Assembly (NCBI RefSeq): GCF_027487935.1
Contig: NZ_JAIYCP010000033.1
Location: 111,872-175,871 of the forward strand
Reading direction: 5' to 3'
From: Brevundimonas sp.
GTDB taxonomy: Bacteria > Pseudomonadota > Alphaproteobacteria > Caulobacterales > Caulobacteraceae
DNA length: 64,000 nt
Under the pieces are notes generated by a model. It ran no database searches, was not told the DNA's origin, and saw only the letters and a list, made by a program, of their open reading frames with translations. Of this stretch, positions 1 to 64,000 are shown piece after piece. The stretch's first letter is position 1, and each line of letters begins with the position of its first letter. Made by a program: the position numbers and the translations under genes.

Positions 1-168
1 GGCGAATGGCAGGCGCAGGCGGTCGAACACCCCGGCAGCTGGTGGAACCACTGGGCCGACTGGCTGCACGGCAAGTCCGGCGACTGGATCCCCGCCCGCG
101 ACCCGAACACCGGCCCGCTCCGGCCGATCGAGCCGGCCCCGGGGTCCTATGTGAAGGTCAAGTCTTGA
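1..168 (+). CDS. phaC: Class I poly(3-hydroxyalkanoate) synthase, C-terminal end (partial)
   Basis: Frame 1 is open from the window edge to TGA at 166-168 and is missing from the ORF track because it has no start. The 55 visible residues contain PGSWWNHWADWL, then IPARDP and the terminal PAPGSYVKVKS, which is how class I PHA synthases end. These enzymes polymerise (R)-3-hydroxyacyl-CoA into storage granules. The catalytic Cys/Asp/His residues lie upstream, outside the window. The stop overlaps the TTG start of the next gene (TTGA), suggesting translational coupling. Confidence 0.8.
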   Translation, partial: GEWQAQAVEHPGSWWNHWADWLHGKSGDWIPARDPNTGPLRPIEPAPGSYVKVKS

Positions 169-542
169 AGCGTCTCGAGCCCAATCTGCTGCTGGCCGTC
201 GCCACCGGCTTCGCCCTGCTGCTCGTCATGATCACCGCCACCGTCCACGGCCCGCCGGTCGGCCTGATCCGCAACCCGCTGGTGGCGGTTCTCTGCGCCG
301 GCGGCTTCGTGGTGCTGAACCCGATCCTGCTGCGGATGATGAAGATCACCCCGCGCCCGCCGCTGATCCATCCCGACGCCCCGGGCACGGCCGTCTGGGC
401 GGCCCTGTTTCCGCTGATGGTCATCATCGCCGCCGCCGTGCCGGTGTTCTGGCCCGGTCCTGACTACGGCCTGCTGGTCCTGATCGCGGCGATCTGGTTC
501 GGCACTACGGTCGAGTCCGCACTCAAGGCCCGGCGCGCCTAG
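165..542 (+). CDS. Small membrane protein of unknown function
   Basis: Encodes 125 residues if it starts at TTG 165, which overlaps the phaC stop. The ORF track starts at position 6, inside phaC, giving an unrelated N-terminus. About four hydrophobic segments are visible: LLLAVATGFALLLVMI, then NPLVAVLCAGGFVVLNPIL, then AALFPLMVIIAAAVPVF, then GLLVLIAAIWFGTTV. It has no catalytic motif I recognise. It is probably cotranscribed with phaC. The stop TAG shares the palindrome CTAG with the stop of the convergent next gene, so the two ORFs overlap by four bases. Confidence 0.6.
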   Translation: MKRLEPNLLLAVATGFALLLVMITATVHGPPVGLIRNPLVAVLCAGGFVVLNPILLRMMKITPRPPLIHPDAPGTAVWAALFPLMVIIAAAVPVFWPGPDYGLLVLIAAIWFGTTVESALKARRA

Positions 543-919
543 TCTTCCGGCTCCTCGACGCCCACCATCCGGAAACAGTCACCCTCGCGCTTCAGGGCCA
601 TGGCGACATCCCCGGCTGACTGCGCCCGCGGGGCCTGCTGCGCCAGTGCCTCGACCTCGGGCGCGAGGCCGGCCACGTCCACGCCGGCACCCTCCGCCGC
701 CCTGGCAAAGGCGTCCAGCAGCAGGACCATCCCCATGGTGCGGAACCGCGATCCCGGGCGGGGCAGTTGCGCGCCGGGAATGGCGGCCCAATGCCCCTCC
801 TCGACCGCCGTCTCGACGACCAGCATATGGGCGACGCAGGTCTTGAGCGTGGTCAGATCGGCCGCATCCTGCCTCGGCTGGGCAGCCCCGATCGCACCCG
901 CCAACACCCATTCCAGCAT
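539..919 (-). CDS. Hypothetical secreted protein
   Basis: Encodes 126 residues. The N-terminus MLEWVLAGAIGAAQP resembles a short signal peptide; the rest is a soluble alpha-helical chain with three cysteines. I do not recognise a family. It lies 15 bases downstream of msrB on the same strand and may be cotranscribed with it. High GC and third-position bias match the surrounding real genes, but nothing in the sequence gives a function. Confidence 0.5.
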   Translation of the reverse strand: MLEWVLAGAIGAAQPRQDAADLTTLKTCVAHMLVVETAVEEGHWAAIPGAQLPRPGSRFRTMGMVLLLDAFARAAEGAGVDVAGLAPEVEALAQQAPRAQSAGDVAMALKREGDCFRMVGVEEPED

Positions 920-934
920 GGCTGCCTCCCGAAA

Positions 935-1429
935 TCAGGCCGGACGGAAGATCAGGGCCACGCCGTTGTTGCAATAGCGTTTGCCCGTCGGCCGCGGGCC
1001 GTCATCGAAGACATGCCCCTGATGCCCCAGGCATCGGGCGCAGTGGTATTCGGTGCGCGGGTAGCCGATGGCGAAGTCGGTCTTGGTGCCGATATTGGCG
1101 GCGATCACATCATAGAAACTGGGCCAGCCGGTGCCGGAATCGTATTTCCACTGCGACCGGAACAGCGGCAGGTCACAGCCCCGGCAGAAGAAGGTCCCGG
1201 TGCGGTTCTCATTGTTCAGCGGGCTGCTGCCCGGCCGCTCGGTCGCCTCATGCCTCAGCACATCATAGGCCGCCCGCGGCAGCCGCTCGCGCCACTGCGC
1301 ATCGGTGATCCGCCGGAACGGCGAATTGGCATACTGCCGCTCGTCGGCCCCGGCGGGTCCAGGGCTGCAGGCCGTCACGGCGAATGCCCCGGCGGTGGTC
1401 AGAAGGGCACGGCGGGAGAAATGGGTCAT
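935..1429 (-). CDS. msrB: Peptide-methionine (R)-S-oxide reductase MsrB, exported
   Basis: Encodes 164 residues. MsrB reduces methionine-R-sulfoxide in oxidised proteins. The zinc site is seen as CRGC and CARC, the core as GTGWPSF and GHVFDDGPRPTGKRYC; the Cys of RYC is the expected catalytic residue. The usual RYCxNS reads RYCNNG here, a mild deviation. The N-terminus MTHFSRRALLTTAGAFAVTAC has a twin arginine and a lipobox-like VTAC, so the enzyme is probably exported by Tat and anchored as a lipoprotein, protecting envelope proteins. Cytoplasmic MsrB proteins lack this extension. Confidence 0.9.
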   Translation of the reverse strand: MTHFSRRALLTTAGAFAVTACSPGPAGADERQYANSPFRRITDAQWRERLPRAAYDVLRHEATERPGSSPLNNENRTGTFFCRGCDLPLFRSQWKYDSGTGWPSFYDVIAANIGTKTDFAIGYPRTEYHCARCLGHQGHVFDDGPRPTGKRYCNNGVALIFRPA

Positions 1430-1466
1430 GGGACCACATACGTCGGCAAGACGGCGAGGGTTTCAA

Positions 1467-1619
1467 GCCTTCTCCCGCTTGCGGGAGAAGTGTCCCGTCC
1501 TCGAGCGAAGCGAGAGCAGGGACGATGAGGGAGTTTTCTTCCTTCGCTCGACACCACCCCCATCGTCGCTGGGTCGCTGCGCGACCAACGCGACACTTCC
1601 CCCGCAAGCGGGGGAAGGC
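1467..1619. repeat. Intergenic palindromic element (arms ~28 bp)
   Basis: The left arm starting GCCTTCTCCCGCTTGCGGG at 1468 is complementary to the right arm ending CCCGCAAGCGGGGGAAGGC at 1619, with about 95 bp between. Each arm also contains a smaller palindrome around GCTTGC or GCAAGC. The element fills the gap between msrB and argC, both on the minus strand. It resembles REP-type intergenic repeats. It could fold in RNA and limit read-through from argC into msrB. Confidence 0.7.
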
Positions 1620-1623
1620 CGGA

Positions 1624-2595
1624 TCAGCTCAGCCCCGTCCCCTCGTCCAGCCCCAGCATCAGGTTCAGGTTCTGCACCGCCGCCCCGGACGCCCCCTTGC
1701 CGAGGTTGTCCAGCAGGGCGACCAGCCGCACCTGATCTCCGCCCCGGTCGCCGAACACATGCAGGCGCATTTTGTTGGTCCCGTTCAGCCCCTCCGGATC
1801 GATCCCGGTCATGGCCTCGGTCGCTTCCAGCTCGACCACCTCGACGAAGCGGCAGCCCGCATAGGCCTCGGCCAGTGCGCCATGCACCACCTCGACCGAG
1901 GGCGACGACGGCAGGGCCGCCAGCTGCAGCGGCACCTCGACCAGCATCCCCTGCCGGTAGGCCGCCACCGCCGGGGCGAACAGCACCGGCCGCTCCAGCC
2001 CGGTATGCAGCGTCATCTCCGGCACATGTTTGTGCTTAAGCGACAGGCCGTAGGCGCGGAAGGCGTCGCGCTTCGTCACCCCGGGGCTCGACCCCGGGGC
2101 CGCCTCGAACTCGGCGATCATCGCCTTGCCGCCGCCCGAGTATCCCGACACGGCATTGACCGTCACCGGCCAGCCCGCGGGGATGATCCCCGCCGACACC
2201 AGCGGCCGCACCAGCCCGATGAACCCCGTCGGATAGCAGCCCGGGTTCGACACCCGCGTCGCGCCCGCGATCTTCTCCGCCTGCGTCATCCGGCCCGGCG
2301 CATGGGCCATCTCGGCGAAGCCATAGGTCCAGGCCGGATCGACCCGGTACGCGGTCGAGGCGTCGATCACCCGCACCGACGGATTATCGATCATGGCCAC
2401 GGCTTCTTTCGCGGCGTCGTCCGGCAGGCAGAGGATCACCGCATCCGCGGCGTTCAACGCCTCCCGCCGCGCCTTGACGACACGCCGCCGGTCACCGAGG
2501 GCGATGATCTCGAGATCGGAGCGCGCCTCCAGCCGCCGCAACACGTCCAGCCCCGTCGTGCCCGCTTCGCCGTCGATGAAGATCGTGTGGGTCAT
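1624..2595 (-). CDS. argC: N-acetyl-gamma-glutamyl-phosphate reductase (type 2 ArgC)
   Basis: Encodes 323 residues. ArgC makes N-acetylglutamate semialdehyde by NADPH-dependent reduction of N-acetylglutamyl phosphate in arginine synthesis. The N-terminus MTHTIFIDGEAGTTGLDVL carries the nucleotide-binding GxxGTTG of the short type 2 class, and SNPGCYPTGF holds the catalytic cysteine. The SGYSGGGK loop and the HVPEM segment also fit. Length matches type 2 (about 310-320) rather than type 1 (about 345). rpsI, which sits beside this gene in many alphaproteobacteria, is the next but one gene upstream. Confidence 0.93.
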   Translation of the reverse strand: MTHTIFIDGEAGTTGLDVLRRLEARSDLEIIALGDRRRVVKARREALNAADAVILCLPDDAAKEAVAMIDNPSVRVIDASTAYRVDPAWTYGFAEMAHAPGRMTQAEKIAGATRVSNPGCYPTGFIGLVRPLVSAGIIPAGWPVTVNAVSGYSGGGKAMIAEFEAAPGSSPGVTKRDAFRAYGLSLKHKHVPEMTLHTGLERPVLFAPAVAAYRQGMLVEVPLQLAALPSSPSVEVVHGALAEAYAGCRFVEVVELEATEAMTGIDPEGLNGTNKMRLHVFGDRGGDQVRLVALLDNLGKGASGAAVQNLNLMLGLDEGTGLS

Positions 2596-2612
2596 ACCCG
2601 CCCCTATTCAGG

Positions 2613-3041
2613 TTAAGTCTCGGGATACAAATCGCGAATGCGCTCATCCTGTAGCCAGATCGCATCCACAATGGCGAACACCTCCTTCGCGAGCGGGGTC
2701 CCGATCACCTCGGCCCTCGTCAGGCTTTCGCCGACCATCGGGGTTCTGGAGATCGGCCGGTCGGTCGCGTCAATGATCATGAAGGCCGGACCTGAATCCA
2801 GAATTAGGTACTGAACGCTAACCGCCACACGGTTCGACGCCGGAGCTCCGCCCCATTCGCCAATGATGAAATCAAAATTGGCACCGTTCTCGAGAACATG
2901 ACCATCAGTCCATCGGACCAAATAGGTGGCGAGCGCCCCAAGCTCGTCCGAGGCGTAGCCATTAAGCGCCCGCGTCGCCCGACCACAGCAATCGCAGCGC
3001 GTCGGCGGTTGCTCGATGCCCTTTTCGATCGTGATGGCCAT
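2613..3041 (-). CDS. Hypothetical protein with an N-terminal CxxC
   Basis: Encodes 142 residues from ATG 3041 (MAITIEKGIEQPPTRC). The ORF track starts 48 bases earlier, but that extension runs into the rpsI terminator, so I prefer the internal ATG. The motif TRCDCCGRATRALNG near the N-terminus looks like a small metal-binding knuckle of the kind seen in uncharacterised alphaproteobacterial proteins. The rest is mixed alpha/beta with no recognised domain. Composition is less GC-rich than its neighbours, which may mean recent acquisition. It lies between rpsI and argC and is separated from rpsI by a terminator. Confidence 0.55.
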   Translation of the reverse strand: MAITIEKGIEQPPTRCDCCGRATRALNGYASDELGALATYLVRWTDGHVLENGANFDFIIGEWGGAPASNRVAVSVQYLILDSGPAFMIIDATDRPISRTPMVGESLTRAEVIGTPLAKEVFAIVDAIWLQDERIRDLYPET

Positions 3042-3052
3042 TCGAAGCTCCA

Positions 3053-3087
3053 AAGAAAAAGGGCGCTCCGGTTTCCCGAAGCGCCCC
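3053..3087 (-). terminator. Rho-independent terminator of rplM-rpsI
   Basis: On the minus strand GGGCGCTTCGGGAAACCGG continues to AGCGCCC and then TTTTTC. The stem is seven GC-rich pairs followed by a U run, 27 bases past the rpsI stop. Confidence 0.85.
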
Positions 3088-3113
3088 ATTCCAAACCGTA
3101 TCGTGAAACGGCC

Positions 3114-3635
3114 TTAGCGCTTCGAGAACTGGAAGGACTTGCGGGCCTTGGCGCGGCCGTACTTCTTGCGCTCGACGACGCGGCTGTCGCGGGTCAGGAA
3201 GCCGTGCGGCTTCAGGACCGGGCGCAGCGCCGGCTCATAGTGGGTCAGGGCGTGCGACAGGCCGTGGCGGATGGCGCCGGCCTGGCCCGACAGGCCCGAG
3301 CCCTGCACGGTGCAGTCGACGTCGAACTGGGTCAGGCGGTCGGTCACTTCCAGCGGCTGGGCGATCATCATGCGCAGGATTTCGCGGGCGAAATACTGCA
3401 TCTGATCCTTGCCGTTGATGGTGATCTTGCCCGAGCCGGGCTTGATCCACACGCGGGCGATCGCGTTCTTGCGCTTGCCGGTCGAATAGGCGCGGCCCTG
3501 GGCGTCCAGCTTCTGGGTGTAAACCGGCGCTTCGTCAGCCGAGGAAACGGTGCCGAGGCCACGCAGGGCGTCGAAGCCGGTCGCGGCGGGGGCGTCGTTA
3601 TGCGGGGCGGAGGTTTCAGCAGTCACGTCGGTCAT
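3114..3635 (-). CDS. rpsI: 30S ribosomal protein S9
   Basis: Encodes 173 residues. S9 sits in the small subunit head, its C-terminal tail reaching the P-site tRNA. Family signatures are [19 protein letters not shown], the [14 protein letters not shown] loop, and the basic end [19 protein letters not shown], whose final KR is the tRNA-contacting tail. An N-terminal extension of about 45 residues, rich in Ala and acidic residues, precedes the core, as in many alphaproteobacteria. The gene starts two bases after the rplM stop, so the pair is one operon ending at the terminator at 3053-3087. Confidence 0.98.
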
Positions 3636-3637
3636 GC

Positions 3638-4114
3638 TCAGACGCTCCGGGTGTTCTTGGCGGACGCCGACTTGAAGTCGATCGTTTCCGGCTGTTGGGC
3701 TTCATGGGTGTGCGCCGCGCCGGCGAACAGGCGCAGGTGCGTCATCTGCAGACGAGCCAGCGGGCTCTCCTTGGGCAGCATGCGCTCGACGGCCTTCTCA
3801 AGGACGCGCTCGGGGAAACGGCCGTTCAGGACCTTCTCCGGGGTCGTCTGCTTGATGCCGCCCGGGTGACCGGTGTGGCGGTAGTAGATCTTGTCGGTGT
3901 TCTTCTTGCCGGTGAACACCACCTTGTCGACGTTGGTGACGACGACATAGTCGCCGCAATCGACGTGCGGGGTGTAGTCGCCGCGGTGCTTGCCGCGCAG
4001 ACGGTTGGCGATGAAGGTCGCGAGACGGCCCACCACGACGCCTTCAGCGTCGATATGGATCCATTTCTTCGTGACCTCGGCCGGCTTCAGCGAAGCCGTG
4101 GTGCTCTTCAGCAT
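3638..4114 (-). CDS. rplM: 50S ribosomal protein L13
   Basis: Encodes 158 residues. L13 is an early-assembly protein of the large subunit. Recognisable segments are [38 protein letters not shown] and the [18 protein letters not shown] loop. It is the first gene of rplM-rpsI; the intergenic region on its upstream side (4115-4551) must hold the operon promoter. Confidence 0.98.
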
Positions 4115-4262
4115 TTCAAGGGTCCTGGGAGACGATCGGATGCCCCTCCCGATGACAGGGACGAGCGGAAGGCGCGCTGATAGAGGATGGGGCGTGCGGG
4201 GTCAAGGCGGGGTGGAGACGCGAAGTACGGACATCACATTGAAATTGCTGATCTATCCAATA

Positions 4263-4280
4263 GCGGTATTAAAATACCGC
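4263..4280. promoter_or_regulatory. Perfect 8-bp inverted repeat in an AT-rich pocket
   Basis: GCGGTATT-AA-AATACCGC is an exact palindrome with a 2-base centre in a locally AT-rich stretch, unusual for this genome. The form is typical of an operator for a dimeric repressor. It lies about 150 bp upstream of rplM and 270 bp upstream of the Rid gene. It has no U run, so it is not a terminator. The regulator is unknown. Confidence 0.4.
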
Positions 4281-4287
4281 ATATTTC

Positions 4288-4457
4288 CGTCTCCTCCCCG
4301 TCGGCAGGGCCGATGGGGAGGGGGACCGCCGCGCCCCGGCGCGGGGGTGGAGGGGCAGACGCAGAGGGCACGGTCCCGCACCCCTCCACCATCCTTCGCC
4401 TCTGCGAGGCTTCGGATGGTCCCCCTCCCCATTCGCTACGCGAACAGGGAGGAGACG
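4288..4457. repeat. Intergenic palindromic element ~170 bp
   Basis: The outer arms CGTCTCCTCCC (4288-4298) and GGGAGGAGACG (4447-4457) are exact complements. Inside, GGGGGTGGAGGGG faces CCCCTCCACC and CGATGGGGAGGGGGACC faces GGTCCCCCTCCCCAT. This looks like another REP-type intergenic repeat. Confidence 0.6.
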
Positions 4458-4551
4458 ATACGCGCAGTCTGCCCCACCTCTGCGTCAAAGCGGCGATGAC
4501 TCACGCCCCGACCCGCGCTAAACCGCCGCCGAACCTTCAGGAGCCCCGCCC

Positions 4552-5010
4552 ATGACCGTCGCCGCCCGCCTCGCCGAACTCGGCATCTCCCTGCCGGAAC
4601 CCGCCAAGGCGGTGGCCAACTATGTGCCCTTCGTCCAGACCGGCAATCTGGTCCACATCTCGGGCCAGCTGTCGAACGACGCCGCCGGCGGCATCAAGGG
4701 CACGGTCGGCGCCGACGTCTCGCCGGAACAGGCCAAGGACGGTGCCCGTATGTGCGGCGTCAACCTGCTGGCCCAGATCTCGGCCGCCTGCGACGGCGAC
4801 CTCGAGCGTGTCGTCCGCGTCGTCAAACTGGGCGGCTTCGTCCAGGCCGCCGGCGATTTCGAGGCCATCCCGGCCGTCATCAACGGCTGCTCCGACCTGA
4901 TGGTCGAGGTGTTCGGCGACAAGGGCCGCCACGCCCGCTCCGCCGTCGGCGTCTACAAACTCCCCCTCGGCTTCGCCGTCGAGGTCGATGCCATCGTCGA
5001 GGTGCGGTGA
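4552..5010 (+). CDS. Rid family (YjgF/TdcF-like) protein
   Basis: Encodes 152 residues. The chain MTVAARLAELGISLPEP then NYVPFVQTGNLVHISGQL and the C-terminal HARSAVGVYKLPLGFAVEVDAIVEV match the Rid fold, long subgroup (about 150 residues) common in alphaproteobacteria. Rid proteins are trimeric; RidA hydrolyses reactive enamine/imine intermediates. The catalytic Arg of RidA corresponds to the R of HARSAVG, so deaminase activity is possible, but this subgroup is not individually characterised. It stands alone between two palindromic repeats. Confidence 0.85.
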   Translation: MTVAARLAELGISLPEPAKAVANYVPFVQTGNLVHISGQLSNDAAGGIKGTVGADVSPEQAKDGARMCGVNLLAQISAACDGDLERVVRVVKLGGFVQAAGDFEAIPAVINGCSDLMVEVFGDKGRHARSAVGVYKLPLGFAVEVDAIVEVR

Positions 5011-5018
5011 CGCAAACC

Positions 5019-5193
5019 GCTCATGCTTCCCGCGAAGCGGCTTCAATGCCCCGCCGGGGCTGGTTGGTTCACCACAACGGGCACGACGAATTCACAACGA
5101 ACACAACGGTATCTGCACCTGGCTCCGGCCCCGTTGTGCTCGTCGTGATTACGTTGTGTTCGCTGTGATGAACCCGCTCCGCGGGGCATGAGC
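5019..5193. repeat. Nested palindromic element reaching the start codon of the next gene
   Basis: The outer arms are GCTCATGC (5019-5026) and GCATGAGC (5186-5193). Inside, TTCACCACAACGGGCACGAC at 5069 faces GTCGTGATTACGTTGTG and nearby sequence up to 5172, and CGAACACAACG faces CGTTGTGTTCG. The right terminal arm includes ATGAGC, the first two codons of the following ORF. Confidence 0.65.
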
Positions 5194-6342
5194 ATGGATT
5201 TCCGGATCCAGATCCACAACGCCGTCGCCGATATCGGCCGCGAGGCCTGGGACGCCTGCGCGTCTCCTTTCGGCGACCCTTTCCTCTCCTTCGACTTTCT
5301 CGACGCCTGCGAAGCCTCCGGCAGCGCCGTCCCGGAGCAGGGCTGGGCCGGCCGGCACCTGTCGCTGGTCGACGAGACCGGCCGTGTGCTCGGCGTCATG
5401 CCCCTCTGGCTCAAGGGCCACAGCCAGGGCGAATATGTCTTCGATCACAGCTGGGCCGACGCCTATCAGCGCGCCGGCGGCCGCTACTATCCGAAACTGC
5501 TGTCCGCCGTGCCCTTCACCCCGGTGACGGGCCCCCGCTTCCTCGCCCATCCCGACGCAGATGCCGCCCCGGTGCGTCAGGCCCTGCTGCAGGGCGCGAT
5601 CGCCCTGACGGAGCAGCTCGGCGTCTCGTCCCTGCACGTCAACTTCCCCACTGAAGGCGACTGGACCGCCATGGGCGAGGCCGGGCTGCTGCTGCGGCAG
5701 GACATGCAGTTCGTCTGGCGCAATGACGGCTATGCGACCTTCGAGGACTTCCTCACCGCCCTGTCCGCCAACCGGCGCAAGACCATCCGCCGCGAACGCC
5801 GCGAGGCGCAGGCGGGCCTCGACATCAGGGTCCTGACCGGCTCCGACATCGCCGAAACCCACTGGGACGCCTTCTTCGCCTTCTACATGGACACCGGCGC
5901 GCGAAAATGGGGCCGGCCCTATCTGACGCGCGACTTCTTCAGCCGCATCGGCGCGACCATGGCCGACCGCATCGCCCTTGTCATGGCCTTCCGCGACGGC
6001 GTGGCGATCGCCGGGGCCCTGAATCTGATCGGCCGCGACGCCCTCTATGGCCGCCAGTGGGGCGCGCTGGAGGAGGTCCCCTTCCTCCATTTCGAGCTCT
6101 GCTACTACCAGGCCATCGACCTCGCCATTTCGCGCGGCCTGTCGCGCGTCGAGGCGGGGGCGCAAGGGCAGCACAAGATCGCCCGCGGCTACCTGCCCTC
6201 CCCGGTCTATTCCGCCCATTTCATCGCCGACCCGGCCCTGCGCGCGCCTGTGGCTCGTTATCTGGACGGCGAACGCCCGGCCGTCGCGGCCGAGATCGAC
6301 GCCATCACTGCCGAGCTGTCGCCCTTCCGGAGGCCGGACTGA
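5188..6342 (+). CDS. FemAB-like / GNAT acyltransferase (DUF482 family)
   Basis: Encodes 384 residues from ATG 5188, or 382 from ATG 5194. The motifs FLSFDFLDACEASGSA, then PKLLSAVPFTPVTGPRFL, SANRRKTIRRERR and the late SRVEAGAQGQHKIARGY belong to the PF04339 family, which shares the acyl-CoA N-acyltransferase fold with peptidoglycan-bridge Fem proteins. The family is widespread in proteobacteria and its substrate is not firmly known. No convincing ribosome site precedes either ATG because the upstream sequence is the arm of a palindromic repeat. It is convergent with the next gene. Confidence 0.85.
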   Translation: MSMDFRIQIHNAVADIGREAWDACASPFGDPFLSFDFLDACEASGSAVPEQGWAGRHLSLVDETGRVLGVMPLWLKGHSQGEYVFDHSWADAYQRAGGRYYPKLLSAVPFTPVTGPRFLAHPDADAAPVRQALLQGAIALTEQLGVSSLHVNFPTEGDWTAMGEAGLLLRQDMQFVWRNDGYATFEDFLTALSANRRKTIRRERREAQAGLDIRVLTGSDIAETHWDAFFAFYMDTGARKWGRPYLTRDFFSRIGATMADRIALVMAFRDGVAIAGALNLIGRDALYGRQWGALEEVPFLHFELCYYQAIDLAISRGLSRVEAGAQGQHKIARGYLPSPVYSAHFIADPALRAPVARYLDGERPAVAAEIDAITAELSPFRRPD

Positions 6343-6346
6343 CCGA

Positions 6347-6712
6347 TCAGTCGGCCGCCCGTCGCGCCGGGTCCTCGCCGATGAACCAGCCGGCGATCCA
6401 GCTGACGATACCGGTGACGATGGCCGCACCGATCCCGGCCCACAGGCCGTCGACCACGAACCCGCCCAGCAGGCTGGCGACCAGACCGATCATCGCCGCA
6501 TTCACCACCAGCAGAAACAGGCCGAAGGTGACGATGGTCAGCGGGAAGGTCACAAAGGTCAGGATCGGCCGCACCACAGCATTGGCGATCCCCAGCAACA
6601 GGGCCGCCGCCAGCAGCGAACCGCTGGACAGGAAATCCACCCCGTCGACGACCCGCGACGCCAGCCAAAGGCCGAAACAGGTGACCAGAAACTGGACGAT
6701 GAAACGAAGCAT
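6347..6712 (-). CDS. Four-TM membrane protein, phage holin superfamily IV-like (PF04020)
   Basis: Encodes 121 residues with four hydrophobic segments: FIVQFLVTCFGLWLASRVV, LLAAALLLGIANAVVRPIL, FPLTIVTFGLFLLVVNAAM and WAGIGAAIVTGIVSWIAGWF. The NAVVRPILTFVTFPLTIVTFG pattern is characteristic of PF04020 (YvlD-like). These are chromosomal membrane proteins despite the holin label, and there are no phage genes nearby. The role is unknown, possibly envelope homeostasis. Confidence 0.85.
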   Translation of the reverse strand: MLRFIVQFLVTCFGLWLASRVVDGVDFLSSGSLLAAALLLGIANAVVRPILTFVTFPLTIVTFGLFLLVVNAAMIGLVASLLGGFVVDGLWAGIGAAIVTGIVSWIAGWFIGEDPARRAAD

Positions 6713-6814
6713 GACAGTCTCCCAAATCGCGCCGCACGATAGCGCGAAACGGCGCGGCGGGCTCCCCCAATCCGACGCGACTTGCTACGGTCTCATCGAT
6801 CCACGGAGCCCATG

Positions 6815-7252
6815 ATGAGCCTCGACGCGCCCTATGACCCCGAAAACATCTTCGCGAAGATCCTGCGCGGCGAGATCCCGTCCGTAAGGGTCTGGGAAGA
6901 CGCGCATGTGCTGGCCTTCATGGACGTCTTCCCGCAGTCCGAGGGCCATGTCCTGGTCATATCGAAGACCTCGACCGCCCGGACCCTGCTGGAGATCGAG
7001 GCCGACGCCCTCGCCCGCCTGACCGCCGCCGTCCAGCGTACGTCACGGGCCGTCGAAAAAGCCCTGCGGCCGGACGGCTTCCAGATCATGCAGTTCAATG
7101 GCGCAGCCGGCGGCCAGACCGTCTTCCACCTGCATTTCCACATCATCCCGCGCTGGAGCGACCGGCCGATGAAGGCGCACGGTCAGGGCGGGATGGCTGA
7201 CGCCGCCGTCCTGCGCACGCTCGCAGACCGGATCGCCGCAGAACTCGACTGA
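6815..7252 (+). CDS. HIT family protein
   Basis: Encodes 145 residues from ATG 6815; the adjacent ATG at 6812 is also possible. GGAG at 6805-6808 is better spaced for 6815. HIT proteins hydrolyse or transfer nucleotides using a HxHxH triad, seen here as [10 protein letters not shown] near residue 105. The start [14 protein letters not shown] and the segment [13 protein letters not shown] are typical of the bacterial Hint/HinT branch. The natural substrate is usually an adenosine phosphoramidate. It lies convergent with and five bases from the ABC exporter. Confidence 0.9.
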
Positions 7253-7256
7253 GCGC

Positions 7257-9107
7257 CTAATCGGCGCGGAACTGCAGCTCGGCCAGATGGGCATACAGGC
7301 CGCCCTGGGCCATCAGCGACTGGTGCGTGCCTTCCTGCACCACCCTGCCTTCCTCCATCACCACGATCCGGTCGGCCCGCAGCACCGTGGCCAGCCGGTG
7401 GGCGATGACGATGGTGGTCCGACCCTGCATGGCCTGATCCAGCGCCGCCTGCACCAGTCGCTCATTCTCGGCATCCAGCGCGGAGGTCGCTTCGTCCAGC
7501 AGCAGGATCGGGGCGTCCCGGACCAGCGCCCGGGCGATGGCCATGCGCTGACGCTGACCGCCGGACAGGCTCTTGCCGCGCTCGCCCAGCGGCGTGTCGA
7601 ACCCTTCCGGGAGGGCCTCGATAAAGCCCAGGGCCTGCGCCTCGTCGGCCGCAGCGCGAATCTCGCTGTCGCTGGCGCCTTCACGGCCGAAGCGGATGTT
7701 TTCATTGGCCGAGCCCGAGAACAGCGGTGCCTCCTGCGAGACCCAGGCGAAGCGGCCGCGTACCGCCACGGGATCCGCGGCGCGCACGTCCACACCGTCC
7801 ACCGAGACGACGCCGGCCTGCGGATCATAGAAGCGCAGCAGCAGGCGGAAGACCGTGCTCTTGCCGGCCCCGGACGGCCCGACCAGGGCAATCGTCTCGC
7901 CCGGCCGCACGGTCAGCGAAAAGCCCTTCAGCGCCGGCAGGTCGGGGCGACCCGGATAGGCAAATTGGACCGCCGACATCGACACCTCACCGGTCGGCGG
8001 TTCAGGCAGGATGGTCGGTGTTTCCGGCGGGCGGATCGCCGCTTCCGCGCGCATCAGCTCATCGATCCGTTCCATGGCACCGGCGGCCTTCTGGACATCA
8101 CCCCAGCTCTCGCCCAGCGCCCCGACCGCCCCGGCTGCGAACACAGAGAGCAGGACGAACTGCAGCAGGGCCCCCGGCGTCATCCGCCCGGCGATCACAT
8201 CCTGCGCGCCCAGCCAAAGAACCAGGGTCACGCCGCCGAACATCACCACGATGATCATGGCCGTCATCAGGGCCCGCGCCTTCATCCGCACCAGAGAGAC
8301 GCCGAACGCGGCCTCAACCGCCGCGCCGAACCGGGCGATGGCACTGCTCTCCCGCCCGAAGGCCTGCACCGTCTCGATGGCGTCCACGCTCTCGCCGGCG
8401 AACCCGACGGCATTGGCGAAACGGTCCTGGGAGGCCACCGTCAGCGTCCGCACCCTTCGCCCGAACAGGAAGATCGGCCCCAGCAGCACCGGCACCACCA
8501 GCAGCACCAGGCCGGTCAGTTTCGGGCTGACAATGAACAGCAGCACGGTCCCGCCGATCAGCGTCAGAAAGTTGCGCAGGGCGAAGGAGACCGAGGTGGT
8601 CAGCAGGGTCTCGACCAGGGCGATATCCGTGGTCAGGCGCGAAAGAACCTCACCGGTCCGCATCGCGGCATAGAAGGCCGGGTCAAGCGTCAGTATGCGT
8701 CCGAACAGCCCCTTGCGCAGATCGGCGATGACCCGCTCGCCGGTCTTGGTGACGAAATAATAGCGGACTGCGGTGGCGAACCCCAGGAACAGGGCATTGG
8801 CTCCCAGCAGCAGGAACCACAGGTTCAGCTGGGCCCCGTCGTTTTCGAAGCCGTTGTCGATGGCACCGCGCGCTGCCGCCGTCAGGGCCAGCGAGGCCGC
8901 AGTCGACAGGATCAGCCAGACCCCGGCCATGGCTGCATGAGCCTTGTGCCGCATCGCATAGGGCACCAGTCGGCCCAGCGGCCGGACATCCCGGCGTCGC
9001 TCGCGTCGCGCCCCGGCCTCGCTCATCTGCTCGGCCAGCTGGGCCCCGGCACCCGGCCGTCCCCTGATGTCAGCGGCGGTGTCGGCGTGGGGAGTTGCAT
9101 CTGTCAT
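7257..9107 (-). CDS. ABC exporter half-transporter (MsbA/LmrA type), fused membrane and ATPase domains
   Basis: Encodes 616 residues. An N-terminal soluble tail of about 45 residues leads to a six-helix ABC type 1 exporter domain (about 50-330) and an ATPase domain (about 365-610). The ATPase shows Walker [10 protein letters not shown], signature LSGGQRQR, Walker [13 protein letters not shown] and the H-loop IVIAHRLAT, all intact. The protein should work as a homodimer. Its closest relatives are lipid or drug flippases of the MsbA/multidrug group, but the substrate cannot be told from sequence. It is divergent from rpmE. Confidence 0.9.
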
Positions 9108-9239
9108 GACGCGCGCCTCTTGCCCCGGAACGGGCCCCGGTGTAAACGCCGCCGCTCATTCCCGCCCCAGATGGCGGGATTTCTCATTTTCGCGCTCCGA
9201 CGGTCGGCATCGTCATCGCGCAGAGACCGGACCAGGACC

Positions 9240-9464
9240 ATGAAGGCGGATACCCACCCCGACTACCACTTCATCACCGTCACGATGACCGATGGTACGA
9301 GCTACCAGACGCGCTCGACCTACCAGAAGGAAGGTGCCGTCCTGAACCTGGACATCGACCCGCTGACCCACCCGGCCTGGACGGGCGGCAACGCCCATCT
9401 GATGGACCGCGGCGGCCGCGTTTCGCGCTTCAACAACAAATTCGCCGGCTTCATCAAGAAGTAG
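9240..9464 (+). CDS. rpmE: 50S ribosomal protein L31
   Basis: Encodes 74 residues, starting at ATG 9240 with AGGACC upstream. [19 protein letters not shown] and HPAWTGG are L31 signatures. There are no cysteines, so this is the zinc-independent form usual in alphaproteobacteria. In the ORF track it is buried at the end of the antisense frame 7287..9464. Alphaproteobacteria often keep an ABC exporter, rpmE and DUF1465 together, as here. A strong terminator follows at 9518. Confidence 0.97.
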
Positions 9465-9517
9465 GTCTGACCTCGCGGGCCGGGCTTTCGGGCCACACCC
9501 TGCGGCAAGACGTCCTC

Positions 9518-9550
9518 AAAGGCGTCGGTCTCCGGACCGACGCCTTTCTG
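9518..9550 (+). terminator. Rho-independent terminator of rpmE
   Basis: AAAGGCGTCGGTC, loop TCCG, then GACCGACGCCTTT forms a 13-bp stem ending in T residues, about 55 bases past the rpmE stop. The A-rich left foot would allow some reverse function. Confidence 0.85.
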
Positions 9551-9639
9551 TTTGCCTGGAACGCCGATAACATGCCGGCGTTGGCTTCGGGGGCGTGGAC
9601 GTGGGGTCCCGTGTCGAAGCGGGCAAAGAGATCCTGACG

Positions 9640-11196
9640 ATGAATCGACGGCAACTGGGACTTGGCGCGGCCGTGTCGGCCTTGGTGTCCGCCATCGGAT
9701 TCGCGGCCCGGGCCCAGACCCGTGATTCAGGTGCCGTCGCCTTCTACAACAGTTTCAACGATCAGCTGGATCGCCTGCCCGCAACGCTCCAGCCCGATGT
9801 CAGGGCCTTCTATGAGTTGAACGGCTGGCGCCCGGTCTGGACGCCCGAGCGCCTGCGCATGCTCCAGGCCGCCGCCGGCCGCGCCGAACGCCATGGTCTG
9901 TCACAGGGCGACTATTTCGACTTCGCGGCCCTCGCCGCAGTGCCCGACGCGGCCGATATGCGGACCACAGCCGCAGCCATCGCCTATGGCCGCGTTCTCG
10001 CCGAAGGCCGGGTTCGCCCCGAGACCGTCGAGGACCTCTGGGAGATGCAGAAGAACCGCGTCGATCTGCCAGTCGGGCTGAACGACGCGCTCGCCGGGAA
10101 CCGCCTGCTCGACTGGTTCGAAGGACTGGCACCGACCGACATCGGCTATTCCAACCTCTCCGCCGGCTATGTCCGTTATCGCAAACTGATCCGTGAGGGC
10201 GGCTGGCCGGTCTTCCGCCAGGGGCCAACCATCGAGCCGGGGATGAGCGATGTCCGCATTCCGGCCCTGATCCAGCGACTGGTCGCCGAGGGGGACCTGT
10301 CCGCCGCCGACGGTGCGCGCCTGACCGCCCAGGGCATCGTCTACGGTCCCGAGCTGCAGGCTGCAGTCCGTGGATTCCAGGCCCGCCACGGCCTCCTGGC
10401 AGACGGCCGGATCGGCACCGGCAGCCAGCGTTCGCTCTCGGCCTCGGCAGAAGACCGGGCCCGCCAGATCGCCCTCAACCTCGAACGCCGCCGCTGGCTG
10501 AAGCGCGAGGTGTCTCCCGAGCGGATCGAGGTCAACACCGCGGCCGCCATCATGGTCTACTGGAAGGACGGCCGCCCGGTTCACTCCAACCGTGTCGTCT
10601 GCGGCGCCCCGTCGACCCAGACGCCCAGTCTCGAGAAGCCGTTCGCCTCCGTCGTGGCCAATCCGCCCTGGTATGTGCCCGCATCGATCGCCCGCACCGA
10701 GATCCTGCCGCGCGGCCCCGCCTATCTGGCCAGCCAGAACATGTACATCCAGAACGGCACGGTCATTCAGCGCGCCGGCCCCACCGCTGCCCTCGGCTAT
10801 GTGAAGTTCGAGCTGCGGGACAGCTACGCCATCTTCCTGCACGACACCCCGTCCAAGGCGGCCTTCAACCTGGCCATGCGCCAACGCAGCCATGGCTGCG
10901 TCCGGGTTCAGGACGCCGTCGAGTTCGCCCGCCTGCTTCTGTCGCCCGATCCGACCCTGCTGGCCCAGTTCGACACCGCCCAGGACACGCGTCAGACCCG
11001 ACGCATATCGACGGGCCGCGAGATCAGCGTCCGCCTGCTGTACTGGACCGCCTTCGTCGACGGCCAGGGCCGCGTCGCCTTCCGTGAGGATGTCTATGAG
11101 CGGGACGCCAGACTCGCCGAAGCCCTCGGCATCGCCATCAGCCTGCCGCGACCGGTCAATGACGGGGCGCGGGTGGCGAACGACGTCGGGCCGTAG
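9640..11196 (+). CDS. L,D-transpeptidase (YcbB/LdtD family)
   Basis: Encodes 518 residues from ATG 9640; the ORF-track start at 9595 adds 15 residues with no family support. The N-terminus MNRRQLGLGAAVSALVSAIGF is a signal peptide with a Tat-like RR. A peptidoglycan-binding domain (VYGPELQAAVRGFQARHGL) precedes the YkuD catalytic domain, with RSHGCVRV carrying catalytic Cys at about residue 420. These enzymes form 3-3 cross-links in peptidoglycan in the periplasm and resist most penicillins. The length and domain order match the long YcbB class. Confidence 0.9.
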   Translation: MNRRQLGLGAAVSALVSAIGFAARAQTRDSGAVAFYNSFNDQLDRLPATLQPDVRAFYELNGWRPVWTPERLRMLQAAAGRAERHGLSQGDYFDFAALAAVPDAADMRTTAAAIAYGRVLAEGRVRPETVEDLWEMQKNRVDLPVGLNDALAGNRLLDWFEGLAPTDIGYSNLSAGYVRYRKLIREGGWPVFRQGPTIEPGMSDVRIPALIQRLVAEGDLSAADGARLTAQGIVYGPELQAAVRGFQARHGLLADGRIGTGSQRSLSASAEDRARQIALNLERRRWLKREVSPERIEVNTAAAIMVYWKDGRPVHSNRVVCGAPSTQTPSLEKPFASVVANPPWYVPASIARTEILPRGPAYLASQNMYIQNGTVIQRAGPTAALGYVKFELRDSYAIFLHDTPSKAAFNLAMRQRSHGCVRVQDAVEFARLLLSPDPTLLAQFDTAQDTRQTRRISTGREISVRLLYWTAFVDGQGRVAFREDVYERDARLAEALGIAISLPRPVNDGARVANDVGP

Positions 11197-11199
11197 GGC

Positions 11200-11715
11200 C
11201 TAGATCCGGAAAGCCGCCGTCAGCCGATCCAGCTGGCTCCGCACCGGATTGACCGCGTCCTCTTCCGTCACATCCAGATACATGCGGCGGTCCAGATGCA
11301 GGACCCGGTCATACAGCTTCTCGGTACGGACCAGGTATTCGACCAGGGCGATCGGCAACTCCGGGTGGCTCGCTTCGGTCGCCGTCGTGCGGTCGGCAAG
11401 GCGATAGCGTGAATCGCAGGCGCCTTCGGCCGTCATGTCGCCCTCACGCACGGCCCGCTGCACCAGCAGCCACGAGGCGATCTGCATCAGCCGCGTGGTG
11501 AGTTTCATGCTCTCGCCTGCGTAAAGCAGCGCGGTGGAACGCGACAACAGCTTGGATTCCCGGCGACCGTCACCGTCGAGATAGGAGGCCGTCTCTTCAA
11601 CCAGCTCCATCCCTTCCTGGAAGGTGCGGTCGAACAGTTCCGAACGCGCAAAATCGTCCACGACCGCAGCACGGCTGCGGCCTGTTGGCGAAAGCGGGGT
11701 GGCGTCAACAGACAT
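11200..11715 (-). CDS. rcdA: RcdA, adaptor for CtrA proteolysis (DUF1465)
   Basis: Encodes 171 residues from ATG 11715; the ORF track uses GTG 11733. In Caulobacter, RcdA helps ClpXP degrade the cell-cycle regulator CtrA at the G1-S transition, acting with CpdR and PopA. The family is recognised from FARSELFDRTFQEGMELVEE, SYLDGDGRRESKLLSR and YAGESMKLTTRLMQIASWLL. The protein is all-helical, fitting the three-helix RcdA structure. DUF1192 and a quinone oxidoreductase follow on the upstream side, a layout kept in many alphaproteobacteria. Confidence 0.9.
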   Translation of the reverse strand: MSVDATPLSPTGRSRAAVVDDFARSELFDRTFQEGMELVEETASYLDGDGRRESKLLSRSTALLYAGESMKLTTRLMQIASWLLVQRAVREGDMTAEGACDSRYRLADRTTATEASHPELPIALVEYLVRTEKLYDRVLHLDRRMYLDVTEEDAVNPVRSQLDRLTAAFRI

Positions 11716-11822
11716 GGATTCAACCAGACTCACGGGACAGGCGTATCCCTATCACGACCGGCACGGCATGGCGCGGACCGTCCACGGTGTGCAACGGCCA
11801 TGCCACACGCCGGCCGACAGGG

Positions 11823-12026
11823 TTAAGAGCGGAAATTGAACATGGCATCAGCCGCATTGCGTTGCGAAGACTTGCCCTCGATGGCGGCCCGGGAGCGCTC
11901 AATCTCGGCCTGCAGCCCGGCGATCCGTTGCTGCAGGTCCTCGACGGAATAACCGTCCAGGTCCTCGCGCGTCAGGGCCACCAAAGGTGCGCCGCGCGCC
12001 GCACGGGGCTCCAGATCCTCGAACAT
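11823..12026 (-). CDS. DUF1192 protein
   Basis: Encodes 67 residues: MFEDLEPRAARGAPLVALTR, then EDLDGYSVEDLQQRIAGLQA, then a coiled coil. It starts at ATG 12026 with a strong GAGGAGG seven bases upstream; the longer ORF 11823..12254 is not supported. DUF1192 is a small alphaproteobacterial family with a conserved DLxxxSVxELxxRI core. Its function is unknown, but it sits beside rcdA in many genomes, suggesting a linked role. Confidence 0.85.
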   Translation of the reverse strand: MFEDLEPRAARGAPLVALTREDLDGYSVEDLQQRIAGLQAEIERSRAAIEGKSSQRNAADAMFNFRS

Positions 12027-12108
12027 CACAGCCTCCTCGTGGTCATTCGTCACGCAACGCCCTATTTCAACGCCCGGATACGGACGATTGCAAGAACGGG
12101 ACAGGCGA

Positions 12109-13080
12109 ATGCGCATAGTCGAGATCACCGGCGGTTCCGGTCCGGCCGGCGCACTGGTTCCGGGCGAACGCCCCGATCCGGTCGCCGGTCCGGGCCAGAT
12201 CCGCATCCGCGTGCACGCAGCCGGGGTCAACCGGCCTGACATCCTGCAGCGCATGGGCTTCTATCCGGCACCGGCGGGTGCGTCGGACATCCTGGGACTG
12301 GAGGTCGCCGGCGAGGTCGATCAACTCGGCGACGGCGTAAGCCGCTGGAAGGTCGGAGACCGCGTCTGTGCGCTTCTGGGCGGGGGCGGCTATGCGGAAT
12401 TCGCCCTGGTGGATGCCCGCCACGCCCTGCCCCTGCCCTCCGACCTTGATTTCATCGCGGCGGCGGGGCTGCCCGAAACGCTCTGCACCGTCTTTGCCAA
12501 TGTCTTTGAATCCGGCTCACTGAAGGCGGGGGAAACCCTGCTCATCCACGGTGCCACCAGCGGTATCGGGGTCACTGCGATACAGATGGCAAGGGCGGCC
12601 GGCGCCAGGGTCATCGCCACCTCCCGGGGGGCCGCCAAGGCCGGGGCGGCACGCCGTCTCGGCGCCGACCTCAGCCTCGACGCCACCGCAGATGACATGG
12701 AGGCGGCGATCCGGACGTTCGGGGGCGCGGACGTCGTCCTGGACATGGTCGGGGCCGACTATGCCGTTCTTAACCAGGCCACCCTGAACCCCTTCGGCCG
12801 CTGGGTAGTCATCGCCACCCAGTCAGGTGCCCTGGCCCAGGTCGACCTGGCAAGGCTGATGATGAAACGGATCATCCTGACCGGCTCCACCCTTCGCCCC
12901 CGGTCGGCTGACGAAAAGGCCAGACTGATCGCTGCGGTCGAAGCCACGGCCTGGCCATGGGTTGCGTCCGGCGCGGTCCGGCCGCCGGTTGAGGCGACCT
13001 TTCCGCTCGATCAGGCATCGGCCGCCCACCTCCGGCTGGAGGCGGGCGGCCATGTCGGCAAGATCGTGCTGACGGTCTGA
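12109..13080 (+). CDS. NAD(P)H-quinone oxidoreductase, zinc-free MDR family (PIG3/QorB-like)
   Basis: Encodes 323 residues from ATG 12109; the ORF track adds 7 residues upstream. It has the GroES-like N-domain with HAAGVNRPDILQRMGFYP, and a Rossmann domain with LLIHGATSGIGVTAIQMARA. The structural zinc-binding cysteines of alcohol dehydrogenases are absent, which places it with PIG3/TP53I3-like quinone reductases. The predicted reaction is one-electron or two-electron NADPH-dependent reduction of quinones. It is divergent from DUF1192-rcdA, with an 82-base shared promoter region. Confidence 0.87.
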   Translation: MRIVEITGGSGPAGALVPGERPDPVAGPGQIRIRVHAAGVNRPDILQRMGFYPAPAGASDILGLEVAGEVDQLGDGVSRWKVGDRVCALLGGGGYAEFALVDARHALPLPSDLDFIAAAGLPETLCTVFANVFESGSLKAGETLLIHGATSGIGVTAIQMARAAGARVIATSRGAAKAGAARRLGADLSLDATADDMEAAIRTFGGADVVLDMVGADYAVLNQATLNPFGRWVVIATQSGALAQVDLARLMMKRIILTGSTLRPRSADEKARLIAAVEATAWPWVASGAVRPPVEATFPLDQASAAHLRLEAGGHVGKIVLTV

Positions 13081-13083
13081 GAC

Positions 13084-13719
13084 CTACCAGCGACCGCCGC
13101 CCCGAACCGGACGCAGCGACGAGATGCGGTCGTTCATGCCCCAGCGCTGCAGGTTGCGAACGTCGCCGCGGAAAGTCTGGCAGAACCCGCGATAGTAGGC
13201 GTCGGTGCAGGCTTCCCACTCACCCTGGAACCGCATCGAACTGATGGCGTCGTTGAAGCCCGTATTGGCCAGGTTCGGCATCTCATTGTCGAACCGGAAG
13301 CTGGGGCCGCGGTATTCGGAGTCGCGGAAGATGGTCACAGAGTTTCGCCCGCCGCCGCCCCAACCGCCGCCACCACCACCGCCCCAGCCGCCGCCGCCGC
13401 CACCGCCACCGCCACCGCCACCGCCACCGCCACCGCGGTCTTCAAACTCACCGCGGTTCGGGCCGCAAACCAGCAGCCCGTCGTTGTTGCGAATCTCAAA
13501 ATCGGTGCAGCGGTTCAGCTCGATCGAGGTTTCGCGAATGTTGCCGCGGTTGTTTCGGCAATCGGCATAAAGCCGGCCCCGGTTCACATATTCACCACTG
13601 CAGCTGTCGCGATAGTCACCGCGCGGGGCACCCCGCTCGGGACCGCCGGGGATCTGCGGAGCGAACTCCTGCCCGGCACCTGTAACGACCGCAGCGGCGG
13701 CCAGCATTTCGATCAGCAT
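13084..13719 (-). CDS. Secreted CVNH-like plus beta/gamma-crystallin-like protein with a poly-glycine linker
   Basis: Encodes 211 residues from ATG 13719, chosen because GGGAGGAA lies just upstream. A short signal peptide (MLIEMLAAAAVVTGAG) is followed by DSCSGEYVNRGRLYADCRN and ELNRCTDFEIRNNDGLLVC, which looks like a cyanovirin-N homology (lectin-like) domain. A run of 16 or more Gly with two Trp-containing Gly-rich blocks is next (residues about 95-125). The C-terminus SVTIFRDSEYRGPSFRF and RISSLRPV looks like a beta/gamma-crystallin domain, which often binds calcium. It is probably periplasmic or extracellular, with a carbohydrate- or metal-binding role. Confidence 0.7.
   Translation of the reverse strand: MLIEMLAAAAVVTGAGQEFAPQIPGGPERGAPRGDYRDSCSGEYVNRGRLYADCRNNRGNIRETSIELNRCTDFEIRNNDGLLVCGPNRGEFEDRGGGGGGGGGGGGGGGGWGGGGGGGWGGGGRNSVTIFRDSEYRGPSFRFDNEMPNLANTGFNDAISSMRFQGEWEACTDAYYRGFCQTFRGDVRNLQRWGMNDRISSLRPVRGGGRW
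13352..13437. repeat. CCGCCGCC/CCACCG low-complexity tract encoding poly-glycine
   Basis: About 85 bp of almost pure CCGCCG/CCACCG on the plus strand codes for glycine on the minus strand, interrupted twice by CCA/CCC giving Trp/Gly. Such tracts are prone to slippage, so the linker length may vary between strains. Confidence 0.85.
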
Positions 13720-13861
13720 GGCAGTTCCTCCCGTGTATTCGATCCCGACGCACAACGCGTCTGTGAGGGGACTGTTGCAATGGCTGGATGAACCTCGGCT
13801 GTATGCGTTTGTCGGGTTCCGTTTTCTTTTCCGGCGAATGGGACTATATCGCGGTCAACAA

Positions 13862-13915
13862 CGCCCGGTCGAAAGGCCGGGCGCCGTCGTATCCAGAGCC
13901 CGGTTTTCGGGCTCA
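13862..13915 (+). promoter_or_regulatory. Two consecutive hairpins in the trcR leader
   Basis: CGCCCGG-tcgaaagg-CCGGGCG is followed by GAGCCCG-gtttt-CGGGCTC, both just upstream of ATG 13937. Neither has a following T run, so they are not terminators. They may control translation or stability of the trcR message. Confidence 0.4.
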
Positions 13916-13936
13916 AACAAGAACCGGAATGCCCCC

Positions 13937-14608
13937 ATGACCGACATCCTGATGCCCAAGGCCACCGCGGTCTGGCTGGTCGACAACACCTCCCTGACCT
14001 TCGAGCAGATCGCCGACTTCTGTGGTCTTCATCCGCTGGAAGTGCGCGGTATCGCCGATGGCGATGTGGCCCGGGACATCCGCGGTGCCGATCCGCTGGT
14101 CAATGGCCAGCTGACCCGCGAGGAACTGGACAAGGCCCAGAATGACGACACCTATCGCATGCAGGCCGTCGTCAGCCGCCACGCCGAACTGCTGAAGGTG
14201 CACAAGGCACCGCCGAAATACACGCCGGTCTCGCGCCGCCAGGACCGCCCGGACGCCATCATGTGGTTCGTTCGCAACCACCCCGAGGTGACCGACGCCC
14301 AGATCGCCAAGATGCTCGGCACCACCAAATCGACCATCGAGAGCGTGCGGAACCGCACCCACTGGAACAGCCCGAACATCAAGCCGGTCGATCCCGTGAC
14401 GCTCGGCCTGGTCGGCCAGCTGGCCCTGGACGAACTGGTCCGCAAGGCTGCCGAAAAGAAGGCGAAGGACGACGCCAAAAAGGGCGGCGCCACCCTCCAG
14501 GCCGTCGACGCCCCGGCCGAGCCGGTCGAGGAGGAATTCGTGCCGGAAGCCCGCGAACGCCGCGGTGCCGAACCGACCGCCGCCTCGGTGTTCGGCTCCA
14601 GGGACTGA
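13937..14608 (+). CDS. trcR: Cell-cycle transcriptional regulator TrcR (DUF1013)
   Basis: Encodes 223 residues from ATG 13937. The ORF-track version starts 73 codons earlier without support. MTDILMPKATAVWLVDNTSL followed by FEQIADFCGLHPLEVRGIAD and TDAQIAKMLGTTKSTIESVRNRTHW are the two helix-turn-helix-like blocks of DUF1013. TrcR is conserved in alphaproteobacteria and known as a nucleoid-associated factor that binds RNA polymerase. The C-terminus is acidic and low complexity. Two leader hairpins precede the gene and a terminator pair follows. Confidence 0.9.
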   Translation: MTDILMPKATAVWLVDNTSLTFEQIADFCGLHPLEVRGIADGDVARDIRGADPLVNGQLTREELDKAQNDDTYRMQAVVSRHAELLKVHKAPPKYTPVSRRQDRPDAIMWFVRNHPEVTDAQIAKMLGTTKSTIESVRNRTHWNSPNIKPVDPVTLGLVGQLALDELVRKAAEKKAKDDAKKGGATLQAVDAPAEPVEEEFVPEARERRGAEPTAASVFGSRD

Positions 14609-14611
14609 GCA

Positions 14612-14668
14612 TTCCTCCCCCACCGGGGGAGGAACAAAAACGGCCCCGGGATCGCTCCCGGGGCCGTC
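14612..14668. terminator. Two tandem hairpins between trcR and DUF465 (bidirectional terminator)
   Basis: TTCCTCCCCC-acc-GGGGGAGGAA is followed by AACAAAAA and CGGCCCCGGG-atcgct-CCCGGGGCCG. Read on the minus strand the second hairpin ends in GTTTTTGTT, a good terminator for the DUF465 gene. On the plus strand the first hairpin can stop trcR transcription less efficiently. Confidence 0.75.
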
Positions 14669-14688
14669 GTCATTTCGGGAGGCTGCCG

Positions 14689-14862
14689 CTAGCCGGTGCG
14701 GGCCTCCAGACTGGTGATCTGTTCCTTGAGCCGGAGCTTTTGCTGCTTGAGCTCCCTCACGCGAAGCGAGTCCGTTGCCGGGTGAGTGGTCTCCCGCCGG
14801 ATGGTTTCATCCAGGCTGCGGTGACGGTTTCCCAGTTCGCGGATACGAGCTTCGATGGTCAT
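14689..14862 (-). CDS. DUF465 (YdcH-like) small protein
   Basis: Encodes 57 residues, MTIEARIRELGNRHRSLDE, ending with ELKQQKLRLKEQITSLEARTG. It begins at ATG 14862 with GGAGGCG upstream; the longer ORF-track frame is not needed. DUF465 proteins are short two-helix coiled-coil proteins of unknown function, common in alphaproteobacteria. A second member lies at 16103. It is divergent from ubiX. Confidence 0.85.
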   Translation of the reverse strand: MTIEARIRELGNRHRSLDETIRRETTHPATDSLRVRELKQQKLRLKEQITSLEARTG

Positions 14863-14978
14863 GGCTTGCGCCTCCATGTCTAAGGGACCACTAGATTGAG
14901 CGCCCGGCTTGCCCGGCTGTAGAATCACATTCCGGTGAGCCGCCGGACGTCCGCACACGGACCACCCTGGAGCCCCAA

Positions 14979-15605
14979 TTGGCCGAAGCTGTGAACGGAG
15001 CCGCACGGAACCCTTCCGAAAGCGCTCCACAGAGACTGATCGTCGGAATTTCCGGAGCATCCGGCGTCACTTACGGCGTCCGGGTGCTGGATGCCCTGCG
15101 CGAGCTGGGCGTCGAGAGCCACCTTGTGGTCACCCGCGCCGCCCTGCTGACCTTGTCTCAGGAGACCGAACTGTCGGCCGACGACCTGCTCGGCCGCGCC
15201 GACGTGTCGCACAGGCTCAACGACGTCGGGGCGACGATCGCCTCGGGCTCGTTCCGGACCATGGGCATGATCATCGCGCCCTGTTCGGTCCGCACCATGA
15301 GCGAGATTGCCACCGGCGTGACCTCGACCCTGCTGACCCGGGCGGCCGATGTGGTGCTGAAGGAGCGCCGTCCGCTGGTCCTGATGGTCCGCGAGACGCC
15401 CCTGCATCTCGGCCATCTGCGCACCATGACCGCCCTGGCCGAGATGGGCGCGATCATCGCCCCGCCCCTGCCCGCCTTCTATTCGAAGCCCGCCTCGATC
15501 GCCGAGATGGTCGACCAGTCCGTCGGTCGCGCCCTCGACCTGTTCGGCCTCGACTGGTCCGCCGTCCGGCGCTGGGATGGCCTCAAGGGACCCTCGGCCG
15601 AATGA
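14979..15605 (+). CDS. ubiX: Flavin prenyltransferase UbiX
   Basis: Encodes 208 residues. UbiX joins dimethylallyl phosphate to FMN, making the prenyl-FMN cofactor that UbiD decarboxylases need in ubiquinone synthesis. IVGISGASGVTYGVRVLDAL is the flavin site; MIIAPCSVRTMSEIATGV and RRPLVLMVRETPLHLGHLR are conserved active-site segments. The start is TTG 14979 with GGAG six bases upstream, as no ATG is available. The stop overlaps the next start (ATGA), so the downstream gene is coupled. Confidence 0.95.
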   Translation: MAEAVNGAARNPSESAPQRLIVGISGASGVTYGVRVLDALRELGVESHLVVTRAALLTLSQETELSADDLLGRADVSHRLNDVGATIASGSFRTMGMIIAPCSVRTMSEIATGVTSTLLTRAADVVLKERRPLVLMVRETPLHLGHLRTMTALAEMGAIIAPPLPAFYSKPASIAEMVDQSVGRALDLFGLDWSAVRRWDGLKGPSAE

Positions 15606-16066
15606 GCCTTTGGGACTGGGCGCTGACGGCCTATGCCGCCGAAGGGGTCGCCGACGCCTGCCTGGAGCTGCAGGACGCCGCCGGCCAGAACATACCCCTG
15701 CTGCTCTGGGCCGCCTGGTGCGCCCATACGGGGCGCACGCTGGACGAGGACGCCCTGGAAGCCGCCGGCGACACCGCCCGCGCCTGGCAGGAGACCGCCA
15801 TTGGCCCGCTGCGTGCCGTGCGCCGGGCCCTGAAGGCCCGCGCGCCTGACCTCGACGACACCGATCGCGAAGCCGTCCGGGCCCAGGTCAAGGCGGTGGA
15901 GCTGGAGGCCGAGCGCCGCCTGCTGATCGCGCTCGAAAAACTCTCCCCCGCCCCCAGCGGCCTGTCGCAGCCGCCGATCAACGCCATGGTGGCAGCGGCC
16001 CGGGTCTGGTCGCCGATGACCCCGCGCGCCGGACTGGTCCGGCTCGCGGACCGCCTTCCGGCCTGA
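15602..16066 (+). CDS. TIGR02444 (DUF2390) family protein
   Basis: Encodes 154 residues, MSLWDWALTAYAAEGVADAC followed by ENxxxLLLWAAW-type helix NIPLLLWAAWCAHTGR and RAWQETAIGPLRAVRRALKA. The family is found in proteobacteria and has no known function. It is all-helical with no signal peptide. The start overlaps ubiX by four bases, so it is translationally coupled and may relate to UbiX, but this is inference only. Confidence 0.8.
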   Translation: MSLWDWALTAYAAEGVADACLELQDAAGQNIPLLLWAAWCAHTGRTLDEDALEAAGDTARAWQETAIGPLRAVRRALKARAPDLDDTDREAVRAQVKAVELEAERRLLIALEKLSPAPSGLSQPPINAMVAAARVWSPMTPRAGLVRLADRLPA

Positions 16067-16102
16067 CGCAACGCACAGTATGATGTTCCGACAGGGCCCG
16101 AC

Positions 16103-16327
16103 ATGAACGACGACGAACCTTTTCTGAGCGAGGAAGAGCTGGCGATGCACGCCCGGCTCAAGGCGCTTCAGCTCGAGCACGCCGATCTCGATGCCTCGAT
16201 CGAGGCGCTCGGCCTCATGCCCGTGCCGGATCAGCTGATGATTGCGCGGCTGAAGCGGAAAAAGCTGCTGCTTCGGGACGAGATTTCAAAGATCGAGGCT
16301 CGTATCCTCCCCGACATCATCGCCTGA
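16103..16327 (+). CDS. DUF465 (YdcH-like) small protein, second copy
   Basis: Encodes 74 residues, with EHADLDASIEALGLMPVPDQ and LMIARLKRKKLLLRDEISKIE. The LKxxKLxLxxxIxxLE pattern matches the DUF465 at 14689. The two copies flank ubiX-TIGR02444. An acidic N-terminal tail (MNDDEPFLSEEEL) distinguishes this one. Function unknown. Confidence 0.85.
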   Translation: MNDDEPFLSEEELAMHARLKALQLEHADLDASIEALGLMPVPDQLMIARLKRKKLLLRDEISKIEARILPDIIA

Positions 16328-16335
16328 CAGCGGCC

Positions 16336-17022
16336 TCAGCGCCCCTTCTTGCGAACCCACATGGCCGCGTCGGCCTCGGCCAGCCAGACCTCGGGATCGG
16401 TTTGGGCAGCAAAGGCCCGGACGCCGAACGAACCGCCCAGCGAGGCCTTGGCCCCGGCCCAGACGAAACCGTCCACTTCCAGGGCCGTCGCCAGTCTCTG
16501 GGCCTTGTCCCGGCCTTCCTCGACGCCGGCATTCAGCATCAACAGCCCGAACTCGTCGCCGCCCAGCCGACCGACGGCGTCCGATTCGCGCAGATTGGCG
16601 CGCAACAGCTCGGCCACCTGCACCAGGGCGGCATCACCCGCCGCATGGCCGAGGGTGTCATTGACCGTCTTGAAGCCGTCGAGATCCAGATAGAGCAGCA
16701 CCGCCGGCACCTGATGGCGCTGGCAGAAGGCCATGGCGCTGCGCAGGGCCGAGACGAAGCCACGCCGGTTCAACGCCGGCGTCAGCACATCGTGATCCGC
16801 TGCGGCCTCAGCCGCCTCGGCCCGCAGGCGCAGGGCCTCGACCTCGGCGCGCAGGCGCTCGATCTCGGCGTGGGGGTCGGTAACGGCCGCGTCAGTCACG
16901 AGCGATAGGGGCTCCCCGGCCGACGACTCAATACGCCGGACCACCAATGAGCCTAACGCCGTCGGTTGCGGGCGCAACGCGAGTCCTGTATCGCGCCGCT
17001 TTCCCGCGAAAAGGGCGCGCAT
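16336..17022 (-). CDS. Diguanylate cyclase (GGDEF) with I-site, DgcA-like
   Basis: Encodes 228 residues from the longest start (17022). A coiled coil ([19 protein letters not shown]) leads to a GGDEF domain with intact GGDEF catalytic motif and an upstream RESD, five residues away, matching the RxxD product-inhibition site. It should make c-di-GMP and be feedback inhibited. A coiled coil plus GGDEF without a sensor or membrane segment resembles Caulobacter DgcA. The start is uncertain: GTG 16899 ([13 protein letters not shown]) is also reasonable, because the longest start sits two bases from the divergent purE start. Confidence 0.85.
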
Positions 17023-17024
17023 CG

Positions 17025-17516
17025 ATGGCGACCGAGACTCCCCCCGTGGCGATCATCATGGGCAGCCGCTCGGACTGGCCGACGATGAAACACGCCGCCG
17101 ATGCCCTCGACCGGCTGGGTGTCGCCTGGGAGGCTCGCGTGGTCAGCGCCCACCGCACGCCCAAACGCCTGTTCGACTTCGCCACCGGCGCCCGCGCCGC
17201 GGGCTTCAAGGTCATCATCGCCGGTGCGGGCGGTGCAGCCCACCTGCCCGGCATGGCCGCCTCCATGACCGAACTGCCGGTGCTCGGCGTGCCGGTGGAA
17301 TCGAAGGCGCTCAAGGGCATGGACAGCCTGCTGTCGATCGCCCAGATGCCCGGCGGCGTCCCCGTCGCCACCTTGGCCATCGGCGAGCCCGGCGCGAAGA
17401 ACGCCGGCATTCTCGCGGCCCAGATCCTCGCCCTTTCGGACCCGATCCTGGCCGGACGCCTGACCGCCTTCCGCGAGGCCCAGACCGAGGCCGTGCACGA
17501 AACGGTCGAGGACTGA
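17025..17516 (+). CDS. purE: N5-carboxyaminoimidazole ribonucleotide mutase
   Basis: Encodes 163 residues. PurE converts N5-CAIR to CAIR in purine synthesis. [28 protein letters not shown] and [16 protein letters not shown] are diagnostic of class I PurE. Start ATG 17025 with AAGGGCG upstream; the ORF track starts 26 codons earlier inside the divergent GGDEF gene. It abuts purK with a TGA-GTG junction, no gap. Confidence 0.97.
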
Positions 17517-18608
17517 GTGACCGACGCCGTATCCCCCCTGCCCCTGCCGCCCGGTTCGACCCTCGGCATCCTCGGCGGCGGCCAGCTGGGCCGGATGCTG
17601 AGTCAGGCCGCCTCGCGCCTCGGCTTCAATGTCGTCATCCTCGACCCGGAGGAGAACAGCCCCGCCGGGCGCGTGTCCCAGGGCCAGATCGTCGCCGCCT
17701 ATGACAATCCCACCGCCCTGACCGTGCTCGGCCGGACCTGCCAGGCGGTGACCTTCGAGTTCGAGAACGTCCCCGCCGGCTCGGTCGAACGCCTGATCGA
17801 GGGCGGCGCGGTCGTCGCACCCGGCCCCCGGGCCCTCGCGGTGGCGCAGGATCGCGTCGAGGAGAAGACCTTCCTCAACAGCGTCGGGGCCACGACCGTT
17901 GCCTTTGCGGTCATCGACAGCCTCGAGGACCTTCGCCACGCCGTCGACCGGATGGGCGTCCCGGCCCTGCTCAAGACCCGCCGCGAGGGCTATGACGGCA
18001 AGGGCCAGGTCTGGATCAAGACCGCCGCCGATGTGGCCAAGGCATGGAAGACCATCGGCGGCCGCCCCGCCATCCTCGAGGCCCGGGCCGCATTCGAGCG
18101 CGAACTGTCGGTGATCTGCGCCCGCGGCCGCGACGGTGCCGTCGCCGTCTATCCGCTGGGTGAGAACGTCCACAAGGGCGGCGTCCTCAAGACGACCATC
18201 GCGCCCGCAAAGGTCGATGCCCGGACCGAGGCCCGCGCCCACGCCATCGCCGTCGCCATCCTCGAAGGGCTGGACTATGTCGGGGTGATCGGCATCGAAC
18301 TGTTCGACCTCGGCAGCGGCCTGCTGCTGGTCAATGAGATCGCGCCGCGCGTCCACAACACCGGTCACTGGACCCAGGACGGCTGCGTCTGCGACCAGTT
18401 CGAACAGCATATCCGCGCCCTCGCCGGCTGGCCGCTGGGCCCGACCACCGCCCACGCCCGGGTCGAGATGACCAATCTGCTGGGCGACGACGTCAACAAA
18501 TGGGACGCCCTGTCCGCCAAACCCGACGCTCGCCTGCACCTCTACGGCAAGGCCGAAGCCCGCAAGGGCCGCAAGATGGGCCATGTGAACCGGGTGAAGG
18601 GGCTCTAA
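17517..18608 (+). CDS. purK: N5-carboxyaminoimidazole ribonucleotide synthase
   Basis: Encodes 363 residues, starting at GTG 17517 directly after the purE stop. PurK is an ATP-grasp enzyme making N5-CAIR from AIR, bicarbonate and ATP. LGILGGGQLGRMLSQAASRL, KTRREGYDGKGQ and the ATP-grasp end NEIAPRVHNTGHWTQDGC are clear. The purE-purK operon ends before a palindromic repeat. Confidence 0.97.
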   Translation: MTDAVSPLPLPPGSTLGILGGGQLGRMLSQAASRLGFNVVILDPEENSPAGRVSQGQIVAAYDNPTALTVLGRTCQAVTFEFENVPAGSVERLIEGGAVVAPGPRALAVAQDRVEEKTFLNSVGATTVAFAVIDSLEDLRHAVDRMGVPALLKTRREGYDGKGQVWIKTAADVAKAWKTIGGRPAILEARAAFERELSVICARGRDGAVAVYPLGENVHKGGVLKTTIAPAKVDARTEARAHAIAVAILEGLDYVGVIGIELFDLGSGLLLVNEIAPRVHNTGHWTQDGCVCDQFEQHIRALAGWPLGPTTAHARVEMTNLLGDDVNKWDALSAKPDARLHLYGKAEARKGRKMGHVNRVKGL

Positions 18609-18625
18609 CGCGCCCTCATGCTTTC

Positions 18626-18795
18626 GTCATTCCGGGCGAAGCGCAGCGAAGACCCGGAACCCAGCGGCGCGCGTGAGCGCGAAACTGTCGGGAGCACTGG
18701 TGTTTGAAAAAGCAAACAGTGGTGTTTCGCCGCCGTCGCGGCGCCGCTGGGTTCCGGGTCTCCGAGCCGCTGCGCGCCTCTCCGCCCGGAATGAC
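18626..18795. repeat. Palindromic intergenic element, family 1, copy 1 (~170 bp)
   Basis: The left arm GTCATTCCGGGCGAAGCG continues to GACCCGGAACCCAGCGGCG; the right arm CGCCGCTGGGTTCCGGGTC ends at CCGCCCGGAATGAC. Between purK and COQ9. A second copy lies at 29421-29577 in the opposite orientation. Confidence 0.8.
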
Positions 18796-18800
18796 GATAG

Positions 18801-19481
18801 CTACTGAGGAACCTTCGCCCCGTACCGCATCCGGCTCAGCATATCCGTGACCGTCTTCAGCGGCGCATCGAAATCCTTGCCCGCCTTCCATTTCTCGAAG
18901 GCCATGACGTTCTCGATCCGGGCGGCGACGAACGCCTCCGCCGCCTCGCGGCCGTCGAACCAGCGCATGGTCAGGGCCGGGATCAGGATGCCCGACAGGA
19001 TCGCCCGCTTGGAATAGTGGTTCCAGTCCGTCGCCGTGTCCCCGGCCCAGTGCCAAAGGTGGTCGGCGCTCCCCCAGGCCAGCTTCAGCCCCAGGTCGGC
19101 GTTCATCGGCAGGGCCAGGAAGGCGGCGCAGCGCCGCGTGGCCTCCAGATCGGCCGCCCCCGCCTCCATCCGCGCCGATACGGCCGCCGCGATCCGCTCC
19201 CGAATCTTCAGAGCCCCGGCATCGACCTCGCCCAGCGCCGCCAGCGCCCGGTCGTCATGCCGCCGCGACAGCAGGGCCGCCAGGTCGCGAGCGCCATTGG
19301 GCAGCAGCAGTTCCTCATCCCCCCGCGACAGGCCGCAGGCCTCACAGGCGGCGCGCACCAGGCCGCTGTTCCAGCCCAGCCGGGGCGCGAGACCCAGGGC
19401 GGCGTCCAGAACGGTCTGTTCCATGCGGTCGGCCCAGTCTCCCCCGGGCGTCTCGTTCGACAGGTGTGGCGCATCGGTCAT
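18801..19481 (-). CDS. COQ9 family protein
   Basis: Encodes 226 residues. The segments LGWNSGLVRAACEACGLSRG, LALPMNADLGLKLAWGSADHLWHWAGD and DWNHYSKRAILSGI are the conserved COQ9 core. Eukaryotic COQ9 is a lipid-binding partner of COQ7 in ubiquinone synthesis; alphaproteobacterial members are the mitochondrial precursors. The fold resembles TetR regulators but lacks an obvious DNA-binding helix here. It is convergent with purK across a repeat and divergent from rpsU. Confidence 0.9.
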   Translation of the reverse strand: MTDAPHLSNETPGGDWADRMEQTVLDAALGLAPRLGWNSGLVRAACEACGLSRGDEELLLPNGARDLAALLSRRHDDRALAALGEVDAGALKIRERIAAAVSARMEAGAADLEATRRCAAFLALPMNADLGLKLAWGSADHLWHWAGDTATDWNHYSKRAILSGILIPALTMRWFDGREAAEAFVAARIENVMAFEKWKAGKDFDAPLKTVTDMLSRMRYGAKVPQ

Positions 19482-19670
19482 GGCGGCAGCATATCCCCGT
19501 CCGGCGGGCGTTTCGAGGCCTGAGATAGACGCGCGACGATCTGGACAGGCAGGGGGCGAACGTGTATCAGCCCGCCTTCATCCGCAGACCCCGTCTGCCG
19601 GACCGAGATTTTATTTGTCTGCCCGTCTCCCTTTCGAGGTGCGCGGCGGGCGGCCAAAGGAGAGTTCAAC

Positions 19671-19928
19671 CTGGTACAGATTTTCGTTCGCGATAATAAC
19701 GTCGATCAAGCGCTCAAGGCCCTCAAGAAGAAAATGCAGCGCGAAGGCAGCTTCCGCGAGATGAAGCGCCACGTGCACTACGAGAAGCCCTCGGAGAAGC
19801 GCGCCCGCCAGAAGGCCGAGGCTGTTCGCCGCGCCCGCAAACTGGCCCGCAAGCGCATGCAGCGCGAAGGCCTGCTGCCGCCGCCGAAGCCCCGGGTTCC
19901 GGGCGTGGGCGGTCCGGGCCGCGGTTAA
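19671..19928 (+). CDS. rpsU: 30S ribosomal protein S21, apparent CTG start
   Basis: Encodes 85 residues. The ORF track begins at internal ATG 19734 and loses the first 21 residues. The true N-terminus [20 protein letters not shown] is open upstream, preceded by a CTG codon at 19671. AAAGGAGAG (19656-19664) lies six bases before it, ideal for initiation there. No in-frame ATG, GTG or TTG occurs nearby upstream, and the usual alphaproteobacterial start [10 protein letters not shown] aligns with CTG-Val-Gln. The C-terminal extension [15 protein letters not shown] is Pro/Gly-rich. S21 acts in translation initiation. Confidence 0.93.
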
Positions 19929-19956
19929 GCCGCTCGACACCGAACGAAACGATCAA

Positions 19957-19990
19957 GGGCCGCCCCGGAAAACCGGAGCGGCCCTTTTTC
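19957..19990 (+). terminator. Rho-independent terminator of rpsU
   Basis: GGGCCGCcccgg-aaaa-ccggaGCGGCCC is followed by TTTTTC, about 28 bases past the rpsU stop. Confidence 0.9.
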
Positions 19991-20007
19991 TTGCCCGGAG
20001 CCGGACG

Positions 20008-20292
20008 TTACGCGTCGGCAGGGACGAAATGAAACTCGATCAGGAACACGCGCGTCCCCGCGCCGTGCTTCGCCGTCTTCAACAGATCGACGAGACCCTC
20101 GAACCCCGAGTCACGGGCCATTTCCGGAGTCACGTCGGCGATCGCCATCTCCCGCACGGCCTCGATCTCGATCCAGCCGCCGTCCATGGCGTAACGCTTG
20201 CCCACGCCGACGCGGGCCGAACGCCAGATCCGGACGCTTGTGGTGACCTCCCCGCTCCTGACTCGCGGACGAAGGGCTTTCAGGAACTGCAT
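20008..20292 (-). CDS. ASCH/PUA-like small protein, hypothetical
   Basis: Encodes 94 residues, MQFLKALRPRVRSGEVTTSV then RIWRSARVGVGKRYAM and IEIEAVREMAIADVTPEMAR. The pattern of a short basic N-terminus, IR-type segment and a closing FLIEFHFVP strand suggests the ASCH domain, a PUA-like fold thought to bind RNA. No biochemical role is known for this group. It is 15 bases downstream of the NatB-like permease gene on the same strand. Confidence 0.6.
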   Translation of the reverse strand: MQFLKALRPRVRSGEVTTSVRIWRSARVGVGKRYAMDGGWIEIEAVREMAIADVTPEMARDSGFEGLVDLLKTAKHGAGTRVFLIEFHFVPADA

Positions 20293-20307
20293 GGGCGAAG
20301 GCTACGC

Positions 20308-21696
20308 CTACTTCCCCCCGCCCCGGATCGCGCCGGCAAAGCCCCGCCAGCTCAGCTTGACGTCCGACAGCGCCCCTGCCCGGAACGCCCGGCCGGCGAT
20401 CCAGACCATCAGCAGGGCGAAGGCGAACATGCCCGCCATGGTGCCGACGACCTCGATCATCGGCGGCTCGGACGGGGCGCGGGCGCTCATCAGGAAGGGG
20501 GTGAAGAAGGGGATCCACGACAGGATCTGCACCACCGGCGAGTCGGGCGTCTGCGCGGCCATGACCATGACCAGGATCGGCACCGTCAGGACCATCATGA
20601 TCGGCCCCATCAGCGTCTGTGCGTCGCGTGGCGTCTCGCAGAAGGCCCCGATCGCCGCGAACAGCACCGCGTACATCAGATAGCCGCCGACGGCATAGGC
20701 GATGAAATAGCCCAGCATGCCGCCATCGAGCAGGACATCGCCGACCATGGCCGCCGTCTCCGCATTGGCGGCCAGCAGGCCGAAGGTTCCGATCCCGCCC
20801 CAGACCAGCATCACCGTGCCGGTCAGCATCGCCACCCCCAGCACCTTGCCCGTCAGGATCTCGGTCGCCGAGGCCGAGGACAGCAGGACCTCGAGGATCT
20901 TGTTCGCCTTCTCCTCCATCACACTGTTCAGAAGGATGGAGGCCCCGGTGATCACCAGCGACCAGAGCAGGAAGCCGGACACGAGGCCGATGATCGTGGG
21001 AAGCCGGTCGCGGAACGACACCTCGCCCCCGGTCGCGGACTTCGGCGACAGGGCGGTGATGTCCGGGCGGAACCGCTCGGTCTCCTCAACCACGGCGGCA
21101 TTGATCCCGGCCTGTTCAAAGGCTTCACGCCGGTTGGCGTCTTTCAGGGCGTCGCGGACGAAGTCCTCGACCGTGTCGTCGGTCGCCCGGCGGGTCCAGA
21201 CCCGCGCAGTCGGCTTGCCGTCGATACGGTTCAGCAGCACCACCGAATCCAGCTGGTCGGCCTCCGGCACTGCATCCCCGAGATAGCGGCGCACGATCGC
21301 CTCCCGCGCCTCCCCCGGCGTGGCCGCGGCCAGATCCGCCGGGGTCGCCACAATCCTCAGACGCAGCCCCGCCAGCCGGTTCAGCGCCTGTCCGGCGGCC
21401 GAGGCCCCGGCCTGGCCGCCCTGTTTTTCCGCCTCGGCCGCAGCCTCGGCCATCCGCGCCGCGCGCCGTTCCTGTTCCTGCCGTACGGCCCCCTGGACCG
21501 CCGCCGCCAGCCCCTGGGCCTGCGGCCCCTCTTCCAGCACGACCACATTGCGCACCGGCTCAGCCGACATCATCAGGGCCGGCAACACACCGCCCAGCAC
21601 GGCAAACAGGGGGAAGGCCAGCAGCGACAGCCAGAAGCCCACCGTCTTGGCATAGGCGCCGTACTCCCGGCGCGCGATCAGCAGGATGCGTTTCAT
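20308..21696 (-). CDS. ABC transporter permease, NatB-like (ABC-2 type)
   Basis: Encodes 462 residues. It has one N-terminal TM segment (TVGFWLSLLAFPLFAVLGGVL), a large extracytoplasmic region of about 180 residues (about 40-230), and five or six TM helices at the C-terminus. This layout is that of NatB / ABC2_membrane_3 exporters, which in Bacillus export Na+. The linker LSSASATEILTGKVLGVAML is a family hallmark. It overlaps the ATPase gene by four bases (ATGA). The substrate is unknown. Confidence 0.88.
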   Translation of the reverse strand: MKRILLIARREYGAYAKTVGFWLSLLAFPLFAVLGGVLPALMMSAEPVRNVVVLEEGPQAQGLAAAVQGAVRQEQERRAARMAEAAAEAEKQGGQAGASAAGQALNRLAGLRLRIVATPADLAAATPGEAREAIVRRYLGDAVPEADQLDSVVLLNRIDGKPTARVWTRRATDDTVEDFVRDALKDANRREAFEQAGINAAVVEETERFRPDITALSPKSATGGEVSFRDRLPTIIGLVSGFLLWSLVITGASILLNSVMEEKANKILEVLLSSASATEILTGKVLGVAMLTGTVMLVWGGIGTFGLLAANAETAAMVGDVLLDGGMLGYFIAYAVGGYLMYAVLFAAIGAFCETPRDAQTLMGPIMMVLTVPILVMVMAAQTPDSPVVQILSWIPFFTPFLMSARAPSEPPMIEVVGTMAGMFAFALLMVWIAGRAFRAGALSDVKLSWRGFAGAIRGGGK

Positions 21697-22652
21697 CGGG
21701 CAGCCTCCGCGCCGGCCTTCACCGACTGGTCGATATCGGGATGATCCCCCGTCAGACTGATGAAGGCGTCATGCAGGGTGGGTTCGCGCAATTCGAACCG
21801 GCGCACATCCAGCCCGCCGAGGAAGGCCGCCTTCAGCGCCTCCTGACCCCGACCGCCCTGCCCCAGGGCCGCCTTGAGCACCCGCACGCCGTCCTGTTCG
21901 GACACCACCTCGACGCCGCTGACGCCCGGCAGGGTCGCTGCCTGGGCAGCCTCGATCGCGCCTTCCAGTTCGAGGAACCGTTTCGAGGTCGCCTGCGCCT
22001 CGGCCACCGTGCCCTCGAACGCCTTCTGGCCCCGCGCCAGCAGGACGACCTTGTCGCACAGCCGTTCGGCGTGCTGCATCACATGGGTCGAGAACAGCAC
22101 CGTGGCGCCGTCCGCCGCCAGCTTCCGGATCATCGCCTCCAGCCCCTGCTGGTTGACCGGGTCGAGGCCAGAGAACGGCTCGTCGAGGATCACGAACTCC
22201 GGCCGGTGCACTACGGAAGCGATCAGCTGGACTTTCTGGGCCATCCCCTTGGACAGCTCCTTCATCTTCTTGTTCCGGGACGCGCCCAGACCCTGGGCGT
22301 CCAGCATCTCGCGCGCCCGCTTGCGTCCCTCGCCGGTCGGCAGGCCCTTCAGGGCACCGAAGAAGGCGATGGCGTCGACCGGGGTCATCTTCTTGTAGAG
22401 GCCGCGCTCCTCCGGCAGGAAGCCGATCCGGTCGCGCACCTTGCGGCCGTCGTCAGCACCGAGAATGTCGATGCGGCCGGCGCTGGCGGCCTGCAGGCCA
22501 AGGATCATGCGCAGCGTCGAGGTCTTGCCGGCACCGTTCGGGCCCAGAAAGCCGCAGATGGTGCCTTTCTCGACCTGAAAGCTCAGATCGCGCACGGCCT
22601 GGAAGTCGCCGTATCGTTTGCTCACCCCTTCGAGCGTCAACGCCGCCGCCAT
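21693..22652 (-). CDS. ABC transporter ATP-binding protein, NatA-like
   Basis: Encodes 319 residues from ATG 22652, chosen because GGAGAG is close upstream and MAAALTLEGVSKRYGD is the usual start; the ORF track starts 21 residues earlier. Walker A is GPNGAGKTS, signature region ELSKGMAQKVQLIASVVHRP and Walker B FVILDEPFSGLD. The C-terminal DUF4162-like region (about 220-319) is common in NatA. It pairs with the overlapping permease. Confidence 0.92.
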   Translation of the reverse strand: MAAALTLEGVSKRYGDFQAVRDLSFQVEKGTICGFLGPNGAGKTSTLRMILGLQAASAGRIDILGADDGRKVRDRIGFLPEERGLYKKMTPVDAIAFFGALKGLPTGEGRKRAREMLDAQGLGASRNKKMKELSKGMAQKVQLIASVVHRPEFVILDEPFSGLDPVNQQGLEAMIRKLAADGATVLFSTHVMQHAERLCDKVVLLARGQKAFEGTVAEAQATSKRFLELEGAIEAAQAATLPGVSGVEVVSEQDGVRVLKAALGQGGRGQEALKAAFLGGLDVRRFELREPTLHDAFISLTGDHPDIDQSVKAGAEAAR

Positions 22653-22801
22653 GATCTCTCCATCCCGTGCCTGTCTGATGGATACAGGCTTAGGTGTGTA
22701 AAGGTTGTTTGACAAGCCGAACTCGCCTCAATGAAGCTCCGTTGTCATGAATTCCGTGTCATGTTCCCGACAGACGAGTCGCGCGTCCCATGAAAGCGTG
22801 A

Positions 22802-24220
22802 ATGCCCTACGAAGACTTCCCCTCTCCCGTGGCTCCCCAGGCCGGATCCCGTTTGTGGACCGCCGGTGCCAGCACAGGGATTGCCATCGCGGTGCTGCTC
22901 GGCCTGGCCGTCTACCAGCCGGATCTGGCGCCCTGGCTGCTGGCAGGCGCGGCCCTGACCGGCATCACGGCATGGCTGCTCAACCGGAACCCGCCGGCAT
23001 CGCCCGCGGCCTCGCCGGAGCCCGGCCTGGCCCCGTCCGGGTCAACCGAGGAGGCCGGGTCCTCCTTGCTGGAGGGTGTTTTCGAGGCCCTGGCCGACCC
23101 GGTCCTCGTCGTGTCGGGCGGCGAGGCGGACGACATCGCCGGGCGTCGGATCGTCCTGGCCAATGCCGCGGCCCGCGACCTGCTCCGTATTCAGCGCGAA
23201 GGGGGTCTGCTGGTCCCGGTCCTGCGCGATCCGGCCGTGCTGGAGGCCGTGGACGAAGCCCTGTTCGGCGGGTTGACCCGCACGACCGACTATGCCGGCG
23301 TCGGTGCCCAGACCCGGCACTGGCGGGCGATGACCCAGCCCCTCGCCCGGGCGCATCCGGAACCCCTGGCCCTCGTGGTCCTGCGCGACGAGACCGATGT
23401 GCGCCGCATGGAGCTCATGCGTGTGGACTTCCTCGCCAACGCCAGCCACGAGCTGAAGACACCGCTGGCCTCGCTCTCGGGCTTCATCGAGACGCTCAAG
23501 GGCCATGCCCGCGACGACCCCAAGGCGCGCGACCGATTCCTCGACATCATGGCCACCCAGGCCGACCGGATGAGCCGACTGGTCTCCGATCTGCTGTCAC
23601 TCAGCCGCATCGAGCTGAATGAACACATCCCGCCTTCCGGCCGGGTCGATCTGGCCCGCGCCACGGCCGACGTCGTCGATGCGGTCAGTGTCCTGTCCGT
23701 CGAACGCAATGTCGTCATTCAGGTCGAGTACCGCGACATCATCGCGCCCGTGAACGGCGACCGGGATGAAATCCTGCAGGTCGTCCAGAACCTGGTCGAC
23801 AACGCCATCAAATACTCCCCCGCGGGCGGGACGGTCGAGATCATGATCCGGCCCAGTATCGCGCTCGACGAAGCCGCCGCCCCCCGGTCCGGTGGCAGTC
23901 GTGGCGAGGGAGCCACCCGCTTGCCGTTGGTCACACCGGACCGGGAAGCCGGCGGCCAGCGCTTCGCCGCCGTCACCGTCCGGGATCACGGTCCGGGTCT
24001 GGCCCGCGAGCACCTGCCGCGCCTGACCGAACGTTTCTACCGTGTCGAAGGCCAGAAGAGCGGCGAGCGGCAGGGAACAGGCCTCGGGCTCGCCATCGTC
24101 AAACACATCGTCAACCGCCATCGCGGCGGGCTGACCGTCGAGAGTGCCCCGGGGGAGGGCGCGGCCTTTACGGCCTACTTCCCGGTGGCGCCCGGGCGGG
24201 ACACCGTGACAACGGCGTGA
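22802..24220 (+). CDS. phoR: Phosphate regulon sensor histidine kinase PhoR
   Basis: Encodes 472 residues. Two N-terminal TM helices (TGIAIAVLLGLAVY and PWLLAGAALTGITAWLL) are followed by a PAS-like region, then HisKA with ASHELKTPLASLSGF (His about residue 216), and HATPase with N box VQNLVDNAIKYSPAGG, VRDHGPGLAREHLPRLTERF and GTGLGLAIVKHI. PhoR phosphorylates PhoB when phosphate is low, under control of Pst and PhoU. It starts the operon phoR-pstC-pstA-pstB-phoU-phoB, the order seen in Caulobacter. Confidence 0.93.
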   Translation: MPYEDFPSPVAPQAGSRLWTAGASTGIAIAVLLGLAVYQPDLAPWLLAGAALTGITAWLLNRNPPASPAASPEPGLAPSGSTEEAGSSLLEGVFEALADPVLVVSGGEADDIAGRRIVLANAAARDLLRIQREGGLLVPVLRDPAVLEAVDEALFGGLTRTTDYAGVGAQTRHWRAMTQPLARAHPEPLALVVLRDETDVRRMELMRVDFLANASHELKTPLASLSGFIETLKGHARDDPKARDRFLDIMATQADRMSRLVSDLLSLSRIELNEHIPPSGRVDLARATADVVDAVSVLSVERNVVIQVEYRDIIAPVNGDRDEILQVVQNLVDNAIKYSPAGGTVEIMIRPSIALDEAAAPRSGGSRGEGATRLPLVTPDREAGGQRFAAVTVRDHGPGLAREHLPRLTERFYRVEGQKSGERQGTGLGLAIVKHIVNRHRGGLTVESAPGEGAAFTAYFPVAPGRDTVTTA

Positions 24221-24244
24221 CAGACGGACCGCTCACCGCCCACG

Positions 24245-24273
24245 ACGTAACAGAACTGTCATCCCCTCGTCGT
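24245..24273 (+). promoter_or_regulatory. Candidate Pho box upstream of pstC
   Basis: Three 7-mers lie exactly 11 bases apart: ACGTAAC, CTGTCAT and TCGTCGT. The middle one is the consensus Pho-box half-site and the others are weaker (all keep GT at positions 3-4). PhoB binds direct repeats with an 11-bp period. The site is 84-112 bp before ATG 24357, a plausible activator position. Confidence 0.45.
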
Positions 24274-24356
24274 AATCCGCTGACCATTCCGGGGCAGTTA
24301 TCGGCCGGGGGCGAGCCGGGCGACCGGACGGCCCGATTCTGTTCTCCCGGACGCCG

Positions 24357-25799
24357 ATGACCTGGCTTTTTCTGCCGATCCTTATCGCCGCAGCCTTCGC
24401 CGCCTATCTCGGCGGGCGGGCGATGGCGCGCCGGCGCGGCCAGGCCCTGCAGGCCGGAGAACGTTCCCATTCCCGTCCCGGTCAGCATGGGGCCTATGCC
24501 CTGATCTGGACCGTGGTTCCGGCCATGGTCGTGCTGTTGGCGGCGGCCGTCTTTTCACCCGACATCGAGCAGCAGCTGACCGCCACGGGCGCGCCCGAAG
24601 CCGTCCAGCAGCTTGAGCCCTTCCGCCGCGAGGCCTTCTTTGCCGACGCCCGCGCCGTCGGCGAGGGACGCCCGGCCGTGCAGATCTGGACGGCACCCTT
24701 CGCTGAACTGCTTCCGGTAGAGGGCCGGCGCGCCGCCCGGATCAGCCAGATGCTGGATCTCGGTGGCATCGTCGGTGCCGCCCTAGCCGCCTTGCTGGGG
24801 GCGCTGTTTGTCTTCGGCCAGATCCGTCCGGGCATGCGGGCACGAAACCGGGTCGAGGGCTGGATCGTCGGCCTTCTGTTCGCCTGCTCGGCCGTCGCCG
24901 TCCTGACCACCGTCGGCATCATCACCTCCCTGGTCTACGACTCCCTGCGTTTCTTCTCCGCCATCCCGGTCGCCGATTTCCTGTTCGGAACCCAGTGGAG
25001 CCCCCAGACCGCGATCCGTGCCGACCAGGTGGGTTCCACCGGAGCCTTCGGTGCCCTGCCCCTCTTCGCCGGCACCTTCCTGATCATGCTGATCGCCATG
25101 GCGGTGGCCGCACCGGTCGGATTGTTCGCCGCCATCTATCTGTCGGAATACGCCGGGCCGGTCTTCCGCGCGACGGTCAAGCCGGTGCTGGAAATCCTCG
25201 CCGGTGTGCCGACCGTGGTCTACGGCTTCTTCGCCGCCCTCACCGTCGGTCCGGCCTTCCGTGAATTCTTCAACGGACTGGGTGCCCTGATGATCGGCGG
25301 ACCGCTTGACGGTCTCGGCCAGTATCTGCTGCTCGTGCAGAACCAGATGGCGCTCGTCGCCGGCGCGGTCATGGGCATCATGTTGATCCCGTTTGTCAGC
25401 TCCCTGTCCGACGACATCATCAACGCCGTGCCCCAGTCGCTGCGTGACGGGTCCTATGCCATGGGCGCGACCCGCTCCGAGACGGTCAAGCGCGTCCTGC
25501 TGCCCGCCGCCCTTCCCGGCGTCGCCGGAGCCATGCTGCTGGCCATGTCGCGTGCCATCGGCGAGACCATGATCGTCACCATGGCCGCAGGTCTCGCCGC
25601 CAGCCTGACCCTGAATCCCCTGGATACCGTCACCACCGTGACCGTCCAGATCGTGACCCTGCTGACCGGGGACCAGGAGTTCAACAGCACCAAGACCCTG
25701 TCCGCCTTCGGCCTCGGCCTGACCCTTTTCCTCGTGACCCTGGTGCTCAACATCGTGGCCCAGCGCATCGTGCAGACCTACCGGCAACAGTATGACTGA
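24357..25799 (+). CDS. pstC: Phosphate ABC transporter permease PstC
   Basis: Encodes 480 residues. PstC and PstA form the channel of the high-affinity phosphate importer. It is longer than E. coli PstC (about 320): an N-terminal region with TM segments and a periplasmic stretch (to about residue 200) precedes the permease core, as in the extended alphaproteobacterial form. The EAA-like loop DGSYAMGATRSETVKRVLLPAALPG and ILAGVPTVVYGF are typical. It overlaps pstA by eight bases. pstS, the binding protein, is not in the operon. Confidence 0.95.
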   Translation: MTWLFLPILIAAAFAAYLGGRAMARRRGQALQAGERSHSRPGQHGAYALIWTVVPAMVVLLAAAVFSPDIEQQLTATGAPEAVQQLEPFRREAFFADARAVGEGRPAVQIWTAPFAELLPVEGRRAARISQMLDLGGIVGAALAALLGALFVFGQIRPGMRARNRVEGWIVGLLFACSAVAVLTTVGIITSLVYDSLRFFSAIPVADFLFGTQWSPQTAIRADQVGSTGAFGALPLFAGTFLIMLIAMAVAAPVGLFAAIYLSEYAGPVFRATVKPVLEILAGVPTVVYGFFAALTVGPAFREFFNGLGALMIGGPLDGLGQYLLLVQNQMALVAGAVMGIMLIPFVSSLSDDIINAVPQSLRDGSYAMGATRSETVKRVLLPAALPGVAGAMLLAMSRAIGETMIVTMAAGLAASLTLNPLDTVTTVTVQIVTLLTGDQEFNSTKTLSAFGLGLTLFLVTLVLNIVAQRIVQTYRQQYD

Positions 25800-27078
25800 G
25801 ACCCGTGTTACGTCCGAAATGCGCGCGGCCCGCCTGCGGGCAGGCCTGAAGAAGCGCTATGCCCGCGAAGGCCGGTTCAGGCTCTACGGCCTGCTCGCCA
25901 TCGGCGTGGCCGTCGGCTTCCTGCTCCTGCTGCTGGGCCGGATCATCGAACAGGGCCACACGGCCTTCTACACCCACTCCGTCACCGTCCCCGTCTATAT
26001 GGACCCCGCCCGGATCGACCGGGCCTATCCGCAGGGCACGAATTTCCAGCTGCTGGTCGCCGAACAGCAGCTGGCCCGGATGGGAATTGCCGACAATGCG
26101 GCGGGGACCAAGGCCACGGCCCTGCGCAGCCTGTTCTCGTCGGAACTCAAATTCGCCGCCGCCGCCCGGATCCAGAGCAACCCCGAACTGATCGGCCAGA
26201 CCGTAACGATCACCGCGCCGGTGTCCGACGAGGCCGACCTCTACTTCAAGCACGAGATCTCGCGTGATACGCCCGCCGACCAGCGCCGTCTCAGCGACGA
26301 ACAGATCGGCTGGCTGGACCAGATGAAGGCCTCCGGTCTGGTCACAGCCCATTTCAACAGCGGCCTGTTCACCAAGGGCGACTCGACCGAGCCGGAGCTG
26401 GCCGGGGTGCTGGGGGCCGTCGTCGGCTCCGTTATGATGCTTCTGGTCACCGCCCTCATCGCCATCCCGCTGGGCGTCGGGGCTGCCGTTTATCTGGAAG
26501 AGTTCGCGCCACGCGGCCGGATCACGGACCTGATCGAGGTCAATATCAACAACCTCGCCGCCGTGCCCTCGATCATCTACGGCCTGCTCGGCCTGGCCCT
26601 GTTCATCAACTGGATGCACCTGCCGCGCGCCAGCCCGCTGGTCGGCGGCCTGGTTCTCGCCCTCATGGCCCTGCCGACCATCATCATCGCGACCCGGTCG
26701 TCGCTGAAGGCCGTTCCGCCGTCGATCCGCGAGGCGGCCCTGGCCATGGGCGCGTCAAAGACCCAGACCGTGTTCCAGCACACCCTGCCGCTCGCCATGC
26801 CCGGCGTCATGACCGGTGCCATCATCTCCATGGCCCATGCCCTGGGCGAGACCGCGCCGCTGCTGCTGATCGGCATGGTCAGCTTCATCCCCGGCATTCC
26901 GTCCGCCATCGGCGAGCCCAGCGGGGCCCTGCCCTCCCTCGTCTACATCTGGGAAAATGCTTCGGAGCGCGCCTTTCATGAGCGCACGGCCGCAGCCATC
27001 CTTGTCCTTCTCGCCTTCATGATCGTCATGAACGCCGCCGCCATCTTCCTGCGCCGGCGCTTCGAACGCCGGTGGTAG
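25792..27078 (+). CDS. pstA: Phosphate ABC transporter permease PstA
   Basis: Encodes 428 residues. One TM helix near the N-terminus ([19 protein letters not shown]) and a periplasmic domain of about 150 residues (DUF3333-like) precede the permease core with [16 protein letters not shown] and the EAA loop [20 protein letters not shown]. The extended form is common in alphaproteobacteria. It overlaps pstC and ends four bases before pstB. Confidence 0.95.
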
Positions 27079-27082
27079 CCCG

Positions 27083-27967
27083 ATGAAATTCCAGATCTTC
27101 CGCACGCAGGAGAGCGATCACGGTCACAAGGCGCCGCAGGATACGCAGCGCGAGCCTGCACCGGCCATGGCGGTCCCCACGGCCTCCCATCGCGGCGGCG
27201 GACCCGTCGGCCCGACCAAGATCGAGGCCCGCGACGTCTCGGTCTTCTACGGGGCCAAACAGGCGCTGCACGAGGTCACACTGGATATCCCGGATAAGAC
27301 GGTCACCGCCCTGATCGGCCCGTCCGGTTGCGGCAAGTCGACCTTCCTGCGGACCATGAACCGCATGAATGACACCATCACCGGGTGCAAGGTGACCGGC
27401 CGCATCGAAATGGACGGTGAGGACATCAACGACCGCTCGGTCGATCCCGTCCTGCTCCGCGCCCGCGTCGGCATGGTGTTCCAGAAGCCGAACCCCTTCC
27501 CCAAGACCATCTTCGAAAACGTCGCCTATGGTCCCCGCATTCACGGTCTGGCGGCCTCGAAAGCCGAGCTCGAGGGCGTCGTCGAGGCTTCCCTGAAACG
27601 CGCCGGTCTCTGGGAAGAGGTCGCCGACCGCCTGCACTCGCCGGGCACCGGCCTGTCCGGCGGCCAGCAGCAGCGTCTGGTCATCGCCCGCGCCATCGCG
27701 GTCGAGCCCGAAGTCATCCTGATGGACGAGCCCTGCTCGGCCCTGGACCCCATCGCCACCGCCAAGATCGAGGAACTGATCGACGAGCTGCGCGAACGCT
27801 ACTGCATCGTCATCGTCACCCATTCCATGGCCCAGGCCGCACGGGTCAGCCAGCGCACTGCCTTCTTCCACCTCGGCCGACTGGTCGAGACGGGAGACAC
27901 CGAGGATATCTTCACCAATCCGCGGGAACGGCGCACGCTCGACTACATCACCGGCCGCTTCGGCTAG
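27083..27967 (+). CDS. pstB: Phosphate ABC transporter ATP-binding protein PstB
   Basis: Encodes 294 residues. A variable N-terminal tail of about 45 residues precedes the ABC ATPase with Walker [10 protein letters not shown], signature LSGGQQQR, Walker [13 protein letters not shown] and H-loop [26 protein letters not shown] and [20 protein letters not shown] are PstB-specific. It couples ATP hydrolysis to phosphate import through PstC-PstA. Confidence 0.97.
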
Positions 27968-27977
27968 GACTGCCCGC

Positions 27978-28700
27978 ATGCCCCAACACACGGTCAAGGC
28001 CTATGGAGACGAGCTCAACCAGCTGACGGCAGAGGTCGCCCGTATGGGCGGTCTCGCCGAGGCCCAGGTGGCTGACGCCGTCGATTCCGTCGCCCGCCGT
28101 GACGTTGCCCTCGCCCGTGCCGTGGTGGATCGCGACGCCCGGCTGGACGCCATGCACCGCGACATCGAGCGCAAGGCCATTCGCCTCATCGCCCTGCGTC
28201 AGCCGGTCGCCTCCGACCTGCGCCGCACCCTGGCGTCGATGAAGCTGGCCATGGACCTCGAACGCACCGGGGATCTGGCCAAGAATATCGCCAAGCGCGG
28301 CCTGATCCTGGCCGAGGGTGAGCCGATGCAGCCCCTGACCCGTTCGATCGAGCGGATGGGCAAGCTGGTCTCCATGCGTCTGCGCGACGTGCTCGACGCC
28401 TATGCCGCGGCCGAGATCGACCGGGCCATCGCCGTCTGGAACACCGACGACGAGGTCGACGAACACTACAACGCCCTGTTCCGCGAGCTGCTGACCTACA
28501 TGATGGGCGACCCGCGCACGATCACCGCCGGCACCCATCTGCTGTTCATGGCCAAGAACCTTGAGCGCATCGGCGACCACGCCACCAACATCGCCGAAAC
28601 CATCTACTACGAGATCACCGGCCAGGAGTTCATGGGCGAGCGCCCGCGCTGGAACCCCGACGCCGCTGAAGCCGCGCCCGAACCGCTGTCGCCCGTCTGA
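27978..28700 (+). CDS. phoU: Phosphate signalling protein PhoU
   Basis: Encodes 240 residues. PhoU links the Pst transporter to PhoR and keeps the kinase inactive at high phosphate. Two PhoU repeats are seen, each with the metal-binding ExxxD pattern, as in LAMDLERTGDLAKNIAKRG and MAKNLERIGDHATNIAETI. It has no signal peptide or TM segment, fitting a peripheral cytoplasmic protein. It lies between pstB and phoB. Confidence 0.97.
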   Translation: MPQHTVKAYGDELNQLTAEVARMGGLAEAQVADAVDSVARRDVALARAVVDRDARLDAMHRDIERKAIRLIALRQPVASDLRRTLASMKLAMDLERTGDLAKNIAKRGLILAEGEPMQPLTRSIERMGKLVSMRLRDVLDAYAAAEIDRAIAVWNTDDEVDEHYNALFRELLTYMMGDPRTITAGTHLLFMAKNLERIGDHATNIAETIYYEITGQEFMGERPRWNPDAAEAAPEPLSPV

Positions 28701-28711
28701 ATCCGGAGAAT

Positions 28712-29407
28712 ATGCCCGTGCAGCCCTATGTTCTGGTTATGGAAGACGAGGACGCCCTGGCGACCCTCCTGTCCTACAACCTCGAAAAGGAAGGCTACCG
28801 CGTCGTGGTCGCCGCCGACGGCGAGGAAGGCATGCTCCAGATAGAGGAGCGTCTGCCCGACCTCGTCCTGCTGGACTGGATGCTGCCGAAGCTGTCGGGA
28901 ATCGAGGTCTGCCGGCGTATTCGCGGCAAGTCCGAGACCCGCAACATGCCGATCATCATGCTGACGGCGCGGGGCGAGGAAAGCGACCGCATCCGCGGCC
29001 TCGACACCGGGGCCGACGACTATCTGACCAAGCCCTTCTCGATGAGCGAGCTGATCGCCCGCATCCGCGCCGTCCTGCGCCGCATCCGCCCGGGCCTGGC
29101 CGATGACCGCCTCAACCACGGCGACATCGTCATCGACCGCGTCGCCCACCGCGTCCGCCGCGCCGGCAATGAGATCCACCTCGGCCCGACCGAGTTCCGC
29201 CTGCTCGACCATCTGATGCAGCACCCCGGCCGCGTCTTCAGCCGCGAACAGCTGCTCGACGCCGTCTGGGGCTCGGACGTCTATGTCGAGGCCCGCACCG
29301 TCGACGTCCACGTCGGCCGCCTGCGCAAGGCCCTGAACGTCGAGGGCACGGTCAATCCGATCCGCACGGTCCGGTCGGCAGGCTATTCGCTGGATCTCGG
29401 GGGGTAG
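28712..29407 (+). CDS. phoB: Phosphate regulon response regulator PhoB
   Basis: Encodes 231 residues. The receiver domain has the acidic pair MEDEDA, phospho-acceptor Asp about residue 55 (LLDWMLPKLSG) and KPFS lysine. The C-terminal winged helix of the OmpR class has LGPTEFRLLDHLMQHPGRVF and VHVGRLRKALN, ending with VRSAGYSLD. Phosphorylated PhoB activates Pho-box promoters. It closes the pho-pst operon; a palindromic repeat follows. Confidence 0.95.
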   Translation: MPVQPYVLVMEDEDALATLLSYNLEKEGYRVVVAADGEEGMLQIEERLPDLVLLDWMLPKLSGIEVCRRIRGKSETRNMPIIMLTARGEESDRIRGLDTGADDYLTKPFSMSELIARIRAVLRRIRPGLADDRLNHGDIVIDRVAHRVRRAGNEIHLGPTEFRLLDHLMQHPGRVFSREQLLDAVWGSDVYVEARTVDVHVGRLRKALNVEGTVNPIRTVRSAGYSLDLGG

Positions 29408-29420
29408 CCCCACTGCTATC

Positions 29421-29577
29421 GTCATCCCGGCGAAGGCCGGGACCCAGCGGCGCCGCGACGGCGGCGAAACACCGTCCTGTGGTTCAGCGTCGCTATCCGG
29501 ACCGTCTGCGCCTTCGACAGTGTCGCGCTCCCGCGCGCCGCTGGGTCCCGGGGTTCGCTTCGCGCCCCCGGGATGAC
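29421..29577. repeat. Palindromic intergenic element, family 1, copy 2 (inverted relative to copy 1)
   Basis: Left arm GTCATCCCGGCGAAGGCC and GACCCAGCGGCGCC; right arm GCGCCGCTGGGTCCCGGG ending GGGATGAC. Its reverse complement aligns with copy 1 at 18626, including GGTGTTTCGCCGCCGTCGCG. It separates phoB from the next gene. Confidence 0.8.
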
Positions 29578-29607
29578 GATAGCCGGATTGCGTTCTAGGC
29601 TGTCTCC

Positions 29608-30183
29608 ATGACGACCGATCACGATGCACGCATGATGGCTCACCTGCTCGGCCTGCTTGAGCCTCATGGCATCGGTGCCGACCGGCTCACCATCGCTTAC
29701 GAGGACGATCTGCAAGACTACGACGTCCTGATCAGTGGCGGCGAACTGTCCGACGCTCAGATCGCCGCCATCTGGGAAGCGATGCACCTGGGCGGCTGCC
29801 CGCGATTCACCGACGCTCGCAACACTGACCGATGGCATGAAGCCTTGCGCCGCGAGGGCCTCAAGATACTGAAGGCGCAAGCCGCCGAGGCGCGTCTCAG
29901 GCACCCCGACATTCCCCGGTTTGATCGTGCCACCCGGACCCTGCTCGAATTCGTCCACGCACTGGAAATCTGGTCCGGAGCCGAGCCGGGATCGACCCTG
30001 ACCGTGACTGGCGATCAAGCGGTGCTTGCGCAGTTCAATGGCCCGCCACCCGATTTCGCGGCCATCCAGAAACATCTTGTTGTGAAGGCGATCCTCGCTG
30101 ACGAGGACATCGAGGTCCTGCAACTGATCGGAATGGACAGCGGCGCGGACCCAGAGTCTTCACACCAACACGGAACCCGCTAG
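29608..30183 (+). CDS. Hypothetical protein
   Basis: Encodes 191 residues. It starts MTTDHDARMMAHLLGLLEPH and contains AIWEAMHLGGCPRFTDARNT. There is no signal peptide or TM segment, and no family is recognised. Composition is somewhat less GC-rich than neighbouring genes. It lies between a palindromic repeat and the gamma-glutamyltransferase gene and could be cotranscribed with the latter. Confidence 0.5.
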   Translation: MTTDHDARMMAHLLGLLEPHGIGADRLTIAYEDDLQDYDVLISGGELSDAQIAAIWEAMHLGGCPRFTDARNTDRWHEALRREGLKILKAQAAEARLRHPDIPRFDRATRTLLEFVHALEIWSGAEPGSTLTVTGDQAVLAQFNGPPPDFAAIQKHLVVKAILADEDIEVLQLIGMDSGADPESSHQHGTR

Positions 30184-30213
30184 GGTCCCCTCCTCAGTTC
30201 GAGGAGCCGTCCC

Positions 30214-32049
30214 ATGCGCCGTCGCACCTTCCTTTCGACCCTTCCCGCCGGAGCCTTGCTGGCCGGGGCGACCGCAGCCGGGGCCGGCAGCCCGCCTGCC
30301 CCTGCCGCCGCGCCGCGCGCGCCTCAGGCCGCCGCCACCGACCCCTTCGCCGGCATCGGCCCCGGCAACCGCAACAGCGGTGTCCAGTTCGTCGGTCGGT
30401 CGACCGTCTGGGGTGCCAACGGGGCCGCCGCCACGGCCCATCCGCGCGCCACCCTGATCGGTATCGACACGCTGCGGCGCGGCGGTTCGGCCATCGATGC
30501 GGCCATCGCCATCAACGCCGCCCTCGGCTTCCTCGAGCCCACCGCCAACGGCATCGGCGGCGACGCCTTCTGCATGCTGTGGGACCCGGCGCAGCGGAAG
30601 GTCGTCGGCTTCAACGGTTCGGGCAACAGCCCGCTCGGCCTGTCCCTCGAAACCGCCCGGTCGAAGAAGGCTGCGGACGGCTATCTGCCGCCCTATGGCG
30701 CTGTCACGGTCAATGTCCCGGGCACGGTCGACGCCTGGTGGGCCGCCCATCAGCGCTACGGCAAACTGCCGTGGGCTGAGGTCCTCCTGCCCGTCGCCGA
30801 GCTGTGCGAAGAGGGCGTGCCCATGCCCCAGCTGATCGCCTGGTATCTCCAGCGCAACATGGCCGGCTTCGACCGCCGCGCCGCGATCATCGAGGAGAAC
30901 GACAACCGCAAGAAGGTCTATGCCCCCGACGGCCGCACCCCCCGGGTCGGCGAGGTCTTCGCCAATCCCGACCTCGGCCGCACCTACCGGATGATCGCCG
31001 AGGGCGGTCGCGACGCCTTCTATGAGGGGGCCATCGCCGAACACATGGAACGCTATTTCCGCCGCATCGGCGGCTGGATGACCAGGGCCGATCTGGCCCC
31101 GCACCGCACCGAATGGGTCGAGCCGATCCGCACCGACTACCGCGGCGTCGAGGTCTATGGCCTCGGCCCCAACACCCAGGGCCTGTCGACCAATCAGATC
31201 CTCAACATCTGCGAACAGTTCGACCTCAAGGGCATGGGCTTCCAGTCCGCCGCCTCGATCCACCATCAGGCCGAGGCCAAACGTCTGGCCTTCGAGGACC
31301 GGGCGAAATGGTTCGCCGACGACCGCTTCAGCCGCACCCCCGTCGAATGGCTGAACTCCAAGGCCTATGCCGCCGAACGCGCCGCCCTGATCCGCCCCGA
31401 CCGGGTCATGGACCGCGCCTTCCCCGGCGATGCGCCCACGCAAGGTGACACCACCTATTTCAGCGTCGCCGACAAGGACGGCATGATGGTCAGCTGGATC
31501 CAGTCCAACTATCGCGGCATGGGCTCCGGCCTGGTCCCCGACGGCCCGGACGGCTCGACCCTGGGCTTCATGTTCCAGGATCGCGGCGAACTGTTCGCCC
31601 TGACCGACGGTCACCCCAACGTCTATGCCCCCGGCAAACGCCCCTTCCACACCATCATCCCGGGCTTCGCCTGCAAGGACGGCGAACCCTGGATGGCCAT
31701 GGGCGTCATGGGCGGCGGCATGCAGCCGCAGGGTCAGGCCCAGATCATCATCAATATGGTCGACTACGGCCTCGACCCGCAGGAGGCCGGCGACAGCCCC
31801 CGCTGGCAGCACGAGGGCTCGTCGGAGCCGACGGGCCATCCGTCCGAAGGCGTCGGCGTCCTGCATCTCGAAACCGGCGTCCCGGCCGCGACCAGGGCGC
31901 AACTGGCGGCCATGGGCTGGGTGCTGGGCGGGCCCAACGGCGGCTTCGGCGGCTATCAGAATGTGGTGCGGCAGGCGAACGGCCGCGGACCCTGGACCTA
32001 TGGCGCGGCGACCGAGATGCGCAAGGACGGGATCGCCCTGGCGTATTGA
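30214..32049 (+). CDS. Gamma-glutamyltransferase family protein, exported
   Basis: Encodes 611 residues. MRRRTFLSTLPAGALLAGAT is a Tat-type signal. The Ntn-hydrolase fold shows GGSAIDAAIAINAALGFLEP, TANGIGGDAFCM and the self-cleavage site QGDTTYFSVADKDG, where Thr at about residue 413 is the new N-terminal nucleophile. The family cleaves gamma-glutamyl bonds (glutathione, cephalosporin side chains); the exact substrate is open. Autoprocessing would give a large and small subunit in the periplasm. The stop overlaps the next start (TGATG). Confidence 0.88.
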   Translation: MRRRTFLSTLPAGALLAGATAAGAGSPPAPAAAPRAPQAAATDPFAGIGPGNRNSGVQFVGRSTVWGANGAAATAHPRATLIGIDTLRRGGSAIDAAIAINAALGFLEPTANGIGGDAFCMLWDPAQRKVVGFNGSGNSPLGLSLETARSKKAADGYLPPYGAVTVNVPGTVDAWWAAHQRYGKLPWAEVLLPVAELCEEGVPMPQLIAWYLQRNMAGFDRRAAIIEENDNRKKVYAPDGRTPRVGEVFANPDLGRTYRMIAEGGRDAFYEGAIAEHMERYFRRIGGWMTRADLAPHRTEWVEPIRTDYRGVEVYGLGPNTQGLSTNQILNICEQFDLKGMGFQSAASIHHQAEAKRLAFEDRAKWFADDRFSRTPVEWLNSKAYAAERAALIRPDRVMDRAFPGDAPTQGDTTYFSVADKDGMMVSWIQSNYRGMGSGLVPDGPDGSTLGFMFQDRGELFALTDGHPNVYAPGKRPFHTIIPGFACKDGEPWMAMGVMGGGMQPQGQAQIIINMVDYGLDPQEAGDSPRWQHEGSSEPTGHPSEGVGVLHLETGVPAATRAQLAAMGWVLGGPNGGFGGYQNVVRQANGRGPWTYGAATEMRKDGIALAY

Positions 32050-32468
32050 TGGCGGACATCGACCTCACCGGCCGCTGGACCGGCGTCTATTTCTACCCCG
32101 TGGACCCGGTCCATAATCCCTTCGACGACTGCCCGCCGACGCCGTTCCTCGCCGAGCTGAGCGATGTCGCAGGCACGGTGACGGGCACGACCTCGGAGCC
32201 GGACGTGATGTACGATGCCTCGGCCATCATCCCGTCCGTCATCGACGGCAGCCATGACGGCAGCACCCTTCGCTTCGTCAAGTTCAGCGACGCGCCGGAA
32301 GGCTTTGAAGACGCGATCCACTACGAAGGGGCCATCTCCAGCGATGGTCTGACCGTCGAGGGTCGATGGAGCATCCTTGATGATTGGTCGGGGACGTTCC
32401 GGATGCAGCGTCAGTCGGGCGTGGCGGCCAGTCTCGAAGCCGAGGCGGCGGACAGCCTGGCCCTATAG
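32049..32468 (+). CDS. Hypothetical protein, translationally coupled to the gamma-glutamyltransferase
   Basis: Encodes 139 residues, MADIDLTGRWTGVYFYPVDP then TPFLAELSDVAGTVTGTTSE and SDGLTVEGRWSILDDWSGTF. The beta-rich pattern with repeated GRW motifs suggests a small lipocalin-like beta barrel, but no family is certain. It shares one base with the preceding stop, so it is in the same operon. Its end overlaps the end of hslO by six bases (convergent). Confidence 0.65.
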   Translation: MADIDLTGRWTGVYFYPVDPVHNPFDDCPPTPFLAELSDVAGTVTGTTSEPDVMYDASAIIPSVIDGSHDGSTLRFVKFSDAPEGFEDAIHYEGAISSDGLTVEGRWSILDDWSGTFRMQRQSGVAASLEAEAADSLAL

Positions 32469-33398
32469 GACCTGGCCCGCCACCACCTCTTCCGGCGCCA
32501 GGTCATAGACCGTCGCGCAGTATTCGCAGGTCACACGGATCTTGCCGTCGGCCTCGACCATGTCGGCCCGCTCGGCCGGGTCGAACGAGGTCAGCACCCC
32601 TGCGATCCGCTCACGCGAGCAGCGGCACTGGGCCACCAGGGCCAGGGCATCCTCCAGCCGCACCCCGTCTTCATGGAACAGGCGGAACAGCAGGACTTCA
32701 GGCGTGATCGTCGGATCCAGCAGTTCGTCATCGGCCAGGGTCTGGAACAGGGCCCGCGAGCGGTCCCAGGCCTCCTCGGTCGAGCCGCGCGCCTCATCGC
32801 CGGCGATCAGCTGGATCAGCGCCCCGCCGGCACGCCAGCCGACGCCCTCATCGGTCACCACCGAGCCGACCGCCAGCCGCACCCGGGTCGGGATCTGTTC
32901 GGACTGCTGGAAATAGTGTTCCGCCGCCAGCGACAGGCTCTCGCCCTCGATCGGGGTGATGCCCTGGGTCCGTTCGAAGTCCGGGCCGCGATCCAGCGTC
33001 ATCACGAACACCCCCTGCCCCAGCAGCGAGCGCGCGCCGGGGCGGGCAAAGCCCTGCGACGCCGCCGCCACCTCGGCCTCGTCGAACCGGCAGTAGCCGC
33101 GCATCTGGCCGTCGGTGCCATAGTCAGCGACCACATAGCGAACCGGCCCGTCGCCCTGCGCCTGCACGATCAGCCGGCCCTCGAACTTGAGGCTGGAGCC
33201 CACCAGGGCGGCAAGCGCGCAGGCCTCGCCCAGCAGGGCCGCAACCGGCTCGGGATAGGCATGGGCCGACAGGATGGTGTCGATGGTCTGGCCCAGCCGC
33301 ACGATCCGGCCACGCACAGGCCAGCCCTCGATCTGGAAGGCAGCGGCCAGATCGTCGGCGGGCGCGGTGGCGGCGTGGTCATGCGCCTGATCGGTCAC
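32463..33398 (-). CDS. hslO: Hsp33 family redox-regulated chaperone
   Basis: Encodes 311 residues. Hsp33 becomes an active holdase when oxidants release zinc from four cysteines, here CRC (in VAQCRCSRERI) and CEYC (in VTCEYCATVYDL), both intact. The N-terminal domain shows GRIVRLGQTIDTILSAH and AALVGSSLKFEGRLIVQAQG. It is cytoplasmic and ATP-independent. An N-terminal Ala/His-rich tail of about 15 residues is variable. It is divergent from the SDR gene. Confidence 0.93.
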   Translation of the reverse strand: MTDQAHDHAATAPADDLAAAFQIEGWPVRGRIVRLGQTIDTILSAHAYPEPVAALLGEACALAALVGSSLKFEGRLIVQAQGDGPVRYVVADYGTDGQMRGYCRFDEAEVAAASQGFARPGARSLLGQGVFVMTLDRGPDFERTQGITPIEGESLSLAAEHYFQQSEQIPTRVRLAVGSVVTDEGVGWRAGGALIQLIAGDEARGSTEEAWDRSRALFQTLADDELLDPTITPEVLLFRLFHEDGVRLEDALALVAQCRCSRERIAGVLTSFDPAERADMVEADGKIRVTCEYCATVYDLAPEEVVAGQVL

Positions 33399-33550
33399 GG
33401 TCGGTCCTTGGAAAGCGGCGGGGGCGGCGAAGCGACGTCAGATAGGCGCACCAGTCGCGAATGATAAGACCTGCGTGCTACAGCAGGAACCGGCGCGGGT
33501 TCGGCACCCGTCCCAGCCACCCGTTCTGACCACACCGACCCGGCGGTTTC

Positions 33551-34957
33551 ATGACCAAAGCGACGCTCAAGCCCCTGAACCAGCAGTCCATTGTCATCAC
33601 CGGTGCCACCTCCGGCATCGGGCTGGCGACAGCGCGCCGCGCCGCGCGGGCCGGGGCCTGTGTTTTCCTGATCGCGCGCAGCGAAGCCGATCTGAAGGCC
33701 CTGACCGAGGAACTCCAGGCCACCGGTGCGCGGGCCGCCTGGGCCGTGGCCGATGTGGCCGACCATGCCGCCCTGTCCGAAGCGGCCGGGAAGTGCGTGC
33801 GCCTGTTCGGCGGCTTCGACACCTGGGTCAACAACGCCGGCGTCTCGATCTACGGCACCATCAGCGTGACCAGCCTGGAAGACCAGCGACGGCTGTTCGA
33901 GACCAACTACTGGGGCGTGGTCAACGGCTCGCTGGTGGCGGCAGAGCATCTGCGCAAACGCTACAACGGCGGGGCCATCGTCAATGTCGGATCGATCCTG
34001 TCGGACGCGCCCCTGCCCATCCAGGGCGTCTATTCGGCCTCCAAACATGCGGTGAAGGGATTCACCAACGCCCTGCGCATGGAGATGATGCGCGAACAGG
34101 CCCCGATCACGGTCAGCCTCGTCAAGCCGGCCGCGGTCGACAGCGCCTTCAGCAAGCACGCGCGCAACCTGACCGGCTATGCGACCCAGAACCCCCAACC
34201 GGTCTATGCGACCCATGTGGTGGCCGACACCATCCTGTACTGCGCCAGCCACCCGATCCGCGAGATCACCGTCGGCGGTGGCGGCCGGCTGATCGCCAGC
34301 TTCTATTCGGTCCTGCCCGGTCTGGCGGAACCACTCTTCGCCCGGTTCGCTCCGTCACTGATGCGGGACAGGCGCTCGGCCTGGGAACCGGACGAAGACG
34401 GGCTCTACGACCCGGGCGAAGACGGCCGCGCGGAAGAGGTTCACTATCCTATGGTCCGCCAGTTCTCCGCCCTCGCCGAAATCCGCAAACATCCCGGCAT
34501 CTCCAGCGGCGTCGTCGCCGTCCTGGCCGGGATCGGCATCGCCGCCCTGCTGCTCAACCAGCGCAGCAGACCGACCCGCTCCGAGCGCCTGCGCGGCCGC
34601 ATCTCCCACCGCGGCTGGATCGACACCGGGGCCCTGCATGACCGCTTTGGCGGCATGGCCCAGGCCCTTCGCCGGAGCCTGTCCGAGGCCGGCGAACGCG
34701 CGGCGGATCTCGGCGGCGACGCCCGCCATCGTGGCGAACAGGTCCTCCGCGGCGCACGACATTCCTCGCGCAAGGCCCTGAAGAAGCACGGCAAGACGGC
34801 GCAGCGTTACGCCCATGACGCCGGTACCTACGCCCGGGGCCATGCGAAGGAAGGCGGTGCCCTGCTGGCCCTGGCCACCATCGCCGCCGCCATCGGGGCC
34901 GCCGCCCTCGACGTCCGCCGCCCCGACAGCCGCATTCGCAAACTCGGCAAGTTCTAG
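33551..34957 (+). CDS. SDR family oxidoreductase with long C-terminal extension
   Basis: Encodes 468 residues. The Rossmann SDR core (about 10-260) has TGATSGIG, NNAGVSIYG and active-site YSASK, all intact; NADP(H) preference is likely from the Arg after the second strand (IARSE). The C-terminal third holds a TM-like segment GISSGVVAVLAGIGIAALLL, a basic amphipathic region and a second hydrophobic helix GALLALATIAAAIGAAALDV, so the enzyme may be membrane associated. The substrate is unknown. The divergent neighbour is hslO. Confidence 0.8.
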   Translation: MTKATLKPLNQQSIVITGATSGIGLATARRAARAGACVFLIARSEADLKALTEELQATGARAAWAVADVADHAALSEAAGKCVRLFGGFDTWVNNAGVSIYGTISVTSLEDQRRLFETNYWGVVNGSLVAAEHLRKRYNGGAIVNVGSILSDAPLPIQGVYSASKHAVKGFTNALRMEMMREQAPITVSLVKPAAVDSAFSKHARNLTGYATQNPQPVYATHVVADTILYCASHPIREITVGGGGRLIASFYSVLPGLAEPLFARFAPSLMRDRRSAWEPDEDGLYDPGEDGRAEEVHYPMVRQFSALAEIRKHPGISSGVVAVLAGIGIAALLLNQRSRPTRSERLRGRISHRGWIDTGALHDRFGGMAQALRRSLSEAGERAADLGGDARHRGEQVLRGARHSSRKALKKHGKTAQRYAHDAGTYARGHAKEGGALLALATIAAAIGAAALDVRRPDSRIRKLGKF

Positions 34958-35375
34958 GGCTGACTTCAGTCGATGACGGTCCGAGCTTTTGTCATCCCCG
35001 ACGGAGCGAAGCGAAGATCGGGGACGGTTCAAACACCCATTCTCTGACCTCCCGGACAGCCCGCTTGGGCTGAGCCGGGAGCAAGCCTGCCACTGCACGG
35101 GAAGCACCGGATTGTTCCGCGCGCATTGATGCGGTGCCAACGGCCGCAGCAACCTCCGCCCGTCTCCCGGCTCAGCCCAAGGGGGCTGTCCGGGAGGGGC
35201 CACAGGAGTGACCTAAGCGGTCCCCGATCTTCGCTTCGCTACGTCGGGGATGACAAGGGGCCAATGCCACCCCACACCGAGATCATTCCGGATCCAGTTA
35301 GACGCTCTGGACTCTGTTTTCCGTCAGCCGTCGCCAGCTATTGCTGCAAGTGCGAAGGTCGGCCAAGGTCCCTGC
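34958..35375. other. 418-bp gene-free region upstream of the serine biosynthesis fusion gene
   Basis: No gene is supported; ORF 35126..35383 and the upstream part of 35250..37268 are translations of repeat sequence. The region holds a 264-bp nested palindromic element (34991-35254) and about 120 bp of leader before ATG 35376, whose composition is less GC-rich and probably contains the promoter. Confidence 0.6.
34991..35254. repeat. Nested palindromic element with two pairs of ~35-bp arms
   Basis: Outer arms: GTCATCCCCGACGGAGCG (34991-35025) pairs with CGTCGGGGATGAC ending at 35254 (35220-35254). Inner arms: CCTCCCGGACAGCCC (35048-35081) pairs with GGGCTGTCCGGGAGG (35164-35197). Both pairs are nearly perfect over about 34 bases. 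Confidence 0.8.
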
Positions 35376-37268
35376 ATGGCTGAGCCGACCACCTATGTCT
35401 TCGATTTCGATTCCACCCTCGTGCGCATCGAGACGCTGGAGGCCCTGGCCGACATCGCCCTGGCCGGGGTCCCCGACGCCGCCGCGATCCGCGCCGAGGT
35501 CGCAGCCCTGACCGATCAGGCCATGACCGGCGAGCTGCCGTTCGGCGAGGCCCTGAAACGACGCCTCGCCCTCCTGCCCCTGACCCGGGACCATGTCGCC
35601 GAACTGGCCGCCCGCATCCTCGATGAGGGCACACCCTCGGTGCGCCGCAATCTGCGCTTCTTCCGCGAGCATGCGGGCCGGATCGTCATCCTGTCGGGCG
35701 GTTTCCGCGAGATCATCGCCCCCCTCGCCGCCCATCTCCACGTCCCGGCGGAACAGGTGCTCTGCAATGACCTGCTCCATGACGCCGAAGGCCGGGTCAC
35801 GGGCGTCGATCAGGCCAATCCCCTGTCACAGGCCGGCGGCAAGCCCCTCGTCCTCCGTGGGCTGGGCCTGACCGGCCCCGTGGTCATGATCGGCGACGGC
35901 TGGACCGATGCCGAGGTCAAGCTGGCCGGGGCCGCCGATCGCTTCCACGCCTTCACCGAGGTCGTGCGCCGTGAGCGGGTCGTCGCCGCCGCCGACGCCG
36001 AGGCCCCGTCGATGGACGAGTTCCTGCATGCCGAGGGCCTCGCCGGCCGTTGGTCCTACCCCCGCGCCCGCATCCGCATCCTGCTGCTCGAGAACATCCA
36101 TCCCGCCGCCGTCGAGCGGCTTGAAGAAGCGGGCTATTCGGTCGAATCGCACAAGGGGGCGCTGGACGAGGACGCCCTGGTTGAGGCGGTTCGCGGCGTC
36201 CATGTGCTGGGCGTCCGCTCCAAGACCCAGGTCAGCGCCCGCGTGCTGGAGGCCGCCGATCGTCTGATGGCCGTGGCCGCCTTCTGCATCGGCACCAACC
36301 AGATTGACCTCGAGGCCGCGGCCGGCCGGGGCGTGGCTGTGTTCAATGCCCCCTATTCCAACACCCGATCCGTGGTCGAACTGGCCGTCGGCCTGACCAT
36401 CGCCCTGCTGCGTGACCTGGCCGACAAGTCCGCCGCCATGCACCGCGGCCAGTGGAACAAGTCCGCGACCGGCTCGCGCGAGCTGCGCGGCAAGACCCTC
36501 GGCATCATCGGCTATGGCGCCATCGGCTCCCAGCTGTCCGTTCTGGCCGAAGGCCTCGGCATGCGGGTCATCTTCCACGACCTGACCGAACGCCTGGCCC
36601 TCGGCAACGCCCGTCGCATGGCCTCGCTCGACGCCGTTCTGGCCGAAAGCGACGTGGTCAGCCTTCATGTCGACGGCCGCACCGAAAACACCGCCCTGAT
36701 CGGCGCGACCCAGCTGTCGCGCATGAAGCAGGGCGCCCTGCTGCTGAACCTGTCACGCGGTCATGTGGTCGATGTCGGGGCCCTGGCCCAGGCCCTCGGC
36801 TCCGGCCGAATCGGCGGCGCGGCGGTGGATGTCTTCCCCGAGGAGCCCGCCACCAACGCCGACCCGTTCGACAGCCCCCTGCGCGGCCTGCCCAATGTGA
36901 TCCTGACGCCCCATATCGGCGGCTCGACCGAAGAGGCCCAGGAGGCCATCGGCGAATTCGCCGCCGAACGGCTGCTGGCCTATCTGAACCGGGGCGACAC
37001 CACCTTCTGCGTCAACCTGCCGAATGTGCAGCTGGCCGAGGTCGACGGGGCCCACCGCATCCTGCACATCCACCGCAACCAGCCGGGCGTGCTGGCCGAG
37101 TTGAACCGGGCGCTCGCGACCGCCGGGCTGAACATACTGGGCCAGCATCTGAAGACCGACGAACGCACCGGATATGTGATCACAGACGTCGATCGCGACT
37201 ATGATCCGGAGGCCTTGCACGGCCTTCGCACTGTGGCCGGAACGCTGCGGTTCCGCACCTTGCATTAA
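35376..37268 (+). CDS. serA: Fusion: phosphoserine phosphatase (SerB) - D-3-phosphoglycerate dehydrogenase (SerA)
   Basis: Encodes 630 residues from ATG 35376. Residues 1-225 are a HAD phosphatase: DFDSTLV (nucleophile D10, acid D12), SGGF in ILSGGFREI, and MIGDGWTDAEV for the metal Asp residues. From about residue 228 there is an E. coli-type SerA: RARIRILLLENIHPAAVERL, NAD motif GYGAIG (G379), RG of LSRGHVVD, acid FPEEP, catalytic HIGGSTEEAQ, and a C-terminal ACT domain (HRNQPGVLAELNRALA). The fused steps are the first and third of serine synthesis; SerC acts between them. All motifs look intact, so both activities are likely. The ACT domain suggests serine feedback. Confidence 0.92.
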   Translation: MAEPTTYVFDFDSTLVRIETLEALADIALAGVPDAAAIRAEVAALTDQAMTGELPFGEALKRRLALLPLTRDHVAELAARILDEGTPSVRRNLRFFREHAGRIVILSGGFREIIAPLAAHLHVPAEQVLCNDLLHDAEGRVTGVDQANPLSQAGGKPLVLRGLGLTGPVVMIGDGWTDAEVKLAGAADRFHAFTEVVRRERVVAAADAEAPSMDEFLHAEGLAGRWSYPRARIRILLLENIHPAAVERLEEAGYSVESHKGALDEDALVEAVRGVHVLGVRSKTQVSARVLEAADRLMAVAAFCIGTNQIDLEAAAGRGVAVFNAPYSNTRSVVELAVGLTIALLRDLADKSAAMHRGQWNKSATGSRELRGKTLGIIGYGAIGSQLSVLAEGLGMRVIFHDLTERLALGNARRMASLDAVLAESDVVSLHVDGRTENTALIGATQLSRMKQGALLLNLSRGHVVDVGALAQALGSGRIGGAAVDVFPEEPATNADPFDSPLRGLPNVILTPHIGGSTEEAQEAIGEFAAERLLAYLNRGDTTFCVNLPNVQLAEVDGAHRILHIHRNQPGVLAELNRALATAGLNILGQHLKTDERTGYVITDVDRDYDPEALHGLRTVAGTLRFRTLH

Positions 37269-37357
37269 AACCTTACCCAGCGGCATCTTGCGCGCGTGCG
37301 AAACGGGCGCACAATGTGAATAACGGTCGCATGATGACGGCCGAAGGAGGATCATCG

Positions 37358-39169
37358 ATGTCTCGTTTTCTGCGCCATGCTGCGCTTGCTGCCCTGACGG
37401 TCGCCGCAGCCGGCACCATCGCTTCTGCCGCCAGCGCCCAGAGCTACAGCCGCCTGGTCGTTTTCGGCGACAGCCTGAGTGACAACGGCAACCTGTTTGC
37501 CGCAACCGGCGGTGCCTCCCCCGGCGCGCCCAATTTCCAGGGCCGGTTCTCGAACGGTGCCGTGTTCACCGAGCGGCTGGGCTTTACCGCAGGCCGATAT
37601 GCCGCCGGCGCTTCCGTCACCGGCAGCATCAACTACGCCTTCGGCGGCGCGCGCACCGACACCCAGGCCTTGCCGCTCGGCATGCGCAACCAGCTCCTGG
37701 CCTATACGGGCGCGGGCGGCACCTTCCGCTCGACCGATCTGGTCAGCATTCTCGGCGGTGCGAACAACATCTTCCAGGGCCTGCCGGCCGCCGGTGCCTC
37801 GTCGAACCCGACCGGTGCCATCACGCCCGTCGTCACAGCGGCCGTCGCTGACATGGCCTTCCTGGTCAACAGCATTGCGGCCGCCGGTGCCGGTACGATC
37901 CTGGTCGGCAACATTCCGAGCCTCGGAAACGCGCCGGCGTTCCGTGGCACCGCCGCTGCTCCGCTGGCCGAGTTTGCCGGTACCTCGTTCAACAGCGGCC
38001 TGCTCAACGCAATGATGACGACGGCGGCTGCCCGCCCGGGCACCAACATCATCCTGTTCGATATCTTCAAGATCGGCACGACCCTGACCGCAAATCCGGG
38101 AGCCTTCGGCCTGACCAATGTCACCGATGCCTGCTTCAACGGGGTCACGGTCTGCGCAACGCCCAACACCTATCTGTTCTGGGATAGCGTCCACCCGACC
38201 GCCGCCGGCCACCAGCTGATCGCCCAGCTGGCCAATGACTATCTCTACTATGGCGACATCGGTGCCCAATCGACCGTTCAGGCGGAAACCTCCTTCCGCC
38301 AGCGTGAGGACCTGCTCGACCTCGCCAGCGAAGGCATGTCCGGACGCGCCGCATGGCAGGCCGGAACCAACCTGACCTTCGGCGCCATCGCCGGCAGCGT
38401 CGAGACCGATGCCCGTGGCTCCGTGGCCGCTTCTGACACCACCGGCTACGGCTTCCGGGTCGGGGTGGACCATGTCATGTCACCGAGCGCGCGCTTCGGC
38501 TTCGCCGGGACCCTCCACACCGCCGATGTCGAGGCGGGAGCCATGATGTTCGACGTCAAGACCTATGCCTTCGACCTCTACGGCGGCTGGCGCTCGGGCG
38601 AGACCTTCATCAACGCCACGGTGGGCGGCTCAATCGATCACTATGACGACATCACCCGCCTCACCTCGCTGGCACCGGTCGTCCATACCGGCGAGACCAC
38701 GGGTGGCAGCCTCGGTGCCCGCGTTCAGGGCGGCGTGTGGATGAACATGGGCGGTATCGCCCTGTCGCCGCGGGTTGCGCTCAACTGGGGTTCGACCGAC
38801 GTCAACGGCTATATCGAACAGGGTCCGGCGGCCCAGTACAGCTACCAGGACCGTACGGTCCAGGCCGCCAGCGGCGAGATCTCGCTGCGAGCCGAAGGTG
38901 GCGACGAGGGCATGAGCTTCTTCGTCGAGGGGGGTTATCGCGACAGCTTCGCTGACAACAGTGACGCCGTGCGCACGGGGATCGCCGCCAACCCGGCCCA
39001 GATCCTCGCCCGCGAGATCGACGACCCGTTCGGCGGTTCGATGATCGCCTCGGCCGGTATCGAAGCCGATGTGGGACCGATGAAAATGACCGTGGGCTAC
39101 CGGGGTCGCTTCGGCGACAGCGCCGACAGCCATGTGGGTGCGGTGACCTTCCGCATGCCGCTGCCGTAG
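37358..39169 (+). CDS. GDSL esterase with C-terminal autotransporter domain
   Basis: Encodes 603 residues from ATG 37358, preceded by AAGGAGG; the ORF track starts 14 residues earlier. A signal peptide (to about 28, ASAQS) precedes an SGNH hydrolase: GDSLSDNGN (Ser39), Asn block LGGANNIFQG and catalytic Asp-His DSVHPTAAGH. From about residue 340 an autotransporter beta barrel is seen (VSFFVEGGYRDSF-like strands, alternating aromatic pattern), ending VTFRMPLP. It resembles Pseudomonas EstA, an outer-membrane esterase displayed on the cell surface. A terminator follows. Confidence 0.85.
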   Translation: MSRFLRHAALAALTVAAAGTIASAASAQSYSRLVVFGDSLSDNGNLFAATGGASPGAPNFQGRFSNGAVFTERLGFTAGRYAAGASVTGSINYAFGGARTDTQALPLGMRNQLLAYTGAGGTFRSTDLVSILGGANNIFQGLPAAGASSNPTGAITPVVTAAVADMAFLVNSIAAAGAGTILVGNIPSLGNAPAFRGTAAAPLAEFAGTSFNSGLLNAMMTTAAARPGTNIILFDIFKIGTTLTANPGAFGLTNVTDACFNGVTVCATPNTYLFWDSVHPTAAGHQLIAQLANDYLYYGDIGAQSTVQAETSFRQREDLLDLASEGMSGRAAWQAGTNLTFGAIAGSVETDARGSVAASDTTGYGFRVGVDHVMSPSARFGFAGTLHTADVEAGAMMFDVKTYAFDLYGGWRSGETFINATVGGSIDHYDDITRLTSLAPVVHTGETTGGSLGARVQGGVWMNMGGIALSPRVALNWGSTDVNGYIEQGPAAQYSYQDRTVQAASGEISLRAEGGDEGMSFFVEGGYRDSFADNSDAVRTGIAANPAQILAREIDDPFGGSMIASAGIEADVGPMKMTVGYRGRFGDSADSHVGAVTFRMPLP

Positions 39170-39190
39170 GGCTTACAGACCGTCAGAACA

Positions 39191-39226
39191 GGGCGCGCGG
39201 CCTTCCGGTTGCGCGCCCTTTTTTGT
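39191..39226 (+). terminator. Rho-independent terminator of the autotransporter esterase
   Basis: GGGCGCGC-ggccttccggtt-GCGCGCCC followed by TTTTTTGTT, about 20 bases past the stop. Confidence 0.9.
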
Positions 39227-39256
39227 TGCCCGGGTGCGACGTACTGCCGCCCCGCC

Positions 39257-39400
39257 TGCCCGGGTGACGATATCGGACTCGTCGGCTCAACCGGCCGTTC
39301 GACAGGCCCGCATCTGCATTTCGAAGTGCGGCGCGGCGACCGTCAGGTCAACCCGGTCAAGGTCATGGGCCGCACCTTCGAAGTCGTGATCGCTACCTGA
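39257..39400 (+). pseudogene. Remnant of an M23 (lysostaphin-like) peptidase
   Basis: The frame reads PGDDIGLVGSTGRSTGPHLHF then EVRRGDRQVNPVKVMG to a stop at 39398-39400. This is the C-terminal end of an M23 zinc endopeptidase, with the HLHFEV metal site. The N-terminal part, with the first His and Asp ligands, is missing: upstream sequence is the preceding terminator. It cannot encode an active enzyme. It is probably the end of a gene deleted when this region was rearranged. Confidence 0.7.
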
Positions 39401-39470
39401 CGAAAGCCCGGTCCCTGACCACGGTTTCTTCACCCCTTTGGTGCCAGGATGGGTCGCGAAGGGGGGCGTT

Positions 39471-41753
39471 TTGGACCACATCCTGTATTCCATCACGACC
39501 GAACATGATTACCGCTGGCTTCTGGCCGCCGGCTTAATCTGCGTCCTGGGGCTGACGACCGCGATCGATCTGCTGGTCACAGCCAGCCAACTGCCCGCCG
39601 CCCGACGGCAAAAGCGCATTGCCCTCGCCGCCCTGATCTCGGGACTCGCCGTCTTCACGGCCCATTTTGTCGCCTTGAACGGCTACCAGCCGGGCCAGGA
39701 AATCCGCTACGCCGTCTGGCCGACGGTCGGTTCGCTGGTCCTGGCCCTCGGCGGCTTCAGCCTGGCGGCCGTGGTTGTCATGCTCCGCCCGACCCGGGCC
39801 CGCCGCGCCGGCGCAGCCCTTGTCGCCTTTTCCGGCGTCGCCGGAATGCATTTCCTCGGTATCTCAGGCCTTGGCCTGGCAGGGACCATCAGCTGGGAGC
39901 CGGGCCTGGCGCTCCTGTCAGTTTTCGGCGCATTGATCATCGCCTTTATCGGCGGCGGCGTGGTGTTTGGCCCGGGTCTTTCGCGCAGGGTGGCCACGGC
40001 GGTCTGCGGATCGATCGCGATGGCCTTTCTGCACCTGACGGCCCTGAGCGCGATGGTGATCACACCACGGACCCTCGCTGACGCCGGCCCGACCGTCTCC
40101 AGCGGGGTCATGACAAGCGTCATTGTGGCCATGGTTCTGGCCATTGTCGGGGTCGCCGCCATGATCGGCTGGACGACCTGGGTCACGCATTCAGCGGCCC
40201 TGAAGCGTTTGCGCGAGGCGCTGGACGCCATGCCGGACGGCATGGCCTTCTATGATGAGGAAGATCGGCTGGTTCTCTGGAACCAGCGCTATGCCGAGGC
40301 CAACCCGGAACTGACGTCGAAGCTGAAGGCCGGCATGACGTTCCGCGAAATCATCCAGATCGGTCTCGACGAGGATCTCTACAGCGACGCACGGGGACGT
40401 CAGGCGGAATGGATCCAGGAGCGGCTCGAATCGCGCCGGGCCCTGACGACAACCATCGAACAGCGGACCACGGACGACCGTTGGCTCAGGATTTCTGACC
40501 GTCGTACGTCAGCCGGCGGCATCGTCACCGTCTGCACCGATATCACCGATCTCAAGAACGACGCCCGGGCCCTGTCCGAGGCACGCGATATCGCCCAGTC
40601 GGCAAACAGTGCGAAGAGCCAGTTCCTCGCCAATATGAGCCACGAGATCCGCACGCCCCTCAACGGCGTCATCGGTCTGGCCCAGGTCCTGGCCAAAACC
40701 CCCCTCTCGACCCAACAGGCTGAGATGCTGGAACTGATCCAGTCCTCCGGCAGAACGCTCCAGGCGCTGCTCAGCGACATTCTCGACCTCGCCCGGGTCG
40801 AATCGGGACGTCTGGAGCTGGCGAACGAGCCCTTTCATCTCGGCCGGGCCGTCCGTGAGGCGGCCCAGCTTCATGAGAGCTCAGCAGAGGCCAAGGGCCT
40901 GCAATTCTTCGTCGAGATCGACGAGCAAACGGACCGGTGGATCCTCGGCGACATCGTCCGGGTCAAACAGATCCTCACCAACCTTGTGTCCAATGCGGTC
41001 AAATTCACCCAGACCGGATTCGTCAGCCTGACCGTCGCGCCCGGGCCGGACCGGGACGGGACACCGACACTTCGCTTCTCGATCGAGGACACCGGCATCG
41101 GCTTCGACAGCAAGACGCGCGAGCGTCTGTTCAGCCGCTTCGAACAGGCCGACGGAGCCATCACACGCCGCTTCGGGGGCTCCGGCCTGGGGCTCGCCAT
41201 CTCCCGCCAGCTGGCCGAGATGATGGGCGGCGACCTGGACTGCGAAAGCGAACCCGGCGGTGGCTCGGCCTTCATTCTCACCATCCCCTTCAGTCCGGCA
41301 GAAGCGCCGGTCGCAGCGCCCGGCCAGGTCCTCGAACCGGCCAGTGACGAGCCCCCCATCGTCCGCGTCCTGCTGGCCGATGATCATCCCATCAATCGCA
41401 AGTTGGTGGAGATGATCCTGTCCGGGGCGAACACGGAACTGACCTCGGTCGAGAATGGTGCCGAGGCGGTCCGGGCCTGCCACGACCGTGACTTCGACAT
41501 CATCCTGATGGACATGCAGATGCCGGTCATGGACGGCCTCAGCGCGACCCGGGAGATCCGCCTGCACGAGGCGGCCATGGGTCTGGGCCGGACGCCCATC
41601 GTCATGCTCACGGCCAACGCCCTCGCCGACCATATCGCCTCGGCCGAAGCCGCCGGTGCCGATCACCATCTGGCCAAGCCTTTCGACGCCGCCGAACTGC
41701 TCGAGCTCATCACCACCCTGCCGCGCCCCGGCGCGGCTTCCGAGGCCGCCTAG
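39471..41753 (+). CDS. Hybrid sensor histidine kinase with MHYT-like membrane sensor
   Basis: Encodes 760 residues from TTG 39471, chosen because AAGGGGGG is just upstream; TTG 39438 or GTG 39441 are alternatives. Seven TM helices (about 1-245) carry degenerate MHYT-like motifs: TAHFVAL, GMHFLGI and AFLHLTAL, keeping the His of each. Next are a PAS domain, HisKA ([16 protein letters not shown]), HATPase ([23 protein letters not shown]) and a C-terminal receiver ([19 protein letters not shown]). MHYT domains are thought to bind copper for sensing O2, CO or NO. No partner regulator adjoins. Confidence 0.88.
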
Positions 41754-41825
41754 AGCCCGATCCTGAAGCGAAGTCCGGACCTTGCCGGACGACGCGCCAG
41801 ACCGCCTTCACGCCCGAACAACACC

Positions 41826-42035
41826 CTATTCGTAGCCGTGCGCGGCCTCGTTGATGACCTGCGACGGCATCCGCGAAAAGTCGACGCTGACCGGCTGGGC
41901 GGCCTTGGCCCGGAAGGTCTTGATCACGTGTTCAAGGCGGCGGCGCACCTCGCGCTCGGCCTCGGTGCCCGTGTCCAGATTGAGCGGGGCAAGGCAGAAA
42001 TCGATGATGGCCGTGGGGTTGTTCAGGGGCTGCAT
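41826..42035 (-). CDS. Small conserved-looking protein downstream of aceA
   Basis: Encodes 69 residues, MQPLNNPTAIIDFCLAPLNL then EREVRRRLEHVIKTFRAKAA. It starts 11 bases after the aceA stop, with AGGAGAGAG upstream, so it is very probably cotranscribed. I do not recognise a family and no domain is visible. The coupled position suggests a role with isocitrate lyase or the glyoxylate shunt, which is inference only. Confidence 0.65.
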   Translation of the reverse strand: MQPLNNPTAIIDFCLAPLNLDTGTEAEREVRRRLEHVIKTFRAKAAQPVSVDFSRMPSQVINEAAHGYE

Positions 42036-42046
42036 GGTCTCTCTCC

Positions 42047-43327
42047 TTACTCGGCTGCCACGAACTGGGCGGTCTCGGTGGAATCCTTCAGGGCCGTGGT
42101 CGAGGACTGGCCGTTCGAGATGACGGTGGCGACCTGGTCGAAATAGCCGGTGCCGACCTCGCGCTGGTGGCGGGTGGCCGTATAGCCGGCGGCCTCATTG
42201 GCGAACTCGCGCTGTTGCAGCTCGGAATAGGCCGCCATGCCGCGGTCGCGGTAGCCGCTGGCCAGTTCGAACATGCCGTTGTTCAGGCTGTGGAAGCCGG
42301 CCAGGGTCACAAACTGGAATTTGTAGCCCATGGCCCCCAGCTCACGCTGGAATTTGGCGATGGTCTCGTCGTCCAGCCTGGCCTTCCAGTTGAACGACGG
42401 CGAGCAGTTATAGGCCAGCAGCTTGCCGGGATGCTCCCTGTGCACCGCCTCGGCGAAGCGGCGGGCGTCGTCCAAATCGGGGTGGGAGGTCTCCCACCAC
42501 AGCACATCAGCGTATCTGGCATAGGCCAGGCCGCGGGCGATGCAGTGATCCAGCCCCGTTCCGGCCTTGAGGCGGAAGAAGCCTTCGGGCGTGCGGTTGT
42601 CCGGGTCGATGAAGGGCCGGTCGCGCTCGTCAACGTCCGAGGTGATCAGCTGGGCGCTCTCGGCGTCCGTCCGGGCCACGATCAGGGTCGGGGCCCCCAT
42701 GACGTCTGCGGCCAGACGCGCGGCGATCAGATTACGCTCATGCGCCTGGGTGGGGATCAGCACCTTGCCGCCCAGGTGTCCGCATTTCTTCTCCGAGGCC
42801 AGCTGGTCCTCGAAATGCACGCCCGCAGCCCCCGCCTCAATGAAGGCCTTCATGATCTCGAAGCTGTTCAGCGGCCCGCCGAAGCCGGCCTCTGCATCGG
42901 CCACGATCGGGGCGAACCAGTCACGCTTGGTCCCGCCCTCGGCGTGTTCGATCTGGTCGGCGCGTTGCAGGGTGCGGTTGATGCGACGGCACAGCTCCGG
43001 CGCGGCATTGGCCGGATACAGCGACTGGTCGGGATACATGGCCCCGGCGGTATTGGCGTCGGCGGCGACCTGCCAGCCGGACAGATAGATGGCCTTCAGC
43101 CCCGCCCGGACCATCTGCATGGCCTGGTTGCCCGTGACGGCCCCGAGCGCATTGATGTAGGGCTCCTGGTGCAGCAACTCCCACAGCCTGTTGGCCCCCC
43201 GTTCGGCAAGGGTATGGGTGATCGGCACCGAACCGCGCAGGCGACGTACGTCCTCCGGCGTATAAGGCCGCTCGATGCCGTCGAAACGGCCGACGGGTGA
43301 CGGAACAAGGTGGGCGAAGCTGGTCAT
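42047..43327 (-). CDS. aceA: Isocitrate lyase
   Basis: Encodes 426 residues. Isocitrate lyase splits isocitrate into succinate and glyoxylate, allowing growth on acetate or fatty acids. The signature KKCGHLGGK holds the catalytic Cys; other conserved parts are [20 protein letters not shown] and [19 protein letters not shown], and NCSPSFNW. Length matches the bacterial form. Malate synthase is not in the window. The gene is divergent from the regulator at 43482; the shared region carries three TGAC/GTCA inverted repeats. Confidence 0.97.
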
Positions 43328-43387
43328 GTCGGTCTCGTCTCGGAGCGTGCGGCCATCGCCGCGGGTCTCGAGAAGCAGACCATGCCG

Positions 43388-43471
43388 AAGTCATGACTTA
43401 TACAGGACGGTCGGGATTTTTCATGTCATTTTGTCATTTTATGACATGGACTTGGCAGTCATTTCGTGACT
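43388..43471. promoter_or_regulatory. Operator region between aceA and its regulator (three inverted repeats)
   Basis: Three palindromes share GTCA/TGAC half-sites: AAGTCATGACTT (43388-43399, perfect), CATGTCAT-N11-ATGACATG (43422-43448) with an internal TGTCAT, and AGTCA-tttcg-TGACT (43457-43471). The region is AT-rich relative to the genome. The adjacent XRE-type regulator is the obvious candidate to bind here, controlling aceA and itself. Confidence 0.65.
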
Positions 43472-43481
43472 AACTGCGACC

Positions 43482-44924
43482 ATGGACACTGCCGCTGACC
43501 GCAAGCTGTTCCTCGGCGGCCGCCTCAAGCGGCTGCGGCGCGATCTCGCCCTGACCCAAACCGCCATGGCCGGCGATCTCGGCGTCTCCCCCTCCTATCT
43601 GAACCATATCGAGCGTAACCAGCGCCCCGTCTCGGCCCAGCTGCTGCTGCGGCTGGCCGACACCTATGACGTCGACCTGCGCACCCTGGGCCAGTCCGCC
43701 GGGCCGGCCTCCGAAGCCGAACTGGCCGAGGCCCTGGCCGATCCGGTCTTCCAGGGCCTGACGGTGCCGCGCCACGAGATCGTCCAGCTGGCCGAGGACC
43801 AGCCCGCCGCCGCCGACGCCCTGCTGCGCCTCTACCGCGCCTTCACCGACCGCCGTGCCCGCGACGGAGCCGAAACCGGCCCCGGCGACGACAGCCCGTC
43901 CGACTGGGTCCGCGAATACATCCAGTCACGGCGCAATCATTTCCCCGAACTCGACATCCTCGGGGAAACCCTGGCCCAGGCGCTCGCCGCCGATGCCCCC
44001 GGCGAACCGTTCGAGACCCGGGTCCGCGCCCGCCTCCAGGCCCTGCACGGCCTCAGCGTCCGCACCCTGCCCGCCGAGGTCATGGTCGAATGGACCCGCC
44101 GCTTCGATCCGCACCGCAACCGCCTGCTCCTGTCCGAGACGCTCGGCCCCGCCTCCCGCGCCTTCGCCGTTGCCTTCCAGCTGGCCCTGTCCGCGCATGA
44201 CGCCGAACTGACCGCCATGACCGCCGCCGCCGCGGCCCCCGACGAGGCCACCCGCCGCCTGCTCAAGGTGTCCCTGACCAATACCCTCGCCGCCGCCATC
44301 CTGATGCCCTACGCCCCCTTCCAGCGCACGGCGGAGGAAACCGGCTACGACCTCGGCCGGCTGCAGGCCCGGTTCGGGGTCAGCTATGAACAGGCCGCCC
44401 ACCGCCTCACCACCCTGTCGCGCCCCACCGCCCGCGGCGTGCCCTTCTTCCTCATGCGGGTCGATCAGGCCGGCAACATTTCCAAACGGTTCGCCTCGGG
44501 GGCCTTCCCCTTTTCCCGCTTCGGCGGCGCCTGCCCGCGCTGGCGGCTGCACTCTGCCTTCCGCACCCCCGGCCGCGTCGTCACCCAGATCATCGAGACC
44601 CCGGACGGCAGCCGCTGGTTCACCCTGGCCCGCACCGTCGATCGTCAGGGGCATGACGCCTCCACCGAGGGTCACGACCTCGCCATCGGCCTCGGCTGCG
44701 AGCTCAAACATGCTCACCGCCTGGCCTGTGCCCGTGGCCTCGACCTGACCGCACCCGAGGTCACCCCCATCGGCCCCGCCTGCCGCCTGTGTAACCGCCA
44801 CCCCTGCGCCGAACGCGCCGCCCCGCCGATCGACCGCCCTCTGGTGGTCGACGACTGGGCCAAGTCGGTCAGCCCGTATCCGTTTGCGGGGGATGAGCGC
44901 TCACCACCTTGGATTGGTAGATGA
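43482..44924 (+). CDS. Short-chain fatty acyl regulator family protein (XRE HTH plus ScfR/RamB C-domain)
   Basis: Encodes 480 residues. The N-terminal XRE helix-turn-helix has LGGRLKRLRRDLALTQTAMA and SPSYLNHIERNQRPVSA. The central part is IrrE/ImmA-like and the C-terminal zinc-finger-like PIGPACRLCNRHPCAERA is typical of the ScfR/RamB group that controls acetate and propionate genes. Being divergent from aceA supports glyoxylate-shunt control. The C-terminal 30 or so codons were duplicated about 1 kb downstream (45790-45916). The last residues DERSPPWIGR may not be ancestral. Confidence 0.9.
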   Translation: MDTAADRKLFLGGRLKRLRRDLALTQTAMAGDLGVSPSYLNHIERNQRPVSAQLLLRLADTYDVDLRTLGQSAGPASEAELAEALADPVFQGLTVPRHEIVQLAEDQPAAADALLRLYRAFTDRRARDGAETGPGDDSPSDWVREYIQSRRNHFPELDILGETLAQALAADAPGEPFETRVRARLQALHGLSVRTLPAEVMVEWTRRFDPHRNRLLLSETLGPASRAFAVAFQLALSAHDAELTAMTAAAAAPDEATRRLLKVSLTNTLAAAILMPYAPFQRTAEETGYDLGRLQARFGVSYEQAAHRLTTLSRPTARGVPFFLMRVDQAGNISKRFASGAFPFSRFGGACPRWRLHSAFRTPGRVVTQIIETPDGSRWFTLARTVDRQGHDASTEGHDLAIGLGCELKHAHRLACARGLDLTAPEVTPIGPACRLCNRHPCAERAAPPIDRPLVVDDWAKSVSPYPFAGDERSPPWIGR

Positions 44925-44952
44925 GAGGTGACACATCTGATAGTATCACCCC
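44912..44952 (+). promoter_or_regulatory. Promoter/operator of ParDE-like module 1, probably leaderless
   Basis: GATTGGTAGA, then ACATCTGATAGTATCAC, ending right at ATG 44953. The same blocks, at identical 41-base spacing to the ATG, precede module 2 (45905-45945). TAGTAT would be a -10 box placed six or seven bases before the ATG, and no ribosome site is visible, so the mRNA may be leaderless. GTGA...TCAC flanks the box as a possible repressor site. Confidence 0.5.
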
Positions 44953-45273
44953 ATGGATCGCCGTCCCCTGACCCTCCCGCTGGATGCCGCCACCCTGGCG
45001 CGCGTCGAGGCCGCTGCCGCGGCTGAGGGGCTGTCGATCGAGGTCTGGATGGCCCGGCGCGTCATCGATGCCCTGCCCCCGCCCGGCGTCGCCGAAGACG
45101 CCGCACCGTTCGATCTGGCCGATCCCCGGACCGAGGCCGCGAAGCTCTATCAGGCTGAACAGGCCCGGATCGCCTTGGCGGAATACGACCGCACGGGCGT
45201 GTCTTTCCCGCTGGAGGACGTCCTCAAGACATTCGATGACGCTCTGGAGGCGGCGCTGGCCCGAAAGCGGTGA
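44953..45273 (+). CDS. ParD-like antitoxin, module 1
   Basis: Encodes 106 residues. The N-terminus RPLTLPLDAATLARVEAAAA and LSIEVWMARRVIDAL fits a ribbon-helix-helix DNA-binding domain (dimer). A middle segment (PPPGVAEDAAPFD to VSFPLEDVL) is almost identical to module 2. The C-terminal tail KTFDDALEAALARKR differs and would wrap the toxin. The stop overlaps the toxin start by four bases. It should autoregulate the pair. Confidence 0.75.
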   Translation: MDRRPLTLPLDAATLARVEAAAAAEGLSIEVWMARRVIDALPPPGVAEDAAPFDLADPRTEAAKLYQAEQARIALAEYDRTGVSFPLEDVLKTFDDALEAALARKR

Positions 45274-45566
45274 TCTACCGCATTCAGCTGACCGCCCAGG
45301 CCGAACGGGACCTTGTACGGCTGGCAAACTTCCTCGGGGAGCGCAGTGAGCGCGCCGCTCGACGCGCCTCCCGTGACATCAAGGCCGCGCTTCGATCCCT
45401 GGCCCGCATGCCCGCCCGGGCGCGCCGAATCTCAGACGATCTCCACACCTTCCCGATCCGCTTCGGCCAGAGCGGCTACGTCGTCCAATTTCGGGTCAGG
45501 GACGACACGGTCGTGATCGCCCGTATCCATCACATGCGGGAAGATCGCCCGGCGACGGACGCCTGA
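45270..45566 (+). CDS. RelE/ParE family toxin, module 1
   Basis: Encodes 98 residues. The start MIYRIQLTAQAERDLVRLAN, then helices and the C-terminal strands FPIRFGQSGYVVQFRVRDDT and VVIARIHHMRED are ParE-like. ParE toxins poison DNA gyrase; RelE members cut ribosomal mRNA. The catalytic residues of RelE are not evident, so a ParE-type gyrase target is more likely. It overlaps the antitoxin gene (GTGA). Its C-terminal 45 residues match module 2 almost exactly. Confidence 0.78.
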   Translation: MIYRIQLTAQAERDLVRLANFLGERSERAARRASRDIKAALRSLARMPARARRISDDLHTFPIRFGQSGYVVQFRVRDDTVVIARIHHMREDRPATDA

Positions 45567-45789
45567 TCAGCCGGTCCTGTCCAGCGCCGCCTGCGCCGCC
45601 TTCAGAGCCTCGGCCATCATCGCCTTCAGCCGGACAGGCGCCACGATCTCGACCTGATCGCCCCAGCGGAACAGATGCCCGGCCAGCTCCCGCATGCCAG
45701 AGGCCCGGAACCGGACTTCGACGCCGCCATCCGGCGGATTCTCGACCGTCTGGGTCGGGGGCAAGCGCCAGGCCCGGGCCTCGGGGACA
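45567..45789 (-). pseudogene. Duplicated 3' fragment of the WYL regulator gene
   Basis: Translates to PTQTVENPPDGGVEVRFRAS and EALKAAQAALDRTG, matching the C-terminus of the intact WYL regulator at 46560-46780 (about 80 percent). It is cut at about 45789, where scfR-like 3' sequence begins. It lacks HTH and WYL core. ORF-track starts such as 45567..45764 are not real genes. Confidence 0.85.
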
Positions 45790-45916
45790 CCGCCACCCCT
45801 GCGCCGAACGCGCCGCCCCGCCGATCGACCGCCCGCTGGTGGTCGACGACTGGGCCAGGTCGGTCAGCCCGTATCCGTTTGCGGGAACGTGGTCTTCTAC
45901 CTTTGATTGGTAGAAC
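45790..45916 (+). pseudogene. Duplicated 3' fragment of the scfR-like regulator gene
   Basis: CCGCCACCCCTGCGCCGAAC onward repeats scfR-like sequence 44795-44900. The frame gives CAERAAPPIDRPLVVDDWAR then SVSPYPFAGTWSSTFDW and TAG. It has no start and is a remnant. Its end contains the promoter region of module 2. Confidence 0.85.
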
Positions 45917-45945
45917 AGCGGCCATACATCTGTTAGTATCACGGC
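45905..45945 (+). promoter_or_regulatory. Promoter/operator of ParDE-like module 2, probably leaderless
   Basis: GATTGGTAGA, then ACATCTGTTAGTATCAC, with the same 41-base spacing to the start codon (45946) as module 1. Between the two boxes the sequences differ (TGAGAGGTGAC versus ACAGCGGCCAT region), which may give each antitoxin its own operator. Confidence 0.5.
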
Positions 45946-46266
45946 ATGGTTGAGCGTCCCCTGAAAATCGAGCTTGATGAGCGGACAGCGGTACGTCTGG
46001 CAACCGCCGCCGCCGCTGCGAGCCTGTCCGTCGAGGCCTATGTAATCGAGGTCATCAAAGCCGCCCTGCCCCCGCCCGGCGTCGCCGAAGACGCCGCGCC
46101 GTTCGATCCGGCCGATCCGCGGACCGAGGCCGCGAAGCTCTATCAGAGGGAACAGGCCCTGATCGCCCTGGCGGAATACGACCGCACGGGCGTGTCTTTC
46201 CCGCTGGAAGACGTCTTACGGGACGTACGCTTAGATCTGGAAGCAAGGCTGGCATCGAAGGCGTGA
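45946..46266 (+). CDS. ParD-like antitoxin, module 2
   Basis: Encodes 106 residues. The N-terminus MVERPLKIELDERTAVRLAT and LSVEAYVIEVIKAAL is a ribbon-helix-helix candidate but differs strongly from module 1. From PPPGVAEDAAPFD to GVSFPLEDVL it is nearly identical, and the tail RDVRLDLEARLASKA differs again. It overlaps the toxin gene by four bases. Confidence 0.75.
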   Translation: MVERPLKIELDERTAVRLATAAAAASLSVEAYVIEVIKAALPPPGVAEDAAPFDPADPRTEAAKLYQREQALIALAEYDRTGVSFPLEDVLRDVRLDLEARLASKA

Positions 46267-46559
46267 ACTACCGGATCACCGTCGCACCGGAAGCGAGGGC
46301 GGACCTGTTCCGGCTCAATGCGTTTCTCGCGGGCAAGAGTGACGCAGCCGCCCGCCGGGCGATGGACGCGATCGATGCCGGTCTTCGATCACTGGGCGAG
46401 ATGCCAAGTCGCGCGCCGGAAAACTCGGCTGGAATGCACACCTTCCCGATCCGCTTCGGCCAGAGCGGCTATGTCGTCCAGTTTCGGGTCAGGAACAACA
46501 CCGTGGTGATCGCCCGTATCCATCACATGCGGGAAGATCGCCCGGCGGCCGACGCCTGA
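46263..46559 (+). CDS. RelE/ParE family toxin, module 2
   Basis: Encodes 98 residues, MNYRITVAPEARADLFRLNA. The first half differs from module 1, whereas the last 45 residues (HTFPIRFGQSGYVVQFRVRN to DRPAADA) are almost the same. The ParE-type fold is as for module 1. It is convergent with the WYL gene, ends one base before it, and its 3' end belongs to the duplicated segment. Confidence 0.78.
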   Translation: MNYRITVAPEARADLFRLNAFLAGKSDAAARRAMDAIDAGLRSLGEMPSRAPENSAGMHTFPIRFGQSGYVVQFRVRNNTVVIARIHHMREDRPAADA

Positions 46560-47546
46560 TCAGCGGGTCTTGTCCAGCGCCGCCAGCGCCGCCTTCAGGG
46601 CCTCGCGCATCATGTCCTTCAGCCGCTCCGGCGCGACGATCTCGACCTGATCGCCCCAGCTGAACAGATGCCAGGCCAGCTCCCGCATGCCAGAGGCCCG
46701 GAACCGGACCTCGACCCCGCCGTCCGCCCGGTCCTCGACCGTCTGGGTCGGGTGCCAGCGCCAGGCCCGCGCCTCGGCGGCACCACCGGGCGTGACCCGC
46801 AGCACCACATCCTCGATCTCGTCCTGATAGATGCCGAACGACTGGCTGGCGAAGGCCTGCAGGTCGAAATCGGCCGGCGGGGCGGCCACCCCCTCCTCCG
46901 CCCGGACCGCGCTCATTCGGTCCAGACGGAAGGTCTGGATACGCCCGGTTTCCCGGTCCGCCGCGACCAGATAGTTGGCGCGACCGAACATCACCCCGCA
47001 CGGAGCCACGCTGCGCCGCCGCGCCTCGGCCCCCGGCCGGCTGTAGATGAAGCCCAGCGGCTGTCCGGCCAGGATCGCCTGCCGGATCTCGGCCAGCACC
47101 GCCTCGTCCGCCGACGGCCGCGGCCCCGCCTGGATGGCGATCGTCTCCGCCCGCACCAGCGCCTCCAGATCGGGCGCCAGCCGGTTCAGGGTCGTCGAGC
47201 GCATGGCCGACTTCAGTTTTCTTTCCAGCCCCTCCAGCGCCGCCGCCCGGCCCTGTTCCCCCGCCGCCCGCAGCCCCTGCGCCGCCTTGCTCAGCTCGAC
47301 CAGCTCCTCGGTGGTCGGGGCCTGTTCAAAGGCCGACAGACCGCCACGGATGCGCCAGCGTTTGGTCGGCGGATCCGACACCTCCTCGGCGGCGGGATAG
47401 AGGGCCAGCACGGCATCCCGCATCCGCTCGGCCGTGCGCCGCCCGACGCCACACTCCCGCGCCATCTCCTCCAGGGTCAGACCTTCGGCGCTGGCGGCCA
47501 TGCGTCGCGCCAGTTCGATCACCACCGCTGCCTTGTCGTGTCTCAT
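46560..47546 (-). CDS. WYL-domain transcriptional regulator
   Basis: Encodes 328 residues. The N-terminal HTH shows LTLEEMARECGVGRRTAERM. The WYL-like core has PLGFIYSRPGAEARRRSVAP and GRANYLVAADRETGRIQTFR, where the usual WYL reads NYLVA. The C-terminal WCX part ends ALDKTR. WYL proteins often sense nucleic acid or nucleotide ligands and control DNA repair or defence genes. The target here is unknown; the divergent 76-residue gene at 47631 is a candidate. Its 3' end was duplicated at 45567. Confidence 0.85.
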   Translation of the reverse strand: MRHDKAAVVIELARRMAASAEGLTLEEMARECGVGRRTAERMRDAVLALYPAAEEVSDPPTKRWRIRGGLSAFEQAPTTEELVELSKAAQGLRAAGEQGRAAALEGLERKLKSAMRSTTLNRLAPDLEALVRAETIAIQAGPRPSADEAVLAEIRQAILAGQPLGFIYSRPGAEARRRSVAPCGVMFGRANYLVAADRETGRIQTFRLDRMSAVRAEEGVAAPPADFDLQAFASQSFGIYQDEIEDVVLRVTPGGAAEARAWRWHPTQTVEDRADGGVEVRFRASGMRELAWHLFSWGDQVEIVAPERLKDMMREALKAALAALDKTR

Positions 47547-47630
47547 GGGGCGACGATGGCATACGTCCGATTTTGACGCAACGCTGTCTCAAGGTCACTT
47601 CAACAGAGACCCCCGCCCCGGAGACACCCC

Positions 47631-47861
47631 ATGGCCCGCTCGTTCGCTCCTCACACCGCCGTCGCCGCCAGCCGCTATCTGATCGTGCCCTGCGAGGCCG
47701 ACGGTTTCGGCGACCTGGCCGTGATCTGGGACCGGCTGGAGGAACAGGTGATCGACGTCATCGACGCCCGCCTGTCGGCCCGCTATGCCGACGAGGACGC
47801 CCTGTGGGACGAGGCCCGCCCGGCCTTCGACCCGGCCGAAGACTTCCGCATGGCGGCGTAA
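47631..47861 (+). CDS. Small hypothetical protein divergent from the WYL regulator
   Basis: Encodes 76 residues, MARSFAPHTAVAASRYLIVP then FGDLAVIWDRLEEQVIDVID and WDEARPAFDPAEDFRMAA. The chain is acidic and soluble with no recognised family. GGAGACACCCC precedes the ATG. Divergent placement from the WYL gene (84-base gap) suggests regulatory linkage. It ends four bases from the convergent DUF1801 gene. Confidence 0.55.
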   Translation: MARSFAPHTAVAASRYLIVPCEADGFGDLAVIWDRLEEQVIDVIDARLSARYADEDALWDEARPAFDPAEDFRMAA

Positions 47862-47865
47862 CCCG

Positions 47866-48270
47866 TCAGTCCGGGTATTTGGCCCGCATATGGGCCAGGG
47901 AGGCGGCCACCAGTTCGCGCAGCACCCCCTCATCGACCGCATCCAGCCGGTTGATGTAGAGACAGCCCCCCTTGGTGCTGACCTTGCCCAGCCGCGCAAT
48001 CAGGGCCTCCCGGGCGTCGAAATCACCCATCACATAAAGGACCAGCTGGGCCTTGCGCGGCGAAAAGCCGATCCGGGGCCAGTCCCCGGTCGGCCCCTTG
48101 TAGCTGTCATAGCCGATGATCGAAGGCCCCCACATGACCGGCGCAACGCCCGTCATCTCGCTCAGCAGGGCCTGCATGACCTCGGCATCCGCGCGGCGGC
48201 GGGGGTTGTCGACCGCAGCGATGAAATCGGCGACCGGCACATCCGTCGGCCGGGTCTTCGGCTCGGCCAT
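47866..48270 (-). CDS. DUF1801 (YdhG-like) protein
   Basis: Encodes 134 residues. VADFIAAVDNPRRRADAEVM, MTGVAPVMWGPSIIGYDSYK, FSPRKAQLVLYVMGDF and GGCLYINRLDAVD are DUF1801 hallmarks. The fold is related to the Yersinia YdhG / SufE-like group; no activity is established. It is 13 bases downstream of the alternative oxidase gene on the same strand, so possibly cotranscribed. Confidence 0.85.
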   Translation of the reverse strand: MAEPKTRPTDVPVADFIAAVDNPRRRADAEVMQALLSEMTGVAPVMWGPSIIGYDSYKGPTGDWPRIGFSPRKAQLVLYVMGDFDAREALIARLGKVSTKGGCLYINRLDAVDEGVLRELVAASLAHMRAKYPD

Positions 48271-48283
48271 CCGGCCCCTCCCC

Positions 48284-49009
48284 TCAGGCAGCGCCCCTCA
48301 GCTCCGTGGCATGGGGCGGGTACGGGGCCGACGGTACAGGGCTGGGCGGCAGCTTGGCCAGAGTGCTGGCGAAGCCGTGGTTGACGTCGCGGTGATGCGC
48401 CTCGTCTGCCCGCACCTTCAGCACCACATCGCGCAGCGTCGCATCCGCCGGCAGCTTCCAGTAGTGGATGGCAATGGCCGGGGCCGGGACATTGGGCGAC
48501 CGACCCTCGTCGATCTCCTTCAGATACAGGGTGTAGCTGATCACGGCCTCTTCCTCGAAATAGCCGACCACCCGGTGCGCCGTCCGCGCCGAGATCAGAT
48601 AGAGGCCGAAGAAGCCGATGTAGAAGACCGCCTGGGCCAGCTGCACCACCAGCCGCTCGAACCAGGTCGGCTGGGCCACCGCGATGAAGGTCATCAGGTG
48701 CATCCGCTCATTCTCCGCCTCCTCCATCAGGGTGCGGATCCAGCCGTCATCATCCTTCATCTCGCGCAGGCAGCGCAGATGCGTCAGCGTCGCCCCCACC
48801 ATGCCGGGCACGGCCGCGACCGTCTCCAGCACGATGGCGCGGTGGCCGTACCGCTTGGCGAAGAAGGTGTCGGCACAGACCCGCAGCAGCCTGGTGAACC
48901 CCAGGGCGAAGTGGTCGGAAAAGCCCCGGGGCGGATAATGGACCCCGGGCCGGGCCTCCTTCTCTTCTTCGAGAGCACGGGCATCGGGGGCGAGGATGGT
49001 GTTGACCAT
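48284..49009 (-). CDS. aox: Alternative (ubiquinol) oxidase, di-iron
   Basis: Encodes 241 residues. The four di-iron motifs are present: LET (in [13 protein letters not shown]), NERMHL ([13 protein letters not shown]), EEEA ([11 protein letters not shown]) and [12 protein letters not shown]. The two hydrophobic helices between motifs 2 and 3 ([19 protein letters not shown]) anchor it in the membrane. AOX oxidises ubiquinol with O2 without pumping protons and resists cyanide. It is known from plants, fungi and some alphaproteobacteria. The bacterial form is shorter than the mitochondrial precursor, as here. DUF1801 lies downstream. Confidence 0.93.
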
Positions 49010-49301
49010 GGGAGCAGTCTTTCAGGCGCTTCGGCCGCACTGGACCGCGCCCGAAGACCATAACGCGCCAGCCGGCTCACAGGGCCGGACGCAATGTCGC
49101 AAAGGGCGGACAGGGTGACGCAGAGGGTGGATATGGGGACGGCAGATAGTACCCTACCCTCCGCTGATCCCGGCGGAGGCCGGGACCCAGTCCTGTCCAG
49201 CTTGATGCCGGCGTGTCCGAACAAGAGGAAACGCAAACGGGCCACCACCGATCAACCAAAGAACTGGTTCCCGGCCTTCGCCGGGATGAGTGGGTTGTGG
49301 T
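49010..49301. other. Intergenic region between aox and the DUF2442 gene
   Basis: No supported gene. It contains the aox promoter side (49010 to about 49150) and a palindromic element (49164-49290) running up to the start of the DUF2442 gene. ORFs 49077..49541 and 49094..49411 are translations of this sequence and the next gene in wrong frames. Confidence 0.55.
49164..49290. repeat. Palindromic intergenic element (~127 bp)
   Basis: Left arm TGATCCCGGCGGAGGCCGGG then ACCCAG (49165-49190); right arm CTGGTTCCCGGCCTTCGCCG then GGATGA (49264-49289). The arm core CGAAGGCCGGGACCCAG is like the arms of family 1 (29421), so it may belong to the same wider family with a different centre. Confidence 0.7.
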
Positions 49302-49592
49302 ATGGATGCAACCATGGACTTGCCACATGTGAACAAGCTCGAGCGCATCGGCCCTTACCGGCTCAAGCTGTGGTTCAGCGACGGTCTCGCCGGGGAATGG
49401 GACTTCTCTGAACTCGCGACCCGCGAGACGGGCCCCATGGTCGAGCCCTTCAAAGACCCCGACTATTTTGACCGCGTCTTCCTCGAGATGGGGGGGCTGA
49501 CCTGGCCTAACGGCTACGACTGGGCACCCGAGGCTTTGCACGCCGACATGGCTGCAGCGGGAGTGCTGAAGTTCGAGAGCGCGGTGGCGTGA
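49302..49592 (+). CDS. DUF2442 domain protein
   Basis: Encodes 96 residues from ATG 49302 (MDATMDLPHVNKLERIGPYR); GTG 49290 and ATG 49314 are alternatives. LKLWFSDGLAGEWDFSEL, FDRVFLEMGGLTWPNGYDWA are the DUF2442 core, a small fold often found beside DUF4160 in toxin-antitoxin-like pairs. No DUF4160 partner is present here. The end overlaps the next gene by four bases (GTGA). Confidence 0.8.
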   Translation: MDATMDLPHVNKLERIGPYRLKLWFSDGLAGEWDFSELATRETGPMVEPFKDPDYFDRVFLEMGGLTWPNGYDWAPEALHADMAAAGVLKFESAVA

Positions 49593-49902
49593 GAATCAAT
49601 TTCTTTGCCGCGATCCTCATCCTTGGGTCCTCCGTCGCCTCCTGTGGTGATGCCAAGGATTGGACCTTGTTTGTCTATCCGGCGGGCACAGGTGGTTTTG
49701 CAGTCATCACACCGGGCTTCGGCCGGGAGATGTGCGGGTTCGCTGGACAGGAGGCCGTTCAGTCCCACTCATATGCGCCGGGACGGCGAGCGATGATTGA
49801 AGCGGGTGATAGTGGTACGCCCACCTTCGAATGCGGCCGGAGTTGCAGGATCGGGGACATAAAGACGGTAGCTACATGCGCCGAGACCTTCGACGCGAAC
49901 GA

Positions 49903-49906
<4 letters not shown>
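49589..49906 (+). CDS. Hypothetical lipoprotein
   Basis: Encodes 105 residues from GTG 49589, coupled to DUF2442. MRINFFAAILILGSSVASCG is a signal peptide with lipobox-like VASC. Four more Cys follow (CGFAG, CGRSC, TCAE), suggesting disulfides. Base composition is clearly less GC-rich than that of neighbours. No family is recognised. The stop overlaps the end of pntB on the other strand. Confidence 0.6.
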
Positions 49907-51318
<1,412 letters not shown>

Positions 51319-51333
51319 TCGATCAGTCTTCCC

Positions 51334-51630
51334 TCAATCTGGTCGTCCGGGCGGCGGCAAGGCGGTTCGACCCAGTCGCCACAGGGCCGCGGCGATAAAC
51401 AGCGGCCCGACAAAGAGCATGGCCCAGTCCCACATGGTCATCGCCCGTTCCTCGGTAATGATCCGCGTCAGGATGGAGCCGAACAGCAGCACCACGCCAC
51501 AGTCGAGAAAACGCAGTTTGCGGATGGCGTGTTTTTCACCCACCCAGCTCCAGACCACCAGACCGAGGCCCAGACCGGTCGCGATCCAGGCCCCGACAAG
51601 GGCGATTTCAGCGGGCTGAGGTGCGGTCAC
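51334..51630 (-). CDS. Small three-TM protein in the pnt operon (second)
   Basis: Encodes 98 residues from GTG 51630 (VTAPQPAEIALVGAWIATGL). Three TM segments are visible: IALVGAWIATGLGLGLVVW, LDCGVVLLFGSILTRII and WDWAMLFVGPLFIAAALW. The start overlaps the preceding stop (GTGA). Not recognised. The ORF track shows it only inside a longer wrong frame (51334..52068). Its position between pntAB and pntB suggests a transhydrogenase accessory, which is inference. Confidence 0.75.
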   Translation of the reverse strand: MTAPQPAEIALVGAWIATGLGLGLVVWSWVGEKHAIRKLRFLDCGVVLLFGSILTRIITEERAMTMWDWAMLFVGPLFIAAALWRLGRTALPPPGRPD

Positions 51631-51929
51631 TGCGGGCCGACCTCCGAGCGGCGATCGGCCCCGGTCCAGCTCGGCCGGGTCTGCAGGAGCGAGCCGATCT
51701 GCACCACCACCGCCAGGATCAGGGCCACGACCGCAACCCGCACATTCAGATCGCCGTCCGTGGCCGAGAGGATGGACGGCCCCTGAAACAGCGCCAGACC
51801 CGTCAGGAACAGGCCCAGCCCGGTCAGCAGCCGGATCATCTGGGCGCGCCGGACCACCATCCACAGATAGACCGACAGGGCCGCCACCGCGGCCACCAGA
51901 CTGGCTGCACCAAGACCCTGATCGATCAT
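51627..51929 (-). CDS. Small three-TM protein in the pnt operon (first)
   Basis: Encodes 100 residues from ATG 51929 (MIDQGLGAASLVAAVAALSV). TM segments: LGAASLVAAVAALSVYLWMVV, LLTGLGLFLTGLALF and VAVVALILAVVVQIGSLL. It overlaps pntAB (ATGA) and the next small gene (GTGA). Not recognised. It is missed by the ORF track, which joins it to an upstream frame (51627..52049). Confidence 0.75.
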   Translation of the reverse strand: MIDQGLGAASLVAAVAALSVYLWMVVRRAQMIRLLTGLGLFLTGLALFQGPSILSATDGDLNVRVAVVALILAVVVQIGSLLQTRPSWTGADRRSEVGPQ

Positions 51930-52246
51930 TTGGCCGGCCGTTCCTTCTTCTTGTACATCGCCAGCATGCGCCGGGTGACCATGAAGCCGCCGAAGATGTT
52001 GACGCTGGCCAGGGCCACCGCCAGCAGGCCGGCCCCCTTGGCGATCCACCCGTTCGGCCCCGCGTCACCGCTGAAAGCCGCCGCCGCGATCAGCCCGCCG
52101 ACCACGATCACCGACGAAATGGCATTGGTCACCGCCATCAGCGGCGTGTGCAGGGCCGGCGTGACGGACCAGACGACATAGTAGCCGACGAAGATCGCCA
52201 GCACGAAGATGGCGAGGCGGAAGATAGTGGGGTCGACGTGTTCCAT
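51926..52246 (-). CDS. pntAB: NAD(P) transhydrogenase subunit alpha part 2 (membrane domain)
   Basis: Encodes 106 residues. Three or four TM helices (FRLAIFVLAIFVGYYVVW, AVTNAISSVIVVGGLIAAAA, AKGAGLLAVALASVNIFGGF) form the alpha part of the proton channel. PALHTPLMAVTNAISS is the family signature. In E. coli it is fused to PntAA; the split form is normal in alphaproteobacteria. The N-terminus MEHVDPTIFR is copied at two upstream places (52818 and 53302). It overlaps the DUF559 frame (TGATG). Confidence 0.93.
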   Translation of the reverse strand: MEHVDPTIFRLAIFVLAIFVGYYVVWSVTPALHTPLMAVTNAISSVIVVGGLIAAAAFSGDAGPNGWIAKGAGLLAVALASVNIFGGFMVTRRMLAMYKKKERPAK

Positions 52247-52818
52247 CAGATGACCTGTCTCAGGCGGTTGGAAGCCGCATTCCGAATGTCCCGGACGACG
52301 CCGTCAATGTCATTCTCGACCTGCTGCGTCGTAAACCGGAGGACAGTGTAGCCTTGGCTGATCAGCCAGGCGTCTCGTGCGAGGTCGCGGACGGCGACGT
52401 CAGGACGCTGATGCACGCCGCCGTCGACCTCGATCACAAGGTTGGCGCGGTGGCAGACGAAATCGACAACGTATTGTCCCATCGGTGCCTGGCGTCTGAA
52501 GCGCACGGGAAGCTGACGCAACCGCTCCCAGAGCCTGGCCTCCGTCCACGTCGGCTGCGCCCGCAGGTTTCGCGCCCGACGCACCATCCTGCCCGAAACC
52601 CGATCCGTCCGGCCGAACCGCGAAAAGCCCTCCCCCTCGACGGGGGAGGGTTGGGAGGGGGTGTTCGCGCCGGCGTCGGCGGTCACGGTGCGGGAGGCGC
52701 CGTCGAAGCCTTTGTCGCCATCTTCGGCAAAACCGGCGCACACACCCCCAACCCCGACCCTTCCCCCGTCGAGGGGGAAGGGAGACGCGCGGAAGATGTT
52801 GGGATCGACGTGCTCCAT
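52246..52818 (-). CDS. DUF559 endonuclease-like protein with repeat-encoded N-terminus
   Basis: From ATG 52818 the frame encodes 190 residues: a copy of the pntAB start (MEHVDPNIFR), about 67 residues translated from palindromic element A, then DUF559. From ATG 52587 (MVRRARNLRAQPTWTE) it would be 113 residues, the normal DUF559 size. The domain shows LWERLRQLPVRFRRQAPMGQ, YVVDFVCH, IEVDGGVHQ and LISQGYTVLRFT, a PD-(D/E)XK nuclease fold related to Vsr. The stop overlaps pntAB (TGATG). Two possible starts are thus left open. Confidence 0.8.
   Translation of the reverse strand: MEHVDPNIFRASPFPLDGGRVGVGGVCAGFAEDGDKGFDGASRTVTADAGANTPSQPSPVEGEGFSRFGRTDRVSGRMVRRARNLRAQPTWTEARLWERLRQLPVRFRRQAPMGQYVVDFVCHRANLVIEVDGGVHQRPDVAVRDLARDAWLISQGYTVLRFTTQQVENDIDGVVRDIRNAASNRLRQVI
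52581..52818. repeat. Palindromic element A inside the pnt operon (~235 bp)
   Basis: CCCTCCCCCTCGACGGGGG near one end pairs with CCCCCGTCGAGGGGGAAGGG at the other. It is about 95 percent identical to element B (53071-53302), in the same orientation. Its left end contains the CAT (ATG) of DUF559, and its right end the pntAB-like start. Confidence 0.85.
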
Positions 52819-52820
52819 CG

Positions 52821-53054
52821 TCAGGCCTTCGCTTCCAACCGCGCGTCTATGCTGACGAGGATTCGTAATGCGCCTCCGGTCAGGACGCTGCTGAAAACCA
52901 TGGGCGCGACATTCAGGAGCGCTCGCCCGAAAGCCGGTCCTGAGCTGTCCTGGACAAATCCGACCACGAGCGCAAACAGGCCAAAGATCGGTCCGCCGAT
53001 GATGACGAACATCGCAAATGCCGACAGGACGCTTCTCAGACGGGAAGAGATCAC
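52821..53054 (-). CDS. Small two-TM protein in the pnt operon
   Basis: Encodes 77 residues from GTG 53054 (MISSRLRSVLSAFAMFVIIG). TM segments are SAFAMFVIIGGPIFGLFALVVGF and PMVFSSVLTGGALRILV. Base composition is less GC-rich than pnt genes. The start overlaps the stop of the repeat-encoded frame (GTGA); two bases after its stop comes a copy of the pntAB start. Not recognised. Confidence 0.6.
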   Translation of the reverse strand: MISSRLRSVLSAFAMFVIIGGPIFGLFALVVGFVQDSSGPAFGRALLNVAPMVFSSVLTGGALRILVSIDARLEAKA

Positions 53055-53302
53055 CCCCGCACCCCCTCAAGCACCATCCTGCCCGAAGCCTGATCCGTCC
53101 GGCCGAACCGCGAAAAGCCCTCCCCCTCGACGGGGGAGGGTTGGGAGGGGGTGCTCGCGCCGGCGTCGGGAGTGATGCCGCGTGAGGCGCCGTCGAAGCC
53201 TTTGTCGCCATCTTCGGCAAAACCGGCGCACACACCCCCAACCCCGACCCTTCCCCCGTCGAGGGGGAAGGGAGACGCGCGGAGCGACCCGACGTGTTCC
53301 AT
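53051..53302 (-). CDS. Repeat-derived ORF (palindromic element B) linking two small pnt-operon genes
   Basis: Encodes 83 residues: MEHVGSLRASPFPLDGGRVG and FAEDGDKGFDGASRGITPDA and EGEGFSRFGRTDQASG. The first residues copy the pntAB start and the rest is element B. There is no known domain, and the coding potential reflects the repeat. It is open throughout and coupled at both ends (TGATG before, GTGA after), so it may be translated merely to keep ribosomes moving. Low confidence as a functional protein. Confidence 0.35.
   Translation of the reverse strand: MEHVGSLRASPFPLDGGRVGVGGVCAGFAEDGDKGFDGASRGITPDAGASTPSQPSPVEGEGFSRFGRTDQASGRMVLEGVRG
53071..53302. repeat. Palindromic element B inside the pnt operon (~232 bp)
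   Basis: Begins GCACCATCCTGCCCGAAGCC and ends GACGTGTTCCATC. The body is the same as element A, with the same inverted arms around CTCGACGGGGGAGGG and CCCCCGTCGAGGGGG. It is in the same orientation as A. Confidence 0.85.
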
Positions 53303-53520
53303 CAGCTCGTTTCCCCGCGATCACGTCGAGCCGGATCGTCCTTCGGTTCAAGTCCTAGCTTGCGAGCGAGATCGACCGCAGCAAGGAGGGCGACCAGTCC
53401 GCCCGCATAGCCAGCGAAGTTTATGATGCCCGAAGCCTCGACGCGCCAAACGGCGACCGCAACCGCTGCGGCACCAGCGATTACAGCGAGCAGGTGGAAT
53501 GGATGGTTGAGCGCTTTCAC
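53302..53520 (-). CDS. Small two-TM protein directly after pntAA
   Basis: Encodes 72 residues from GTG 53520 (MKALNHPFHLLAVIAGAAAV). TM segments are FHLLAVIAGAAAVAVAVW and GYAGGLVALLAAVDLA; the tail KLGLEPKDDPARRDRGETS is charged. The start overlaps the pntAA stop (GTGA) and its stop overlaps the copied pntAB start (TGATG). Not recognised. Confidence 0.6.
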   Translation of the reverse strand: MKALNHPFHLLAVIAGAAAVAVAVWRVEASGIINFAGYAGGLVALLAAVDLARKLGLEPKDDPARRDRGETS

Positions 53521-54650
53521 CCCCTCACCCCCTCATGCACCACGGCCCCGCCGTGGGTCACCACCGCCGCCTTCAGGATCTCATCCTCCAGATCCAGCGC
53601 CAGCGCCCCGTCCTTGATCATCAGCCCGACGAAGGCGACCAGGTTCTTGGCGTAGAGCGATGACGCATCCGCCGCGATCCGCCCCGGCAGATTGGTATGG
53701 CCGACGATCTGAACACCATTCGCCGTGGTGACCACCTCCCCGGCCCTGGCCCCCTCGACATTGCCGCCCGCTTCCACGGCCAGATCGATCAGCACCGAGC
53801 CCGGCTTCATCGTCGCCACCTGGGCCGCGCTGACCAGCACCGGCGCGGCGCGGCCGGGGATCAGGGCGGTGGTGATGACGATGTCCTGCTTCTTGATGTG
53901 TTCGCCGGTCAGGGCCGCCTGTTTGGCCTGGTATTCGGCGCTCATCGGCTTGGCATAGCCGCCGGCGGTCTGGGCGTTCTTGAACTCCTCGTCCTCGACG
54001 GCGAGGAATTTGGCACCCAGCGATTCCACCTGCTCCTTGGTGGCGGGGCGGACATCGGTGGCCGTGACCACCGCCCCCAGCCGCCGCGCCGTGGCGATGG
54101 CCTGCAGGCCCGCCACACCGACGCCCATGATGAAGACCTTGGCCGGCGCCACCGTGCCCGCCGCCGTCATCATCATCGGAAAGCCCTTGCCGTAGGCGTA
54201 TGCCGCCTCGATCACGGCGCGATAGCCGGCGAGGTTGGCCTGGGACGACAGGGCGTCCATCACCTGGGCGCGCGAAATCCGCGGCACGAACTCCATGGCA
54301 AAGGCCGTGGCCCCGGCCCCGGCGAGCGCCTGGACCGTCTCCTTCTCGCGCCAGGCGTCGAGCATCGCCACCACGACCGCGCCCCGCTTCAATGCGCTGG
54401 TCTCCTGCGCCGTGGGCCCGCGCACCTTCAGAACGATGTCGGCACCCGACAGCACCGCCTTGGTGTCCTTGGCCACGGTCGCCCCGGCGGCGGTATAGTC
54501 CGCGTCCGGAATGGACGACCCGGCACCGGTCCCGGCCTCGACTTTCACCGTCGCGCCCATGGCGACGAATTTCTTCACCGTTTCCGGGGTTATGGCGCAG
54601 CGCGTCTCGCCGTCTCGGCGTTCGCGGGTCACAGCGATGGCGACAGCCAA
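53517..54650 (-). CDS. pntAA: NAD(P) transhydrogenase subunit alpha part 1
   Basis: Encodes 377 residues. This is the NAD(H)-binding domain I of proton-translocating transhydrogenase. The N-terminal half has RRDGETRCAITPETVKKFVA; the NAD site is VFIMGVGVAGLQAIATARRL; and DIVITTALIPGRAAPVLV and GHTNLPGRIAADAS are family signatures. It normally precedes pntAB and pntB directly; here about 1.27 kb of extra genes and repeats intervene. The first gene upstream is oxidase subunit IV. Confidence 0.96.
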   Translation of the reverse strand: MAVAIAVTRERRDGETRCAITPETVKKFVAMGATVKVEAGTGAGSSIPDADYTAAGATVAKDTKAVLSGADIVLKVRGPTAQETSALKRGAVVVAMLDAWREKETVQALAGAGATAFAMEFVPRISRAQVMDALSSQANLAGYRAVIEAAYAYGKGFPMMMTAAGTVAPAKVFIMGVGVAGLQAIATARRLGAVVTATDVRPATKEQVESLGAKFLAVEDEEFKNAQTAGGYAKPMSAEYQAKQAALTGEHIKKQDIVITTALIPGRAAPVLVSAAQVATMKPGSVLIDLAVEAGGNVEGARAGEVVTTANGVQIVGHTNLPGRIAADASSLYAKNLVAFVGLMIKDGALALDLEDEILKAAVVTHGGAVVHEGVRG

Positions 54651-54798
54651 GCGAATCCCTCCGTCATCTCTCGACAGAGCGACGTTAGGCTTATCCGGGA
54701 GGCCGCGTCAAAGCGGCAGGGTTGCCGGGCTGCGGTCAGAAGGCTCCGCCTTCACGACCCGACGCGGCCTGAAGCTTCGCGCAGGCCCGCGCTCAAGC

Positions 54799-54821
54799 AG
54801 CGCACGACCGTGTCGTGCGCG
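54799..54821. other. Hairpin between oxidase subunit IV and pntAA
   Basis: GCGCACGAC-cgt-GTCGTGCGC, a 9-bp perfect stem 16 bases past the subunit IV stop. There is no T run on either side, so it is not a classical terminator. It could attenuate or stabilise. Confidence 0.5.
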
Positions 54822-54835
54822 TTAGCGCCACAAGG

Positions 54836-55078
54836 TCAGTGCTTCTTGGGGGACTTCAGCACGAAGAAGCCGACCACCGACAGCACCACCCCCGTGATGA
54901 AGGCCGTCATCAGGCTGCCGCCCGGCTGGAACCACAGGGTCAGGAAGACCAGCAGGACCGCGATCGCCAGCGAGCCCCATTTGGTCATGCCCATGAAGGC
55001 ACCGAACGTGGTTTCCTGCTCGCTGATCTCCTGCGAGCCGCGGACGTAGGAGTCGGAAGCGTGGTGCGGGTCGGCCAT
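54836..55078 (-). CDS. aa3-type cytochrome c oxidase subunit IV (bacterial COX4, PF07835-like)
   Basis: Encodes 80 residues. The soluble N-terminus ends DxxEQETTFGAFMGMTKWGS, followed by two TM segments, LAIAVLLVFLTLW and LMTAFITGVVLSVVGFFVL. ETTFxxFxxxTKWGS is the hallmark of this alphaproteobacterial subunit, a single- or double-TM partner of the aa3 oxidase. The main oxidase genes are elsewhere. It often sits beside pnt genes, as here. Confidence 0.85.
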   Translation of the reverse strand: MADPHHASDSYVRGSQEISEQETTFGAFMGMTKWGSLAIAVLLVFLTLWFQPGGSLMTAFITGVVLSVVGFFVLKSPKKH

Positions 55079-55163
55079 GATCGGGTCCGGGAATCTGGAA
55101 CGGCAGGTGGCGTCCTTATAGCGAGCCTTGCGCCGCGCTCAAGACGCCGGGCTCAAATCCCCC

Positions 55164-56504
55164 TCAGTCGAGGGCGGCGAGGATGTCGCGGGTGAAGGCG
55201 ATATGGTCGAACCGCTTCCCGGCAGGGTCCTCGCCCCGGCGCACAATGACGATATTCCGGCTCGGCACGATGATCACATACTGGCCGCGATTGCCGTTGG
55301 CCGAGATGGCGTCGGCCGGAATGCCCTGCGACCGGTTGAACAGCCAGAAGGTCGCGCCATAGCCCTGCTCGCCCGTCGGCTGCGGCCCCGACGGCCGGGA
55401 CACGTAATCGCGCCAGCCCTCGGGCAGGATGCGCTCACCGTCGACCACACCGTCGTTCAGATACAGCCGGCCGAACCGGGCCAGATCCCGCGCCGTGGTC
55501 CAGACCTGGCTGGACAGCATGTAGTTCCCCCGCCAGTCGGTCTCGGCCCAGGTGTCATACATGCCCAGACGCCGGAAGAGGTCAGCGGGCGGATGCCGCT
55601 CGAACGTCGGCGCGATCGCCATCACCGCCAGCAGGGTGTCGTTGTTGGCATAGCGATAGCGCGTTCCCGGCGGCGCGATCAGCGGCCAGGCCGGGGCCTG
55701 CTCATCGATCCCCACACCCCCGAAATAAAGGGCGTCCGTCCGGTTGCCCGCCGTATCGCTGGTCAGGCCCGAGGCCATCCGCATCAGCTGGTCCAGCGTG
55801 ATCGCCGCGCGCGGATCACCTTCCCGGCTCCAGTCGGCGATGGCTGCGGGCGCATTCACATCCGCCTCGCCGCGCTGCACCGCCGCACCGATGATCGTCC
55901 CCGCCAGCGACTTGCCCACCGACCAGGTGCGCTGCGGCGTATCGATGCCGAAACCTTCGGCATAGTCCTCCGCGACAATCCGGTTCGCCTGCAGCACCAG
56001 CACGGCGGTGGTGTTGGAGCCCTCGCCATACCGCCCCTCGAACGCGCCCTCGACGGCTTCGTTCAGCAGGGCGGCGTTGCCGTCAGGCGCGGCGGTGGCC
56101 AGGGGTGCGTTCACCCGCACACCGGGCGGGAACATGCCGGGGCTCTCGCCCGACCAGCCGACCGGCATGATGACACAGCCCCGGCCGGGCCAGAACAGCG
56201 CCACCCGGGGCGGCATGGCCTCATCCCAGGCCACGGACACCTGTTCCGGGCCGACCTCGACCGGCAGCTCGCGCACCAGCCCATCCAGCTCCGGATAGAC
56301 CCCGACCAGCTCATTGGCCTCGACGCTCGCCAGCGTCCGCGTCCCGCCCGCCGCCTCAGCCGTCTTCAGGGCGCTGCAAACCGTCAGGGCCTTGTATCCG
56401 GCGGCCATGGCGCGAACGGCGGGCGATGGTGCCGGTGCCGGGCTCTGGGCGTGAGCGGAAAGCGGGAGGGCGGTGAGAGCCGCCGCGAGGATCAGGATGC
56501 GCAT
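55164..56504 (-). CDS. Serine hydrolase, beta-lactamase (class C-like) family
   Basis: Encodes 446 residues from ATG 56504 (MRILILAAALTALPLSAHAQ, a signal peptide ending in AHAQ). The ORF track extends it 106 residues upstream without support. The active-site SxxK is SVGK in WSVGKSLAG, and the YxN is YAN in RYRYANNDT. Such proteins include esterases, D-aminopeptidases and DD-peptidases; AmpC-type lactamase activity is not implied. Exported to the periplasm. It lies 44 bases downstream of the M3 peptidase gene. Confidence 0.88.
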   Translation of the reverse strand: MRILILAAALTALPLSAHAQSPAPAPSPAVRAMAAGYKALTVCSALKTAEAAGGTRTLASVEANELVGVYPELDGLVRELPVEVGPEQVSVAWDEAMPPRVALFWPGRGCVIMPVGWSGESPGMFPPGVRVNAPLATAAPDGNAALLNEAVEGAFEGRYGEGSNTTAVLVLQANRIVAEDYAEGFGIDTPQRTWSVGKSLAGTIIGAAVQRGEADVNAPAAIADWSREGDPRAAITLDQLMRMASGLTSDTAGNRTDALYFGGVGIDEQAPAWPLIAPPGTRYRYANNDTLLAVMAIAPTFERHPPADLFRRLGMYDTWAETDWRGNYMLSSQVWTTARDLARFGRLYLNDGVVDGERILPEGWRDYVSRPSGPQPTGEQGYGATFWLFNRSQGIPADAISANGNRGQYVIIVPSRNIVIVRRGEDPAGKRFDHIAFTRDILAALD

Positions 56505-56548
56505 GGTGGAACGCTCGCGCGTCCAACCCGGCCCGTCAACGCCGGTCG

Positions 56549-58351
56549 TCAGACCACCGCCTCGAACTGGTCGATCAGACCTTCCAGCCGCTTCGTCCCG
56601 ATCGTCCAGAAGGCCGGATCGCGCGGGTTCAGCCCGAACGGCGCCAGCGCCTCGACGTATCCTTTCGACCCCCCGCCCGCGAGCAGCTCCCGATACAGCG
56701 GCGTGAACCCCGACGGATCCTTCGCCCGCGTCTCCATCAGGGCCGCCACCAGCAGGTCGCCGAAGGCATAGGCGTACACATAGAAGGGCGAGTGGACGAA
56801 ATGGCTGACATAGCTCCACCAATGCTCATAGCCGGGGTTCAGGGTGATCGCCGGGCCCAGCGAGGCCGTCATCTCCTCGAGAAACAGCTCGCCGATCCGC
56901 TCGACCGCCAGTTCGCCCTTGGCCCGCTCGTCGTGGAAGCGGGTCTCGAACCGATGGAAGGCGATCTGGCGCACCACAGTGTTCAGCCCGTCCTCGATCC
57001 GCCCGGCCAGCAGGCCCCGCTGCTCGGCCTTCTGCGCCGTGGCCAGCAACCGGTCGAAGGTCAGCCCCTCAGCGAAGATCGAGGCCGTCTCGGCCAGGGT
57101 CAGGGGCGTATCGGCCAGCAGGCTCCCCTGCCCCGCCGCCAGCGTCTGATGCACCCCATGCCCCAGCTCATGCGCCAGGGTCAGGACATCGCGCCGCTCC
57201 CCCATCCAGTTCAGGAAGACATAGGGGTGGCGGTCCGAGGTCACCGGATGGGCATAGGCCCCCGACTGTTTGCCCGGCCGCGCCTTGCCGTCGATCCAGG
57301 GCCTGTCGAAGAAGCCGCCGGCCCGGTCCGCGAACTCCGGCCCCAGATTGGCGAAACTCTCCAGCACCAGCTGCTTCCCGGCGGCCCAGTCATAGCCGCG
57401 CGGCGCGCCGGTCTCGATCGGGGCGTTGCGATCCCACTGGTCCAGCTTCGCCTTGCCCATGGCCCGGGCCTTGAGGGCGTAATAGCGGTGCGACAGCCGG
57501 GGATAGGCCGCAGCCACGGCCTCGGCCATGGCATCGACCGACTCGCCGTCCACCTCATTGGACAGGTGGCGCGCATCCGCCGGGCGTTTGAAGCCCCGCC
57601 ATTTGTCTTCCAGCGCCTTGTCCGCCGCGACCGTATTCAACACCAGCGCCATGGTCTGGGTCCGCGCCGCCAGCGCCTCGTTCAGCCCCTCGGCCGCCGC
57701 CTTGCGCCGCGCCGCCTTGGGATCCGACAGCTGGTTCAGCGCCTCGGACAGGGTCAGATCGTCCTTGCCGGCCTTGACCCGCATCGCCGCCAGCGTCTCG
57801 TCGAACAGGCGCGGCCACTGGGCGCTGATCGGGCCACGCTCGGCCAGGAAGGTCTCCAGCTCACTGGACAGCTCATGCGGCTTCATTGCCCGGACGCGCC
57901 GCAGCCAGGGCCGCCAGCGCGCCGCCGCCGGATGGGCGACCAACGCCGCCTCGATCTCGGCCTCCTCCAGCTGGTTGACCTCCAGCGTCACCCAGACCGT
58001 CGGCGTGGCGATCGCGGTCAGCTTTTCGCGCACCGTCGCCTCGAAACCTTGGGCAGCCGCGTCATTGCGGTTCGTCGAGGCGGCCAGAAAGGCATAGGCC
58101 CCGAGCCCGCCGAGGACGTCGGACGCCTGTTCGTAAAGGGTCACGGCCCGGCCCAGCCGTTCGCCCAGCACCGCCGGCTCGCCGCGCGCGGCGACCAGCT
58201 GTCCCTGCAGGGCATTCAGGGCATCGACCATGCCGCGGGTGCGTTCGAGATCGGCCTCGATCCGGGCGTCCTCGCGTGAGGCATAGAGATCCGTCAGGTC
58301 CCAGACAGGGGCGTCGAGCGGATCGGTGGGGGTCTTGAAGGGTGCGTTCAT
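56549..58351 (-). CDS. M3 family oligoendopeptidase (PepF-like)
   Basis: Encodes 600 residues from ATG 58351 (MNAPFKTPTDPLDAPVWDLT); the ORF-track start adds 12 residues. The zinc motif HELGHGVHQ is at about residue 394, with the second ligand Glu in TASIFAEGLTFD. The oligoendopeptidase F N-domain (about 110-190) is present. These enzymes degrade cytoplasmic peptides of about 7-17 residues. No signal peptide. Confidence 0.93.
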   Translation of the reverse strand: MNAPFKTPTDPLDAPVWDLTDLYASREDARIEADLERTRGMVDALNALQGQLVAARGEPAVLGERLGRAVTLYEQASDVLGGLGAYAFLAASTNRNDAAAQGFEATVREKLTAIATPTVWVTLEVNQLEEAEIEAALVAHPAAARWRPWLRRVRAMKPHELSSELETFLAERGPISAQWPRLFDETLAAMRVKAGKDDLTLSEALNQLSDPKAARRKAAAEGLNEALAARTQTMALVLNTVAADKALEDKWRGFKRPADARHLSNEVDGESVDAMAEAVAAAYPRLSHRYYALKARAMGKAKLDQWDRNAPIETGAPRGYDWAAGKQLVLESFANLGPEFADRAGGFFDRPWIDGKARPGKQSGAYAHPVTSDRHPYVFLNWMGERRDVLTLAHELGHGVHQTLAAGQGSLLADTPLTLAETASIFAEGLTFDRLLATAQKAEQRGLLAGRIEDGLNTVVRQIAFHRFETRFHDERAKGELAVERIGELFLEEMTASLGPAITLNPGYEHWWSYVSHFVHSPFYVYAYAFGDLLVAALMETRAKDPSGFTPLYRELLAGGGSKGYVEALAPFGLNPRDPAFWTIGTKRLEGLIDQFEAVV

Positions 58352-58422
58352 GCCAGCCTTTTTGGGGATGCCCGCCCCCCGGCGCAACCGCCTGCAGACA
58401 TCCGGCCGCGCCCCGTGAGTGA

Positions 58423-59004
58423 CTATTTGCTGCGTTCAGCGCTCGCCGGTGCCATCCCGGCGCCTTCGCGCATACCCTCCAGCATCTCCCGCTGCTCCTC
58501 GGGCGAGCAGCCGTAGTGCTGGCACAGCCGGCCGGCCATTTTCTCGAGCAGTTGCGGCACGACGCTCATCACGGCGCGGTCGGCTTCCGGCATGACCTCG
58601 ATAGACTTCCCGGCGATCGAACGGCCCAGGGGGGTGTCATAGAAGGCGACCAGTGCGGTCAGTTCTTCCTCGGTGAAGGTGGTGGCATAGACCGGGACCA
58701 TCTCGGTGATCATCTGCGGCACCATGTCAGCCGTCAGTTCGGCGGTCAGGCTGAGGATCATGCGCCGGTCCTCCTCCGGCAGGGCCTGCATCTCTGCGTC
58801 GTTCTCGAACTCGGTGCCCAGCATCTGGCGAACCACACCCTCGAACTGGTCGGTCATGATCAGGTTCAGATACTGTCGCGCCAGCTCGCTGCTCCGGGTG
58901 GACGGCGCGGCCGTGGTCTGCCCGCTCGACTGCGCGGCCACCGGCACCGCCGGCAGGGTCGTGGCAGCCAGCGCTGTGGCCAGACAGACAATCATCAGAC
59001 GCAT
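58423..59004 (-). CDS. DUF2059 protein, exported
   Basis: Encodes 193 residues from ATG 59004 with GGGGG nearby upstream; TTG 59010 is the ORF-track start. A signal peptide (to about VPVAAQ) leads to the DUF2059 helices, FTEEELTALVAFYDTPLGRS and IAGKSIEVMPEADRAVM. The family is common in proteobacteria and has no known activity. A CQHYGCS segment near the C-terminus could form a disulfide. Periplasmic location is predicted. Confidence 0.85.
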   Translation of the reverse strand: MRLMIVCLATALAATTLPAVPVAAQSSGQTTAAPSTRSSELARQYLNLIMTDQFEGVVRQMLGTEFENDAEMQALPEEDRRMILSLTAELTADMVPQMITEMVPVYATTFTEEELTALVAFYDTPLGRSIAGKSIEVMPEADRAVMSVVPQLLEKMAGRLCQHYGCSPEEQREMLEGMREGAGMAPASAERSK

Positions 59005-59060
59005 GTTCAATCCCCCGTTGGTTCATGATCACGCAGCTGCGCGTCGGGGACAACCCCGGA

Positions 59061-59495
59061 TCACGGGTGCCAGGCGCGAATGATCCCGGCGAGATCCGGC
59101 TCACTGACGCAGGCGGCCGCCTGTTCGACCGTCATCCAGGCTCGCTCGCGCTCGGCCTGCTCATGCCAGACCGGATGCTCGACCCGCACCTCCAGTGCGT
59201 ACAGCGCGACCACGCACCAGCGTGGCGCCCGACGCTTCAGCACCTTGAGATAGCGAAAGGAGCCGATCGGCGCCTCGGTGATCACCCCCTCGACCCCCGC
59301 CTCCTCCAGCGCCTCCAGGGCGGCGGACTGGGCATCGGTCCTGCCGGCGATCCGTCCGCCCTTGGGCGTGACCCAGCGACGGGTCTCTCGCGAGGTGACC
59401 AGCAGGATCTCGATCCCCTCCGCACACCGCCGCCACGGCAGGGCGGCGACCTGGCGGCGCTCGGCCGGCGGGGTGCGGATCGACGGACTCATCAT
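59061..59495 (-). CDS. NUDIX hydrolase, DIPP-like
   Basis: Encodes 144 residues. QVAALPWRRCAEGIEILLVT and RRWVTPKGGRIAGRTDAQSA then ALEALEEAGVEG form a Nudix box in which EEAGV is clear, but the first Glu and the Arg of REUxEE are replaced (T and L). WVTPKGG is typical of diphosphoinositol-polyphosphate phosphatase-like enzymes. The likely substrate is a nucleoside diphosphate-linked compound. Activity may be altered by the box changes. Confidence 0.85.
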   Translation of the reverse strand: MMSPSIRTPPAERRQVAALPWRRCAEGIEILLVTSRETRRWVTPKGGRIAGRTDAQSAALEALEEAGVEGVITEAPIGSFRYLKVLKRRAPRWCVVALYALEVRVEHPVWHEQAERERAWMTVEQAAACVSEPDLAGIIRAWHP

Positions 59496-59530
59496 CGCAG
59501 GAACCGTCCGTTATCGGAGCAAGTCTTGCA

Positions 59531-59566
59531 AACGAAAACGGCGGCGGAGATCGCTCTCCGCCGCCG
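59531..59566 (-). terminator. Rho-independent terminator of rplK-rplA
   Basis: On the minus strand CGGCGGCGGAGA-gcga-TCTCCGCCGCCG is followed by TTTTCGTTTGC. The 12-bp stem lies about 29 bases past the rplA stop. Confidence 0.88.
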
Positions 59567-59594
59567 CAGTCTTGTTGGCCTGGCAGGCCGAACG

Positions 59595-60284
59595 TCAGGC
59601 GTTCAGCGACGCCGGGTCGACCTTGAAGCCCGGTCCCATGGTCGAGGACAGGGTGATGCGCTTGACATAGGTGCCCTTGGCGCCGGCCGGACGGGCCTTC
59701 TGAAGGGCATCCACATAGGCCTTCACGTTGGCTTCGAGGGCTTCCTGGGTGAAGGAGGCCTTGCCGATGCCGCCATGGGCGATACCGGCCTTCTCGACGC
59801 GGAACTCGACCGCACCGCCCTTGGCGTCCTTGACGGCCTGGGCGACGTTCGGGGTCACGGTGCCGACCTTGGGGTTGGGCATCAGGCCGCGCGGGCCCAG
59901 CACCTTACCCAGACGACCGACCAGGGCCATCATGTCCGGGGACGCGATGACGCGGTCGAAGTCCATGAAGCCGCCGTTGATCTTCTCGTACAGATCCTCG
60001 GCGCCCACCACGTCGGCGCCGGCCGCGAGGGCCTCAGCCGCCTTGGCGTCCTTGGCGAAGACGGCGACGCGGACGTCACGGCCCGTGCCCGACGGCAGGT
60101 TCACCACGCCGCGGACCTGCTGGTCAGCGTGACGCGGATCGACGCCCAGGTTGACGGCGATCTCGATCGACTCGTCGAATTTGGCGGTGGCGTTGGATTT
60201 GACCGCGGCGATGGCGTCGTTGAACGCCATCAGGGCGACGGTGTCGCCGGTACGGGCCTTGGTGCGCTTGGTTTGCTTGGCCAT
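59595..60284 (-). CDS. rplA: 50S ribosomal protein L1
   Basis: Encodes 229 residues. L1 forms the mobile stalk at the E site and, in many bacteria, represses its own operon by binding m[57 protein letters not shown] and ISSTMGPG-like [13 protein letters not shown] are family marks. It starts four bases after the rplK stop. Confidence 0.98.
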
Positions 60285-60288
60285 GTGC

Positions 60289-60720
60289 TTAGCCCTCCAC
60301 GACGTTGAGGCCCATGGCGCGAGCCGAGCCTTCGATGATCCGGGTCGCGGCGTCCAGGTCGTTCGCGTTCAGATCCTTCATCTTCTTCTCGGCGATCTCG
60401 CGCAGCTGGCCGCGCGTGATCTTGCCGGCCACTTCGCGGCCCGTCATCTTCGAGCCCGAGGTGATCCCTGCGGCCTGTTTGATGTAGTGGGTCGCGGGCG
60501 GGGTCTTGGTGACGAAGGTGAAGCTCTTGTCCTGATAGACCGTGATCACGGTCGGCAGGGGCGTGCCTTTGACTTCCTTCTCGGTCCGGGCGTTGAACTC
60601 CTTGACGAAGCCCATGATGTTGACGCCGCGCTGACCGAGGGCGGGCCCGATCGGGGGTGACGGCGTGGCATTGCCGGCCGGCACCTGCAGTTTGATATAG
60701 CCCAGAATCTTCTTGGCCAT
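60289..60720 (-). CDS. rplK: 50S ribosomal protein L11
   Basis: Encodes 143 residues from ATG 60720 ([20 protein letters not shown]), with AGGAGAGACC upstream; the ORF track adds 10 residues. [21 protein letters not shown] and the Pro-rich N-domain are the thiostrepton and RelA-linked region of L11. First gene of the rplK-rplA unit, downstream of nusG. Confidence 0.98.
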
Positions 60721-60852
60721 TGGTCTCTCCTGTAATGGCCCTGAACTCAATCAGGGCCGGTGAGCCGTGGTCTGGCATGGCTGCCTCCCACGGATTTCTG
60801 CGGGCGAACCCGCACCGCCCCTCAGAGCGAGGCGCGCGTGTAGCAAAAGGAC

Positions 60853-60886
60853 GCCGCAAAAGCAAACGGCGGCCCGAAGGCCGCCG
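60853..60886 (-). terminator. Probable terminator after nusG
   Basis: On the minus strand CGGCGGCC-ttcg-GGCCGCCG is followed by TTTGCTTTTGC. The 8-bp stem has a stable TTCG loop. It lies 28 bases after the nusG stop and may separate secE-nusG from rplK-rplA. Confidence 0.8.
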
Positions 60887-60913
60887 CTGCAGAAAACGGG
60901 AACCGGTCCGAAA

Positions 60914-61492
60914 TCAGCCCGCGTTCTTTTCGACCTGATTGTATTCCAGATCGACCGGGGTCGGGCGGCCGAAGATGGACACGGCCACGCGCAGGCGGGC
61001 GTTGTCCTCGTCGACGCTCTCGACCTGGCCCTCGAAGCTGGCGAAGGGTCCGTCGATGACCTTGACGGTCTCGCCGATGTCGAAGCGGATGGTGGGCTTC
61101 GGACGTTCGACGCCCTCCTCCACCTGGCCGATGATGTTCTGGACCTCACGCTCCGAGACCGGCAGCGGCTTGGTGCCGCCCGCGGCGCCCAGGAAGCCCG
61201 TGACCTTCGGCGTGTTCTTGACCAGGTGATAGGCGTCGTCGGTCATCTCCATCTTCACCAGCACATAGCCGGGGAAGAATTTGCGCTCGGAGTTGACCTT
61301 CCGGCCGCGGCGGATCTCGACCACGTCCTCGGTCGGCACCAGGATTTCAGAGAAACAGTCCTCGAGGCCCTGCTGGCGCGCCTGATCGGTCAGGTGCTGG
61401 GCGACCTTCTTCTCGAAATTCGAATAGGCGTGGACGATGTACCATTTGTGCCGGGGATTGGCGGCAGACTTGGCGGGGGCTGCATCGGTCAT
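60914..61492 (-). CDS. nusG: Transcription termination/antitermination factor NusG
   Basis: Encodes 192 residues. NGN domain: HKWYIVHAYSNFEKKVAQHL and GYVLVKMEMTDDAYHLVKNT; KOW domain: IGETVKVIDGPFASFEGQVE. NusG binds the polymerase clamp, promotes elongation, and links to Rho or S10. An extra N-terminal 15 residues (MTDAAPAKSAANPRH) is typical of alphaproteobacteria. It follows secE by 12 bases. Confidence 0.98.
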   Translation of the reverse strand: MTDAAPAKSAANPRHKWYIVHAYSNFEKKVAQHLTDQARQQGLEDCFSEILVPTEDVVEIRRGRKVNSERKFFPGYVLVKMEMTDDAYHLVKNTPKVTGFLGAAGGTKPLPVSEREVQNIIGQVEEGVERPKPTIRFDIGETVKVIDGPFASFEGQVESVDEDNARLRVAVSIFGRPTPVDLEYNQVEKNAG

Positions 61493-61504
61493 GGGGCGTG
61501 TTTC

Positions 61505-61795
61505 CTACTGGCCGATCGCGAGGATGAAGCGCGAGGCCAAAGACAGACCGGCGTCGACCACGAAGAAGAAGATCGCGGCGATCACGACCATGATCAGAAC
61601 CATCACCGAGGTGATCCAGGTTTCCTTGCGGCTCGGCCAGACGATCTTGCGCCCCTCGGCGCGGACCTGGCTGATGAACTGCGGAATGGAGGTGCGCTTC
61701 TTCGGCGCGGCCGTTTCGGCCGCCACGGCGTTCCCGGCGATCGCCGGCTGGACGGGCTGGGTGCGGCGCCCCGAGGGGCTCTTGGCCTTGGCCAT
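61505..61795 (-). CDS. secE: Preprotein translocase subunit SecE
   Basis: Encodes 96 residues from ATG 61795 (MAKAKSPSGRRTQPVQPAIA); the ORF track adds 7 residues. The conserved FISQVRAEGRKIVWPSRKET amphipathic helix precedes the TM segment VMVLIMVVIAAIFFFVVDAG. SecE clamps SecY halves in the Sec channel. The single-TM form is usual outside enterobacteria. tRNA-Trp lies just upstream, nusG downstream. Confidence 0.97.
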   Translation of the reverse strand: MAKAKSPSGRRTQPVQPAIAGNAVAAETAAPKKRTSIPQFISQVRAEGRKIVWPSRKETWITSVMVLIMVVIAAIFFFVVDAGLSLASRFILAIGQ

Positions 61796-61859
61796 GGTCT
61801 TCTGGTCTCGTTTCAACGTGCTGACGGTGCAGATGGGGACCCGCCCCGTCAGGGAAAAG

Positions 61860-61935
61860 TGGCAGGAGTGGAGGGACTCGAACCCACGACCCTCGGTTTT
61901 GGAGACCGATGCTCTACCAGCTGAGCTACACTCCT
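61860..61935 (-). tRNA. trnW: tRNA-Trp (anticodon CCA)
   Basis: The minus strand starts AGGAGTGTAGCTCAGCTGG and ends CCCTCCACTCCTGCCA, with encoded CCA. The acceptor stem AGGAGTG pairs with CACTCCT, the anticodon loop is CTCCAAA (CCA) in a TCGGT/ACCGA stem, and the T-loop GTTCGAG is present. The tRNA-Trp-secE-nusG-rplK order is typical of alphaproteobacteria. Confidence 0.97.
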
Positions 61936-62101
61936 AGGTTCCGGACAAAACTATAACGCGCCGGAGGGTCTCCCCCCAGGCGCGCTCGGCTTCGCCAGAC
62001 CGCGGCGTATGCCCGACCGCGAGGGGGTTTTCAAGCGCATCCTCCCCCGAACTTCGTTTCCGGAGACGCCGACCGCGCAAAGCGCAGTGGAGAGACCCGG
62101 C

Positions 62102-63436
62102 CTAATCCTCGTACTGTTCCGCCACGGCCCGGGCCTCGTCCTCAGGCCTGACCAGCTGTTTGAACAGAAGTTTGTCGATGCGGCGGTCGTCCATGTCGAT
62201 GACCTCCACCTCGAACCGGCCCAGTTGCAGGACTTCGCCCTCATGCGGAACCCGCGACAGCTGGTGCAGCACAAGCCCGGCGATGGTGTGAAAACCGTCC
62301 GCCTCGCCGAAATCCTCGCCCAGGGCATCCGCCAGTTCGTCAATGTCCGTCTGGCCGTCGACCAGCCAGCTTCCGTCCTCGCGCTGGCGCACATTGACCT
62401 CGGCGTCATCGTGGCCCTCGTCGAAATCACCGGCGATCATCTCGAGCAGATCGGTCGCGGTCACCACGCCTTCAAAGGCCCCGAACTCATCAACCAGGAA
62501 GGCCATATGGACCTTGGAGGCCTTCATGATCTCCAGGGCCTTCAGCACCGAGGTCGACTGCGGAATGAAGGCCGGGGTCTGGATATGCTTCTCGACATTG
62601 AACTCGCCATTATCCAGCAGGCTGTCGAGCAGGTCCTTCTTGTGGATCACGCCCAGCGGGTTATCGACGTCGTTCTCGCGGGCCACCACGATGCGCGAAT
62701 AGGGGCAGGTCCGGATCTCCTTGCGCAGGATGTCGTCGGAATCGTCCAACGCGATCCAGAACACCTCATGCCGGGGCGTCATGGCGACGCGGATCGGGCG
62801 GTCGCCCAGACGCAGGATCTCTTCGATCATGGTCTGCTCTTCGGGCTCGATCAGGCCCGACGCCGTGCCCTCGGCGATCATCGTCTCGACCTCTTCCTGG
62901 GTCACGTCGGAGCCGTCGCGATCCCGGACATTCATCAGTTTCAGGATGGTCGAGGTCGAGGCGGTCAGGATCACGACGAAAGGCTTCAGCACGATCGCCA
63001 CGGTCGAGATCGGCGATGCCATCTTGGAGGCGATGGCCTCGGGGAAGATGAGCGCCAGCCGCTTGGGCACCAGCTCGCCGACGATCACCGAGACATAGGT
63101 GATGGCGATGATGACCAGGGTGGTCGAGACCACCTGGGCCCAGTGGCCGATGACCGGGAAGGCCCCGGACAGGATCAGGTTCAACTCACTGGCGATGGCC
63201 GCCTGGCCATAGGCACCTGCGGCGATCCCGATCAGGGTGATTCCGACCTGCACGGCAGACAGGAAATGGGTCGGCTCCTCGGCCAGTTTGAGCGCGGCCC
63301 GCGCACCCCTGTCGCCGCGCTCGGCCCGCGCCTGCAGTTTGGACTTCCGGGACGAGACGACCGCCAGCTCGGTCATGGCGAACAGGCCGTTGAGCACCAC
63401 GAGGGCCAGAACAACGGCGATGGCGAAGGCTAACAT
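62102..63436 (-). CDS. Hemolysin/CNNM family transporter-like protein (DUF21, two CBS, CorC_HlyC)
   Basis: Encodes 444 residues. The DUF21 membrane domain (about 1-200) has MLAFAIAVVLALVVLNGLFA, GITLIGIAAGAYGQAAIA and IAITYVSVIVGELVPKRLAL. Two CBS domains follow (TPRHEVFWIALDD and HIQTPAFIPQSTSVLKALEI), then CorC_HlyC at the end. Relatives transport or regulate magnesium/cobalt (CorB, YhdP, CNNM). True hemolysin activity is unlikely. It lies between tRNA-Trp and tuf. Confidence 0.92.
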   Translation of the reverse strand: MLAFAIAVVLALVVLNGLFAMTELAVVSSRKSKLQARAERGDRGARAALKLAEEPTHFLSAVQVGITLIGIAAGAYGQAAIASELNLILSGAFPVIGHWAQVVSTTLVIIAITYVSVIVGELVPKRLALIFPEAIASKMASPISTVAIVLKPFVVILTASTSTILKLMNVRDRDGSDVTQEEVETMIAEGTASGLIEPEEQTMIEEILRLGDRPIRVAMTPRHEVFWIALDDSDDILRKEIRTCPYSRIVVARENDVDNPLGVIHKKDLLDSLLDNGEFNVEKHIQTPAFIPQSTSVLKALEIMKASKVHMAFLVDEFGAFEGVVTATDLLEMIAGDFDEGHDDAEVNVRQREDGSWLVDGQTDIDELADALGEDFGEADGFHTIAGLVLHQLSRVPHEGEVLQLGRFEVEVIDMDDRRIDKLLFKQLVRPEDEARAVAEQYED

Positions 63437-63530
63437 CTAGGGGGGTCGGAACCGGCGCGGCGCAACATTCGGCATCCGCAGTCTCCATGATAGGGGCATT
63501 TGGTCCCCTCCGCCACGGTTTCCTTGGCGA

Positions 63531-63656
63531 TCAGTGCATCCGGCCGGCCTCGACACCGCCATGGGCCACCCGCGAACCCGCATCGGGTAGAACCGCGCAG
63601 GCCGACACACCGAGGAAGGTGCCGATGAACAGGCCGATACGAAGTGCGCGTCGCAT
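63531..63656 (-). CDS. Very small putative lipoprotein
   Basis: Encodes 41 residues from ATG 63656, MRRALRIGLFIGTFLGVSAC then AVLPDAGSRVAHGGVEAGRM. The N-terminus is a signal with lipobox LGVSAC, giving a mature lipopeptide of about 22 residues. The ORF track adds 44 residues upstream. It stands between tuf and the CBS gene. No family is recognised. Confidence 0.4.
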   Translation of the reverse strand: MRRALRIGLFIGTFLGVSACAVLPDAGSRVAHGGVEAGRMH

Positions 63657-63791
63657 GGTGACGGGGTCCCTGACGTTCAGACCGCGAACCAAGCGGCCGC
63701 CCGTCGGTGCCCCGCAAGCCGGTACACCGGAGCGGGATGGCTTAACCCTGCTTCTCCCCCGGCAGGTGATGCCCCGGGGTTCACGCACAGC

Positions 63792-63824
63792 AAAACGGCC
63801 CCCGGGATTCCCCCGGGGGCCGCT
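63792..63824 (-). terminator. Rho-independent terminator of tuf
   Basis: On the minus strand CGGCCCCCGGG-ggaat-CCCGGGGGCCG is followed by TTTTGCTG, about 27 bases past the tuf stop. It is a very strong stem. Confidence 0.9.
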
Positions 63825-63850
63825 CTGTTACGCTGACTTGAGTTCGCCGA

Positions 63851-64000
63851 TTACTCGGTGATCTTCGACACAACGCCGGCACCGACCGTGCGGCCGCCTT
63901 CGCGGATGGCGAAGCGCAGGCCCTGGTCCATGGCGATCGGGGTGATCAGCTCGACGTTCAGCTCGGCATTGTCGCCGGGCATGATCATCTCGACACCTTC
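63851..64000 (-). CDS. tuf: Elongation factor Tu, C-terminal end (partial)
   Basis: The minus strand frame ends [16 protein letters not shown] and TAA at 63851-63853; further up it reads [20 protein letters not shown] then LRFAIR. This is domain III of EF-Tu, which brings aminoacyl-tRNA to the ribosome. The rest of the gene lies beyond the window. Its place upstream of tRNA-Trp-secE-nusG fits the usual alphaproteobacterial order. Confidence 0.97.

What the first reader, a model, noticed from the sequence alone, without database searches (positions are those of the whole stretch)
35376..37268. Single-gene fusion of phosphoserine phosphatase and 3-phosphoglycerate dehydrogenase
One continuous 630-codon frame contains a complete HAD phosphatase (DFDSTLV, SGGF, GDGWTD) followed by a complete E. 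coli-type SerA with ACT domain. This joins the first and last steps of serine synthesis, skipping SerC. All catalytic motifs look intact, there is no stop or frameshift at the join near residue 228, and the ACT domain could let serine inhibit both ends. I cannot say how widespread the fusion is.
Basis: partly seen in the sequence, partly recalled or inferred. Interest (0 to 1): 0.7.

Follow-up and report, generated by a model that had tools for sequence, protein, structure and literature searches.

The report
Fused first-and-last serine synthesis enzyme
In Brevundimonas bacteria and two sister genera, the enzymes for the first and last steps of making serine are fused into one protein; in the window's genome this protein is the only detectable source of either activity, so a cell's serine supply very probably depends on it.

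Summary
Window 35376-37268(+) is one open frame of 630 codons: an HAD-IB phosphatase (about 1-221) joined to a complete E. coli-type (type II, ACT-bearing) SerA (about 227-630). It is not an isolated oddity. The genome is Brevundimonas or very close to it. The fusion is present in 44 of 45 other genomes of that genus sampled and in two sister genera of the same family; no other fusion was seen in about 1,000 further proteobacterial genomes. The genome has no other credible SerB hit; its next 2-hydroxyacid dehydrogenases are only 32-33% identical to the SerA half. SerC is separate and far away. In 101 distinct fusion proteins the catalytic and substrate residues of both enzymes and the three serine-binding residues of the ACT domain are invariant (one S-to-T exception), and both halves are under purifying selection. 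Each half forms one clade, which fits a single fusion event. A distant alphaproteobacterium keeps the two genes unfused, same order, overlapping by 4 bases: a plausible precursor arrangement. Best reading: a bifunctional phosphoglycerate dehydrogenase / phosphoserine phosphatase that skips SerC, with a serine-inhibited SerA half. No paper describing it was found. Activity is untested.

The parts
35376..37268 (+). serB-serA fusion gene, 630 codons plus stop
   Evidence: start supported by the alignment of 101 homologues
35376..36038 (+). HAD-IB phosphoserine-phosphatase domain, residues 1-221 (D10, D12, T14, S107, G108, K156, D174, D178; specificity residues E19, M50, F56, R63)
   Evidence: Pfam PF12710; best solved relatives are human phosphoserine phosphatase, E 4e-25; invariance; AlphaFold pLDDT about 90 or more over most of 11-210
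36009..36071 (+). join, residues 212-232 (consensus S.DE.L.aEG..GRWS[YF]PR.R): last helix of the phosphatase runs almost directly into the N-terminus of SerA
   Evidence: near-invariant in 101 fusions; mean identity 0.81, above that of the HAD half at 0.71
36054..37265 (+). type II D-3-phosphoglycerate dehydrogenase (SerA), residues 227-630
   Evidence: NF008759 631 bits; E. coli SerA structures 1psd/1yba, E 1e-130 to 1e-129; R281, K362, R461, E490, H513 invariant
37059..37211 (+). ACT regulatory domain, residues 562-612, with serine-binding H566, N568, N586
   Evidence: PF22629; aligned to E. coli H344, N346, N364 (roles from PMC6300728)

Best explanation
The gene encodes a bifunctional enzyme. 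The C-terminal half oxidises 3-phosphoglycerate to 3-phosphohydroxypyruvate (step 1). The product leaves the protein, is transaminated by the separately encoded SerC (step 2), and the phosphoserine returns to the N-terminal half, which removes the phosphate to give serine (step 3). Step 1 is energetically uphill and step 3 is the irreversible one, so tying them together fixes a 1:1 ratio of the enzyme that must be pulled to the enzyme that pulls. Serine binding at the ACT domain should inhibit the dehydrogenase half. Shown here: the fused frame, intact sites, sole-copy status, purifying selection, one origin. Inferred: both activities, the serine inhibition, the tetrameric assembly and any kinetic benefit.
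For: Domain matches. Own genome: a single SerB match, which is the fusion; SerC above cut-off on another contig; remaining 2-hydroxyacid dehydrogenases only 32-33% identical. In 101 distinct fusions: HAD catalytic D10, D12, T14, G108, K156, D174, D178 and phosphoserine-pocket E19, M50, F56, R63 are invariant, S107 is S in 100 and T in 1; SerA R281, K362, R461, E490, H513 and ACT H566, N568, N586 are invariant. Nonsynonymous change is well below synonymous change in both halves (dN/dS about 0.13-0.27 for HAD, 0.08-0.14 for SerA). Same two enzymes, same order, as overlapping genes in G502. Thermodynamic roles of the three steps are from the review PMC6300728.
Against: No activity is measured. 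The HAD half is under the SerB equivalog cut-off (85 against 144 bits), so its substrate rests on residues and context. Price et al. report SerB-like HADs that act as histidinol-phosphate phosphatases (PMC5764234). The absence of other phosphatases was tested only with the TIGR00338 profile. One genome of the genus, G143, lacks the fusion and any SerA-grade match.
Confidence: 0.86

Rival explanations
1. The HAD half is an active phosphatase but its main substrate is not phosphoserine (for example histidinol phosphate), and phosphoserine is handled by another, unrecognised phosphatase.
For: Score under the SerB cut-off. SerB-like HADs with histidinol-phosphatase roles exist (PMC5764234). In algae a fused SerB-like HAD makes glycerol from glycerol-3-phosphate beside a dehydrogenase (PMC7468427).
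Against: The residues that in phosphoserine phosphatases hold the serine amino and carboxyl groups (E and R; positions E19, R63, assignment from my own knowledge of PSP structures) are invariant; best solved relatives are human PSP; fusion to SerA and the unfused serB-serA gene pair point to serine; no other credible SerB in the genome.
Confidence: 0.08
2. The HAD half is catalytically weak or dead and serves as a structural or regulatory appendage of SerA.
For: The HAD half changes faster than the SerA half (mean identity 0.71 against 0.84).
Against: All catalytic residues are kept in 101 sequences and dN/dS is well below 1; a dead copy would leave the genome without any SerB.
Confidence: 0.03
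3. The apparent fusion is an annotation or assembly artefact of two adjacent genes.
For: A split, overlapping version exists in a distant relative.
Against: The same stop-free frame is seen in dozens of independently assembled genomes and three genera, and the join is one of the better conserved stretches.
Confidence: 0.01

Closest known systems
Type II D-3-phosphoglycerate dehydrogenase (E. coli SerA, PDB 1psd/1yba)
   Same: Whole domain order (substrate, NAD, ACT), catalytic residues and serine-binding residues; about 51-52% identity over the SerA half.
   Different: Carries a phosphatase domain on its N-terminus; the E. coli Gly336-Gly337 hinge is not kept as Gly-Gly.
Human-type phosphoserine phosphatase (PDB 1l8l/1nnl)
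   Same: HAD-IB motifs and phosphoserine-pocket residues; E 4e-25.
   Different: Free-standing enzyme in humans; here fused to SerA.
Algal bidomain PSP-GPDH (Dunaliella PDB 6iuy; Chlamydomonas)
   Same: N-terminal SerB-like phosphatase fused to a C-terminal NAD dehydrogenase.
   Different: Its dehydrogenase is glycerol-3-phosphate dehydrogenase, the product is glycerol, and the two steps are consecutive; here they are steps 1 and 3 of serine synthesis.
Oomycete and brown-algal PGDH-PSAT fusion
   Same: A natural fusion within the same serine pathway (PMC5715807, PMC2705460).
   Different: Joins steps 1 and 2, in eukaryotes.
Unfused serB-serA gene pairs: G502 (same strand, overlapping by 4 bases), G043 and G179 (convergent neighbours)
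   Same: Related HAD and type II SerA halves.
   Different: Two separate proteins.

Membership tests
Type II (ACT-bearing, E. coli-type) SerA | Full-length match above the equivalog cut-off | tested here: met
   NF008759 631 bits against cut-off 404
Type II (ACT-bearing, E. coli-type) SerA | Catalytic residues R60, K141', R240, E269, H292 (E. coli numbering) | tested here: met
   R281, K362, R461, E490, H513 in 101 of 101
Type II (ACT-bearing, E. coli-type) SerA | ACT serine-binding residues H344, N346, N364 | tested here: met
   H566, N568, N586 in 101 of 101 (roles from PMC6300728)
Type II (ACT-bearing, E. coli-type) SerA | Serine inhibition measured | not testable with these tools
   needs an assay
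Phosphoserine phosphatase (HAD-IB) | HAD motifs I-IV (DxDxT, S/T, K, GDxxxD) | tested here: met
   D10, D12, T14, S107, K156, D174, D178
Phosphoserine phosphatase (HAD-IB) | Substrate pocket residues as in solved PSPs (E, M, F, R) | tested here: met
   E19, M50, F56, R63 in 101 of 101, aligned with human PSP; pocket roles from own knowledge
Phosphoserine phosphatase, NCBI SerB equivalog TIGR00338 | Score above the curated cut-off | tested here: not met
   85 bits against 144. The human-like unfused relatives of other families also fall below it (78-92 bits), so it is not filed as a TIGR00338 SerB, only as a PSP-like HAD
Phosphoserine phosphatase (HAD-IB) | Activity on phosphoserine | not testable with these tools
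   needs an assay or complementation
Fusion with one evolutionary origin | Each half forms a single clade | tested here: met
   SerA half 100/100; HAD half 98/99

The most novel reading that the evidence does not exclude
The near-invariant join holds the two halves in a fixed arrangement, so that serine bound at the ACT domain also changes the phosphatase half, or so that SerC docks between the halves and phosphohydroxypyruvate and phosphoserine pass between sites: one tetramer acting as a serine-making assembly that couples two non-consecutive steps.
Probability: 0.15. Interest if true: 0.75.

Novelty: new variant of a known kind. Interest (0 to 1): 0.45.

Why it matters
Most known metabolic fusions join consecutive steps. 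This one joins the uphill first step and the irreversible last step of a three-step pathway and leaves the middle enzyme free, in an entire genus, as the only detectable copy of both. That makes it a natural test of whether fusion pays through substrate passage (hardly possible across a skipped step unless SerC docks) or through fixed dosage and shared feedback control. It also matters for annotation: best-hit pipelines would call it SerA alone and report a missing SerB, so Brevundimonas could be wrongly predicted to be a serine auxotroph.

Tried and rejected
Long open frames around SerA in some other proteobacteria (for example G872, 949 codons) looked like further fusions; the one examined (L161) starts in unrelated upstream sequence with no HAD match. 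The two-piece match in G005 looked like a re-split gene; it is a run of N in the assembly. Plasmid records: 2,887 had SerA-like or dehydrogenase matches, none covering 80% of the fusion. Rfam: no RNA element in 33000-38000. Literature: eight searches gave no paper on a SerB-SerA fusion and none naming Brevundimonas together with both enzymes; subscription papers and domain-architecture databases were not covered. AlphaFold gave a confident HAD half but a poor SerA half (pTM 0.46; many SerA stretches under 50), so the relative placement of the domains is not interpreted. Whether the unfused f4 family is the sister of the fusion was not resolved (35/89 in the SerA tree, open in the HAD tree). 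Fusions outside Proteobacteria were not searched beyond close relatives.

Full report
What is there. Window 35376-37268 on the + strand is a single open frame of 630 codons ending in one stop. Residues 8-179 match the HAD hydrolase domain, 235-547 the 2-hydroxyacid dehydrogenase catalytic and NAD domains, and 562-612 an ACT domain. The SerA half is a full-length equivalog of E. coli-type SerA (631 bits, cut-off 404). The HAD half is PSP-like but scores 85 bits against the SerB cut-off of 144. Among solved structures the HAD half is closest to human phosphoserine phosphatase (E 4e-25) and the SerA half to type II SerA structures including E. coli 1psd and 1yba.

Where it occurs. The window lies in a 2.65-Mb genome of completeness 100. 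Its nearest named relatives are Brevundimonas. Of the 37 same-genus genomes in the first search (own genome included), 35 carry the intact fusion and two are interrupted by assembly limits. In a draw of 398 genomes of the order, 51 carry the fusion: 45 of the same genus and six from two other genera of the same family (g17, g18). Another 46, all in family f4, carry a standalone type II SerA, and the others have no match at that threshold. Draws of 385 genomes of the class and 399 of the phylum gave standalone type II SerA only, apart from same-genus genomes. Other genera of the same family (g12-g15) instead have a long SerA matching at only 36-37%; the three checked for SerB have a canonical one (195-222 bits). 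In those three, SerC scores 690-700 bits and lies beside SerA. Fusion bearers and f4 have a different SerC grade (473-519 bits) encoded elsewhere. The fusion therefore belongs to an alternative serine-synthesis gene set within the order.

Is it the only copy? In the window's genome the SerB profile finds one match at E 0.001 or better, the fusion itself. SerC is above its cut-off on another contig. The next two dehydrogenases are 32-33% identical to the SerA half. So the fusion is the sole recognisable source of steps 1 and 3.

Are both halves functional? Across 101 distinct fusion proteins the HAD catalytic residues D10, D12, T14, G108, K156, D174 and D178 and the pocket residues E19, M50, F56 and R63 are invariant; S107 is threonine once. 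SerA R281, K362, R461, E490 and H513 are invariant, and so are the ACT residues H566, N568 and N586, which align with E. coli H344, N346 and N364 that bind serine (roles from PMC6300728). Comparing the window gene with six close relatives, dN/dS is about 0.13-0.27 for the HAD half and 0.08-0.14 for the SerA half (my Nei-Gojobori estimate). The join, residues 212-232, is nearly invariant and better conserved than the HAD domain as a whole. There is almost no spacer: the last phosphatase helix (213-219 in the model) is followed within about eight residues by the position matching residue 5 of E. coli SerA.

How it arose. In maximum-likelihood trees the fused SerA halves form one clade (100/100) and the fused HAD halves form one clade (98/99), consistent with one fusion event. 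The HAD half is separated from canonical Caulobacteraceae SerB by a 100/100 branch and groups with human PSP and with standalone HADs of f4, G502 and G451. In G502, a distant alphaproteobacterium, the standalone serB (L254 1471-2166) and serA (L254 2163-3398) lie on the same strand, in the order of the fusion, overlapping by 4 bases. This is the arrangement from which a frame change and loss of the stop would give a fusion, but G502 is not shown to be the actual ancestor state. In f4 the two genes are convergent neighbours (G043, G179), near each other (G189) or apart (G306).

Mechanism. Inference: phosphoglycerate dehydrogenase runs uphill (less than 5% as phosphohydroxypyruvate at equilibrium) and is pulled by the downstream enzymes, of which phosphoserine phosphatase is the point of no return (PMC6300728). 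Fusing the two fixes their ratio and puts them under one promoter, and serine should still inhibit the SerA half. Direct passage of intermediates between the two sites is not expected, because SerC acts in between, unless SerC docks on the complex. The AlphaFold model is good only for the HAD half, so domain arrangement is left open.

Comparison. Known fusions are the oomycete and brown-algal PGDH-PSAT protein (steps 1 and 2) and the algal PSP-GPDH protein that makes glycerol. No paper on a SerB-SerA fusion was found in the open-access library. The review of phosphoglycerate dehydrogenases in that library does not contain the words fusion or fused. The architecture is probably visible in protein databases as a domain arrangement, so I class it as a new variant of a known kind, not as categorically new.

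An exception worth noting. G143, of the same genus and 99% complete, lacks the fusion. Its phoU-phoB-hslO-SDR neighbourhood is continuous, and a serine-hydrolase gene (beta-lactamase-like, read by eye) follows the SDR gene, where the fusion gene follows it in the window. It keeps SerC. It has either lost serine synthesis or uses enzymes not recognised here.

Noticed in passing
window 34989-35256: Nested inverted repeats just upstream of the fusion gene: outer arms 34989-35025 / 35220-35256 (37 nt, 97%) and inner arms 35048-35081 / 35164-35197 (34 nt, 97%), like a small non-coding mobile element. Among fetched loci the exact outer motif is found only in the nearest relative, L023.
   Followed up: partly
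L274 (G143:C2:138000-150000): A same-genus genome without the fusion gene: a serine-hydrolase gene follows the hslO-SDR genes where the fusion follows them in the window; SerC is kept. Possible natural serine auxotroph.
   Followed up: partly
L254 1471-3398 (G502): Unfused serB and serA overlapping by 4 bases in the same order in a distant alphaproteobacterium, a plausible precursor arrangement.
   Followed up: yes
L236-L249: SerC falls into two score grades within the order (690-700 bits beside long SerA; 473-519 bits in fusion bearers and f4), so the whole serine set seems to have been exchanged.
   Followed up: partly
window 37316-39169: Downstream gene is a GDSL lipase with an autotransporter beta-domain; no evident link to serine synthesis.
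   Followed up: no
window 32463-33398 (-): Hsp33 (hslO) gene near the fusion gene; it is also near the fusion in G012, G031, G376, G289 and G412, but not in G035.
   Followed up: partly
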